Positions 1 through 64,000 of a stretch of 64,000 bases of DNA are shown here, piece after piece (positions within the stretch are counted from its first letter, which is position 1; every line of letters starts with the position of its first letter). A model generated the notes under the pieces. It worked only from the letters and a program-made list of their open reading frames with translations, had not been told where the DNA came from and ran no database searches. The position numbers and the translations under genes were made by a program. The stretch spans positions 24,317,968 to 24,381,967 of the forward strand of contig NC_036456.1 of NCBI RefSeq assembly GCF_002775205.1, written 5' to 3'. The DNA is from Xiphophorus maculatus. Lineage: Eukaryota > Chordata > Actinopteri > Cyprinodontiformes > Poeciliidae.

Positions 1-68
1 AATAGTCATGAAAATAAAGAAAACCCATTGAATTAGAAGATGTGTCCAAACTTTTGGTCTGTACTGTA
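1..68. mobile_element. Terminal inverted repeat of a Tc1-like DNA transposon (cut by window edge)
   Basis: The sequence ends with GTCCAAACTTTTGGTCTG followed by TACTGTA. This is the outer end of a very common vertebrate Tc1/mariner-like repeat whose other end reads CAGTACAGACCAAAAG. The element lies mostly outside the window. The terminal TA is the expected target duplication; the paralogous stretch at 53003-53015 reads AAAATATGTGTTT at the same place without the element, so this insertion came after the duplication. Confidence 0.7.
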
Positions 69-870
69 TGTGTTTAGGTTTATTTCTGATTGAACGATGT
101 GTGAGACCAGTTGATTTTTCTTTTCTCTTTTGGGGGGATTTTATTGTAATCCATAGAGGAGCTCAGAAAATCTTTGGGAACCTCTGCTGTGACCTGAGCA
201 GCTCAACCTGGAGGAAAGAATAAGAGGAGGCAGAAGGTTTGTTTTTCCTCTGAGCAATAAGGAAGTTTTAGGTTTAGACAAGACTCCGTCCACAGCCAAC
301 ATGAACAGTCATGTTTCACTTAACCGTCAACTTAACTGCAGACGGGGGATGTTTTTGTTTTTGTTTCAGCTTGAATAATTAAACTGAGTCACATCGTCAG
401 TGTGAAAGAGGAACAGAATATTTCTATATTTAAAATAAAATAGAGGATCAGATAAATGTGATATTGATTGAAGTAGCAGCAGCCATGCTGGACTTTTACA
501 TGAACTTCTGTAATTCTCTTTAATAAGTGTTCATTTTACTCAGTTTTATTTTATCTTATTAAATATTCTCTTTAATTGGCTACAGCATTATTTTGTTTTC
601 TATTATTATTAAATTTTTATATGTTTTATCTCTATTTTTTGTATCAGTTAAATTTGACATGACTAATGGAAGACTTTTCATTTTTATTTCAGTCCTTTGT
701 GAATTATGGCTGGATTAATAATCCATCATCTATTATTCTCCCTTATTTGGATGATTTCTGTTTGTTATTGATTTGAATCTTCTAAACCTGTTTGCACCAT
801 TAACTGGTTATTTTTCACATCATTAGATTGAAGTTATTTCTGTTTAATTTCTGACATCTGGGCTTTAATC
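69..870. other. Non-coding stretch, no gene seen
   Basis: AT-rich DNA without a coding signal. Positions 69-118 match 53009-53057, but the next roughly 745 bases (to about 866) are missing from that paralogous copy, so they are an insertion here or a deletion there. Confidence 0.5.
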
Positions 871-1867
871 ATGTTCATCTTCAGTGGTTCATATTAAAAT
901 CAAAGTGGAAAATCTGCTTTAGTGGCTGAAAATGTGTTTAGAAATTGTGTAAAAATAATGAATAGTGGAAGAAAATCGACAAAGATAAAAATAGTCCAGG
1001 AAGTGGATTTAATATGAAAAGCTGGAACGTTGTGTGTGATGAACGAGGCTGTTTTATTAACCAGAGACAAGAACAAACAAGTACAGGAATGTAGCCTGAA
1101 GGGTCTGAGCACTAAATGAAAATATCCTATTAGATCTCCACACTTGTTCTGTCTTTACTGTGATTCCACCTACTGGGCCACACATAAACCCATGTGGGGC
1201 CCAGAAACTTTCCAGTGAACAGCAAAGAGCACAATTGGAAATATCTTAATTCTCCACAGGTTTAATCCAACAGGTTACAGGTGAGTCAGTCTCTTCTGGT
1301 TTATTGTTGGTCAGTTTTTATTCTGACTCTTTTAAGATGAACTCTGTTAAAATATTTAACGGCTTGATAATCATTAGTGCTGTTGACAAACTAGAACTTG
1401 TTAAAATGATAAAAATCTGATTTCTATTGTTTGTCAGAGATGTATTTAAAATAATAATTCGACTTTCTGGTTTCTGACAGACGTTTAGAGAATCTGTTTC
1501 AGAACCACAGACAATAATAGAAACACAGATTTTATATCATTTATTGAGACGATCTGCTGAAAAATATGGTGGAGATTTTAAGATGAGCCAAACTGAACTT
1601 TGAACCATAAACATGATAGTTAAAGAAGGAATCAGGTTAAATAAGTTGCTCAGTGCAGTGAGAAATCATTTATTGTTGAGCTGGAAAAAAGGTTTTAGGT
1701 ACATAGAATGACTGCAGCATTAAAAACATGTAGATGAAAATAAAATCTCTGAATCATGATGTCATTTATTTTGCTCAAAACTGATTTAATGAAAATCTGA
1801 CTTCATATTAAACAATAAAAGGCTTAATGCAGGAAGGTTCAACAATCAACTATTTCCACATATTAGA
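871..1867 (+). repeat. Segmental duplication block, copy 1 (partner 53065-54254)
   Basis: About 1 kb of non-coding sequence that matches 53065-54254 in the same orientation at high identity and ends abruptly at 1867. The partner carries an extra internal near-duplicate of the stretch ending in CCACAGGTTTAATCCAACAG, which explains its greater length. Both copies lie upstream of an Ig-family exon, so the block probably travelled with the receptor genes. Confidence 0.8.
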
Positions 1868-2092
1868 CCTGTGAAAGGTAAAGGCAGTGGATCCACTTTG
1901 TACTGTAAAACCGTTGAAACTAGTTCAAGCAGCAGGTTTTCTGCTCTGCCGCTTTCAAGATGACGGCGACGTCATCAGGACTCAGCGTAAACGTATTAAT
2001 GCCTATTATCCAATCAGCGATTTCTCAGGTCTCCATTTTGTTAATGTTGTTGTGTTTTTGAATTTGTTGAAGTGGTTTGCACCTCAGGGCCA

Positions 2093-2211
2093 CCGTAGCA
2101 ATGGCTCTAATTATAATATTGATTATTTGGTTTAGGAAGAAAAGGAGAAAAGAAACCAAACTTTTTGACAAAGAACAGATTTGTTTGAACTTGTTCTGTT
2201 TGACTTATTAG
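2093..2211 (+). pseudogene. Remnant of an Ig-receptor transmembrane/cytoplasmic exon
   Basis: From 2101 the reading frame gives a short hydrophobic run (MALIIILIIWF) followed by a basic stop-transfer patch (RKKRRKE) and a stop at 2209-2211. The bases match the transmembrane exons at 56879-56940 and 59460-59515, including GATTATTTGGTTTAGG. No acceptor, proline-rich stalk or V exon is recognisable upstream, so this is the 3' relic of an additional family member, not a working gene. Confidence 0.55.
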
Positions 2212-2357
2212 ATTGTAATAATTATGACTTTGAGCCGTTTATTGATTTTCTTCAGATTCATGTTTTAAATCATTTCCAAATGATTTTATTCTGTTTCACT
2301 TTATGTGTTTAAAATATTGTTTTGAAGGGACCAATGGTGACAACAATGGTAGGAGTT

Positions 2358-2812
2358 TGTTATTACATAAAATGTTTTATATTAATAACAACGCTATAAA
2401 CTCTGTAGAGTTTTTTACTAAAAGCTGAATTTCTCGCCATGTGTTGATTTTTGTAATACGGGCCTATTTTACGTGACTTTGCTGTTTTTTTCATGAAGAT
2501 TTCGATGCAAAGGTCATTCCAGCTTTTAGTTATTAAATATTTGCTATATATGCATATTTTCTTTCTATGCGTCATGTTTGCAGAGAAACGTCCGTTTCTG
2601 TGTAACAGCGATTATTACAGAAACACTCAGTTAACAAAGATGTTTAGTTTCAATTTGATCAAACAAGTTTTTAGCAGTTTTATAATAATTAACAGCTTCT
2701 TGTCAGTTTTCTGCATTAACTTTTAAACTAAAACTAAACATTAAGCTAAACTAATTAAGCTTCAGATTTGATCAGTCTAAGTGAAACATTTTATAATCCT
2801 CCATTTTGTGCT
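2358..2812 (+). repeat. Inverted duplicate of 28170-28642
   Basis: About 455 bases are the reverse complement of 28170-28642 with scattered differences; for example AGTTTATAGCGTTGTTATTA at the far copy is inverted here. Short open frames inside it exist on both strands in both copies, but they start and stop at different places and look like chance. It lies beside gene 3289-7492 here and upstream of the minus-strand Ig genes there, as expected for one inverted duplication. Confidence 0.8.
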
Positions 2813-2894
2813 TAACCTGGAAGCCATAAACTTTTACCAGAAGCTTTATAAAAAAATGTTTTAAATCGTCCGTCAACGTTTGAAACTTGTGAAA

Positions 2895-4425
2895 ACTGAG
2901 CACTTTTATACATGAGGCCCCTGGAGAGGAGACAGAAAGGGAGGCCCCGTCTCTCACGTCATCAATGAAGAGAGTTAGGAATTGCCTTCATGTAAACCGT
3001 TACTCAGTTACTCTGCTGACCCTGCTGACCCTGCTGGCTCCCAGAGGAGGAATGCATCGACAAGAAGACAAAAAGAAAGACCAGCAAATGTTTTAGAGGA
3101 GAGAGATGATCTGTGCTGTGATTGATAAAATCCTGTAATAGAACAGCTACTGATCTTTATTTGTTTATGCCATGAGATAAGTATGATCTAAATGAAGTCA
3201 GGCTGAGTTATGAATCCAGATGTTCCTTGTATTGTTAGTGATGATGTTCCTGATGTTCTGCTGCCTCTCCTCCTCTTCCTCTCTCAGGATGAAGATGATC
3301 TCCAGGATCCTGCTGCTCCTCATCCTCAGCTCATGTCTCTGTGGTCAGTCTCCATCTTGTCTTTGTGACAGAAAGCTCTCTAGATGGAGCTGAAAGACTC
3401 CCATGTTCCAGTTCTCAGTGTGTCTGCTCCTCTCTTTCCCTCTCTGTCTCCTCAGCAGCAACATTTGTAGTGAATGTGACACAGAGCTGCTATCAGGCAC
3501 AGGAGAACCACAGCATCACTCTGGAGTGGACCTTCACCACCAAGACTCAGGGATCCTGGAGGGATCTGTTCATCTACTGTAGGCTGGTGGCTCCTCATAA
3601 AGAATTGATCTTCTATCAGGTCCATGGAGGTGTTGAGATTCCAGATTCTCAGGATGAACAGTTTTCAGGACGAGTCCAGATTGACAAAGACGTCCTCAGA
3701 GAAGGACGAATCAGACTCCATGTGTCCAGACTGAGGACTGAAGACTCTGGTCAGTATCTGTGTGACGTGAAAACTGAAGACGGTTCCGACAAGGAAAAGT
3801 GCCAACTCAACGGTGAGTTATTTGGTCAGTTTGTTTTTTTTTTTATTTTTTTTTTACTTTCTTTGAACTTTTTAGGTCTTTGTTGAGTATAAATAGAAAC
3901 TGTTTTTTAGTGAAATGCTTTAGCCTCTCTTTATTAAAGTTTATGTTTGATCACATCTCTAAGCACTAGAGGTCAGTAAGTTGACCTCACCATAGAGTGG
4001 TGATTCTAGATCAAATTCACCTGGGAAGTCAGCTGATCTAATAGATGAAAACTGTGATTCTATCACAATACTGCTGAAGAATGTGGCGTGCTGTGGTGGC
4101 GCAGGGGGTTAGCACGCCCCACATTTGGAGGACTTAGACCTGCGGACGTCGCGGGTTTGACACCCGGTCCCGACGACCTTTGCCGCATGTCCTCCTTCAA
4201 AAATGGCGCCGGCTCAGCTGGCTGCCTGCAGACACAGCTCCCGTTGTGTGTGTGTTAATCTGTGTATAAAAAAATTCTTGCTGCAACTGCGAAATAATTT
4301 CCCTGCTGGGATGAATAAAATAATTCTTCTTCTAAGACAAAAGTTCAACATCTTAATTTTATTTCATCATTAAAGTGAAACTGTGAAGTTAAAACATTTA
4401 ATTGGTTCAAGGGATAAATTAGTTA
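2895..4425 (+). repeat. Inverted duplicate shared by gene 3289-7492 and gene 24853-25382
   Basis: The 5' flank, signal exon, V exon and first part of the next intron match the minus-strand region 24515-25775. Similarity begins in the last about 30 bases of a GGGGCCTCAT-type MITE (2895-2926) and fades at about 4425. The copies differ by a SINE at 4080-4338 that is absent from the minus-strand copy. A weak CRE half site (CGTCA, 2957-2961) lies in the shared 5' flank. Confidence 0.8.
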
Positions 4426-7400
4426 CAGTTTCTGTGCCAGCATATATCATCATCAGAAACATATTTAGCTATGAGGGTTCTGACCCTCTCGGTCCATTAC
4501 CTCGGGCCAGCTCTGGTTAGAGGACCCAGAAATTGTAGTCCAGTCCAGAACTACTTTTTTGTGTGGAGTACCTCAAGGGTCAGTACTGAGACCAGTTTTA
4601 TTTAATTTGTATATAAATGACATAAGCAAAATGTCTAATGTATTAAATTTGTGTAATTTGTTGACGACACAAATATTCTTGTCTCTGGTGAAAACTTACA
4701 ACTTCTTTCCATAGAAATCAGTAAATTAAAGAAATGGTTTGACAATAACAAATTATCACTAAATTTGGACAAGACTAAAATCATGGTTTTTGGAAACTGC
4801 TACAAAAATACTAAAATTCAAGTTCAGATAGAAGGTGTAACTCTAGACAGGCTTTATGTTAATAAGTTTCTCAGTGTAATAATAGATGACAAAGTCAGTT
4901 GGAAATATCATATTAAACATTTACAGAATAAACTAAGCAGGAGCAAATCAATCCTGGCTAAAGCTAGACATGTTCTGAATAACAGAATAATATAATGTAG
5001 AGTTATTCTATATAACTCTCTGATTTTGCCATATTTAACATATTGTTCAGAGGTGTGGGGAATTATTGCAAAAGCTCTTTACAGCCACTAAATATCCTAC
5101 AGAAACGAGCCGTTAGAATCATCCATAATGTTGGTTATTATGAGCAACCAAACCCGTTAGTATTAAAATCTAGAATCCTTAAATTTGAAGAGCTTTAATT
5201 TAAAATGACTCAAATCATGTTTAAGGCATCTGTTGCCCACTCAAACAATAGTGATGTCGAGACATGCGGTGGTTGTAAATTTTCTTTAGTTTCATTTTTT
5301 ACTGAAAATACAAACAACATTCATAAATCCGACGTGCGTCAAACTATGGCTGCTATGTTCTACTGAGCTTCTTCAGCACAGAAACTTAGGACCCAAGGCT
5401 GCCCTAAGCGCCTGTTCAAAACTGATCCCTTTCTAAACTCTTTTCACTCTCAGCCAGAATAATTACCAACATATTTATGAATGTTCAGCTTAACATGGAC
5501 AATGAAACACAGAGCTTTATAATAGCAAAACAAAATATTCATAGGAAAGAAAATAGAATCATATTTTAATGGAAGAGGGTTTTGGGGGATTCCTTGGTCT
5601 AAAGTCCCCAGCAACTGGTCCCTCACACATCTAATAAAGTTCAGCCTGAGCTCATAGAGAGCCTGTTTTCTGAAAGAGATGGGGATATTACCGGTACTTA
5701 AGGGGAAACTCAAACTTAAGGATTTGTAGAAAAAGCTTTTTTATTTCAATTCATGGGGTAAAGTTATGAACAAGTTAAATGAGGAGTTAAAACAAAGTCA
5801 AAATTTATTAGTTTATTAGTGTTTAGATTAATCCAGACTGACCATCCTGGAGCTCTGAGCAACACTTAAAGAAGGAGCCGTGTGGTACCGGTACCGGTCC
5901 AGCTGCAGTCATCCTTCAGTCAAGCCGAACGTTTTGTGAATGAACCTTTATGGACAGAAATCATCTATATTCTGTAAATATAAACTTGTAAATATAATTT
6001 CTCTATTCAGAATAAACGTCCACATTCCCAGTCAATGGACTCTCTGACTCTCTGTCTGTCTTTAAATCGCTGAACGTTTTGCTGTTCAGGTATTTTCACA
6101 ATCTCTTTATTTTATCTTTTTTATTATTTGGATTTTTTCTTTCTTTAAAATGTATTATTTTTATTTTTGTGAGGCTACCTTATGAGCCCTGAAAGCACCT
6201 TTTAGATAAAATATATTATTATTATCATAAATACTTATACTGATACAACAACAAGGACGTTGCCATGGTTACTGGTTCACGTGGCGGCAGACTTCTTGGT
6301 ATCTATACTCATTTACATATATATTTATGGATGTTAACAGGGCGACCAGCAGCTGCTCTCTATTTCCAACAAATTGTGATTTATAATTAAAGGTGTGCAC
6401 GCCTTTATGCATCCGGATATTTTATCCGCCACACTTTTCTAAATTTGTATGTTTTAGTGTGAAAACTGAGCACCGTTTTATACATGAGGCCCCAGATCTG
6501 TTGTTCCAGTCCAGGTCAGAGTCCAGTGTCTCTCCTTGGTCTCTGTTGCTGCTGTGGAAGTGGACCGCTTCACTTTGACCTCTGACCTTTCTGCTCTGTT
6601 TTCTCTGTCCTGTAGTTTCTAAAATGATCTCAGCTGTTCCTGGACAGAGCGTCTCTCTGCCATGCCGACTCCCCAACATCAAACCTGCTGTGGTTGTGCA
6701 GTGGACCCGACCGGACCTGGAACCAGAATATGTCCTCCTGTTCAGAGATGAGCAGCCTGATCCAGAGAACCAGCATCCATCTTTTAGGAAGCGGGTGGAG
6801 CTGCAGGAAAGACGGATGAAGGACGGAGACGTGTCTTTGCTTCTGAGCAACGTGACGACCAGCGACTCGGGAAAATACGAGTGTCGAGTTTTTCAGAGAG
6901 TATCATCCGGCAGGAAGACAGTAAATTTGACCTCTGACCCCATCTGGATCGTCTTCCTGGATGTAGCGCCTCCTCCAGGTGAGTTTTCATGGTTTCTATA
7001 TCCCAGTGACAGAAGGAAGTTGCATAAAGTGTTTTAATGTTCAGATCAGTGAATCTTCTTAAAGGTGAAAATGTCTTTAGAGTCTCTGTGGGGGCTGTGG
7101 CTAATCTAAGGGGGAATATCCCTTTAAGGCCAGATGTGGTTCTGGTTCTGCAGTGAACCTGTCAGACCAGATGTTTGTTTTCTAAAGCTGCTGCAGAAAG
7201 CAGCTGGTCTGAGAGCAGCAGATGAAGAGAAATGGATTCTGACCTTCAGCTCTGATTCTGTTTTACAGAAAACGTGGTGGGAAGAAAAGAAGATGGAAGC
7301 AGAAACAACCATGTTGGACTGATTGTTGGAGCCATTCTGATTATTGGAGCCGTTCTGATCGCTGCACTGATTATTGGTTTGATTCTTCATCATTATGTTA

Positions 7401-7492
7401 TTAAAACAAAAGAAGAGGAAACAGAAGATGAACAGATCACCGAACTCACAGTGAGTGTTAAGGACGGTTCTAGTTCAGATCCCCAACCTTGA
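3289..7492 (+). CDS. Two-V-domain transmembrane Ig receptor (PD-L1/B7- and butyrophilin-like), gene A
   Basis: Likely cell-surface immune receptor or ligand. Exons: 3289-3343 (signal peptide MKMISRILLLLILSSCLC), 3456-3812 (V domain 1), 6616-6978 (V domain 2), 7269-7492 (TM and tail). All junctions are GT-AG and phase 1, and the lengths give 332 residues. Domain 1 has F-strand DSGQYLC and three other cysteines (SCYQ, FIYC, EKC), but LEWTF where a B-strand cysteine is expected. Domain 2 is canonical, with SLPCRL, VVVQWTRP and DSGKYEC. The last exon encodes a glycine- and isoleucine-rich TM, then an acidic tail (KEEETEDEQITE) with no ITIM. The 2.8 kb intron between the V exons holds a SINE, a LINE piece and a MITE. 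Gene 36652-38634 is the closest paralogue. Compared with it, the V1 exon lacks two codons before the donor. Exact orthology to B7 genes is inferred only. Confidence 0.8.
4080..4338 (+). mobile_element. tRNA-headed SINE
   Basis: Starts with a tRNA-like head (GTGGCGCAGGGGGTTAGCAC as A box, GCGGGTTTGACACCCG as B-box region) and ends with a LINE-like 3' tail, TTTCCCTGCTGGGATGAATA, then AATAATTCTTCTTCT. It lies in sense orientation inside the intron of gene 3289-7492. The paralogous intron near 24600 runs straight from ACTGCTGAAG into ACAAAAGTTC and is the empty site. A second copy of the head is at 14337. Confidence 0.85.
4545..5270 (+). mobile_element. Degenerate LINE reverse transcriptase fragment (CR1/jockey-like)
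   Basis: Translation in shifting frames gives the RT signature GVPQGSVL, then a catalytic box VDDT (usually ADDT), KWFDNNKLSLNLDKTK and a downstream thumb-like region including YCSEVWG. Frame breaks and stops (for example at 4993-4995) show it is dead. Both ends of the element are missing. It lies inside the intron between the two V exons. The stretch 5270-6240 that follows has no recognisable gene. Confidence 0.7.
6250..6492. mobile_element. Partial MITE of the GGGGCCTCAT family
   Basis: Matches the inverted complement of the complete element at 25750-26227 (for example the TAAATACATATATAG-like stretch and the AGAAGGCTGTCACC-like stretch) and ends with ATACATGAGGCCCC just before AGATCTGTTG. 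The same end at the same flank is present at 37680 before the second V exon of gene 36652-38634, so the insertion predates that duplication. Confidence 0.65.
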
Positions 7493-9935
7493 TCCTCAGA
7501 GCTCAACATCCTCCATGATTTGAATGTGACTTTGCTCTAACAACTTGATTGCAATGATTCCATCAGCTCCTCTGCAGGCCATCAGGTTCTGCTGAGGAGT
7601 TTTAATCATTGAATCATTTATGTGGCTACAGGGAAAGTCCTAAAGCCTGCAGGACTTTGGGCTCTGAGGACCAGGGTTGGGATCACTGCTCCAGTTGACC
7701 CAAGATTGGTTTCTTCAGCTGTTACAGTTGATATCTTGATGCAGTGAAAGTGAAATTTTGTATTTTGAACAAAGAACAAGAACACATTTATTAAACATGT
7801 ATGCACAAGAAACAGTTTTGCAGCTTAAGAATCAATAATTTTATCTCCTGACTTTGTTCAAAACTGAGTGAGAAGAAATTTAAACTGTTATTATTCTTCA
7901 ATATAAAACATGTATATATGATCTAAGAATAATATATCCCATTTTATTTTATTTATTTCCTCCATAGCTATTTAAAAATAGATATATATTCATATAACTT
8001 TCATTATACTGTTATATAAATATATTTATGCTTGTATATTGTTTCCTTTCTTTAGTCTTGATTTTTCACAAAGTCACTTCACATGTTGATGTTCACATGC
8101 ATTTCAATGTTATTCTTATTTTTATTCATATCTGCATTGTGCCCTCCTTCTCTTTCTGCTAATTATTATTGAATATTTTTACATAGTAATTATGTGTGAA
8201 TGTTATCTTTTGGGTTTATTTTCAATGGGAATTTAATGTACATGATTTTGTATAAAGTGTGTTTTTAATCTTACTGTATTAATATCCTTATTGCTTTTTT
8301 CTAAAGTGTGATTATCAACTGCAGAGAATTTTTTATATCTTTTATTCCCAGACCTAAACAAAGTAGAATAGTTAAAGTAAAGACATTGATGAATATAGAA
8401 TATGCAGGAATTTCAGATCTAAAATATAAAGTTATTCTTCCAAGAACTGCAGTAAATATGATCAGATTTGATCAGACAGTTTATATGAGGTTTCCAGCAG
8501 ATTTTATTTCATTCACTCTTTCAAAATGTTTATTTTTAGTTATGAGTTCTACATTGAATTGTACATTTTTCCTTCCAGACAATATAAACTTTGTTTTATT
8601 CAGGTATATTTAGAAATTATTTCTGTTAAAACTCAGGTCTAGTTTGTGTCTTCAGTCCTAATTGGATTGTTGAATTACTGATCACAAAAACATTTAAACT
8701 TCAATCATTTAATTTATGTATGTTGATATTTTGTTGCTGAGCTAATAAAATATTCAACTTTTCTTGTTTCTTTGTTTTCAGTGTTTTTCAAACTTTTCTC
8801 AGTTAAATCTTTATCTTTATAGTTAAATAAATAAACAGGAAGTAGAAACATAGAATCTGATGAAAGATGTTCAATTAATGCATCAAAATAAATTAAATCA
8901 ACAAATGTTACTAAATTATTTCATGTTGTTTCCTGATTCTGTTTCATGTAAACTGAAGTGAAGATCACAGAGTGAAGCATCAGGATGAAGCTGCTGATCA
9001 ACTGATCAGATCAATATTCAATAATCACGTCTTAAAGCTGTTAGAAATAAACACATTTCATTAAAGAAACATTTCTAAATCTGTGTTTTCACATCAGAAC
9101 TGAATAAAGACAGAAAGGAGGAGAAATACTAACTTTCACTGCTGAGCAGCTTTTAGTCAGAGCTTAGAGCGCCACCATGTGGACAAAACCACACATTGCA
9201 GATGATCTCTGCTGAGGTAACATCATTTACTTCCTGGTTGGATCTTTATAGATTTTACTGATTTTGGTGAATATTATTATTCTGCATCCTCGTCTTTTCA
9301 ACTTTATTGATTTATTTCGTGTAAACAGATTTACTTACAATAAGATGAAACAAGCAGCAGAAAAATAATCATTTTAACCAACTTGTTAAACCAACTGTTG
9401 GTTTAACCAACTGACTGAAGCAGCTTGAAGTGAAGAAACACAATGTCTGGTTCATCTGTGGACATTTTGTAGAAAAATGCATTAATGAGTGAATGTTTAA
9501 GGTGATCAGGCTGATCAGATGGCAGATATTATGGCTGCATGAATAATTAGTATTTATATGAACATGCTGTTCCCTAGTGGGGTTTTGAGGGCTGCTGCTG
9601 CCTGTCTCCACTAGGTGTCACCCTAGACAGGATATAATGAAATAATGGATATAATGATGACTTTGGAAACGTCCTTTTTTTACCCTGAAAGTTTTCTTCT
9701 AGTATATGAACTGGAACATGAGAGAAATTTACAGAAAGAGAAAATGTTTCATTCAATATGAGAGCAAAGCTGCTGGTTTGATGCTCAGACTGTCTCTCAC
9801 ATCAGTGATCAATAAAGTTTAATGAGAGAATCTGGAGAATTAAAGTCATTGGATTGAACCACTAACACAGATTATACAGAATAATAAAACCATTCAGGTC
9901 AAAATTTGATCCTAATGAATATTTTTTATGTTTTA
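7493..9935 (+). repeat. 3' flank of gene A, duplicated at 38635-42580
   Basis: Non-coding 3' UTR and flank that match 38635-42580 almost base for base. The only large difference is a Rex3-like LINE of 1453 bases in the other copy; the empty target AATGTTATTC is at about 8108-8117. Nothing here looks coding; a likely poly(A) signal is AATAAA near 8745. The motif ATGAGAGCAAAG near 9757 recurs at about 13867 and 42410. Confidence 0.8.
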
Positions 9936-10219
9936 AGATTAGAACAAATACAAAACAATTTAAAAGAGATGCACAGGTTAACTAAGATCAGTAAGTTTTG
10001 TTTCTCCTGCATAAGATCTGAGATGGATGCTTGTTTATTTCAGCTCATTTATGAATTTAGAAACTTTATGGAGTTTCCTGCTTGTTCTGGGTTGTGGTAT
10101 TAATTTAACCTCCACAGTAGATAATAGCAATATAGAAGGGGAATATATTGTTTATTCTATCTAAATAGTTCAATAGTACAGAAACCCTGACATGTTGGTA
10201 CAATAGAAATCACTGGCAA

Positions 10220-10268
<49 letters not shown>

Positions 10269-12080
10269 CAGACGTTTCTCTCTGGTCAGGTTGAGAGAAT
10301 CAGAAGGTCTGGAATGAAACTCCTTCCTCCTTAACAGTCTGAATTCACAACATCATCAAGGATCTTTTCCTCAGTTTTTCTCTTCTCTTTGTCTCTACAA
10401 AACATTTTGAATCCTAAAACTCAGAAACTGTCATTTTGCCTGATTTCCTCCAATCAGGCAAAACCTGATTATTATATTATTATTGCCTGTTGATTATTAA
10501 AAGACAACAAGTCCCATCAGGTCCCAGTTGCTGTTTGGGTGAATATTATCATCCAAAACCTCCAAAGAAATGAAAACTTTCTCTGATTAGTTGTGATGTG
10601 AAGATTGAATCCTCTGATATTTAAACCAGCTGGTTTTAGTGACAGCAGATCAACAACAACATGAAACCAAACTGAAATCCTGACAGAGGAGAGACTGAAG
10701 GAGGAAACGACAGAAACAGACGATGAACAGACAGACGGACGGATCTGTTCTCCTGTCATCTAAAGTCCAACAGTCTGATAGAATCAGGTTCTGTTCTGCT
10801 TCCTCCTGACGACCCAGAGACTCTGATCTCTACCAGAACCACATTCAGAACCAGAGTCAGTCTGACAGGAAAAGAGTTTCAGTAACATTTCTAGAACATC
10901 TGGACCTCAGAGTCTCTGACAGACTTTGTCCCAGAATCTGGATGGATTCATTTTGATATTTAAACTCTGATGGTTCATTTCAGTTTAAATAAATCCTCCC
11001 AGTTCCACCAGTTCAGTCTCTCTGTCTGAAACTGGGACGTCCTGAATGTGAAGAAAATAAATGTTTCACTTTCTGAAAGGATCTGGACAGTTTTCATCCT
11101 AGAAATACTGCAGACAGAACTACAGTTTCTAAGTTTTATTATCTAAATAAAAGCCTTGATGTTGTTGTGAATTCAGACTGTTTATAATAAATGATGTGAA
11201 GATGATGATTATTTTATGATTTTCTATCAACTGAATGTATTTTCTGAGCTCTGCACTGAATATATTCAGAGAAACTCTCCAGATCTCAGTTTTTCATTGT
11301 TAAAGTGTAGAAAATGAACCAGAGGCATGCTGGGAAATATAGTGACAAAACTGAACTTGAGATGTTGCTGAGTAAACTTGGCCTGCAGTGAAGAAGGAAA
11401 TGAGATCATATAATTTAATGTAGAATTAAGGTTTCTTCAGCCACATAAACAAACAAAAGTGATGAATAGAAACAGTTCAACTTCTCCTTTGTTGAGGTTC
11501 CTAGTAAAGTCGGTCAGAGCTGAGTTCTCTTTTTGTTGCATAAACTTTCTTTACTCACTTAATGTCATTGGTGACTGGGAGTACCAGGGTTTCGACCTCT
11601 CCCCTGACGTCCCGAAAGAGGGTCGAAAGACCTGAGTCCAAACTGACGATTCTGATGGCTCAAATTAGCATCCCTTCTTCAATTGTAAACGTGGCCGTTG
11701 ACCGTCAGACCAGAAAGGAGGAGTGGAAAATCATGCAAAACTGGTTATAGGATGCTAGCTAAAATCCTTGAGGTCAGTCGACCCGTCTCTGGGCTCCAAA
11801 GGTAGAAATGTTAACATAGGACCCTTCTCTGGTACTCACAGTGTTAATGTCCCTGTGGTGAAAACATGAGGTGAAGTGTATCGTCTCCCAAACCTCATGA
11901 TAAATGTTTCATCTGTAGGTTGGAGATTCACAAGCCTTTAATGTAAAACCAAAAGTTAGATAATATTGTTTCTTATTTATTTTTTTGGTCATATTACTTT
12001 CAGCATAAAATAGAAATACCTATCCTCCTGGATCTCAGTTTTCATCAAATATTAATAAATATTTCTGATTTCTCTCCCAG
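9936..12080. other. Non-coding stretch with a CTG microsatellite
   Basis: No exon with splice sites or homology was found. It contains a perfect (CTG)15 run at 10221-10265. The stretch 11560-11740 is relatively GC-rich with an open frame but resembles no protein I know. Confidence 0.4.
10221..10265 (+). repeat. Perfect (CTG)15 microsatellite
   Basis: Fifteen uninterrupted CTG units in non-coding DNA. No open frame or splice site suggests that it is translated. Confidence 0.95.
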
Positions 12081-12146
12081 CAGCTGCTGATCAGATCCAA
12101 ACTCAGAGACCAACTTTGACTCCAGAACCAGAAGAATAAGGAAAGG

Positions 12147-12206
<60 letters not shown>

Positions 12207-12346
12207 CTGTGGGACTGACAGCAGCAGCTCTGATGTTTCTTCTTTCTTATTTTTTAGTGAAATGTTTTCTGCCAGCAGATGTTTATTTTAGTAATGATAA
12301 AGAGACAAGAGAGACTTCAGTCACTTTATCGTTGGAAACACTTTGA
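12081..12346 (+). pseudogene. Orphan transmembrane exon with nonsense codon and poly-isoleucine run
   Basis: After an acceptor TTTCTCTCCCAG the frame reads AADQIQTQRPTLTPEPE, the same stalk as in genes 56117-57006 and 59367-59599. It then hits TAA at 12137-12139, where its relatives have CGA. Beyond the stop the same frame stays open to TGA at 12344-12346. That part encodes 19 isoleucines from (ATC)19, then VGLTAAALMFLLSYFLV as membrane segment and a cytoplasmic part ending SLETL. No V exon was found between 7500 and 12080. It could be an unused 3' exon of the upstream gene or the relic of another copy. Confidence 0.75.
12149..12205 (+). repeat. (ATC)19 microsatellite inside a TM exon
   Basis: Nineteen perfect ATC units that lie in frame in the transmembrane exon and would encode isoleucine. 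The intact relative at 56831-56842 has only a few ATC/TTC codons at the matching place (FII), so this is a repeat expansion. Confidence 0.95.
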
Positions 12347-14274
12347 TCAGAATGAGAGGAATGTAGATTTGTAGCATCAACACAACAAACTCATTTATTT
12401 GGTCGATTATTTTCAGCAGCTGAAAGATTTTAAAACTGAAACTCGACATAAATGAGCCTCAATAAAGATAATTTAATCTAAGATTGTTGTTTATTTTTTA
12501 CGTTCAGTGTTTCAGGTTTGATCTGATTTTCTTCCTTCTGTTCATGAACCAGCAGCATAGTGATGTTCTGGTTCTGACCCGTCCAGCTGCAGCTGGTTCT
12601 GACCCGCTGGCTGCTGGAAACAAACGTTCTGGACTCAACCAGAACCTGGAACCAGAACCTGGAACCAGAACCCTGATCTGAGCTGCTTTAAGCTGCAGCA
12701 GCTGATGAACCAGTGAAGCTCTGGATCTGCTCCACTGGTTCTGGTTCTGATGGTTCTGCTGGAAATCAATCCAGATTTCTTCCCTCATGTTGTCAGAACC
12801 TGATTCACTGCAGAAGCTTTTAACCTCCAACATGAGCTGCAGCTGTTTGGACCTCAGCAGAAACAATCCAGCTGCTGGATCTGACCTCAGACCAGTTCTA
12901 CCATCAAGGGTTATACTGGAGCGCCACCTGGTGGTGGAGTTAGGAACTGTGAGCGTATAGAGCTGAAGGTCTGAGTGATGGACTGACTGGATCAGTTCAG
13001 TTTGATTTGTTCTGTTTTTATACTTTTTCCATCATTAAGATTCAACGTTAAGTTTTATCTTCTAAAATTTATGATAAAATTTATGTTTTATTTTGTTTAT
13101 ATAATAACATATTGGACAAAAAACAAAAAGGTAAAACCCACATTAAGGCTGAATGAGTTTATTTATAGAAAGTGATGAAGAGGAGCTGCTGCTTCAGAAA
13201 TGTTAAATATCTGGACATCGATCAGCTGATCAATTTTTTACTGGACTTTTTTCTACTTTATAAAACTTTTGTTATTTAAAATGATTAATTCTGCTGTTTG
13301 TTTCTTATATAAGCATCAACACACAAACTTTATAATAATAATAATAATATCAGAGTCTTTACAATCCAACAGAGTATCAGCCCGTATCATGACCACCTGT
13401 GTGTCAAAATTAAAACATTTATTTCTATTTCATTTTCTCCTATGTGAGAAAAATATGAGCAAATATTTAAATGTATTTTTAGTCTTAATCTCTCTTAACA
13501 AAACTTAGAAACTAAATTATTTTCCAGCTGCTCTGAGATTTCTGCAGACTTTGTTTGTTTAAATGAACTTTATCTTTAAAACAACACAAGTTCACACAGA
13601 CAGACGTTTGCAATCAGTTTATTGATTCACTGACATTAAAGTTACAGAAAAACATGAAGGAAATTTTTTCATTTTGCGAAAGTTTCTTTGAATTTGTCAT
13701 GAAGCATCAGAAATCTAAAATGTGTTTTTGTGTTTGGAGAAATATGAATATAATGAAGAATTTGGACACATTTAAAGCTTTTTTTTATCCAAACAGTTTC
13801 TGCTGATATATATGAATTGTAACATGAGAGTAAATTACAGAAAGAGAAAAAGTTTCATTCAATATGAGAGCAAAGTTTCTGAAATTGAAACTGAGTTACA
13901 TAAATTTTAAAAACATTTAAGCATAAATAAATCCAGATCCATCAAGTATTTTGTCTCCTTCTTTAAACTTTTCCTTCTTAGTTTGGCTCCTCCTTCACCG
14001 ACTTTATTAACCTGTAAAATTAGAGCGATGTTTCTGTTCAAGTATTTTAATTAAATACCCTTAAATTATATAATTAAAGGGTATTTAAATTAAATAATTT
14101 AAAAGGAAAAAAAATAAATAAATAATAGATTACAAATCAAATTCATCGCTTAAGGTTATAAGTTTCATAGCTTTAGAGTTGGTGCACAATCTTAAAGAGT
14201 CCAAAAAACATCTTACTCTAAAAACAGTGAGGTTGGGTTTGTTTTTAGCAAATTTACAGCTCTAACCCACAGAG
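12347..14274. other. Non-coding stretch
   Basis: No gene recognised. 12560-12760 is rich in GGTTCTG and CCAGAACC heptamers, including two tandem CTGGAACCAGAAC units near 12648, and can form local hairpins. 13800-13870 repeats about 70 bases also seen at 9708-9765 and 42361-42420. Confidence 0.4.
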
Positions 14275-14800
14275 CCCGACCGGGCTCAGCCCGAAAAGAG
14301 CCCATTGGCTCTGGCTAGAAATAGTCGGACTCGGGCTGTGCTGTGGTGGCGCAGGGGGTTAGCACGCAGCACGTTTGGAGGCCTTAGTCCTGGAAACGGA
14401 CGTTGAGGGTTCGACGACCCTTGCCGCATGTCTTCCCCCCTCTCCTCGCCCTCCTTCCTGTCTGCCTACTGTCACAAAAATACGAGCCACTAGAAACCCA
14501 AAAACTCTTTGGACTCACTGCAGTGCATGGCTCTGGTTCTGGAGCCAGTCTCCTTGAAAGGGTTTGGATGTTCTCCCACCCTGGAGTTGCCCCTTGTGAG
14601 AGGCGCTGGGCAGGAGTGGGCTGACTTGTTGCCTCCCGTCTTGGTGCCTGTACGTTGGGGGGAACAAGAGGACAGCCTCTCCCTCTACCTACGGGTTTGG
14701 GTCGGGTTCTGACTGTTTAGCCAGCCTTTTTAAGTCCTTGGAGGGGGTACTGGAGAGTGCCCCTCCTGGGCACTGCCTTGTTATCCTGGAGGGGTTTTCT
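14275..14800 (+). mobile_element. RTE/Rex3-like LINE 5' fragment, split by a SINE
   Basis: 14275-14336 and about 14516-14800 match, in opposite orientation, the endonuclease-coding part of the Rex3-like element at 16376-18120 (for example CTAGAAATAGTCGGACTC and GGCTCTGGTTCTGGAGCCAG). A SINE has landed between the two parts. The reading frame is broken many times, so it is inert. Confidence 0.7.
14337..14515 (+). mobile_element. tRNA-headed SINE nested in a LINE
   Basis: Same tRNA-like head as at 4088 (GTGGCGCAGGGGGTTAGCAC, then GGGTTCGACGACCC near the B box). GGACTC occurs on both sides (about 14327-14332 and 14511-14516), consistent with a short target duplication. Confidence 0.75.
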
Positions 14801-15975
14801 CCGCAGGGTCTCTGGGCTCCCTTAGAGAAAGGCTGAGAAGCCAAGAAATCCAGGAGTCATTGATGTTTGTACATATATCCAGGGTTTCCCCCAGCGCATT
14901 ATAAGCCCCCCGACCTCCGACATCGAGGTAGGAGTCCAGATTAAACCCCACCGTGTTGCTCTGCTGTGCAGCTCTATGTGAACTGCAGGTATAACATGTA
15001 GTTGTGCTTAAAGAGGAGCGTTGAGTGAGCAGTGAGAAGGATTTATCTCTGTGAACCAAGAATTATGTCTGGCATTTCCATCTGAACACGCTGCCCAGCG
15101 TGGCTCTGTGTCTGCACTAAAGTTTCATTTGCTCAAAGAAACAAAGTCAGTTTTAGTGACTGAAAATCTGCAGCTGAACCTGAAACACGTGAAGAGACAC
15201 AATCTGCCTGGAAACAAGGAAAACTGATATCAGAGGAGAAATGATCGAGTGGAAATGAGTCTGGATGGAAAAATGTCTTTATGCCATCAGTTTGGAGCAA
15301 ATGTCAGAGTTTCTCTGGATTCATATTCTCTGATTCTTTAATTGTTTATTCTGAACATCTTTACTGAACGTCTCTGAGGATTCAGTCACATTTAATCACA
15401 GGCTGACCTGAACATCCAACACTGTATTAACTCTTTATTTCCTCATCCTGGATCCAGATGTTGAACCTGAAGCTGCTTCGATCGGAGGAGAAATCCTCAG
15501 AAGAAGGAGGATAAAAAGTTTGATGTGAAGCTGCAGAGTGAAACACAGAGGAAGAGGAGGAGCTGCTGTGCTCAGGTGGAGACATATAATAAATAGATAA
15601 TAATAATAATATAATCTGGAGACATTTTAGAAACAAACATCAGAGATGTTTTATAATCCACCAGTATGAACCGCCTTCATGCTTCAGCTTTTTAATTCTC
15701 AACAGGATCTGAAAGGAGTAAAAACACAACTTAGAAGCTGCAATGTGTGGTTTTCTCTACATGGTGGCGCTCTAAGCTCTGAGTAAAAGCTGCTCAGCAG
15801 AGAAAGTTAGTATTTCTGTGGCACCCGAGTGGTGTACCTAATAAATAACTGCAGGGATTGTGGACAGAGTTTTAAAACAGCCCAATAAAATTTACAGTAA
15901 TTTATTTAAAAGGTGAATAATTTAAAGGAGACGTAGGCAGTCCTTGACGGCAAAGTCAATAAACAAGTCTGTAAC
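14801..15975. other. Non-coding stretch
   Basis: No gene seen. 15735-15800 is the reverse complement of the short repeat at 9150-9215 and 41800-41870 (GAGCGCCACCATGT... core). No conserved frame. Confidence 0.4.
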
Positions 15976-16370
15976 ATAGACTCTTAGCTGGCCCAAGGGG
16001 GGGTGCGGTCCTCTATTGCTCCCAATCCTTTTGGCTCGGTCCGACCGATCCTCCGGTCCCTGGCGAACCTCGGCAGCGATCCAGCCGCTCCCCCTCCTAC
16101 AGCCGGCCCCCTGATCCTTGACGGCGACCAGTCAGGTGACTCGCTGCCCTCAACAGCAGCCAGACTGGTACTTAGTGATGCGTCCGGCAACACCGATGCG
16201 TCGGCGCATGCATCAAGCCCAGAGACCAAAACCCCGTGTTGGTGCGCGTATTGCTTCCAGCAAGTCATGTGACCGATACAGGAACTGTTTCGAAATGACA
16301 CTGATGCACCAAACTGTGTTTATAAGGAAGCGAATCTATCAGCGGGATGCATTTGCCAAAAGACTTCTTG
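15976..16370. other. GC-rich segment of unknown origin abutting a LINE
   Basis: Open frames of 89-114 codons exist on both strands, which reflects base composition. None resembles a known protein to me. It touches the broken edge of the LINE at 16376, so it may be another transposon piece. Confidence 0.3.
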
Positions 16371-16375
16371 ATCTT

Positions 16376-18120
16376 TTACGGTACAGGAGGTCTTCGAAGT
16401 ATTCTGCCCACCGGCCCACAACGTCCCGAGTAGAGGTCAGCAGCACACCATCCCCACTATAAACAGTGTTGGTGCTGTACTGCTTCCCCCTCCTGAGACG
16501 TGGGATGGTGGACCAGAATCGCCTCAAAGCCATGCGGAAGTCTTTCTCCATGGTCTCTTCAAACTCCTCCCACTCCTGAGTTTTTGCCTCAGCAACCACC
16601 CAAGCCGCATGTCGCTTTGCTCGCCGGTACCCATCAGCTGCTGCCCCACAGGCCAAAAAGACCCGATAGGACTCCTTCATTAGCCTGACAGCATCCCTCA
16701 TCGAAAGGTGTCCACCAAAGGGTTCGGGGGTTGCCACTGCAACAGGCACCGACAACCTTGCGGCCACAGCTCCGATAAGCCGCCTCAACAATGGAGACAC
16801 GGAACATGGTCCACTCAGACTCAGTGTCCCCTACCTCCCACGGAACGTGTTCAAAGTTTTGCCGGAGATGGGAGTTAAAGCTCCGTCTCACAGGGGATTC
16901 CGCCAGACGTTCCCAGCAGACCCTCACAACACGTTTGGGCCTGCCAGGTCTGACCGGCTTTCGCCCCCACCACCGGAGCCAACTCACCACCAGGTAGTGG
17001 TCAGTGGACAGCTCCGCACCTCTCTTCACCTGAGTGTTCAAGACATACGGCCACAGATTCAATAAAACGATGACAAAGTTGATCATTGAACTGCGGCCTA
17101 GGGTGTCCTGGTGCCAATTGCACATATGGACACCCTTAGGCTTGAACATGGTGTTTGTTATGGACAATCCATGACGAGCACAGAAGTCCAACGACAGAAC
17201 ACCGCTCAAGTTCAGATTGGGGGGGGGCGTTATTCCCAACCACGCCCCTCCAGGTCTCACTGTCATTGCCCACGTGAGTGTTGAAGTCCCCCAGCAGAAC
17301 AAGGGAGTCCCCAGGAGGGGCACTCTCCAGTACCCCCTCTAAGGACTCCAAGAAGGGTGGGTAAGCTGAACTGTCATTCAGACCGTAAGCACAAACGACA
17401 GTCAGGACCCGTCACCCCACCCGGAGGGCGGGGGGAGGCTACCCTCTCGTTCACCGGGGTAAACCCCAACATACTGGCGCTGAGATGGGAGGCAACAAGT
17501 ATGCCCACTCCTGCCTGACACCTCTCACCTTGGGCAACTCCAGAGTGGAAGTATGTCCAGCCCCTCTCAAGGAGATTGGTTCCAGAACCAGAGCCGTGCG
17601 TCGAGACCGACTATTTCTAGCTCGAACCTCTCGACCTCACACACTAGCTCCGACTCCTTCACCACCAGAGAGGTGGCATTCCACGTCCCAAGAGCCAGCT
17701 TCTGCAACCGAGGATCGGACCGCCAGGGTCCCCTCCCTCGGCCGCCACCTATCACACAATGCACCCAACCCCTTTGGCCCCTCTCACGGGTGGTGGGCCC
17801 ATGGGAGGGGGGGGCATGTTTCCTCTTTAAGGTGAGCCCAGCAGGGCTCCATGGGAAAAACCCCGGCCACCAGGCGCTCACCATTGTGCCCCCCCTCCTA
17901 TCTCCAGAGTGGGGCCCTGGTGACCCACGTCCGGGTGAGGGAACACGAAGCCCAATGTTTTCTTTCGTCATTGGGGTCTTTGGGCTGCGCTTTGTCTGGT
18001 CCCTCACCTAGGACATGTTTGCCTTGGGTGACCCTACCAGGTGCATAAAGCCCCAGACAGCAAAGCTCCTCGGATCATCGGGGCACTCAAACCCCTCCAC
18101 CACGATAAGGTGGCAGCCCA
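16376..18120 (-). mobile_element. RTE/Rex3-like LINE, 5' part with endonuclease domain, frameshifted
   Basis: On the minus strand the order is 5' leader, LGTWNATSL start of the AP endonuclease, [13 protein letters not shown] (catalytic motif), [25 protein letters not shown]-like segment, ELSTDHYLVVSWLRW, then the linker to the RT (SPLLRRLI... in another frame, FWSTIPRLRRGKQ). At least four frame changes are needed to read through. It stops at EYFEDLL, before the RT catalytic region; the 3' half is missing. Same family as the RT part at 39307-40759. Confidence 0.85.
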
Positions 18121-20130
18121 AGCAGAGGCAAATCCAGTTTTGAATATATATTTGATTTGTGGAATAAAAGTAAGCTCCCTGCTAAATAGATTCCCCAGGT
18201 TCCTGATTTATTAGGAACGATTAGGACTGATCTGTGTCTCCTTGGGGCCAAACAAACTGGTCCAATCAGTGACCTCTGTGGTACTCCATGTCTAGCTGTG
18301 GTTTGTGAGGAAATAATTTATTCAAACTGCAGTTTTTCAAATATAAATATAAATTAAACTTGCCTGGTGCTGTTTGCTCGATCCTTACGGCACAAAGCAT
18401 AAAGAGATTGTTGTGATCTACTGGATCAAAACCAGTACACAAGTCTGTACTGGACAGTCACAGAGATCTAACAGAACCAGTACTGTCCATTATCTTGGGT
18501 CAGAGTATCATTGGTGTTTTTGTGTTCTGAAACGGGCCTACAGTGGCACAAAACTAGTGCAAGGAAAATTAAAATAGATTCACAGATAGATCAACACAAG
18601 TACATGCAGCTTCAGTGTTTTGGTTTGTTTTTTGTTTGGATCTGGCTGCTAATAACAGGACAAACAGGCTGGCTTTGACAAAATGGCCGCTCTGCTTCCT
18701 GCTTCATCTTAAACTCTGTGGTTACATTTGTACAGGCAAAGCATTTCAGATCTCTGAGAATATATTGAATTAGGTTTGAATAATATATTTGAAAGAAATG
18801 CAACAATATTTTTAAAGGGTTTTTATTTTCAAGAATCAAAATTTCTCAGCTCATATTTTACAACATGCAAAAACATTTATTAATACAACAGACAATGTTT
18901 TAGTGTTTTAGAAAGCATTAAAAACAAAAAAAGAAAAATACCAATCATTTTTCTTATATATATATATATATATATATATACAGTTCAGACCAAAAGTTTG
19001 GACACAAAAAAAAAAAGTCCGACAGATCGGAAGGTACAAAACTATCACTGCACCTGACCTGCAAGAGCACAACCACCTCTCCAACGCTCATCATGAGCGC
19101 GTCGCACAAAAGCAGCACAAACCTAAACCACTAAAGCAGCGCACAATTTTTTTTTTTTTTACACAAACGATGCTAAATCATAAAGACAAGGAAGCGAAGC
19201 TGTGAGATCCACGGAAAGAGGAGGATGTTGATTCCCAGGTTCAGGTGATGTCAGACGTCCAAAGGAGGAGAAGGTGAAGCAACAATGTTTGCTTAATTTT
19301 TACTCTTGTGGGAAACGTTTCGACTAGATTAAATTGTTTAAGCCACAGTCTTAGCGCGACGCTCAGGAAGAGCGGCAGATGTCAGCTAACGGGTGGCTCA
19401 TCAGCTCTCCAGTTCGGTAAACATCAAAGAAGCTCAGAAACCGGCGACCCGCCAGAACCGACACTGTAAAAAGCTCCAGCGACATCCAAACCGCTCGTAG
19501 AACTACGGGAGGTTCAAACTCCTGTCATTCATTTTTATCAGAAAAAGCGCCAAGCCACCAGATAAACAAAAGTAAACTGACCAATAAGATTTAAGCTTTG
19601 CGTGCCCTTTGACCCCCACAGACTCAGACCTGTGCTACGTACAAGATGTTTTGACACATAAGATCTTTTTTATCCTCCACAATTTTGTTAATTGTAAAGA
19701 GAGTTCAATAATAAAAATTTCAGAAATTATTCTTTTCTTTTTTTACTTCAAGGAAAATCTTAAGGTAGGCAGAGCTGCTGCAGCCGAGCAGCTGCAGGCG
19801 CTGCTGCCCTCCGATAAAATCCTGCAGGCGTCTGTGCAGTTCTGAACTTTAACCATAGAGAAGAGTTTTATGCATAAAGCAATTTATTTTAAACATTTTT
19901 TGTAATTTACTTTTTAAAAAAAATCAAAATATAAACAAATGTTATTAATTCAATGTAAAAACATTAAATAAAATAATTTATTTGGCAGTGCTCCCTAATG
20001 ACAATGGATATTTTAAGAACTTGCTCTGTGGGCGACTGACAAGGTCCTCTCGGGCGACCGGGGGCCCGCGGGCCCCGTGTTGGTGACCCCTGCCATAGAG
20101 GGTCCAGAAATTCTTTGGGAACCACTGCTG
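18121..20130. other. Non-coding stretch with transposon ends
   Basis: (TA)n at 18955-18980 is directly followed by CAGTTCAGACCAAAAGTTTG (18981-19000), a Tc1-like end. 20040-20095 reads, inverted, CAGGGGTCACCAACACGGGG with the GC-rich GCCCGCGGGC next to it, typical of a hAT-type terminus. 19010-19620 is unfamiliar and may be a further element. No gene recognised. Confidence 0.45.
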
Positions 20131-20293
20131 TAAATAATGACACTTTTAATGCAAAGTTGCTCTAAAAGTTGCATTAAAAGTCTATTAAAATGACAACTTT
20201 GCATTGAAGTGTCATTATTTACAAAATAATGCAAAGCTGACACTTTTAAAGCAACTTTTAGAGCAACTTTATATTAAAAGTGTCATTATTTAC
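20131..20293. repeat. Foldback (long imperfect palindrome)
   Basis: Starts TAAATAATGACACTTTTAAT and ends with the complementary ATTAAAAGTGTCATTATTTA; inside, a second pair built from GCAAAGTTG/CAACTTTGC makes nested stems. Sequence after it, to about 20410, resembles a common fish MITE ending CTAATAAAGTGTTAC. Confidence 0.75.
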
Positions 20294-21446
20294 CTAATGA
20301 CACTTCATGACAACAGTCATAGACATTCATGAAGACTCCTTCAGGTGTTATTTCATGTTTATGATAGAGTCATGTCAGTCTTATGCACACCATGTCTAAT
20401 AAAGTGTTACAGTTTTTTTCTTTGCATTAAAGCCATTTTTTTAATCTGAGGATAAAGCAAATAAAATAATCCTGATACTTAATATCATGATAGGAGTTTC
20501 ACTGTTCTTTTCTACAGTCCTAAAAGAAATAAATGAATTTGACAATCTTTCATCTTCTCTGTTTTTTGTTTTCAGGATAGAAACAGTCACATATTTATCT
20601 GATGTGAGTTTCTGCTGTCGGTTTAGTAGAAAGATTGATATGTTTGTATTTAGTGTTGGATGATGAATGTTGGAAAGCATCAACATCTCAGATGTTTTTT
20701 CAAGACTTTCATTCAAAGTAAATAAATAAATTCCAAAATTTTACTTTAAAAATTGACGACTATGTCATAAAATGCAGGGATAAGGTAAATAATTTGGGTT
20801 ATAACGCTGTTATACGTCTGTTACACTGCAACCTACCATTCATATGGACGCACACTCAAACAAAATAACAAAACCACCTTCAAACACCACGTCCGCTGAC
20901 CTGCACGGCTTCTCAAACAATGTTTTGGTTTGAAAAAGAACTACTACTCACAGACGGCCGCGCCACCTGGTGACGAAGCTAGGAACTACAACATGGCCTT
21001 CAGAACAATTTGGGTGAGTGGTTTGATCCTTCTCATTTAAGAGGTAACGAGGCTTTGAGCATAACAAGAGTGTGAGCATTAAAAATAAGATTCACTGACA
21101 GAAATTAAATTAAAAACCTTTTGTAGGAACAAGCTGGGGATCAAGTCTGTCAACTTTTGAATGTATTAAAAAATACTTTTCAAGAAAAATCAGTTTTCAA
21201 AAGCTGAGTAAGAGACTCTAAACTACAGAAACAGTTATGGACATAAAATGTTCTTTTTTAACTTACATGATTCTTCATCCTTTTTTTTATCTCAAGAAAA
21301 GATAATTAAATCTTTGATCTAATATGAAGGATTTGCTTTTGGGTTTAATGCATACAGTTTTTTCATTATTATTCACAGTTCTATACATGCAACAGCTTTC
21401 ATACCAACAAGTGATATGAAGGAGATTTCAGGTCAGAATGATGAAT
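20294..21446. other. Non-coding stretch downstream of the minus-strand Ig gene
   Basis: No exon recognised. The right part is presumably 3' UTR and flank of the gene ending at 21447. Confidence 0.35.
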
Positions 21447-24400
21447 TCAGACACTTTGGTTTGATTTTCCCAGGTCCTGTAAAGGTTTTTCTTCAGCTTC
21501 ATCTCCTTGGTTACCATTTCCTCTGCGATCTATGAAACACAAAACAAAATGTTTTCAATAAAATCATCTTCTTCTGATTGTTTGATATCCCAAAGTAACA
21601 TTATTATTAAGATGGCTTGAATAAAAACAGAATTCTGTCATTTTTAGTTTTTCAAAAGAAAATTATCATCAATCAGCAACAAATAAAGTAAAGCAGTAAA
21701 GTTTTGACTTTTTCTAAAATTATTTGTCTTTCATTTGTTTCCAGATGCTTGTTGACAAAAATAAGACAATCCAGAAACCAAAGCATATTAAAATAAAAAT
21801 GTAAACATAGTCATATTAAATTGAATATGTAATGTATATTCAGATGAGGCTTGTCAGATTAAAATAACCTTTTAAATAAAACTTTCATTAAGGTAGAAAA
21901 CACGTCTTTCATTAATCTCTAGTTTCTTTTATTTTAATTGGTCTGATGTAATTATAATATTAAACATGTATTAATTGGCTATAAGCTTCTCTGTTGAAGA
22001 AAACACAACAAAGAAGAGAAAATCTGAGTTATGTGTTTGCAATTTTTAATAGATTTATTTATAGCATTTTATGGATGAATGTTGTTGGATTTTGTTTTCT
22101 TGATTCTTGGCTGTTTTTCTTTAGTGTTGTCCAGATCCGGGGCCACAGGTTGGTCACCTCTGGTCTAAACCTGCATATCACTGTTCAGGTCAGTGGGAAA
22201 GCTGGTGAGCCAGGAGTAAACCAGTCAGGTCACCAGTTCATTGCTGCTACATCAAATTATCTAGTCAGTCAGATTCAGTCACCAACAAGGAAGTTCAGTT
22301 TCCTGGTTTGATGCTCAGCTGTGATGTTCAGTGACTGCAGTCCTGCTTAGTTTATCAATGAGCAGGAAAATAATAAAGTAAATAATTAATATAAGTTAAT
22401 TATTACATAATTGTTCCATTTCCATACCTCCATCATTTCTCCCTTGTTCATTTTGAGACTTGTTGTTCCAGCATGGAAAAACTGTACACAACAGAAAGTA
22501 AACAACAGTGAATATTTAGCTTAACAATATAAATGAGTGACAATATTTAATTCTCCTTAACAGTTTTTGTCTGGTAAAAATGTTTCATCAACCTGGGCAG
22601 GCAGAAAGGCTACAATAAACAACAAAGACCTGAAAGAGAAAAAAGTTACTCATAATAATTTGGTTTCTTGTTTTTCTTTTCTTTTCAGACAAACACCAAC
22701 AGATATTGATAAATATGTGAAAACTGCATAACTTTTCTTACACATGTTTATCCAGACAGCTCCATGTTTCTGAGTTTTACTTCTCTTCAGCTTCAGATCA
22801 GTTTTTGCAAACTATTAAAAACTATAATTTTCTATCAATTGGAAATATGCATTTATGGAGAGAATCATTAATTCACCAAAATCCTGCAAGACTTACAAAG
22901 ACAATGACTGACTTACTTTGTTTACCTCTGTGGCGACGTACAACATAGATTATGAGGTGACGTACAACACAGTATGTGATGAAGGCGAGGATGATGAGTG
23001 CTCCAATAACAACACCAACAACAACACCACCAATAACTCCAGGATCAGATCCTGTGACAAAAAAGAAAAACAGGTTTTTAAAATTCCGCTTTTGAATATT
23101 TTGAATTCAATTTTGAATATTTTTGTTTTATTAATGAGATAAAAGTTGTGAACCAACAGTCACCTCATCATTCAGGGGTCAACATTTACTGCACCACACA
23201 CACACACACACAGTTATACACCAATATGCAGATCAAAAGGTATTTAGGATTTATCTGCTTTGCCCAACTGCACATCAACATGTGACAATAGGAAAAGCTG
23301 GAAGACAAATATTCAACCCAAAGAGCCAAAATCACTGCAGGTAACAAAGAAAGTCTAAAACTAAGTCAGAGTTCCAGTAACCACTGGTTATCTAGTTAAA
23401 CATACTGTATTTACCTCCAGGAACAGGAAAGTTGCCTTGGGCTCCATTTTCATATGTTGAGGAATTACATTAAGTGTTATAGACATCAATATATTTATCT
23501 GGTTTGTCTTAAATTATCTTAATTTTATATAACTCACCAAGTTTTAGAGTAACTTTCACCTTCCTGACTTGACTTTGCAGTTTGGGAACAAAACAAGTAT
23601 AATTCCCTTCATCCTCCTTGGTTACTTTGATCAATCTGAGGGAAATGTTTCCTTTTTTAAACTCATCATGGAACATAGAGGTTCTGCCCTGGTACTTTGG
23701 GTCTGAAGTTTTATCATCTTTAGCTCCACTGTGATGCAAATGTATTATTTGACCCTGGAATCTCCATTCGATTGTTAGACTGTTCACGTCAAATGGAGGC
23801 TCCAGATGACATGGCAGAATAACGTCGTCTCCCACCTTTGCATGTATCAAGTCATGACCACCAACCACCTTCTCTTGACCTGGAAGAATAAACAAAGATT
23901 TTAAAAAATCAGCACTAAAAATCCTGGTGACGTCCTGTTAGTTGTTCAGCTAACATTCATACCATTAATAGAGGTTTTTCAAAATAAATGTTTTTTTATT
24001 TGTTTACAAATGTATATCTACTCATTTTTTATTTACCTCTGTAAATGTAAAGATTATTTTGTGCACTTTTACAAAGTAAACTTGCTATTTCCTTTAAATC
24101 TTCATTTGAAATGTTAAGATTTGTGTTGTACCACATAACTCATGTTGAGTTTAGGACCCCATATCACCTTGGATCAGCCCTGAACAAAACACACCTCTGT
24201 GTATGAATGACTGCTTTCTTGATCACTGCTTAGGAAAAACACCCCATAAACTAAAATGTACCGTTGCTGCGAGTACCAAACCCTGTGAGAGTCAGGAGAC
24301 TCGGACCGTGGAGATCATGGCCCTGAGAAGCTGTGGTAGTCGTCCTTCATTTACATTTCTAAAATTTATGCACTCACAGCGCTTCACTGTGGAGGAGGAG

Positions 24401-27400
24401 CTGTAGCCAAGAGCAGGGAGAAAGGTGTGAGCAGCACATACAAGATGGTGATTGTCAGCACTAAGAGCCTTCTCCTGACTCTGGTTGGTTGTTTGGCTGA
24501 GAGTTTTATTTGCTTACAGATTTATTCCTTGAACCAATTTAATTTTTTACCTTCACAGTTTCACTTTAATAATGAAATAAAATTAAGATGTTGAACTTTT
24601 GTCTTCAGCAGTATTGTGATAGAATCACAGTTTTCATCTATTAGATCAGCTGACTTCTCAGGTGAATTTGATCTAGAATCACCACTCTATGGTGAGGTCA
24701 ACTTACTGACCTCTAGTGCTTAGAGATGTGATCAAACATAAGTTTTAATAAAGAGAGGCTAAAGCATTTCACTAATAAACAGTTTCTATTTATGCTCAAC
24801 AAAGACCTAAAAAGTTCAAAGAAAGGAAGAAAACTCTGACCAAATGACTCACCAGTAACGATGAGTCGACATTCAGCATTGTTGAATCCATCTTCAGTTT
24901 TCACGTCACACAGATACAGACCAGCGTCTTCAGTCCTCAGTCTGGACACATGGAGTCTGATTCGTCCTTCTCTGAGGACGTCTTTGTCAATCTGGACTCG
25001 TCCTGAAAACTGTTTATCCTGAGACTCTGGAATCTCAACACCTTCGTGGACCTGATAGAGAACTGATTCTTTATGAGGAGCCACCAAGCTGCAGATGATG
25101 AACAGTTCCCTCCAGGATCCCTGAGTCTTGGTGGTGAAGGTCCACTCCAGAGTGATGCTGTGGTTCTCCTCTGCCTGATAGCTGCTCTGTGTCACATTCA
25201 CTACAAATGTTGCTGCTGAGGAGACAGAGAGGGAAAGAGAGGAGCAGACACACGGAGAACTGGAACATGGGAGTCTTTCAGCTCCATCTAGAGAGCTTTC
25301 TGTCACAAAGACAAGATGGAGACTGACCACAGAGACATGAGCTGAGGATGAGGAGCAGCAGGATCCTGGAGATCATCTTCATCCTTAGAGAGGAAGAGGA
25401 GGAGAGGCAGCAGAACATCAGGAACATCATCACTAACAATACAAGGAACAACTGGACTCATAACTCAGCCTGACTTCATTTAGATCATACTTATCTCAGG
25501 GCATAAACAAATAAAGATCAGTAGCTGTTCTATTACAGGATTTTATCAATCACAGCACAAATCATCTCTCTCCTCTAAAACATTTGCTGGTCTTTCTTTT
25601 TGTCTTCTTGTCGATGCATTCCTCCTCTGGGAGCCAGCAGGGTCAGCAGGGTCAGCAGAGTAACTGAGTAACGGTTTACATGAAGGCAATTCCTAACTCT
25701 CTTCATTGATGACGTGAGAGACGGGGCCTCCCTTTCTGTCTCCTCTCCAGGGGCCTCATGTATAAAAGTGCTCAGTTTTCACAAAACATTTGCGGACAAA
25801 TTTAGAAAAGTGCAGCGCACAAAATAATTCTGGTGTATAAAGCCATATGGACGCACATTCCTGCGGACCTTTTGTTTATAAATCCCAATTTGCGGAAAAT
25901 AGAGCGCAGCTACTGCTCCGCCCTGTTGCCACCCATAAATACATATATAGATTAGTATAAATGCCCAGAAGGCTGTCACCATGTGTCCCAGTAACCGTGA
26001 CAACAGTCCTTGCTTGTAGCTATATAAGTATTTATAATACTGATAATTATATATTTTATTTAATAGGTGCTGTCAAGGCACATAAGGCCACTTCACAAAA
26101 AATAAAAGTAATAAATTTTAAAGACAATATTCTGAATAGGAAAATATTTATGCAAACTTTCACGCCACCTTCCTTTTTATACATGCTGACTTGTGCTTAC
26201 ATATGGTTTATTTATATATGAGGCCCCAGTTGTTCTGAGTACTGCGGTGGCTGACCTGAGTGAAGTTGGTACCCAAACCGTCTTCAAATCAGACAGAATT
26301 GGTGTCAAAAGTTTGTGCTACGTTTGTGCAGCAAAAATTTTCATTTCTGCTGCTATCATTTTAAAGATATAAAGAAATGTTTCTAGAGGTCATCCAAGGT
26401 CAACCAGCCTCCCCACCTTCATAAAATCAAACAAAATTGGTGTCAATCAACTCGGCTACGTTTGTGCAGCAAAAACTGATATTCATTGACCTTTGATGAC
26501 CTCTAGAAACATTTCTTTACATCTTTAAAGTGATAGCAGCACAAACTAAAAATGTTGCTGCACAAACCAGCACAAACGTTTGACACCAATTTTTTCTGAT
26601 TTGAAGAAGGTGGGGGGCCAACTTCAGGTCTGTGATGAAGTAGTTCTGTTAATCTGACACATCATCACACCTCCACCACCGTGCCTCACACTGGGAGGGG
26701 TTGGGCTGCTGAGGCTTTTTACTTCCTTTAGGAAACATATAGATAATTGAAACTTCATATAAAAAATTACTGTTGTTGCTTTAGTTCTTATTCTGCTATT
26801 TGAAGAAGATAAAAATATGGAATTATAAGTTAAATTTATTACACGATGCCTTCTGATTGGCTGTTAACTAATTCGTTTAAAAAGGACGTGTCTCAAATAA
26901 TTATAATAACTTTTTACTTCTTTATTCATTAAAGTTGTTTTTATTTGCTAGAGTATCCAGAGGTTTTACTCAAGAGCAGCAATAGTTCATAATAATATTA
27001 CTCAAGTAAAAACTACAGTGCAGTAAAACTCCTAAAAGTTTTTTTTTTTGTCTGAAAAATGGAATTAGTTATTTGAAGATTAAATCAACCAGAGGAAGTT
27101 TAATTCTCTGCCTGCAGCAGGATGAGCAGCAGTGATGTGTCCAGTTCCTGTCCCCAGTGGACGGCTGTCCTGCATGTTTAGCTGGGTTTGGGTTCATCTT
27201 AAAATTAAACCTTAAATATCCAGGATTTGATGTTTCAGACGCTGATGGACGATTTAAAACATTTTCTCATGAAGCTTCAGGTAAAATTTTATTTCACGGC
27301 TCAGATGAAAAGTTCTGATCAAAAAACTGACAGGAAATAGATCCAGTGATATCAGATCTGCTAACTTAGAGTGTAATTATTCCTAAGGAAACCTAAGACG

Positions 27401-27532
27401 TCCTTCATGCTCTGAGTTAAAGTTCAGTTTAAAACATTCAGTCATATTTTCAGATAAATTCAGATTCTCACCCAGAGCAGCAGAACACAGAATCAGAACC
27501 AGCAGGAGAGACGAGGTGGTCCAGTTCAGCAT
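21447..27532 (-). CDS. MOG/butyrophilin-like single-V transmembrane Ig gene, gene D
   Basis: Likely type I membrane protein. Minus-strand exons: 27472-27532 (signal, MLNWTTSSLLLVLILCSAA), 23538-23879 (V domain), 23415-23441 (27-base linker AQGNFPVPG), 22926-23051 (TM), 22428-22481 and 21447-21529 (tail, ending GKSNQSV). All junctions are GT-AG and phase 1; the six exons sum to 693 bases, 230 residues plus stop. The V domain is canonical: ILPCHL, SLTIEWRF, KYQGRTS, then DEGNYTC. The TM has the glycine-rich start VIGGVVVGVVIGAL. A 37-base exon-like stretch (22593-22629) would add an in-frame stop and is left out. Intron 1 is 3.6 kb and contains the complete signal and V exons of another receptor in the same orientation and phase. 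The link from the signal exon to the V exon across it is inferred from phase and domain logic. Confidence 0.65.
24853..25382 (-). pseudogene. Orphan signal plus V-domain exons (gene C) in intron 1 of gene D
   Basis: Exons 25328-25382 (same signal peptide as gene A) and 24853-25215 (V domain, 363 bases) are intact, with consensus splice sites and no stops. The V domain shows LEWTF, LFIICSL, TEDAGLYLC and a last-strand cysteine (AECRLIV). No second V exon or TM exon of its own family follows; similarity to gene E's intron ends at about 24237. It could be a dead fragment, or its phase-1 donor at 24852 could splice to the V exon of gene D at 23879, giving a fusion receptor. The 5' flank is shared with gene A in inverted orientation. 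Confidence 0.6.
25750..26227. mobile_element. Complete MITE with GGGGCCTCAT terminal inverted repeats
   Basis: Begins GGGGCCTCATGTATAAA and ends TTTATATATGAGGCCCC, 478 bases, with no coding capacity. CAG occurs on both sides of the shorter core GGGCCTCAT...ATGAGGCCC, compatible with a 3-base target duplication as in PIF/Harbinger elements; the superfamily is inferred. Partial copies: 2895-2926, 6250-6492, 34380-34548 and 37588-37680. Confidence 0.8.
26250..26635. repeat. Long foldback element
   Basis: Left arm 26261-26413 (TGAAGTTGG ... TTTCTAGAGGTCAT) pairs with the right arm 26474-26626 (ATGACCTCTAGAAA ... CCAACTTCA). A piece of the left arm, AATTGGTGTCAA ... CTACGTTTGTGCAGCAAAAA, is repeated directly at 26430-26476 between the arms. 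No coding frame. Confidence 0.8.
26636..27471. other. Intron 1 of gene D, 5' part
   Basis: No exon. 26950-27040 has an ACTCAAGTAAAA-rich repeat that recurs at 27590-27700 and 27970-28100. Confidence 0.4.
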
Positions 27533-28937
27533 TGATGCTCTGTTAGAAATAATAAAACACATTAATTATAGACATTATTTCTCCAAGTCATCACATGCAG
27601 AGAACCGAAAATTGTACTCAAGTAGCAGTAGCACTACTTCAACATATTTTTACTCAAGAAAAAGTAAAATAGTATTTGGTAAAAACTCAACTCAAGTACT
27701 GAGAAACTGATCAAATTATCAATCATTTAATATTTTAAAATTACATCATCAGACAGACCAAAATATAAAGTTTTGTGGAACTTTTGGTATTTTAAGGACA
27801 AAAATGACAATAATTTATATAAGTAACAATAAAATAACAAAATTAGGTAATATATATATATATATATAAATCAGTTTCTTTCCATAAAAAACTTATGAAA
27901 CTTTAACAAAAACTGCAGGTGTGTGTCTGTGTTTGAATTCTTGGTTAAAACATGTTTGGTTTTCATTCAGTGGGTAGAAAATCCAGAGATTTTACTCAAG
28001 TTAGAAACATTTCAGAATAAAATTACTCAAGTAAAAATGATGGTGAAGTAATAAAAACTCCTAAAAGTACATTTGTTCTAAAAAGTTACTCAAGTTAATG
28101 TAACAAGTTACTATTCACTCTGATCACATGATAATTATAGAGGTGTAGTCATTTCAATATGGCGTCCAGATGAAGCACAAAATGGAGGATTATAAAATGT
28201 TTCACTTAGACTGATCTGATCTGCAGATGCTTAATTAGTTTAGCTTAAAGTTTAGTTTTAGTTTAAAAACTCATGCAGAAAACAAACGAGAAGCTGGTAA
28301 TTAGTATAAAAGTGTCAAAAACTTGTTTGATCAAACAGAAACTAAACATCTTTGTTAACTGGGTGTTTCTGTAATAATCGCTATTACACAGAAACGGACG
28401 TTTCTCTGCAAACATGACGCATAGAGAAGAAAATATGCATATATACATAGTAAATATTTAATAATTAAAAGCTGAAATGACCTTTGCACCGAAATCTTCA
28501 TGAAAAAAGCAGCGCAGTCACGTAAAATAGGCCCGTATTACGAAAATCAACACATGGCGAGAAATTCAGCTTTTAGTCAAAACCTCTACAGAGTTTATAG
28601 CGTTGTTATTAATATAAAGATATGTTATGTAATAAGAAAAGAGCGAAACAAACTTGAACAGAAACATGAAGAATTGTACTAATATTGCTGCTAAAACTTT
28701 GTTCCAACATCAACTAAACCTTCCTTTAATGTGTGAATTTTCTAAACTCTTTAAGGAAGTTCACTGAATTCATGTTGACGGAGTTTCTTCAAACAGCTGT
28801 TTGAATGACGACACTCAATAAAACCTGAACTGTGACAAGACAAAATTAGACAAGTTAAAAAACGAAATGATCTCGACATATGTATTACTTCTTCAGTAAA
28901 AAGGAAAAAAACATCGTAGTTCTACTAGTTTAGCGGT
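27533..28937. other. Probable 5' UTR intron of gene D with repeats
   Basis: A good minus-strand acceptor (TTATTTCTAACAG) lies 8 bases upstream of the ATG at 27532, so the sequence up to about 30362 can be a 5' UTR intron. It contains two ACTCAAGTAAAA-rich repeats, (TA)n at 27850-27870, and the inverted block 28170-28642. Confidence 0.4.
28170..28642 (-). repeat. Inverted duplicate of 2358-2812
   Basis: Reverse complement of the block next to gene A (AGCACAAAATGGAGGATTAT at the left edge). Its presence upstream of genes C and D shows that a larger inverted duplication once joined these segments. Confidence 0.8.
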
Positions 28938-28945
28938 CACATTAC

Positions 28946-30226
28946 CAGAGGTGTGACCAAGTCACTGTGTGTCCAAGTCTCAAGTCTTTGTCCTCAAGTC
29001 CGAGTCAAGTCTCAAGTAAAGACAGGCAAAAGTCGAGTCAAGTCAGGAACCTTTAATTTCAAGTCATTTCGAGTCGTTTTTATTTTATATTTTTTTTATA
29101 ATTTGCAATTATACATAAAATTCCAATAATAGACCATTTGTTCGTTTTAAAATATGTATTTATCTCAAATGATAGAACATGTGTAGCTGAACACAAAGTA
29201 TAAAAAACATTTTTAAATTGGACCACTTTATTGCCCAGTTCTGTTAAACTTGATATTCAATAAAAAAAGACGAAAATGCTGACATTTCCACAGCACAATA
29301 CAAAGAACCATAACAGCAGTTTTTTCCTCTTTTCTCTGACCTGCCAAAAACAATATATTGTCAATATAATTTCCCAACGTATAGATGTCTTCAAATACAC
29401 CAACCATCCTTAGATGATACTAGACCCGGCTCATCATCATGATGGGACAGAGAGACTCTGTTCCCTGTGTTCAGGTCCAGAATCTGCTTTCTGTTCCGGA
29501 GCCCCGCTCACTATCCACCGGCTTCCTGAGCTAACACGGTGCACATTATTTGTGGAGGCATTTGAAGGACCGGATTTATGGTAAATCATCACCAATTTAA
29601 CCCGGAGTACACATGCTAACACGAAGTTAGCTAAAGTCAGCTATCTTACAGCAAAAGAAAAGCGCCACCTACCGATCTTTGTGAAGCTTCAAATGCCGGA
29701 CAAAGTTGGACGTCGTGGCATCTCCATCCGATATTCTCTTCTTGCATGTTTTACAAGTTGCAGTTCGTTTTTTAGTCGAAAGTTCATAACCTACGTAGCC
29801 AAAAGAAATTACTCGCGGAAGCATATTCGAGCGGATATTTCGTATTTCGTTCCCTGAGCTCTGTAGCTTTGCCGCGTTTTTTTAAACGTCCAAATCCTGT
29901 TAATTTGATTGGTTGTGCTGCAGCTACGTACACATACATACATAAGGAGAGAGGAAAACCATAGTGACGGTCTGCGCATATTGATACGGAATGAGTGACA
30001 TTAATTAATGACGCCACTTTATAAATAATGTGTTTTAAATTTTAAGACTTTGAGTAAAAAATATCAAGTCTTTTCAAGTAAACAGCTTCAAGTCGAGTCA
30101 AGTCCCAAGTCAATGGCATGAAAGTCAAAGTCAAGTCCGAGTCTTTGAGCATTTTTTCAAGTCAAGTCTCAAGTCGTGATTTTAACGACTCGAGTCCAAG
30201 TCATGTGACTCGAGTCCCCACCTCTG
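28946..30226. mobile_element. hAT-type DNA transposon (1281 bases) with 8-base target duplication
   Basis: Ends are CAGAGGTGTGACCAAGTCAC on the left and GACTCGAGTCCCCACCTCTG on the right, with subterminal arrays of CAAGTC/GACTTG. The flanks carry an exact 8-base duplication, CACATTAC (28938-28945 and 30227-30234), diagnostic of hAT. Inside is a BED zinc finger exon on the minus strand, but no transposase catalytic region, so it is non-autonomous. Confidence 0.9.
29673..29830 (-). pseudogene. BED zinc finger exon of a hAT transposase
   Basis: On the minus strand the frame reads TATCKTCKKRISDGDATT, then SNFVRHLKLHK before a donor GTAGGT at 29672. The C-x2-C and H-x4-H spacing and the position in a hAT element fit the N-terminal DNA-binding finger. 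The rest of the transposase is gone. The left limit of the exon is uncertain. Confidence 0.65.
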
Positions 30227-30361
30227 CACATTACGGTCAGCTTTCGCGGAGGTTTAACTTTTTACGGTGAAATTAAACCAAAAACGTATTTAAGTCTCGT
30301 TATAAATGATAAAACCTAATTTTAAAAAACCCCCAAAGATGCCGAAAGCCAAAGTACTTAC

Positions 30362-30463
30362 AGTTCTCGAGCAATAAAAAGTCCTCTTCTCGTCCTCCGA
30401 CTTCAACTGACCAACTGCAACGTACGTGAGCGGCTTTTCTTTTTTATAACGTTGATGACGTCA
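30362..30463 (-). promoter_or_regulatory. Candidate promoter and 5' UTR exon of gene D
   Basis: Reading the minus strand: a CRE, TGACGTCA (30456-30463), then a TATA-like TTATAAAAAAG (about 30439-30449), then an exon-like stretch ending at a strong donor, AGAACT|GTAAGT, after 30362. It is oriented toward the acceptor before the ATG at 27532. The link is inferred from position; no transcript evidence is available. Confidence 0.4.
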
Positions 30464-31249
30464 TTCACGTCGACGTCAAGCCAACTTAACAAAACATGGA
30501 GGCTTATTTCCCTGTATGTTTGACCTTCTTTGGACGATTTACGTTGCTCTTTAGTCTCGTTTTGAATTACTTTTACATTTTGTTTAAATCGCAAACAAAA
30601 CCCACATAAAAAACACAGACATTATTTTCATCTTTATTATTATTATCATCTTTAAAAAAAAAATTACGCTATAAATTTACACATTTATAACTTTACACTT
30701 TAACGCAAAATCAAAATCTTCAAAAAAACTGAAAGAAATGAAGAAAAAAAACTTAATCACTTAATCAAAAACTTAATTTGCCGTAGCATTTGTGTTGTAT
30801 CTCGTCAATCTTGTCGAAGTAAGTAACCATTCCTTCACCAGTCTTTGCATGTAACCTCTCTGATTAGGGTTACTTGAGTAGAAGCATTCCAACAGATCCA
30901 CATTTTCATCTCTCACCCATGTTCCAGTAGCCCATTTGTCAAGGTTCCCCAACACCTGATGCAGACCTTGTTTGGCCGGGCGACGACTGAGCATCTTAGT
31001 ATCTCTCATGGTATGAGGTAGGCAGTAGCTTGAAGGATCTTGCCTAAGGACCCAGACTGGATTCGAACCCCCGCCCTCTCGGATGATATACTGATGCTAT
31101 CCAGTCAGCTATATAACTGACTGGATATATATATATATAGCCTTGGATATATATATATATATATATATGTGAGAGAGTATACAGTATTATGTTGACAAAA
31201 TAAGAGTAATTCCACATGCACCTCTTGATCTGAATTTGTTTGCCATCAG
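30464..31249. other. Non-coding stretch upstream of the lectin gene
   Basis: No signal-peptide exon for the lectin was found. 31055-31115, inverted, carries a tRNA-like A box (TAGCTGACTGGATAGC) and a perfect B box (GGTTCGAATCC), suggesting a SINE head. (TA)n runs lie at 31124-31170. A minus-strand open frame at 30773-31009 contains CFYSSNPNQRGYMQRL, which recalls a segment of fish retroelement proteins, but I cannot name it firmly. Confidence 0.4.
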
Positions 31250-32037
31250 AACAAGCTGACTTGCTCCAGAGATCTCTTTCTTGTCCTTCTGGCTGGACTC
31301 TGATCAATAGTCGCTGCTTTCAATATGTTCAAAAAAGCATGACTTGGGCAAGAGCCGAGGTGATTTCCAATAACATTGTGCTCTTAATTTCTTTTGTTCT
31401 TTGCTGAAGAAATCCAGCTACTTCTAACTTTTGTGTCTGTAGAGAAACTGTCTGTCCATGGGGGCAAACCTTGCATCAGTTCAGGACTTGAACGAGTACA
31501 ATCAGATTCAGATTATAGTAACTGCAGCAGGTCACGGGGCCAAACAAGCATGGATTGGAGGCACTAATGCACAGGAGGTATTGTTACCAGTACATTTTAT
31601 TTGTTGTGTATTTTGTGAAACATTGAATAAAATGTGTCATCTGCTGTATGTTGTCTTCCAGGAGAGTATTTGGTTGTGGAGCGATGGAAGCCGTTTCGAC
31701 TACACACACTGGTGTTCTGGACAGAATAATAATGATGGAGGCAACCAGCGCTGTTTACAGATAAACTATTCAGGTATAAGAAAATATCAACCCACTCTGT
31801 TTTATCGGTTGGTAAGATGACTCATGGGTAAAACTAATTTACTGTGCATGTGAACTTTTTAGTTGACCTGCATAAACATTTACTGAATTTACAGAAGGAG
31901 CTTATATTATTTTTCTTGTGGCAAAAGGGTTTTTATGATGTGATGTGTGATTTCTTTTCTTGTTCCTAGGTGCAAAGTGCTGGGATGACCTGGGGTCTAA
32001 TCACAATCTGCCTTCTGTCTGCGCCAAGAAACCCTGA
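31250..32037 (+). CDS. C-type lectin domain gene (ladderlectin/nattectin-like), 5' end not found
   Basis: A probably secreted carbohydrate-binding lectin. Exons: 31250-31359 (starts with CPSGWTLINSRCFQYV and MTWARAE after a short lead), 31443-31577 (NCLSMGANLASVQD, AWIGGTNAQE), 31662-31773 (WLWSDGSRFDYTHWCSGQN), 31970-32037 (CWDDLGSNHNLPSVCAKKP, stop at 32035-32037). Frames join cleanly with GT-AG sites. All six expected cysteines of the long-form fold are visible. The sugar-binding loop reads GQNNNDGG where relatives have EPN or QPD, so calcium-dependent sugar specificity may be altered or lost. No signal exon is recognisable upstream, where MITE-poor, TA-rich sequence lies; the gene may start farther 5' or be truncated. 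Confidence 0.8.
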
Positions 32038-33384
32038 AAACTGTGAGGTTCCCAAAGAGGCCAGATTTAAAACAGAACCAGTGGAGGGTCAGTGCTTTTT
32101 GTTTCTGTTTTCCTGCCTTTTTAACCTTCAGAAAACCCAGAGATATTTCTGCTTCTTTACTTCCTATAATTTCTCTCTTTAATGCAACCTAGAGAATGAA
32201 GCGACAAGCAAACAGCAACTGGATTGTCTCTCTGTAATAAGATCAGACTGAATGAGTCATAAGAAAGAATCATCTATGCAAAACTTTCTACTATTCTTTG
32301 GCCAAGCAAAATAAAACTTTTACGGTTTATTCTGTCTTTGTGTTTTGTTTTGTTTTCTGAAACATTTTCTGTTTCTTGAGAATCAGAATTTCTATCAATA
32401 GTTGGCTTATGTAATTATCAAAAATTACAATATTATTAATGAGATTATTAATAATGTTCAACTTTCTTTAGTTGAATCAGGAATTATTAAGTCAAACTTG
32501 TCAATATCTCGTGAACAAATGAATAACCTGATCAGGTTTTCTGGGTCAATAGAACCCCAGCATGTTGTACTATTTTACCTTTGTATGGAAGCCCAGAAAG
32601 CCCAAATGAAAAAGATAAAATCATCTTATAACATGGGTATCAAACTCATTTTCATTTAGGGCAATATCAAGATCATGAATGTCCTCAAAGTACTGACTGA
32701 ATTGATAAAAGCATCAGTTTGCCTACAGACACGATGAATATTATTATCAACTTTTGCAGATGTGCCCAAAGCTGGATGGCAGAAAGACGATTCTTTGACG
32801 TGCCATCCATAGCTGCGCTGCTGCAGTATAAAGACTCTGTTAAAAAACTTTAACAGGGAAATGTGGGTATTATTAAATTAGTGCAGTGCGCCACAGCAAA
32901 GGGAAAAATGACGCAGACCAACAGTTGAAGAACAACTCAAAAAGACTCATATTCTTTTTCTTGTTCATCTATTGGCTATGCTAGATACAGACCCATTGTC
33001 ATAGCAACTGACCGACAATAGCTTCACTAGTGTGTCAGAAATCAACACCAAGAAACGTGCAAACTATTCCCATACATGGAGTATTACATTTTCAGGCTTG
33101 ATGTTTTATTTACGATTATTAATAAGTGGCTATCTGAACACAGCAGTGGTTGATTAGCCAATTTAAACACCTGCACTACTGATGAACTGTCAGAGAGTTG
33201 CCTTTGTTTTTAACAGAACCGGATACACCAAATTCCTCAGCACATCTACATGTTAAGGTTGTCAAAGTCAAGCTAGCATAACTAGCCTACTTCCCGCTCC
33301 CTTTTCTCTAAATTAAAACTTTTTCCTGACCTGTGAAATGTGATACTCTTTGACCTTTTTATCTAGTTGTTGTAGTGAGTCCCT
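32038..33384 (+). other. Lectin 3' flank, non-coding
   Basis: 3' UTR and flank. It includes an 85-codon open frame without a good start (32402-32659) that is also open in the duplicate. No known domain. Confidence 0.4.
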
Positions 33385-33630
33385 TTTTCTTTATATGTCA
33401 GACGTACATGGGACTTTCAACATCAATGTGCGTTTGGATCCGGGACTTTCCCACCAACCATTCTCAGGTGGTGATAATGGTTCTCCACCCTGGTTCTCAG
33501 TGCAGGCACACCACAGGGCTGTGTGCTCAGTCTGGTTCTGTTTACACTGTTCACCCATGACTGTGCAGCCATCCACTTCTCTGACAGGGATCCAAAGTTT
33601 GCAGATGATACAGCTGCAGTGGGTCTGATT
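33385..33630 (+). mobile_element. L2/CR1-like LINE reverse transcriptase fragment
   Basis: In two frames the translation shows VWIRDFPTNHSQVV, then PQGCVLSLVLFTLF and KFADDTAAVGLI, the RT core with the ADD catalytic motif. A frameshift lies between the parts. The piece is duplicated at 49247-49490. Confidence 0.8.
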
Positions 33631-33639
33631 CGGCCCGGT

Positions 33640-34170
33640 CTCTAGAGGCTGTCCAGTCTCTCTTATGCAGGTTCAGATGTGGGAGCACACTTTGCTGATT
33701 GGCTGTGGAGCAGCAACCACATTGGACCAGCAGATGATGACCGTACCAATCAATATTGGCCCACCTATAAAAGACTCTGCAACCATTCCTCCAGTGGGGC
33801 AGCTTTTATGGAGCTGACCACTTTGCTTGCTTGTTAGCCTTTTTGAAGACTGTTTTGGGCAGATTTGAAGTCTTTTGTTCTGCTGACCCACTTTGTTCTG
33901 CTGGAAGATTGTGCTTGAGGGGTTTGGTACTTCTTTAGTATTTATTTTTTTCTTTTGAGTTGTTTTGAGTTTAAATGAACATGTTTGGTTATTTTTGGTC
34001 ATTTAATTAAGTTACACTTGACCTGCTTTAGCTTTGTTAGTTCTATATTTGAGTGTTATTTGGGTTAAGGTGTACAGGTTGTTTGTAAAACCTTCTTTTT
34101 GTAATAAACCATTTTAAATTCTACCTTTTCTTTCTCTGGACACATTTATGTTACCTAGGAAGGACCTGAT
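33640..34170 (+). mobile_element. Possible solo LTR or promoter-bearing repeat
   Basis: Shows a TATA box (CCTATAAAAGAC at 33766-33777), a T-rich U5-like region and a poly(A) signal (AATAAACC, 34102-34109), and interrupts the end of the LINE fragment. I could not define both termini or a target duplication, so this is a tentative call. Confidence 0.3.
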
Positions 34171-35949
34171 AACAATGATGAGACCCTGTAGAGAGAGGAG
34201 ATCCAGCACCTGTCCCAGAGGTGTTCACTGAACCATCCAGTACTGCAGAAGGCACTCTGCAGTACTAGGACGTCCTGAGTCATGTTCGTTTATTGCTTTA
34301 TTCCTGGACTAGTGACAAACCTGATTGGCTGCTCCTTGTGTAAAGGTTTAAGGATAAAATGTTTCTCTTATTGTCCACAGAAAAAGTTTTTGTGGCAGCC
34401 GCATATTTCCACGCCAGGGAAGATATGTGCAAATATTGACGCAAACTTTGATGCAAAGTAAATTTTTATAGATGCCGACTTGTGTGTAAAATATGGCGCC
34501 ACACATTTTTTGCGTGCATGCATGATTTCTACATGAGGCCCCTGGACCTTAAAACAAGAACTGTTGTTAGAGCCAGAAATAATTTGCTTTAAATTATCTA
34601 ACAAAGATTCTTGTTATTTGTTGATGAATGTATTTTATTCAGTTATTCAAACTTTTCAGTTGGTTTAAATCCTTTTATGATTTAATTATTTTAATCTTAA
34701 GTCATCTTAGAGATATAAGATATGTTTTTTTCTGAAAAAAAAGAAACACATCTTATTTCTAAAAACTATCACTATGTCCTGACAGCATAACATGAGACGC
34801 TCTGTGAAAACATCCAGCTCCACTGCTCTATGGTCCTACTACGATCTGCAGAAATACACTGCTCTGTCAGAAACAACCAATCAGAGCAATGAGGAAGGTT
34901 ATAGCGCTAACAATCACTTTCTGTATATGCTGCACAAACCCTCCTACTTTCTCTCTGCTTTGTTACAGCTGGTTCACCACAGGAATGCTTGATATGAAAG
35001 CTCAGCTAGTTAGCATGACTATCGATGATGGTGGGTAAACTGTTTCTGTAACAATAAGGATCGCACCAACCCACTACAGATCGGTGCTGCCTGTGGTGCT
35101 ACTGTCACGACTTCCCACAGACAGACACCTGATGGATTCCAGTTTCACCAGTGGACTATAGGAACTGCATCCCCAGCATTCATAGCTTAATGTGGTTTAA
35201 GTGTCTGAATAACTTGATTCCTATCAAGCCATAAAACAGGCAGAAGACAAATGCTCTTGACTTTAATTAACAATTAATCAAAGTTTATGTTTGGCCTCAT
35301 TTTTTCACCCATTTGGTGGAAAAATGTCACCACTAAAATTTTACATATTCCACCAAAAATGGGTAAAAATCTTTGGGGACAAAATACCTTTGGATGTAGT
35401 TTTACTCTATCATGCTATTTACTTTTATTTGAGTAAAATGTCTTGCTACTCCACCCTTTGAGTAACTTCACTAAATGAAAAATATGACTCTGTTATTGGC
35501 AGAATCGCGCTTCTGCATCGGAGGCTGAGGCGCGATTCTGCCTCTGTTAAAGGGCTTTAACAGAGTTAAACTCTAACAGAGACTCTGTTAGAGTTTCTGT
35601 CGGAGGTGGACGCGCGTCTGCCTCTAACAGAAGCGTGTCTGCGTGTTAAAAGAAGACACGCAGACATTAGTAATTTGCAGAATTCACTCACTCATATTTA
35701 ACTTATCTGACGACGTTCCTGTGTTTATTTACTAGGTTGTTATTCTAACTCCTGGTCCTTAAAGTTTCTGTCTTGTTATGTAGCAGATTGTCTCAATAAA
35801 TGACCGAAAATTAAATAAAACAGGTTTATGCTGCTCACATGATCGGATGTGGACGCACCGTCTGCTAAACACTGATGTCGACTGGCAAAAACAGGGAACT
35901 AAATTTCCGGGTGTACGTGGGTTTCTGAGGAAGAGGCGGAAAGGGTCAG
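34171..35949. other. Non-coding stretch with MITE relic and foldback
   Basis: 34380-34548 is the degenerate right end of a GGGGCCTCAT-type MITE (GATGCCGACTTGTG..., end TACATGAGGCCCC). 35495-35665 is a cluster of inverted repeats, including AAACTCTAACAGAG facing CTCTGTTAGAGTTT around 35570-35600. No gene recognised. Confidence 0.5.
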
Positions 35950-36068
35950 TGACGTCAGTGACGTCAGTGAAGTAACCCGCCTATAGTTTTTGACGGTCGC
36001 TGTTCTGAGACAGTGTGAGTGGAGCAGCAGCGGACCTCAGTGCAGGCGGTGCATTCACAGCCGATCAG
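35950..36068 (+). promoter_or_regulatory. Tandem CRE promoter and 5' UTR exon of gene E
   Basis: Two perfect TGACGTCA sites (35950-35957 and 35959-35966), nine bases apart, precede a TATA-like CTATAGTTTTT and a GC-richer stretch that ends at a strong donor (GATCAG|GTGAGC, exon end 36068). The next usable acceptor is CTCTCTCAG before the ATG at 36652. This suggests cAMP/CREB- or ATF-responsive transcription of gene E; inferred from motif and position. Confidence 0.55.
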
Positions 36069-36196
36069 GTGAGCATCATAATGTTTACAGTTAATATGTT
36101 GTAAAATAAAAGTATAGATTTTCAGCAGTGCAGAAAAACGAATAGAAACTAAGTACAGAAAAAAAAAACGTGTCTGAGTAAAGACCAGATATTTTA

Positions 36197-36260
36197 GTTG
36201 TTCCTGATGTTCTGCTGCCTCCTCTCCTCTTCCTCTCTCAGGATGAAGATGTCTCATTAG
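36197..36260 (+). repeat. Partial duplicate of the signal-exon acceptor (decoy)
   Basis: Repeats the sequence just upstream of the signal exon (TTCCTGATGTTCTGCTGCCT, CCTCTTCCTCTCTCAG) and begins ATGAAGATG, but then runs into a TAG after TCTCAT. It has a full acceptor, so it could act as a decoy for the real exon at 36652. Confidence 0.7.
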
Positions 36261-36651
36261 TTTAGTTTAGTAAAATGATTCATATTAAATTTAATCCTAG
36301 AGATTAGTCTTTAGGATTAAATCTTTTTGTCTCTTTGTGTTTCGACCAACTGGATATTTGCTGAGAATCACACAAACACAAATGCAGCACAGCAGATTTC
36401 CTTATAGAGGAATGATTCTCTTCACAGCTTCAGCTTTATTTTCTTTGTGGTTCGTTTGCAATGTTGTTATTTAAAATACATTTTATTGTCACATTTTATT
36501 TGAAAAGTGTGAAAAATATGTGAAAAACTTAGAAAAAACTCAACAAACTATTCCCAGATTTCACTCTCTGGTGTGAGTCCAGTTGTTCCTTGTATTGTTA
36601 GTGATGATGTTCCTGATGTCCTGCTGCCTCTCCTCCTCTTCCTCTCTCAGG

Positions 36652-38634
36652 ATGAAGATGATCTCCAGGATCCTGCTGCTCCTCATCCTCAGCTCATGTC
36701 TCTGTGGTCAGTCTCCATCTTGTCTTTGTGACAGAAAGCTCTCTAGATGGAGCTGAAAGACTCCCATGTTCCAGTTCTCAGTGTGTCTGCTCCTCTCTTT
36801 CCCTCTCTGTCTCCTCAGCAGCAACATTTGTAGTGAATGTGACACAGAGCAGCTATCAGGCAGAGGAGAACCACAGCATCACTCTGGAGTGGACCTTCAC
36901 CACCAAGACTCAGGGATCCTGGAGGGAACTGTTCATCTACTGCAGCTTGGTGGCTCCTCATAAAGAACTGGTTCTGTATCAGGTCCATGAAGGTGTTGAG
37001 ATTCCAGATTCTCAGGATGAACAGTTTTCAGGACGAGTCCAGATTGACAAAGACGTCCTCAGAGAAGGACGAATCAGACTCCATGTGTCCAGACTGAGGA
37101 CTGAAGACTCTGGTCTGTATTTGTGTGACGTGAAAACTGAAGATGGATTCAACTCTGGAAGATGTCGACTCAACGTTACTGGTGAGTCATTTGGTTAGAT
37201 TTTTATTTTTTACTTTGAACTTTTTAGGTCTTTGTTGAGCATAAATAGAAACTGTTTTTTAGTGAAATGCTTTAGCCTCTCTTTATTAAAGCTTATGTTT
37301 GATCACATCTCTAAGCACTAGAGGTCAGTAAGTTGACCTCACCATAGAGTGGTGATTCTAGATCAAATTCACCTGGGAATCACCATCTTGTATGTGCTGC
37401 TCACACCTTTCTCCCTGCTCTTGGCTACAGCTCCTCCTCCACAGTGAAGCGCTTTGAGTGCATAAATTTTAGAAATGTAAATGAAGGACGACTACCACAG
37501 CTTCTCAGGGCCATGATCTCCACGGTCCGAGTCTCCTGACTCTCACAGGGTTTGGTACTCACAGCAACGGTACATTTTAGTTTATGGGGCTTTATGCATC
37601 TGAACTTTTTGTGCGCCGCACTTTTCTAAATTTCTCCGTTTTAGTGTGAAAACTGTGCACTCCTTTAAACATGAGGCCCCAGATCTGTTGTTCCAGTCCA
37701 GGTCAGAGTCCAGTGTCTCTCCTTGGTCTCTCCTGCTGCTGTGGAAGTGGACCGGTTCACTTTGACCTCTGACCTTTTTGTTCTGTTTTCTCTGTCCTGT
37801 AGTTCATAAAAACATCTCAGCTGTTCCTGGACAGAGCGTCTCTCTGCCATGCCGACTCCCCAACATCAAACCTGCTGTGGTTGTGCAGTGGACCCGACCG
37901 GACCTGGAACCAGAAGATGTCCTCCTGTTCAGAGATGAGCAGCCTGACCCAGAGAACCAGCATCCATCTTTTAGGAACCGGGTGGAGCTGCAGGACAGAC
38001 GGATGAAGGACGGAGACGTGTCTTTGCTTCTGAGCAACGTGACGACCAGCGACTCGGGAAAATACGAGTGTCGAGTTTTCCAGAGAGAAGCAACTGGCAG
38101 GAAGAGACGCACTTTGACCTTTGACCCCATCTGGATCGTCTTCCTGGATGTGGCGCCTCCTACAGGTGAGTTTTCATGGTTTCTATATTCCAGTGAAAGA
38201 AGGAAGCTGCATAAAGTGTTTTAATGTTCAGATCAGTGAATCTTCTTAAAGGTGAAAATGTCTTTAGAGTCTCTGTGGGGGCTGTGGCTAATCTAAGGGG
38301 GAATATCCCTTTAAGGCCAGATGTGGTTCTGGTTCTGCAGTGAACCTGTCAGACCAGATGTTTGTTTTCTAAAGCTGCTGCAGAAAGCAGCTGGTCTGAG
38401 AGCAGCAGATGAAGAGAAATGGATTCTGACCTTCAGCTCTGATTCTGTTTTACAGAAAACGAGGAGGAAAGAAAAGAAGATGGAAGCAGAAACAAACATG
38501 TTGGACTGATTTTTGTAGCCGTTCTGATTATTGTAGCCGTTCTGATTATTGGTTTGATTCTTCATCATTATGTTATTAAAACAAAAGAAGAGGAAACAGA
38601 AGATGAACAGATCACTGAACTCAGTGAGTGTTAA
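36652..38634 (+). CDS. Two-V-domain transmembrane Ig receptor (PD-L1/B7- and butyrophilin-like), gene E
   Basis: The clearest complete member. Exons: 36652-36706 (signal MKMISRILLLLILSSCLC), 36819-37181 (V1), 37803-38165 (V2), 38456-38634 (TM and tail). All phase 1 with GT-AG ends; 960 bases give 319 residues. V1 has LEWTF, LFIYCSL, DSGLYLC and GRCRLNV. V2 is canonical with SLPCRL, VVVQWTRP and DSGKYEC. The TM reads VGLIFVAVLIIVAVLIIGLI, followed by a basic-to-acidic tail that ends in ELSEC, 16 residues shorter than in gene A because the frame differs after an AGTGAG. That AGTGAGT could also be a splice donor to an unseen tail exon. The intron between V1 and V2 is only 0.6 kb, against 2.8 kb in gene A. 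A promoter with two CREs lies about 0.6 kb upstream. Confidence 0.85.
37588..37680. mobile_element. MITE relic before the V2 exon of gene E
   Basis: About 90 bases ending TTTAAACATGAGGCCCC at the same flank (AGATCTGTTG) as in gene A. It is an internally deleted GGGGCCTCAT-type element older than the A/E duplication. Confidence 0.65.
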
Positions 38635-41600
38635 GGACGGTTCTAGTTCAGAGATCCCAACCTTGATCCTCAGAGTTCAACATCCTCCATGACTTGAATG
38701 TGACTTTGCTCTAACAACTTGATTGCAATGATTGCATCAGCTCCTCTGCAGGCCATCAGGTTCTGCTGAGGAGTTTTAATCATTGAATCATTTATGTGGC
38801 TACAGGGAAAGTCCTAAAGCCTGCAGGACTTTGGGCTCTGAGGACCAGGGTTGGGATCACTGCTCCAGTTGACCCAAGATTGGTTTCTTCAGCTGTTACA
38901 GTCGATATCTTGATGCAGTGAAAGTGAATTTTGGTATTTTGAACAAATCAGTTTAAAGAAGCAGGAACACATTTATTAAACATGTATGCACAAAGAAACA
39001 GTTTTGCAGCTTAAGAATCAATAATTTTATCTCCTGACTTTGTTCAAAACTGAGTGAGAAGAAATTTAAACTGTTATTATTCTTCAATATAAAACATGTA
39101 TGTATGATCTAAGAATAATATATTCCATATTATTTTAGTTTCTTTATTTCCTCCATAACTATTTCAAGATAGTTATATCTTCATATAACTTTGATTATAT
39201 TGTCATATAAATATATTTATGCTTGTATATTGTTTCCTTTCTTTAGCCTTGATGTTTCACAAAGTCACTTCACATGTTAATGTTCACATGCATTTCAATG
39301 TTATTCCATCCATCCATCCATCCATCTTCTTCCGCTTATCCGAGGTCGGGTCGCGGGGGTAGCAACTTCAGAAGGGAGGCCCAGACTTCCCTCTCCCCGG
39401 CCACTTCTTCCAGCTCCTCTGGGGGAATCCCGAGGCGTTCCCAGGCCAGCCGAGAGACATAGTCCCTCCAGCTTGTCCTGGGTCTTCCCCGGGGCCTCCT
39501 CCCGGTGGGACGTGCCCGGAACACCTCACCAGGGAGGGGTCCAGGAGGCATCCTGGCCAGATGCCCGAGCCACCTCAACTGGCTCCTCTCGATGTGAAGG
39601 AGCAGCGGCTCTACTCTGAGTCCCTCCCGGATGACTGAGCTTCTCACCCTATCTCTAAGGGAGAGCCCAGACACCCTACGGAGAAAACCCATTTCGGCCG
39701 CTTGTATCCGCGATCTCGTTCTTTCGGTCATGACCCAAAGCTCATGACCGTAGATGAGGGTGGGAACGTAGATCGACCGGTAAATCGAGAGCTTCGCTTT
39801 TTGGCTCAGCTCTCTCTTCACCACGACGGACCGGTACAGCGCCCGCTTGACAGCAGTCGCTGCGCCAATCCGCCTGTCGATCTCCTGCTCCCTTCTTCCC
39901 TCATTCGTGAACAAGATCCCGAGATACTTGAACTCCTCCACTTGGGGCAGGACACCCCCCCTGACCCGGAGAAGGCACTCTACCCTTTTCCGGCTCAAGA
40001 CCATGGCCTCGGATTTGGAGGCACTGATCCCCATCCCGGCCGCTTCACACTCAGCTGCGAACCCCTCCAGCGAGAGCTGCAGATCACGACCCGATGAAGC
40101 CAATAGGACCACATCGTCTGCAAAAAGCAGAGATGAGATCCTAAGGCCACCAAATCGGATCCCCTCAACACCTTGGCTGCGCCTAGAAATTCTGTCCATG
40201 AAAGTAATGAACAGAATCGGTGACAAAGGGCAGCCCTGGCGGAGTCCAACTCTCACCGGAAACGAGCCCGACTTACTGCCGGCAATGCGGACCAGACTCT
40301 GACACCGGTCATACAGGGACCTGACAGCCCGTATCAAAGGGCCCGGTACCCCATACTCCCGGAGAACCCCCCACAGGGCTCCCCGAGGGACACGGTCGAA
40401 CGCCTTCTCCAAGTCCACAAAACACATGTAGACTGGTTGGGCGAACTCCCATGCACCCTCCAGGACCCTGCCGAGGGTGTAGAGCTGGTCCAGTGTTCCA
40501 CGACCAGAATGAAAACCACACTGCTCTTCCTGGATCCGAGGTTCGACTATCCGACGGACCCTCCTCTCCAGGACCCCTGAATAGACCTTGCCAGGGAGGC
40601 TTAAGAGTGTGACCCCTCTATAATTGGAGCACACCCTCCGGTCCCCCTTTTTGAACAGGGGGACCACCACCCCGGTCTGCCAGTCCAGGGGAACTGCCCC
40701 CGATGTCCATGCAATATTGCAGAGTCGCGTCAACCAACACAACCTTACAACAACATAAGAATGTTATTCTTATTATTATTCATATCTGCATTGTGCCCTC
40801 CTTCTCTTTCTGCTAATTATTATTGAATATTTTTGCATAGTAATTATGTGTGAATGTTATCTTTTGGGTTTATTTTCAATAGGAATTTAATGTATATGAT
40901 TTTGTATAAAGTGTGTTTTTAATCTTACTGTATTAAATATCCTTATTGTTTTTTTCTAAAGTGTGATTATCAACTGCAGAGTAATTTTATATCTTTTATT
41001 CCCAGATCTATACAAAGTAGAATAGTTAAAGTAAAGACATAGAGGAATATAGAATATGCAGGAATTTCAGATCTAAAATATAAACTTATTCTTCCAAGAA
41101 CTGCAGTAAATATGATCAGATTTGATCAGACAGTTTATATGAGGTTTCCAGCAGATTTTATTTAATTCACTCTTTCAAAATGTTTATTTTTAGTTATGAG
41201 TTCTACATTAAATTGTACATTATTCCTTCCAAACAGTATAAACTTTGTTTTATTCAGGTATATTTAGAAATTATTTCTGTTAAAACTCAGGTCTAGTTTG
41301 TGTCTTCAGTCCTAATTGGATTGTTGAATTACTGATCACAAAAACATTTAAACTTCAATCATTTAATTTATGTATGTTGATATTTTGTTGCTGAGCTAAT
41401 AAAATATTCAACTTTTCTTGTTTCTTTGTTTTCAGTGTTTTTCAAACTTTTCTCAGTTAAATCTTTATCTTTATAGTTAAATAAATAAACAGGAAGTAGA
41501 AACATAGAATCTGATGAAAGATGTTCAATTAATGCATAAAAATAAATTAAATCAACAAATGTTACTAAATTATTTCATGTTGTTTCCTGATTCTGTTTCA

Positions 41601-42580
41601 TGTAAACTGAAGTGAAGATCACAGAGTGAAGCATCAGGATGAAGCTGCTGATCAACTGATCAGATCAATATTTAATAATCACGTCTTAAAGCTGTTAGAA
41701 ATAAACACATTTCATTAAAGAAACATTTCTAAATCTGTGTTTTCACATCAGAACTGAATAAAGACAGAAAGGAGGAGAAATACTAACTTTCACTGCTGAG
41801 CAGCTTTTAGTCAGAGCTTAGAGCGCCACCATGTGGACAAAACCACACATTGCAGCTGATCTCTGCTGAGGTAACATCATTTACTTCCTGGTTGGATCTT
41901 TATAGATTTGACTGATTTTGGTGAATATTATTATTCTGCATCCTCGTCTTCTCAACTTTGTTGATTTATTTCGTGTAAACAGATTTACTTACAATAAGAT
42001 GAAACAAGCAGCAGGAAAATAATCATTTTAACCAACTTGTTAAACCAACTGTTGGTTTAACCAACTGACTGAAGCAGCTTGAAGTGAAGAAACACAATGT
42101 CTGGTTCATCTGTGGACATTTTGTAGAAAAAGTGCATTAATGAGTGAATGTTTAAGGTGATCAGGCTGATCAGATGGCAGATATTATGGCTGCATGAATA
42201 ATTAGTATTTATATGAACATGCTGGTCCCTAGTGGGGTTTTGAGGGCTGCTGCTGCCTGTCACCACTAGGTGTCACCCTAGACAGTATATAATGAAATAA
42301 TGGATATAATGATGGCTTTGGAAACGTCCTTTTTTTACCCTGAAAGTTTTCTTCTAGTATATGAACTGGAACATGAGAGAAATTTACAGAAAGAGAAAAT
42401 GTTTTATTCAATATGAGAGCAAAGCTGCTGGTTTGATGCTCAGACTGTCTCTCACATCAGTGATCAATAAAGTTTAATGAGAGAATCTGGAGAATTAAAG
42501 TCATTGGATTGAACCACTAACACAGATTATACAGAATAATGAAACCATTCAGCTCAAAATTGGATCCTAATGAATATTTG
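38635..42580 (+). repeat. 3' flank of gene E, duplicate of 7493-9935 with a LINE insertion
   Basis: Matches the 3' flank of gene A on both sides of the LINE at 39307-40759. No additional exon. The match fades around AATGAATATT at 42570. Confidence 0.85.
39307..40759 (-). mobile_element. RTE/Rex3-like LINE, 5'-truncated, with reverse transcriptase
   Basis: The minus strand carries an intact 468-codon frame (40742-39336). It has WQTGVVVPLFKKGDRRVCSN, the RT boxes CFVDLEKAFDRVP and LRQGCPLSPILF, the catalytic SSLLFADDVVLLAS, and the C-terminal RWLGHLARMPPG and WERLGIPPEELEEV. The 3' end is a CATC/GATG tetramer array (39307-39323), the known Rex3-type tail. The insertion is flanked by an exact 10-base duplication, AATGTTATTC (39297-39306 and 40760-40769). 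The endonuclease half is missing, so the copy cannot move by itself, yet its reading frame is undamaged, which points to recent arrival. Confidence 0.93.
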
Positions 42581-45500
42581 TTTGTTTTAAGAGCCAGAAA
42601 TGATAATTTGTTTGTTTTTGTTCATTTTTATGAAGCCAGTTGTGCATCAAGCCAGCAGGTCGTCATCATGTTGAAAACTCAGTTTAAAGATTTAAAGATG
42701 AGATTCTTTGATTTAGAAACATTCATCGTCTCAAGTTAATTCAGCATTTTTATCTGTTCTGCTGCTTTGAACTGAAACTGAACATCATGGCAGCTGAGTC
42801 GTCGTTTCAGTGACTTGAAACAACATCATCTATAATTATTGTCTCAATATTACAGATAATAACATGCAAAGAAACTGTAACATCTGCAGTTCTGTCTTTA
42901 TGAACAACTCATCTCCAAAAATATTTTCATGTTCATCAGATTTTCCTCATTCATGGTGAGACAAAGTCAAACAGCTCATCAGTGGTTTCTCTCTTGTTAC
43001 AGAAGGAAATCATTCTTTAATTCAGTCTCTCTTCAGACTAAACAGTTTGACTTTAGTAGAAGCATTTTGTTCTGCAGGTGTTTGTTTAGAAACTTCTTGT
43101 TACCTTGAGTTACTCAGGTTACAGGAAATCAAACTACATGTGGAGAATATAATGGTAACAGCTCAGCTCTGTTCTGGTTGACAATGTCAGTCCGTGTCAA
43201 ACTCTTTTCTGTTTTCAGAAAACAAGGCAGCTCTGTGATGAGGGACAAATCCTCTAACAGAGGCAGAAAAAATGTTTCTTTCTGTTTTATCAGAAATATT
43301 CTGACAGAATGTTTGTTTCTGACTTCAGGTCCAGGTTATGCATAACAGGAGGATGTTTACAGCAGCTTTATTTTATCTTTACAATATCATAAGAATCTAC
43401 AGAACTGAAATGTGCAAAGACCTGATGCTGCAGTGACTGGTTAAAAATCACAGAATAAAAAATCAGCAGCAGATCTGTAATTGGAATACAGTTTAGAATT
43501 AGAGAAAATTCTGAATGTCATAAAAGAAAAGAAAAGAGGATGTAATAAACCTCTACAGTATTTCTGCAGACTGATGTAAAACCAAGACAAAAGCACCGCA
43601 GCACATATTCAGTCATATTATTCTCATAGGTTATAATCCACATCTTATTTATGATTGTTTTGTCATGAGGAGGTTAGTAACTAAAGGTCATTACAAGCTC
43701 AGAGTTTTGCATCCATCATATAGTAACATGTTTCCATTACACACAGGCTGATCTCCTCCATGTCACGATGCATTGATGCAGTAATTTATACTAGAGCTAC
43801 ATGTTTAAAACAAACATCTAGTGTTAGAAAATGTTAATTTTATGTTTTAATACTTTTTAGTTGAAAGGTTCAAGTCTTTGTTTAATTTAACTTGAGCAGA
43901 AAAAACAGTTTGTAACCTGAAAGTGAAACCTTCATGTTGCTAAAATAAACACCTCCTTCCTGTTTCCAGTCATGAGTGAATCTGATGAAACAATGTTTGT
44001 GTTCAGATTAGAGCAAAAACATTGCAGATAATAACTTCATCTACTGGACTTTCCTCACTCTCAACGAAGCCTCAGTCACTGTCTGATCGTCTCTCCTGCT
44101 GAAAATATTAATAATCACAGTGAGGAGAATCGGCTCAATACTCCACTACAAAGTAAGTATCTGAAACTAATATATCAGTTTTACAGTCTGTGTCTTTATA
44201 TTTTTAATTTTAAATTGTCATACACTCTTATTGTTTACAAGCAGTGACTGATTCAATATCACTTTATTTTTTACTTTAAAATAGATTTAAAGTTAATAAA
44301 GTTGCTGCTATTTCTGTTTAGTAGAAAACAAACCTGGTTATTTTCAGATGCTTCTTTTTAGATTTTTATGAATTGAATTTTTAACAAACAAGATTGTTTG
44401 ACAGAAATACTGAAAGAAGTTTCTACATATAAACAGAAATTACTTCTGTATGTTTTAAAAAGAAAATTAGGATGGAAATGTGTAAATAAAAGCTGAGCTT
44501 ACAAAGAATATAAGCTTTTAGTTTTCTTTAAGCGCTCTACGAAAATGTTCTTTGTTTACACAGGCATTCAGTTTTTTAGGTTTAATGTCTCTGAGAGAAG
44601 ATCATTTTTATGTTGACTGAAGCATTTTTAAAACAAAAGTTAAACTGAATCAGGTTTAAAGTTCAGAAATGTTCTGGTGTCATTTCAGGTCATTTCCTGA
44701 GAGAGATGAATCCAGAGAAACAGCTTCAGTCAGTCACACATCTTTTTCTGCTTTGGTTCACGTTTTATTGAGCTCTTGGATCCTGGCTGTGGCTGACAAA
44801 CAGGAATCAAAAGGTTTGACGGTTCCTGAAAAAACTGAAGGTGGGGAATTAAAAACATTTGACAACAACATTTCACTGTCATCTTCCAACTCAGAGTTAA
44901 AAGTTTTTATTCAAGTCTATAAGAACAAATGTTCTGGGTTTGTTCCTGCTTTACTGAGCTGCTGAGAGAAACTTCTCTGGTTTAAACATTAATTTTGTTT
45001 TGAAAACTGTTTCACTCCTTCACCAAACAATCAGATCAACCACAGCAGCTTGTTAATCCCAGCAGGAGGCTGACTGACAAGGACGAGGGTCTAGTCAAAG
45101 TAAATAACAATAAATCTACCAACAGCATAACTTTGGATCAAAACAAGAAATGACAGAAAGTCACTTTGTTGACTTCCTGTTGTTGCATCAACACTTATAA
45201 TGAAAAGCAAAGACAAACCTTAGAGACATGATCAGTGTGAACTCTTGTGATCTGCAGATCTGGATCAGGAACACGGTTGGATTTTATGTTGTGATGGATT
45301 TTATTAGTAAGTTTATCATATTTGTTTCTAGTTTTTCTTTTTTGACTTTAATACTTTGTGTAATATGACAGAAGATTAAAGTCATTGCAGGTTAAGAAAC
45401 AAAAGCAACTAACTTATGTCAGAAAATGTTTATGTTTGTTTGTAGTAAATATGTGAAGTTAATCAAGATGTTTCTGAGTTTTATAGTAGCAATGTATTCC

Positions 45501-45801
45501 TCTATTTCTATATTTTTATTTTTATTGATCTATAATGGCCGTAGTACTCCGTGGTACTATGAACATGCAGTGGACAAAATATGTTTATTTACTATTTACT
45601 GTTATTGATAAAATCTCTTAAAGTCTGTAAAACTAGAAAGCAGAAAATTTGTTTTATTTTTCTGAGTCTCTAATTGAAGATCCTGAGATTTTTTTTTCTG
45701 AATGAAGTCAGACTGAGTTGTTATGAATCCAGATGTTCCTTGTATTGTTAGTGATGATGTTCCTGATGTTCTGCTGCCTCTCCTCCTCTTCCTCTCTCAG
45801 G
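42581..45801. other. Non-coding stretch upstream of gene F
   Basis: Mostly AT-rich sequence without similarity to other parts of the window. A strong donor (AAAGTAAGTAT, exon end about 44152) follows a moderately GC-rich stretch and could end a 5' UTR exon of gene F. A 98-codon open frame at 44669-44965 has no known domain. Confidence 0.35.
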
Positions 45802-47057
45802 ATGAAGATGATCTCCAGGATCCTGCTGCTCCTCATCCTCAGCTCATGTCTCTGTGGTCAGTCTCCATCTTGTCTTTGTGACAGAAAGCTCTCTAGATGG
45901 AGCTGAAAGACTCCCATGTTCCAGTTCTCAGTGTGTCTGCTCCTCTCTTTCCCTCTCTGTCTCCTCAGCAGCAACATTTGTAGTGAATGTGACACAGAGC
46001 AGCTATCAGGCAGAGGAGAACCACAGCATCACTCTGGAGTGGACCTTCACCACCAAGACTCAGGGATCCAATGGGAAACTGTTCATTGACTGTCATTTTA
46101 GATCATCAGTAAAAAAAGGGGTAACAAAATATGTTCATCGTGATGTTGATGAGTTTCCAGAGTCTCAGCATGAACAGTTTTCAGGACGAGTCCAGAGTGA
46201 CAAAGACGTCCTCAGAGAAGGACGAATCAGATTAAATGTGTCCAGACTGAGGACTGAAGACTCTGGTCTGTATCTGTGTGACGTGAAAACTGAAGATGGA
46301 TCCAGCAATGCAGAATGTCGACTCAGCGTTACTGGTGAGTTCATGTTGCAACATCTGAACTTTATAAAGTCTAAATGCTGAAAAAGTGAAATGAAACTGA
46401 AAAGATGCAGCAAAGTTTTTCTGATATATAAAAAAAAACTTTTGTGTTTTTCTGTGAAATTATTTCTTCCTGTTTCTCTTGGTTTTTATTTACTTAGATT
46501 ATTTTTTCCTCTGATTTAGTTTGAGGAAACTCAGACTGAGGTAAAAGTCCTAACTGGTTTCATCCAGAGAGTCGGAGAAAAATGAAAAGTTTTCATGTTT
46601 CTTTGTGACCAGAACCGACCCGGTTTATAAAGGTTAAAACAGAACCAAATGTTTCTGTGTTGTTTATATGGTTTCATGTTTAATTGTTTCCCATTAAACT
46701 TTATTCTTCTAAAGGTTTCTGTAATATTCAAACATCTCTTCTATCTTTCCAGCAGCTGCTGATGTCTCTCCAGTCCAGAGAACGACCTTGGATCCAGAAC
46801 CAGAAGGTCGAGGAAGGATCGGCCTCCATGTTTCTCTGTTACTGACAGCAGCAGCAGCAGCACCGTTGCTCAGTGGGTCGAGGAAGGATCGGCCTCCATG
46901 TTTCTCTGTTACTGACAGCAGCAGCAGCAGCAGCTCTGATGGTCAAACTTTTCCTGACTCTCAGTTCAAAGGGTTGATATGGATGATGATCCTGTGGGCA
47001 GGAAGGAGCTCCAGTAGCAGTCTGTGTTGGACTGAATATGAAGAAGCCTCTGACTGA
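45802..47057 (+). CDS. Single-V Ig gene with disrupted transmembrane exon, gene F
   Basis: Exons: 45802-45856 (signal, as in A and E), 45969-46334 (V domain, 366 bases), 46753-47057 (stalk onward). Phase 1 throughout; 241 residues. The V domain keeps the family frame (LEWTF, DSGLYLC, AECRLSV), but its middle (LFIDCHFRSSVKKGVTKYV) is unlike all other copies. The last exon starts with the family stalk (AADVSPVQRTTLDPEPEGRG) and enters a hydrophobic stretch, VSLLLTAAAAAPLL. A 70-base tandem duplication then shifts the frame, so the rest is serine-rich and polar, with one late short hydrophobic patch (LIWMMILWAG). The product is therefore probably secreted or poorly anchored, or the gene is decaying. 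Confidence 0.65.
46806..46945 (+). repeat. 70-base tandem duplication in the TM exon of gene F
   Basis: GGTCGAGGAAGGATCGGCCT starts at 46806 and again at 46876; each unit includes an (AGC)n run. Seventy is not a multiple of three, so the second unit is read in another frame. Confidence 0.92.
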
Positions 47058-47386
47058 AGACTGTTGCTGTTTGACCAAATCATGGCTGCATGTATCAGAC
47101 AGCAGAGAAAATAGTTCACTGAAACACTGGATGACATCATCAGGCTCCACAGTTTCCGCTTTGCTTTGCTTTGCTTTGTAGAAAATAGCTAGGATTACCA
47201 GGTAATCCTATCTGATCCTTTGTTCCTCTAAAGTTCCAGACACTACAACACTGGATTACCTGAATATCAGGTATCTGATCCTTTGTTTAATCCTTTGTGT
47301 AGTATGCCCCCATGGACTTCTGGACTTCTGGGTTGACTTCTGGGTTCCAGTTCCAGTTCCAGACAGATATCAGATACCTTTCTGTG
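47058..47386. other. Junction stretch before the lectin copy
   Basis: Short repeats only: (TTTGC)n around 47160, twice CTGATCCTTTGTT, GGACTTCTG and TTCCAG runs. It ends at the sharp edge of the duplicated lectin block. Confidence 0.5.
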
Positions 47387-47905
47387 GACTGCAGCAGGTC
47401 ACGGGGCCAAACAAGCATGGATTGGAGGCACTAATGCACAGGAGGTATTGTTGCCAGTACATTTTATTTGTTGTATATTTTGTGAAACATTGAATAAAAT
47501 GTGTCATCTGCTGTATGTTGTCTTCCAGGAGAGCATTTGGTTGTGGAGCGATGGAAGCCGTTTCGACTACACACACTGGTGTTCTGGACAGAATAATAAA
47601 GATGGAGGCAACCAGCGCTGTTTACAGATAAACTATTCAGGTATAAGAAAATATCAACCCACTCTGTTTTTTTGGTTGGTAAGATGACTCATGGGTAAAA
47701 CTAATTTACTGTGCATGTGAACATTTTAGTTGACCTGCATAAACATTTACTGAATTTACAGAAGGAGCTTATATTATTTTTCTTGTGGCAAAATTGGTTT
47801 TTATGATGTGATGTGTGATTTCTTTTCTTGTTCCTAGGTGCAAAGTGCTGGGATGACCTGGGGTCTAATCACAATCTGCCTTCTGTCTGCGCCAAGAAAC
47901 CCTGA
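47387..47905 (+). pseudogene. 5'-truncated C-type lectin copy
   Basis: Contains the last half of exon 2 (to 47444), exon 3 (47529-47640) and exon 4 (47838-47905) of the lectin at 31250-32037. Compared with it, NNND is now NNKD. The first exon and half of the second are missing because the duplication began there. Splice sites and frames are intact, so it could be spliced to foreign upstream exons, but on its own it cannot fold as a lectin. Confidence 0.85.
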
Positions 47906-49494
47906 AAACTGTGAGGTTCCCAAAGAGGCCAGATTTAAAACAGAACCAGTGGAGGGTCAGTGCTTTTTGTTTTTGTTTTCCTGCTTTCTTAACCTTCAGA
48001 AAACCCAAAGATATTTCTGCTTCTTTACTTCCTATAATTTCTCTCTTTAATGCAACCTAGAGAATGAAGCGACAAGCAAACAGCAGCTGGATTGTCTCTC
48101 TGTAATAAGATCAGACTGAATGAGTCATTAGAAAGAATCATCTATGCAAAACTTCTATTCTTTGGCAAAGCAAAAATAAAACTTTTACGGTTTATTCTGT
48201 CTTTGTGTTTTGTTTTGTTTTCTGAAACATTTTCTGTTTCTTGAGAATCAGAATTTGTATCAATAGTTGGCTTATGTAATTATTAAAAATTACAACATTA
48301 TTAATGAGATTATTAATAATGTTCAACTTTCTTTAGTTGAATCAGGAATTATTAAGTCAAACTTGTCAATATCTCGTGAACAAATGAATAACCTGATCAG
48401 GTTTTCTGGGTCAATAGAACCCCAGCATGTTGTACTATTTTACCTTTGTATGGAAGCCCAGAAAGCCCAAATGAAAAAGATAAAATCATCTTATAACATG
48501 GGTATCAAACTCATTTTCATTTAGGGCAATATCAAGATCATGAATGTCCTCAAAGTACTGACTGAATTGATAAAAGCATCAGTTTGCCTACAGACACGAT
48601 GCATATTATTATCAACTTTTGCAGATGTGCCCAAAGCTGGATGGCAGAAAGACGATTCTTTGACCTGCCATCCATAGCTGCACTGCTGCAGTATAAAGAC
48701 TCTGTTAAAAAACTTTAACAGGGAAATGTGGGTATTATTAAATTAGTGCAGTGCGCCACAGCAAAGGGAAAATGACGCAGAACCGTTGAAGAACAACTCA
48801 AAAAGACTCATATTCTTTTTCTTGTTCATCTATTGGCTATGCTAGATACAGACCCATTGTCATAGCAACTGACCGACAATAGCTTCACTAGTGTGTCAGA
48901 AATCAACACCAAAAAACGTGCAAACTATTCCCATACATGGAGTATTACATTTTCAGGCTTGATGTTTTATTTACGATTATTAATAAGTGGCTATCTGAAC
49001 ACAGCAGTGGTTGATTAGCCAATTTAAACACCTGCACTACTGATGAACTGTCAGAGAGTTGCCTTTGTTTTTAACAGAACCGGATACACCAAATTCCTCA
49101 GCACATCTACATGTTAAGGTTGTCAAAGTCAAGCTAGCATAACTAGCCTACTTCCTGCTCCCTTTTCTCTAAATTAAAACTTTTTCCTGACCTGTGAAAT
49201 GTGACACTCTTTGACCTTTTTATCTAGTTGTTGTAGTGAATCCCTTTTTCTTTATATGTCAGACGTACATGGGACTTTCAACATCAAAATGTGTTTGGAT
49301 CCGGGACTTTCCCACCAACCATTCTCAGGTGGTGATAATGGTTCTCCACCCTGGTTCTCAGTGCAGGCACAACACAGGGCTGTGTGCTCAGTCTGGTTCT
49401 GTTTACACTGTTCACCCATGACTGTGCAGCCATCCACTTCTCTGACAGGGATCCAAAGTTTGCAGATGATACAGCTGCAGTGGGTCTGATTCGC
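47906..49494 (+). repeat. 3' part of the duplicated lectin block, copy 2, with LINE piece
   Basis: Matches 32038-33633. Includes the copy of the 85-codon open frame (48267-48524) and the L2/CR1-like RT fragment at 49247-49490. Confidence 0.9.
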
Positions 49495-49674
49495 TTAATA
49501 CATTTCTTGGACAGTTAATTTTTACTTCTACTTGAGTAAAGATTGGTGAGATGCACAAAACGAGCGCAAACACAAAAACTATAGCATAAAACTCATAGCA
49601 TGAAATGTAGCAGTAATACAACAATAAAGATTATTTTATGCACTTTTACAAAGTAAACTTGCTATTTCCTTTAA

Positions 49675-52579
49675 AGGAGCACTTTGGAAATGAAATTAAA
49701 GTTTCTGGAGCTTATTTGGATAAAGCCTTGAACTGGCCAGCAATTAAAGCTGAGGATGGAAAAACGCTGTATGCATATGCAATGTATTTGAGAGGATGTT
49801 GTAATGTAATGCAAGATTTACAGTACATAGAGGACCTTGAAATCCCATCAAACTTAAGGCTGCTAGCATCCAAACTACCTTATAAACTGCGAGAAAGATG
49901 GCGAACCACAGCTTATGAAATACAACAGAAAACTGGCACGAGAGTCAGATTTAAACATCTTGTTGAGTTTGTGGAAAATCATGCTAACATGCTTTTGGAT
50001 CCTTTGTTTGGAGACATTCAAGACCAAACAACAACCAAAAAAACATTCCCAAGAGGCAAAGGTGAACTAAAATCAATAAGAGGTAAAAACAGCAGCTGTG
50101 CAACATCAATAGTTACCGAGAATACAGGATGTGCTATAAAGCAATCAGTTTTGCCTCCACCACCTCCTGAAACCACACCCAGTCCCATTATCCCTCACTG
50201 TGGATTTTGCGAAGGAAAACACAACTTAACTGACTGTTTGCATTTTAAAACAGAGTCACATGATAGTAAAGTTGAATTTTTGAGAAGTCACGGATATTGC
50301 TTTGGTTGCCTACGAAAAGGTCATTTAAGCAAAAATTGTAAGAGGAGACTAATGTGTCAAGTTTGTCAAATGAGACATCCAACAGTACTCCATATTAAAA
50401 GTGCAAAAGTTTCAAAGCAGGACAGTCAAACTGAGATTGAAGAAACTCCCATAAGCAGTGCTCTTGTTTCAGCAGGTGACTCAACCGGGGCCGGGAGAAA
50501 ATGTGCACTTGCAATTGTTCCCGTCCGAGTTAAGGTGGCAAAAGGGGACAAATATATTCAGACCTATGCTTTCCTTGACCCGGGCAGCACTGCAACGTTT
50601 TGTACTGTAAGATTGATGAACCGACTAAATTTGAAAGGACGCAAAACAGAGATACTTCTGCGAACAATGGGACAGGAAAAGCCTGCAGAAACCTATGAGG
50701 TTAGAGGACTAGAGGTGGGAGATTTGAAGGGCTGTACATACTTGGACCTGCCGAAGGTTTACACACCTGTCTCAAAAGAAAACATCATCACACAAGCTGA
50801 TCTGGAGATGTGGCCTCATCTCAGTGGTGTCCATTTAAAGAAAATTGAGGCAGACATTGAACTCCTCATTGGAACTGACATTCCTCGAGCATTAGAGCCA
50901 TGGAAAATAATAAATAGTCATGATAATGGACCATATGCAGTGGAAACTGTACTTGGATGGGTGGTAACTGGACCACTTGGTGTTGATAGTACCGCAGAAT
51001 ATGCTGGGCCTATTGCAGTGTCAAGTAACAGAATTTCTGTTACTGAATTGAAGGATCTGCTCATCAGACAATATAACCAGGATTTCTCTGATAACTTATA
51101 TGAGGAGAAAAATGAGATGTCTGTTGAGGATAAGTGTTTTATGGAGATTGCTTCTGGCTCATTGTATATTAAAGATGGACACTATCACCTACCACTTCCT
51201 TTCAGAAATAAAGACAAAGTTATGCCTGATAACTATAAAATGGTTAAGGAACGCACACAGCACCTTATGAAAAGGTTTAAGAAGGATAGGATGTATGCAG
51301 AAGAATACACATCATTTATGGAGGACATTTTGAAAGGGGCTATGCAGAAAAGGTTCCATTTGAGCAGCTTTGCAGGGAGGATGGACATGTCTGGTACATT
51401 CCACATCATGGTGTTTACCATAAGCGAAAGCACAAACTGAGGGTGGTGTTTGACTGTACATCCTCATATCAAGGAACCTCTCTGAACAAGGAGCTCCTCC
51501 AAGGGCCTGATTTAACAAACACCCTTATTGGGGTACTGCTAAGGTTTCGCCAAGAACCAATCGCAGTAATGGCAGACATTGAGGCAATGTTTTATCAAGT
51601 CTATGTGGATGAAAAAGACAGAGATGTCCTGAGGTTTCTGTGGTGGCCAGAAGGGAACATTAACAAACCTCTGGAGGTTTACAGGATGAAAGTTCACCTC
51701 TTTGGCTCTATATCATCCCCAAGCATCGCTAATTTTGCTCTGCGTCAAACTGCTACTGACAACCAGAAGCATTATTCTGATGAGGTTATCGAAACCATTA
51801 AAAGTAACTTTTATGTGGATGATTGCCTCCGATCAGTGGCAACAGTAAAGCAGGCAATGAAGCTTGTCACAGATCTCACCAAAATATGCAGTGAGGGAGG
51901 TTTCACATTAACAAAATGGATCAGCAACAACCATGAAGTGCTGGCAAGCATCCCTGAACATCACAGAGCTGGAGCATTTAAGGAACTAGACCTGGACAAA
52001 GAAAAGCTGAAAGAACAAATAACAGTTGAGTCTGCACTTGGACTCCACTGGGACACTCTCAGTGACACCTTCAGCTTTAAAGTAACCATCAGGAGTTGAC
52101 CTGCTACCAGAAGAGGTATACTCTCCACAGTGAGTTCAGTATATGACCCATTAGGATTTCTTTCTCCTTTCGTCCTGAAAGCCAAACAATTACTCCAAGA
52201 ACTCTGCAAAACCAAATATGGATGGGATCATGTCATTCCCCAGGAATTTGCAAAGCCTTGGCAAAGATGGCTCAAGGAGTTAAATCTGCTACATGACTTT
52301 CAAGTTGCAAGGTGCATAAAGCCTGAAAACTTTGATCCTGTGGAAACTGCTGAATTGCATCACTTTTGTGATGCAAGTGAGTCAGGCTATGGTACAGTAA
52401 GCTACCTCAGATTATCAAATCACCAAGGTCAAGTCCATGTCTGCTTCATATTTGGAAAAGCTAGAGTGGCACCTCTAAAGCAGATGACCATACCCAGACT
52501 GGAACTCACAGCAGCAACATTGGCTGTAAAAGTGGATCGAATGCTAAAGAAGGGGGAACCACATATTTTAGCTGCCTGA
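49675..52579 (+). mobile_element. Truncated BEL/Pao LTR-retrotransposon internal region (gag-pol)
   Basis: One long frame to 51440 encodes the gag core, two zinc-knuckle-like motifs (CFGCLRKGHLSKNC is the clearest), the aspartic protease with AFLDPGSTATF, and the start of pol (VLGWVVTGPLG). A frameshift near 51337 moves the reverse transcriptase to another frame (51443-52099), which shows [14 protein letters not shown] and the catalytic FYVDDC. A stop at 52097-52099 separates the next part (52130-52579), with SVYDPLGFLSPF, HHFCDASESGYG (RNase H start) and PRLELTAATLA. Integrase, the rest of RNase H, LTRs and primer site are absent, so the copy is dead. The breaks are left as found. Confidence 0.92.
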
Positions 52580-53064
52580 AATAACCTGTTCCCCATACAT
52601 AACATGGGAGATAATTATTTTTCTCACAATCTCTTTAATTGTTCTTAGTCCCCCCTTCATCAGCAACAAATCCTGTGAATTTGGTAATATTTACTCTTTA
52701 TTTACCAAACTTACTTGGGGGGAACCATATACGGATTTTTTCAAGTGGCTGAAATATATGGCATGACGCTCCCTCCTCAGTGGACGGAGGGAGGGCCGCT
52801 CTCTCGCTCCCTCCCTCTGTGGGAGGGCCCTGGTTCTGCACACAGGCTCACACTGGGCCCGTGTGCAGAACCAGTGTGGGAAGCTGTATGGATCAATGAA
52901 CAAATTAAAACAGTTACACAAAAGTGTTTGACTGTAAAGATGGTTTGTAGTTTGTTTTGTTGCAACCTGAAGTGTGAAATAAACTTCAGTGGAGTTTGAA
53001 AACAAAATATGTGTTTAGGTTTATGTCTGGTTGAACGATGTGAGACCAGCTGATTTGTTTTCAT
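52580..53064. other. Stretch between the BEL/Pao piece and the next duplication
   Basis: Contains CTCCCTCCTCAGTGG facing GACGGAGGGAGGG, and GTGTGCAGAACCAGTGTG facing TTCTGCACACAGGC, which form hairpins, plus AATAAA near 52978. It may be LTR-like sequence of an unknown element. Confidence 0.3.
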
Positions 53065-54254
53065 CTTCAGTGGTTCATATTAAAATCAAAGTGGAAAATC
53101 TGCTTTAGAAAATGTGTTTAGAAATTGTGTAAAAATAATGAATTGTGGAAAATATCGACAAAGATAAAAAATAGTCCAGGAAGTGGATTTAATATGAAAA
53201 GCTGGAACGTTGTGTGTGATGAACGAGGCTGTTTTATTAACCAGAGACAAGAAGAAACAAGTACAGGAATGTAGCCTGAAGGGTCTGAGCACTAAATGAA
53301 AGTATCCTATTGCAATCTCCACCCTTGTTCTGCATTTACCTTGTCTGTGTGCACTATGCGGCACATAGTATATAAAACCAGTGGGTTTATGTAGTGCTGA
53401 GAAACTCTCCAGTGAACAGCAAGGAGTACAACAGGAAATATCTTAATATTCCACAGGTTTAATCCAACAGGCTAAACAGGATATACCTCCCATTTCAAGA
53501 ATTGAACACTTTTGCTTTTGTTCCTCATTTTCACATTTTTTCTGCTTGTAAAAGCAGAACAAGTGAGAACTATAAAGCAATGTGCCACACTGAAACTTTT
53601 CAGTGAACATCAAAGAGCACAACTGGAAATATCTTAATTCTCCACAGGTTTTATCCAACAGGTTACAGGTGAGTCAGTCTCTTCTAGTTTATTGTTGGTC
53701 AGTTTTTATTCTGACTCTTTTAAGATGAACTCTGTTAAAATATTTAACAGCTTGATAATCATTAGTGTTGTTGACAAACTAGAACTTGTTAAAATGATAA
53801 AAATCTGATTTCTATTGTTTATCAGAGATGTATTTAAAATAATAATTTGACTTTCTGGTTTCTGACAGACGTTTAGAGAATCTGTTTCAGAACCACAGAC
53901 AATAATAGAAACACAGATTTTATATCATTTATTGAGACGATCTGCTGAAGAATATGGTGGAGATTTTAAGATGAGCCAAACTGAACTTTGAACCATAAAC
54001 ATGATAGTTAAAGAAGGAATCAGGTTAAATAAGTTGCTCAGTGCAGTGAGAAATCATTTATTGCTGAGCTGGAAAAAAGGTTTTAGGTACATAGAATGAC
54101 TGCAGCATTAGAACATGTAGATGAAAATAAAATCTCTGAATCATGATGTCATTTATTTTGCACAAAACTGACTTAATGGAAATCTGACTTCATATTAAAC
54201 AATAAAAGGCTTAATGCAGGAAGGTTCAACAATCAACTATTTCCACATATTAGA
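53065..54254 (+). repeat. Segmental duplication block, copy 2 (partner 871-1867)
   Basis: High-identity copy of 871-1867 with an internal repeat of the CCACAGGTTTAATCC region (about 53405-53640). The open frame at 53086-53364 on the minus strand is partly shared with the other copy, but is too short and unlike any family to call. Confidence 0.8.
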
Positions 54255-56116
54255 CAGTATAAATATGTTTGTCATGATGATGAAATTTAATCTTTTGACA
54301 ATCAGAAAATATTAGTTTTCTTAATTCAGCTGTAATTTAATATGAATTAATTTCTGAACACTTTCTGCACTTTGGATGATCAAGTAATGAAGAATAACAA
54401 CTTAAAGAGAGTGAAACTTTAAAATTAACGTTGATGAAGGTAAATATTTAACTATATTAGAGTCAAATATTTAAAATTGCAGTTTATTACAGTTTAATAA
54501 ACTGTATTACAGGTCAAATAACAGTTTATTTCCTGAATAACAGTTTTAACAAACCTGAACTCAATGATCCATAAGAATGGTGACAAAATGAAAAACAATC
54601 TGAAACATGTTCTGATGTTTTACTGCAGGATGGCAGTGGGAGTCAAGGGCATAAATCCCATCTCATTATTGGGGGGAACCATAAACAGGAACATTTCTTA
54701 AGAGCAATTTTGGGGAGTCGGCAAAGTTACATTGAAATGTAACATAAAATGTGGTTTAAAAAGTTTTAAACCACATTCAAGCTGCAGGAGCAAAAATGAC
54801 TAATAATACACATCAAACATGTTTTATTCTCAGTAAACAGCCTGCAGAGAAGTAAAACTAAAATGCAAATGTTGCTTAGATACGAGTTTTGTTCAGTCTG
54901 ACTGATATAATCTCTGCTGCACCTTTACAAAAATGTCAGGTTCTAAATAAAAACAAATTTCCTCTTAATAAAATTCCTCATAAACATTATTTATTATAAT
55001 GGTTCCCAATACAATTTATGGAATATTTAAATTATAACTTGTTCAGATGCTTTATTTTAAAATCCTTTTTAGTTTTGTCATCTCCTGGATGACTGAGAAC
55101 AAACAAGTAGATAGAAATTAATATCTGGGGAGAATCATAACTTAAAACACTTAAAGCACCAGGGTTTATGTAGAAAAATATCCAGATTTTATTTTGTGGT
55201 TTCAAAGGCTCTTTGAAAACAGTAAGAAATAAAAGCATAAATTTGTAAATTTCTATCTTTTCTCTCTTCTGTTCTCGGCTCCCAGACTCTGAGCTGCGTC
55301 CACTTGCTCAGCCTGTCCCTCCAGTTTAAAACTCTTATAATTAACTGAAAGTTAAAGAGTTAAATATGAATGAGATGTTTGTCACCTTTAACAAAAAAGC
55401 TTAAGTCTATGAAAGCAGTGTAGTTAGTTTTGTTAATAAGGCAGTTTATCATGATTCAGCCAAAGTAATGAAATAACAAACTTCAGTCTGATTTTTATTG
55501 TTAATGTGTTTCTTCCTATTGAGCAGTGAAAGTAAATCAAAAGTGTTACATGTCTTTTGCTTTGAGTTTTTATTAACTTGAGGGTTTTTTGTTTGTGCTG
55601 CAGAGCTAACAGCTAACAGCTAAAAGCTAACAGCTAACAGTTAGCTCCTCACTTCAGTGGCTCTGCCAGCCAGTGCCGTTCAGCTGCTGTTGCTTCTCTC
55701 ACACTTTGGACTTTATTATTGTTCTAATAATGGAAGGGGACCTAAAATTACTCTTAGGTTTTTCTTAGATGAATCACAGGTTTATTTATTTCTTTGTTTC
55801 TTTTTCCTTTTTATATTGATCTTGTTTAATTGCAAATGTTTCTTCAATCATTTTTTTTTGGGTGGGGGGATTTTCTAGACTTTTAAAAGATTCTGAGGGT
55901 CCAGACCCCCCTGACCCACCCAGGATTTACGCCTATGGTGGTAGTAGTGTTTTTTATTAATCTTTTCTCTCTGTTTTGTCTTTCAGTATTAAACTCAACT
56001 TTTCTTCCATGTTGATGAAATACGACATAAAGTTTATGAACCAACATATCAAACATCTGTCCTGATGATCTTCATCACTTCACTGAAGTTTATTGATCCT
56101 GATTATTTCAAGCCAG
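54255..56116. other. Non-coding stretch upstream of gene G
   Basis: GGCATAAATCCC at 54649-54660 and the inverted GGATTTACGCC at 55923-55933, both next to G/C homopolymer-like runs, may be ends of a degenerate DNA transposon of about 1.3 kb. A heptamer array AGCTAAC x5 lies at 55604-55638. Unlike A, C, E and F, gene G lacks the CTCTCAG-GATGAAGATG start region. Confidence 0.35.
55604..55638 (+). repeat. Tandem AGCTAAC heptamer array
   Basis: Five units, one with AGCTAAA, followed by the inverted AGTTAGCT. Non-coding. Confidence 0.85.
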
Positions 56117-57006
56117 ATGTTTCTGATCCTGCTGCTCCTCATCCTCAGCTCATGTCTCTGTGGTCAGTCTCCATCTTGTCTTTGTGACAGAAAGCTCTCT
56201 AGATGGAGCTGAAAGACTCCCATGTTCCAGTTCTCAGTGTGTCTGCTCCTCTCTTTCCCTCTCTGTCTCCTCAGCAGCAACATTTGTAGTGAATGTGACA
56301 CAGAGCAGCTATCAGGCAGAGGAGAACCACAGCATCACTCTGGAGTGGACCTTCACCACCAAGACTCAGGGATCCTGGAAGAATCTGTTCATCTACTGCA
56401 GCTTGTTGGCTCCTCATAAAGAATTGGTTCTCTATCAGGTCCATGAAGGTGTTGAGATTCCAGAGTCTCAGGATAAACAGTTTTCAGGACGAGTCCAGAT
56501 TGACAAAGACGTCCTCAGAGAAGGACGAATCAGACTCCATGTGTCCAGACTGAGGACTGAAGACTCTGGTCTGTATCTGTGTGACGTGAAAACTGAAGAT
56601 GGATTCAACAAGGCATTCTGTCGACTCAACGTTACTGGTGAGAAGAAATATTTTACTCAGATAAAATCCTGAGACCTGAGTTGTTGAATTTCTTCATCTT
56701 CTACATGAATCCTCCTGGATCTCAGTTTTCATCAAATATTAATAAATATTTCTGATTTCTCTCCCAGCAGCTGCTGATCAGATCCAAACTCAGAGACCAA
56801 CTTTGACTCCAGAACCAGAGAGACGAGGAAGGAACATCTTCATCATCACTCTGGGACTGACAGCAGCTTTACTGGTTCTAATAATAATATTAATAATAAT
56901 AATAATAATGTTGATTATTTGGTTTAGGATGAAAAGGAAGAATCATTTTGAATCAAGTGTAGATGAAAAAAAACCCCAGTACAGATCATGGGTTTGTTTG
57001 CTATAG
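56117..57006 (+). CDS. Complete single-V transmembrane Ig receptor, gene G
   Basis: Exons: 56117-56162 (signal MFLILLLLILSSCLC), 56275-56637 (V domain), 56768-57006 (stalk, TM, tail); 648 bases, 215 residues, phase 1. The V domain has LEWTF, LFIYCSL, REGRIRLHVSRLRTEDSG and YLC, with a last-strand cysteine (FCRLNV). The stalk reads AADQIQTQRPTLTPEPERRG. The TM contains an (ATA)n run that lengthens an isoleucine stretch, then IIWFRMKRK and a short tail ending SWVCLL, with no ITIM or ITAM. The ATG differs from the other copies: the usual MKMISR start is replaced by MFLIL because the upstream sequence is different, so this gene probably uses its own promoter. Confidence 0.8.
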
Positions 57007-58259
57007 TTTAGTTTAAAACTAATTTTGCCTCCACAGAAAAATATCAGATTTGTTTCCATCTATTCTGATTAACATGTTAGATCATCATGAATGAATGTAT
57101 AGTAATAATGATGACATTGAGTCATTTATTGTTATTGTTTTAGAAATTTTAAATAATTTTTAAAGGTTTCTGGACTCAGACAGAAGTATTGATCAATTAT
57201 TGTGTCTGATAACTGATCAATGATTCAGTTATCAGATGATAACTGAATCTTACTGATTGATCAGACATTGGTTTATTGACCATCAGTCATTTTGTGGTTG
57301 TTCACACCATCACTGTGACCAAAGTGATGAATTTGTTACATTTACATTCATGTTTTTTAAATACTGTTTTATTGTTGAGTTATGAAGATTTAAAATCTGT
57401 TATTTTCACAGAAATATTTTTAACAAACACTTTTATAAATATGTTGTGAAACAAAACATCTAAATATTTTGACGATGTTGTTATAAAACAAAATTTTTCC
57501 CTGTTTTTAGGTGAAATCAAAGGATTATCTTTAAAGTGATGATTTTTATACATTAAATTTATTTTAGAAATCAACACAACATAAAAGTGTTTTGCTTTTC
57601 TTTAACATAAATCTTTACTCAGTGCTAGTTTGTTGTTTCTTTATTGAAACGTTATAAATATGAATGTTGGAATTTCATTACAAAATTGTTACATTTTCAA
57701 TGGGTTCAAAGTTTTTTTCTTTAAACTTAATATTTCAACTCAAAGTGTCTCATATATTTTGATCAAATGTATTTTTGTGAATCTGTGAATGTTTGTGGTT
57801 TTATATCATGTAATATGTGTTATTCCGTTGCTATGAGCTGCTCAACCGAGTTTACGCTTTGGGATAAATTAAGTATTGTGACGTGCAGAAGCTGAAGTTT
57901 TATAAATATAACTAATGTGACTTAAAGAAGATTAATTTAGTGCAAGAAAATAAGAGCCTGTCTGTGTCATTGTTCTGCTGCAGGAGATAAAATCTAAGAA
58001 ATTCACTCTGGTCTTTATGTGAGCGACTTTCTCCAGATGAAAAATAATTTATTAAAGTTATTTAAGCTCATTTTAACAGTAGAATATGAAAACATGTTAG
58101 AAATTTACTTTTTTTTATCTGAAAATAAAATGTATTAAAATTAGAAAATCTGACAAAGACTGAGTTGTTTCATTATTCTAGTTTAAACTAATTAAAGTCT
58201 TTCATCACATGATGATAAAGGTGTTTTTTTCTTTTATCTCCAATAAGTTTCATGATGTT
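57007..58259 (+). other. 3' UTR and flank of gene G, duplicated at 59600-60960
   Basis: No exon. Sequence such as AAAATATCAGATTTGTTTCCA matches the flank of the next copy, showing that G and H are tandem duplicates. Confidence 0.7.
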
Positions 58260-59091
58260 GCCGTACCTTACTGTATTATATAGCAGATGACTCCGGCAAG
58301 ACCAGAGGTGGAGGTTTGTGCATTTATATTAACAAAGCTTGGTGCACAGACTCTGCTACTACCGAGAGTCACTGCTCACAGAATGTGGAGTTTTTAATGG
58401 TCAAATGCAGACCTGATTACCTCCCAAGGGAATTCACCTCGATCATCCTCACTGCCGTGTACACCCCACGGATGCTAATGCCAAGCTAGCCATGAAAGAA
58501 CTCTATGCGGCTATTAGAAAACACCAAACCAAATACCCCGAGGCTGCTTTTATTGTTGCGGGTGATTTCAATCACTCCAACTTGAAGACAGTTCTTCCCA
58601 GATTCCACCAACATGTCTCCTGCCACACCAGAGGAGACAAGACCCTGGACCAAGTCTACTCCAATCTGGCTGGAGCCTACAATGTGACACCCCTCCCCAA
58701 CATCGGACAATCAGACCATCTCTCCCTGTTCCTCACACCTCGGTACCTACCACTCATCCAACGTGTGAAACCTACCGTGAGGACAGTAAAGGTGTGGCCA
58801 GAGGGCTCAGACGCTGTGCTCCAGGACCGGTTCAGGAATACAGATTGGACTATTTTCCACCATACAGACTTGGATCAGTACGCCTCATCTGTACTGAACC
58901 ATATTTCCACCACCATAGAACGTGTCACCACCTGCAAACGCATTACCATGTACCCCAACCAGAAACCCTGGATGAACTGAGACGTTCGTCTCCAGCTGAA
59001 GGCCCGCAACATCGCCTTCAGGTCAGGGGATGCACAGACTTACAGTGCAGCCAGGGCTGAGCTGAAGAAGGGAATCAAGAAGGCCAAACAC
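58260..59091 (+). mobile_element. L2/CR1-like LINE endonuclease fragment
   Basis: Translation gives SGKTRGGGLCIYINKAW, then in other frames AAFIVAGDFNHSNLK (catalytic GDFN), HTRGDKTLDQVYSN, PNIGQSDHLSLFL (SDH motif), TVKVWPEGSDAVLQDRFRN and NQKPWMN, the usual order in L2/CR1 endonuclease and linker. Frameshifts precede 58492 and a TGA is at 58978-58980. The 3' edge runs directly into the Ig V exon at about 59090, with CCTCAGAGAA present at the joint in the Ig copies. Confidence 0.85.
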
Positions 59092-59599
59092 CTCAGAGAA
59101 GGACGAATCAGACTCCATGTGTCCAGACTGAGGACTGAAGACTCTGGTCTGTATCTGTGTTACGTGAAAACTGAAGATGGATTCAACTCTGGAAGATGTC
59201 GACTCAACGTTACTGGTGAAAAGAAATCATGTAATTAATTTTTTTCCACTCAGTTCAAATTCTGATCCTGTATTGATGAACCAACATCTTCATCTTCTAC
59301 ATGAATCCTCCTGGATCTCAGTTTTCATCAAATATTAATAAATATTTCTGATTTCTCTCCCTGCAGCTGCTGATCAGATCCAAACTCAGAGACCAACTTT
59401 GACTCCAGAACCAGAGAGACGAGGAAGGAACATCGTCTTCATCAGTCTAGGATCAATAGTAGCTCTGATGGCTCTAATAATATTGATTATTTGTTTTAGG
59501 AAGAGGAGAAAGACAATGAAAACTAATCATTTGACAAGAGTAGATTTAAAAAAACAACAACAAATAGATAACAATGTTGTTCACTTTACAATTGTTTAA
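59092..59599 (+). pseudogene. Truncated Ig gene H: 3' half of V exon joined to a LINE, plus TM exon
   Basis: The V part (59092-59215) begins at REGRIRLHVS and keeps DSGLYLC (then YV instead of DV) and GRCRLNV before its donor. The second exon, 59367-59599, reads the family stalk (PTLTPEPERRG), the TM SLGSIVALMALIILIICF and a tail ending NVVHFTIV. Signal exon and the front half of the V domain are lost, replaced by the LINE. The LINE frame from 58981 runs in frame into the V remnant (KKGIKKAKH then LREGRIR). No signal peptide is available, so a surface product is unlikely. Confidence 0.75.
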
Positions 59600-61909
59600 A
59601 ATTAATTTTGCCCTCACAAAAATATCAGATTTGTTTCAATCTATTCTAATGCTTAACATGTTAGATTATCATGACTTAATTTATTCGCTTAATTAATAGT
59701 GGAGAAATATTTTTATCTCCATGGCAACCATTGAGCTGTGAAAAATGTTTACTCACACTAAGTGCCTCCTATTTTTCCAAAGATTCTCCTCAGAGCTGCA
59801 GTTTCCAAGCTTCCAGCACACAGAGCATCCCTCCACTCCCCATCTCAGCTCCTTCAGACTAGCCAGCAGCAATTAGCAAACACCTGTTGGAACTGCACAT
59901 CTGTTGAACTCATTATATGAGCTACTTTTCAGTGCAACACTCCTAAGACCTGCTATAAATGGCATAATGAAGGCGCATTGTTGTGATGACATGCTGAAGG
60001 CAGAGTGTCAGAAGGAGTAGGGACTTTTAAAGAGACAGAGGCCCAATTTCAAGGTTTTAAAATGCAAAGTCAAATTTATTTTAAGTCATGTCAGCGTTTT
60101 CATAACTGAAGACAACATAGTTACTTGATTGTGCTATAAAATGTCACTATGTGCCTGGAGAATATATGATAATGTATATTCTCCATATTGCAATAATGAT
60201 GACATTGAGTCATTTATTATATTGTTTCAGTTCCTGTTTTAAATAATTTATAAAATTATTTAAACCAGAACCATTGATCAGTTATTGAGTTATTGTGTCA
60301 AAATGCCGAATCAGCTGATTGTTACTGAAACCAAAGATATTTATCTGATGCACAACTTATGTTTACAGTCATATCTTTTAAATACTCTTTTGTTGAATTA
60401 TGTAGATATAAAAATGTCCAATTTATTATTTTCACAGGTATATTTAAACAAATATTTTTATTAATATGTCGTAAAACAGAACACATTAAGACGTTTTAAG
60501 AGGTTGTTATAAAAATCAATATTTCCCTAATTTCAGGTGAAATCAAATAATTAATTTTAAAGTGACAATTTCTATACATTTCATCAATTTCAGAGATGAA
60601 CATAAAACATTATGACATAAAAGTCTTTTGCTTTTCTTTAACATACATTTTACCTTCAGTGCTAGTTTGTTGTTTCTTTGTTGAAAAGTTATAAATGTAA
60701 ATGTTTCATTATAGAATTGTTATTACTTTCAAAGTTTTCTCTTTAAACTTAATGTTTCAACTCAAATCTTCTGATGAGTTTATATTTTTGATAAGCTGCG
60801 CTTCTGGTGTGTAGCTGTGAATGGTTGTGGTTTCACACCACGTAATGTGTGTGAATGTGTTACAATAAGCTGCTAAACTGAATTTGTCTTTTGGAATAAA
60901 TAAAATATTGTGAAGTTCAGAATCTGAAGCTCTTAATAAAACATTTATTTTTCTTCCAGCGGCGTCTCCATCTTGCTTCAACTTGTCAGAATCTCTCACT
61001 GTTTCCTGGTTTCCACTTTAAACAAGGATTCACATTTTACCTGCATTTGGTTCCGTCTGGTTTTCACCTTATAGACATTAATGTCAGATTGTTTCAAGTT
61101 CACCTGTGTTCATATTAAAACTTCCATCAAGTTTAATGTTGTCAGCATGTTTTATACTGACAACATGAAATATAAGTTTTGTTTTGACACTACGCCCTCT
61201 ATTGGTGAAACGTCACCACAACAACAACATCATACATTGTTTTAAATAATAGAGACAGATTAGAAAATATTTGTTTTGGTGGAAAAAGAAAAAATAAATT
61301 TTTAATACAAAAACAGGAAAATCTGGATTTTTGTGTGTTTGCACCCATTTTGATGCTGGGTTTTAATATTTAATTTTAAAATATATAAATTCAATTATGT
61401 AAATATTAAATTTGTGAATTTTGAAAAACAGATACTTCATTTCTTCTGAATTATTCTGACTTGTTTGAAAGTTTCAGAACAAAAACAATTTTAACAGGTG
61501 TTCAATCTGAACAGTTTTCCAGATCAATAGTTTTATTAAACCTGCAGTGATGACAGATCTCTGTCAGAGACATCAGAGAAGCTGAAGAGAATCCAGCAGA
61601 GCTCTGATTTTATTTTTATTCAGGTTTTGTAGCCATTGTCTAATATGTCTAACAATTCTCCTCACTATTGAACCACTGTTTAATGCCTTAATGCAGTTTA
61701 TGAATTTTGTTTATCTGAATCAATACCGTTTCAATCAATCAAGTTGATTTGTTTAAAAGGATCTAAGTTTTGTTTTCTGTTCCGTCTCAGCTTGTCTGAG
61801 ATATTGAGTGTATTTAACACTAGTTTTTCTATTTTTATTTTTTTTTTCAGATGTTGATACATAGGTTGCCCAGGCTTCCGGTGGGGACCCTGTTTTGAAG
61901 AGGGGGGGG
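59600..61909 (+). other. 3' flank of gene H with an insertion, then unassigned sequence
   Basis: 59600-59690 and 60195-60960 match the flank of gene G. Between them lies about 490 bases that start GGAGAAATATTTTTATCTCC and end ATGTATATTCTCCA, probably a small inverted-repeat element (59699-60186). 60961-61909 shows no gene. Confidence 0.5.
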
Positions 61910-62207
61910 TGTTACGGCCCAAGGCTATTCCTTTGGGGTTTAGCATCCCTGCTCCAGATCTTCTGATTGGTGCTGATTGGAAGTGGAGGCAGCTGGCCAG
62001 TGTCTCCATGAATGACATCAGATCAGCTTAAAATGCACCACCTTTTTCTCACCAGGACAGCCCTTTTCTTTTTGTCTGTCAACCTCTCCTCTTTTTTCCC
62101 CTTTCCTCTCCAACCAGTTATGACTTTTGTTAAATAAATCCTATTTTAAGTTATCCCACGCGTTGCTTCCCTTTCATTTGTTATGGTACTAGAGCCAGAC
62201 CATAACA
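61910..62207 (+). mobile_element. 3' LTR of a degenerate LTR retrotransposon
   Basis: A purine-rich tract (GAAGAGGGGGGGG, 61898-61909) precedes TGTTACGGCCC and the unit ends CCATAACA at 62207, giving TGTTA...TAACA ends. Inside are a T/C-rich region and a poly(A) signal AAATAAATCC near 62134. Only a few dozen bases of internal region (from about 61850) lie before the tract; the rest of the element and the 5' LTR are missing. The family is not identified; Ty3/gypsy-like is a guess. Confidence 0.65.
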
Positions 62208-62324
62208 ATGACTAAATGTGGTGTAAATCACTTTGGGGTCCTCTGGACATCATAAAGCACTGTACAAGTACAGGCCATTTACTGTCTTATCGCTGTGTGA
62301 AATGCTTTTATTTATGAATTTCAG

Positions 62325-63921
62325 ATAGAACAAGATTTAAGATTCCTGTTTGGCGAAGACACTGCCAACAGATTTTTGGAGAAGTGGCCCACCAGTCTCA
62401 AATCCAAGGTTATAAAGGAAAGCCATGGCCTGGTACCTACCACTGAGCTCTTGGATTTATTGCGGAATGCCGAGTTGGCTGCTGAGGCTGAGAATGGTAT
62501 GTTGGTCCTCTAGAGAATTGTGACAAATTCACATGTTAGTGGGATGATGGTAACCTGAAGCTGTTGGTCTGTAGGTTGGGATAGTGACATGTCTGCTATT
62601 TTGCTTCTGCTGCATCTGCTACCACCATCTGCACAAGGACGAAGAGGCCGGGTAAGATGTCTGCATCTCAAGCAGTGGATCACCTCATCAGATTTCTTAA
62701 GGTACTGCTAAACAGTTGTTTAAAGATTAAACAAAGCATAATTCAGTCTCTTCATTTTTACAATTCAAAATTTTATTCTGTCTGATCTTCATTCAGAAAT
62801 TTGTCACTAAATACTTTTGTCATGTGTTTATTTATTTTTTTAATGTAGGTTGGAACCAGTGTACAGAGGCATCTTGACAAAATCATGCAACATTCCCAGC
62901 CCTACCTCCTTGCCCAGGGATCCATCCAAAGCAGTATTCACACATTCTTAATTGTGATTGACAACTGTGCTATTCCATGTAAGGCAACATGTTCAGTTGG
63001 AGCTCTTGATGAGCTCTTCAAGGCCCATTATGTGTTTGGTACGTCATACAGTGCTCCCTTGACCAACTTCTTCACTTTTCTCCAAACAGTTGTTGTGTTA
63101 TGTTTTTTCACACAACTGAAAACTTCTCAGTTGATGTGATGCAGGACATTTTTGAAGGTTTTGGCCAGTACAAGTTTTTTAAAGAACACATTACATTGGA
63201 GGAACTGAATTTGAGAATATTAACTTTTGACTATGGATTCATGGAAAGGAACAACAGGCCAGTGGCCGTGAATTTATGTGGAGAATCGAATGATCTGGGA
63301 CTAAATGCAGTTCAATCATGGTGCTTTCTGAAGAATGTTCCTCTCATGTTTGGAGATCTGGTAACATCTGATAATCCACACTGGGGCCTCCTCCTTTTAC
63401 TACTACAAATTGTAAATATTGTTCTTTCTCCAATGTCTGTGTGTATATTTAAAACACTTGATTGTGGATCATCACAAACTGTTTAAAAAGTTGTATCCAC
63501 AGAAAAAACTTTTACTAAAGCACCATTTTCTCATCCATTATCCTAGGTGCATTCAGAAAATTGGCCCTGTACTTCATAGTTGGTGCATGCGCTATGAAGG
63601 TAAACACAATTTTTTAATAAACAGTTAAAGTCATTTAAAAACATTACCAAACCACTCACTGAAAAACATCAAAATTATATGGCACATGTTTGGGAAGCTT
63701 CATCAACTTTTAATCGATTGGACATTGGACCAGGGAAAATAGTATCTTTAAACATGGTGAAAGGAGGTTCTGACATTTCTGAGGCAGTGCAAGTGTCTCT
63801 TGCGGTTCAAGTTATGAAAGTGAACTGGGCAAAACACAGTGAATTTATTTACCGTCCTCTTCTGGTTATTTGTGCTAAAGTTGAATCTGAAATGCCAGAT
63901 CAAGTCTGTGTTCATAGTTAA
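62325..63921 (+). pseudogene. Decayed multi-exon gene of an unnamed fish family (SAMD3-like / transposon-derived)
   Basis: Exon-like pieces: 62325-62496 (LRFLFGEDTANRFLEKWPTS), 62575-62701 (GWDSDMSAILLLLHLLPPS, then a one-base frame break near 62636 and KMSASQAVDHLIRFLK), 62849-63092 (QPYLLAQGS, VIDNCAIPCKA, LDELFKAHYVFGTSYS, FFTFLQT). A second module follows in changed frames: 63130-63420 (DIFEGFGQYKFFKEH, FDYGFMERNNRPV, LNAVQSWCFLKNVPL), 63430-63600 (VYLKHLIVDHHKLFKKLYPQ, IQKIGPVLHSWCMRYE) and 63679-63921. From memory both modules occur in large families of predicted fish proteins, the first often labelled SAMD3-like; I cannot assign a function. The frame breaks and lack of a start mark it as a pseudogene. 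Confidence 0.5.
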
Positions 63922-64000
63922 AGACAAATTGTTGCTGCTTACATTGCCTTTATGTACAGTAACATTTCATGAACATTTTCATGCTTATGAAGTTACTAAA

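Follow-up and report, generated by a model that had tools for sequence, protein, structure and literature searches.

The first immunoglobulin (Ig) domain (D1) of a PD-L1-like gene family in Xiphophorus maculatus carries its core cysteine and tryptophan in exchanged positions, with tryptophan on strand B (residue 24) and cysteine on strand C (residue 41). This swap is secure. On the evidence of a structure model and of sequence alignments, the disulfide of D1 probably joins C41 to the F-strand cysteine C102. The classical Ig core signature is given as cysteines on strands B and F and tryptophan on strand C (IgStrand paper). The window, the whole stretch of DNA that was analysed, comprised 64,000 nt of X. 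maculatus (GCF_002775205.1, NC_036456.1, 24,317,968-24,381,967), and all coordinates below are window positions.

Locus layout and the exchanged residues

Each of the five D1 exons is phase 1 and, read in frame three of its stretch, encodes an intact V-type Ig domain. Four of the exons lie on the plus strand, and that of gene 2 (24853-25215) lies on the minus strand. These exons, the parts assigned to each gene, the key codons of gene 1 and one partial copy were as follows:

3289..3343, plus strand: gene 1 signal-peptide exon, MKMISRILLLLILSSCLC, 100% match to P0002 residues 1-18
3456..3812, plus strand: gene 1 D1 exon, V-set, Cys/Trp swapped (translation)
3488..3490, plus strand: gene 1 A-strand Cys codon, residue 11, absent from the other four copies
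3527..3529, plus strand: gene 1 B-strand Trp codon TGG, residue 24
3578..3580, plus strand: gene 1 C-strand Cys codon TGT, residue 41
3761..3763, plus strand: gene 1 F-strand Cys codon TGT, residue 102
3800..3802, plus strand: gene 1 G-strand Cys codon, residue 115
6615..6978, plus strand: gene 1 D2 exon, V-set, ordinary C..W..C (translation, Pfam scan, tblastn)
7268..7492, plus strand: gene 1 transmembrane and cytoplasmic exon, stop included
21450..23052, minus strand: gene 2 transmembrane/cytoplasmic blocks 23052-22918, 22484-22425 and 21530-21450 (tblastn with P0052 and P0096)
23413..23880, minus strand: gene 2 second Ig domain, of a type that differs from D2 (tblastn with P0052)
24853..25215, minus strand: gene 2 D1 exon, swapped, ITLEW ... 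LFIIC ... YLC
25329..25382, minus strand: gene 2 signal-peptide exon
36652..36706, plus strand: gene 3 signal-peptide exon
36819..37181, plus strand: gene 3 D1 exon, swapped, the copy used for the structure model
37802..38165, plus strand: gene 3 D2 exon, ordinary C..W..C
38455..38634, plus strand: gene 3 transmembrane exon
45802..45856, plus strand: gene 4 signal-peptide exon
45969..46334, plus strand: gene 4 D1 exon, swapped, LFIDC
46752..46974, plus strand: gene 4 probable transmembrane/tail region (tblastn with P0109)
56117..56162, plus strand: gene 5 signal-peptide exon, start codon differs (sequence reading; match from 56126)
56275..56637, plus strand: gene 5 D1 exon, swapped
56752..56907, plus strand: gene 5 possible transmembrane/tail region (40-59% matches)
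59092..59214, plus strand: partial D1, last 41 residues, F- and G-strand cysteines kept

The first-pass annotation had described ITLEW, LFI(Y/I/D)C and YLC in all intact copies, and these motifs were present in 5/5 D1 translations, where the B codon was TGG, the C codon TGT or TGC and the F codon TGT throughout. An error of frame, splicing or assembly was rejected on the recurrence in 5/5 copies, on a 100% RefSeq match and on the ordinary C..W..C of D2 in genes 1 and 3, which serves as an internal control for reading frame and assembly. The RefSeq protein in question, X. maculatus LOC111611191 isoform X2 (P0002), was identical to the spliced gene 1 protein along its whole length (identity 100%, coverage 100%), except that it lacks one Ala where exons 1 and 2 join.

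Gene 1 encodes, in order, a signal peptide, D1, D2 and a transmembrane tail. The best Pfam match of its D2 was V-set (E 2e-15), and the D2 of gene 3 was 90% identical to it; the proteins of genes 1 and 3 are therefore V-V, unlike the V-C PD-L1. In PD-L1 (CD274), IgV is followed by IgC (PMC12151841), whereas what follows D1 here is a V-set D2 in gene 1, an Ig domain of a different type, or no further Ig domain. No D2 match was found by tblastn between D1 and the putative tail of gene 4, or near gene 4 or gene 5 in the window, and in both genes D1 appears to run directly into a transmembrane tail, gene 4 being the clearer case. Gene 2, on the minus strand, was mapped as six exon blocks (21450-25382). 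The tail of gene 3 was shorter than that of gene 1 by sequence reading (38470-38660; ITELSEC, then stop). The interval between D1 and D2 of gene 1 held a segment (4530-5260) resembling, by eye, a decayed LINE-type reverse-transcriptase fragment, and long direct repeats of 98-99% identity lay ~15.9 kb apart at 31521-33219 and 47388-49080.

Fold assignment and conservation in fishes

Gene 3 D1 matched Pfam V-set (PF07686) over residues 9-119 (34.2 bits, gathering threshold 26, E 3.1e-8). Aligned as a profile to PD-L1, D1 was gapless from the N-terminus through strand C, with W24 opposite the B-strand Cys and C41 opposite the C-strand Trp of PD-L1, so that the reciprocal exchange first proposed by eye was upheld. 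A confident structure model of gene 3 D1, in which the strands of the key residues were assigned, likewise placed W24 on B and C41 on C, and D1 had the IgV fold of PD-L1. An earlier AF2 model from a less diverse alignment (38 rows, 67-94% identical to the first) gave pLDDT 40.1 and was not used. In a single-sequence PDB search, an antibody chain and CD276 had better E-values than PD-L1 through partial matches, but the match to PD-L1 covered most of the domain.

For the wider family, 192 proteins were fetched and divided by HMM into 310 Ig segments. A segment was retained if it filled 95 or more of the 120 columns and had W, F or L at residue 24 (206/310); among the 104 dropped were truncated rows and the paralogue domains of canonical type. 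The retained set comprised 192 distinct rows, which we labelled alpha (181) and beta (11). The two large homologue searches contributed the best 120 of 890 and the best 120 of 1198 matches and thus sampled the wider family incompletely. In this sample, which favours the swap pattern since the searches were seeded with swapped sequences, drew on part of the matches and were filtered at residue 24, alpha domains had W24 in 179/181, C41 in 180/181, C102 in 179/181 and C115 in 155/181. The B-F cysteine pair of V-set domains (PF07686) was accordingly missing, residue 24 being Trp in 5/5 window copies and in nearly all alpha rows (preselected for W, F or L), and the C-strand core Trp of PF07686 was replaced by Cys in 5/5 copies and in all alpha rows except one. 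The further cysteine noticed late in the last strand of most copies was recovered as the G-strand C115 in 5/5 window copies and at the alpha frequency given above.

Exceptions among alpha domains were few. Residue 24 was F in P0047 and L in P0079, and I41 in P0050 was the lone departure at 41. L102 and S102 occurred in two rows (P0070 and P0128) whose D1 reading stops nearby. Residue 115 was non-Cys in 21 rows and a gap in 5. Residue 39 was Ile in 173/181 and residue 40 very variable, so residue 41 should face inward, in the place of the core Trp. C24 and C41 occurred together in none of the 310 segments, the 7 rows with C24 having E, H, R or a gap at 41. A D-strand Cys was present at residue 75 in 29/181 alpha domains, none of which had Cys at E-strand residue 87. 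An A-strand Cys 11 occurred in 20/181, and 18/20 of these had C115, about the rate expected from C115 alone; an A-G bond between Cys 11 and C115 is possible.

It is scarcely credible that the swap is an artefact of a misaligned motif, with a canonical Cys pair and Trp at other sites. Such a misplacement would be in keeping with a global MAFFT alignment, in which the C-strand Trp of shorter D2-type domains was set opposite W24, and with an HMM alignment, in which the Trp of gene 1 D2 fell one column past C41. Against it, both the structure model and the alignment to the PD-L1 profile put W24 on B and C41 on C, and a conserved earlier cysteine is absent, residue 11 being Cys in 20/181 alpha domains; a canonical pair elsewhere is refuted on these grounds. 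The Trp of SWRELF, which the first-pass annotation had named as a possible source of the core Trp, was rejected in that role: in the model W34 comes after strand B and before strand C, and residue 34 was Trp in 64/181 alpha domains, as against 179/181 for W24.

The fishes with swapped rows included members of five percomorph lineages: Ovalentaria (Xiphophorus, Parambassis), Pelagiaria (Scomber), Anabantaria (Channa), Eupercaria (Xyrichtys, Sebastes) and Carangaria (Scophthalmus). The swap, if of single origin, would be older than the divergence of these lineages.

With the odd first domain of P0135 as query, 10 proteins in total were retrieved, two of which were already in the set. The 11 distinct beta domains came from P0185-P0192, the second domain of P0047 and the first domains of P0135 and P0091; the protein names in this cluster included PD-L1 twice (Channa) and PD-L1-like twice (Trachinotus, Mastacembelus). 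All 11 had W24, and all had Ile, Val or Leu at residue 41. Residue 102 was Cys in 6/11 and F or S in 5/11, whereas Cys was present at D-strand residue 75 in 11/11 and at E-strand residue 87 in 10/11. Strands D and E adjoin, so a D-E bond between 75 and 87 is plausible in beta domains. A 47-row alignment of alpha and beta had 7 invariant columns, among them W24 and none of them Cys, with C102 nearly invariant.

A tree of 85/206 rows was built with the key columns removed and midpoint-rooted for drawing only. The 11 beta rows were split from alpha on a 100/99 branch, and the changes needed were 2 at residue 41, 4 at residue 102 and 2 at residue 24. Given the midpoint root, many open forks, unsettled bootstrap and the long P0091 branch, the tree leaves the order of the alpha and beta states unpolarised. 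An independent-pairs test for co-loss of C41 and C102 had no power (2 independent pairs, p 1).

Probable placement of the disulfide

D1 is a PD-L1-type IgV domain with its core anchors exchanged, in which C41 would bond to its same-sheet neighbour C102. This intrasheet, cross-strand disulfide would replace the intersheet B-F bridge, and W24 would occupy the core from the opposite sheet. The anchors of strands C and F are described as sharing one backbone-contact stretch of the GFCC' sheet (IgStrand paper), and as these anchors adjoin, cysteine at both invites a cross-strand bond. Counting against this bond, C102 occurs without C41 in one alpha domain (P0050) and in 6/11 beta domains. Each half of the swap would take one third-position base change (TGY to TGG and TGG to TGY), and the changes would probably have passed through a form with cysteines on B, C and F, in which one bond was always retained, before the B cysteine was lost. 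That two of the three core signature residues are exchanged in five percomorph lineages suggests that two single-base changes can rewire the Ig fold.

Two other arrangements were weighed and are each improbable. In the first, C102 would pair with the G-strand C115, leaving C41 as a free core thiol. C115 is present in 155/181 alpha domains, and titin domains with a CysF-CysG pair exist (PMC5766482). All 21 alpha domains with a non-Cys residue at 115, however, have both C41 and C102, the five beta rows with F or S at 102 (P0047, P0135, P0185, P0186, P0187) retain C115 in 5/5 cases, and judging from the F-G hairpin of the model, the neighbour of residue 115 should be residue 100 and not 102. An F-G bond in D1 is disfavoured. 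In the second arrangement, which we hold to be about as improbable as the first, a Trp-packed core of the CD2 type would suffice without a stable intradomain disulfide, and the cysteines would be free or interchain. This would accord with W24 being among the 7 invariant columns, with C102 nearly so and C41 and C115 neither, with the absence of both C41 and C102 in 5/11 beta domains, and with CD2 being the named exception to the B-F bond (IgStrand paper). It sits poorly with C41 in 180/181 and C102 in 179/181 alpha domains at sites described as sheet neighbours, and with a protein layout that would fit the oxidising cell surface.

A further proposal adds to the C41-C102 bond and is not its alternative: by analogy with CD4 D2, the bond may be a strained redox switch, cut by thioredoxin or PDI to alter binding or dimerisation. 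Trx1 reduces the CD4 D2 bond (PMC5192061), and in KIR2DL4 D0 a cross-strand bond governs ligand binding (PMC13371052). The near-invariance of C41 and C102 also fits a structural role, and a switch in D1 is on balance unlikely. Were the C-F bond labile as in CD4, the family would be a redox-tunable, PD-L1-like one, which is directly testable.

Taken with the C41-C102 bond as the preferred reading of D1, the clusters allow a broader and tentative scheme, which we consider possible but somewhat short of probable. The B-strand Trp would be a fixed core anchor and the disulfide free to travel, from B-F in a PD-L1-like ancestor to C-F in alpha and D-E (75/87) in beta, and the relocated cross-strand bonds may be redox switches on diversifying PD-L1-like surface proteins. 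Domains with a C-F pair, with a D-E pair, and lacking both C41 and C102 occur naturally and provide material for testing the need of an Ig domain for its bridge. Any rule requiring the canonical Cys pair would overlook swapped domains.

Related Ig domains and divergence of the copies

Siglec V-set domains have an intrasheet B-E bond instead of B-F, and D1 differs from them in being without a B cysteine. Siglecs and CD4 were absent from the 50 VIA rows listed, which has no bearing on their relation to D1. A structural precedent is set out for CD4 D2, in which the B cysteine was lost, a strand-C cysteine was gained ~75 million years ago and Cys130-Cys159 forms a bond on strands C and F of one sheet (PMC4354306). 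D1 likewise has no B cysteine and has cysteines on C and F; as a structural idea, its proposed C-F bond is a variant of that of CD4 D2. CD4 D2 is a C-like domain of a single protein, whereas D1 is a V-set domain with Trp at the B site, in a multigene family of five percomorph lineages. D1 is the reverse of PD-L1, in whose IgV domain the cysteine is on B and the tryptophan on C.

Titin I-band Ig domains, with a Cys triad on B, F and G, resemble D1 in having alternative intradomain bonds between core strands, and those with more than two of the triad cysteines prefer a B-G bond (PMC5766482); D1 has Trp at 24 in place of the titin-type B cysteine and has a strand-C cysteine. KIR2DL4 D0 is an immune Ig domain with a non-canonical cross-strand bond, as is proposed for D1, but its bond is A-B (Cys10-Cys28) and alternates with B-F (PMC13371052), for which D1 has no B cysteine. 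Among the open-access literature matches listed, no title or abstract opening named the fish family or a reciprocal V-set Cys/Trp exchange. Nor did these listings show a report of such an exchange fixed in a multigene family of PD-L1-like V-set proteins together with a second cluster with a relocated Cys pair, which is weak evidence of absence.

A signal peptide, an N-terminal PD-L1-like V domain and a transmembrane segment suggest, from layout, that the family acts as cell-surface ligands or receptors. F19 of PD-L1 can contact PD-1 (PMC12151841), and Phe was present at the equivalent position in 163/181 alpha domains, a weak sequence hint that D1 may have a PD-1-like partner.

Pairwise dN/dS among the four window copies compared (gene 4 was omitted for an extra codon) did not clearly reveal positive selection. 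Silent change among genes 1, 2, 3 and 5 was 0 to 0.017 outside the CC' and FG segments, 0.14 to 0.43 in CC' (codons 34-56) and 0.09 to 1.02 in FG (103-116), and amino-acid differences were also focused in these two segments. From these comparisons, the D1 framework looks as if it had been homogenised by gene conversion while the candidate binding segments CC' and FG diverged.
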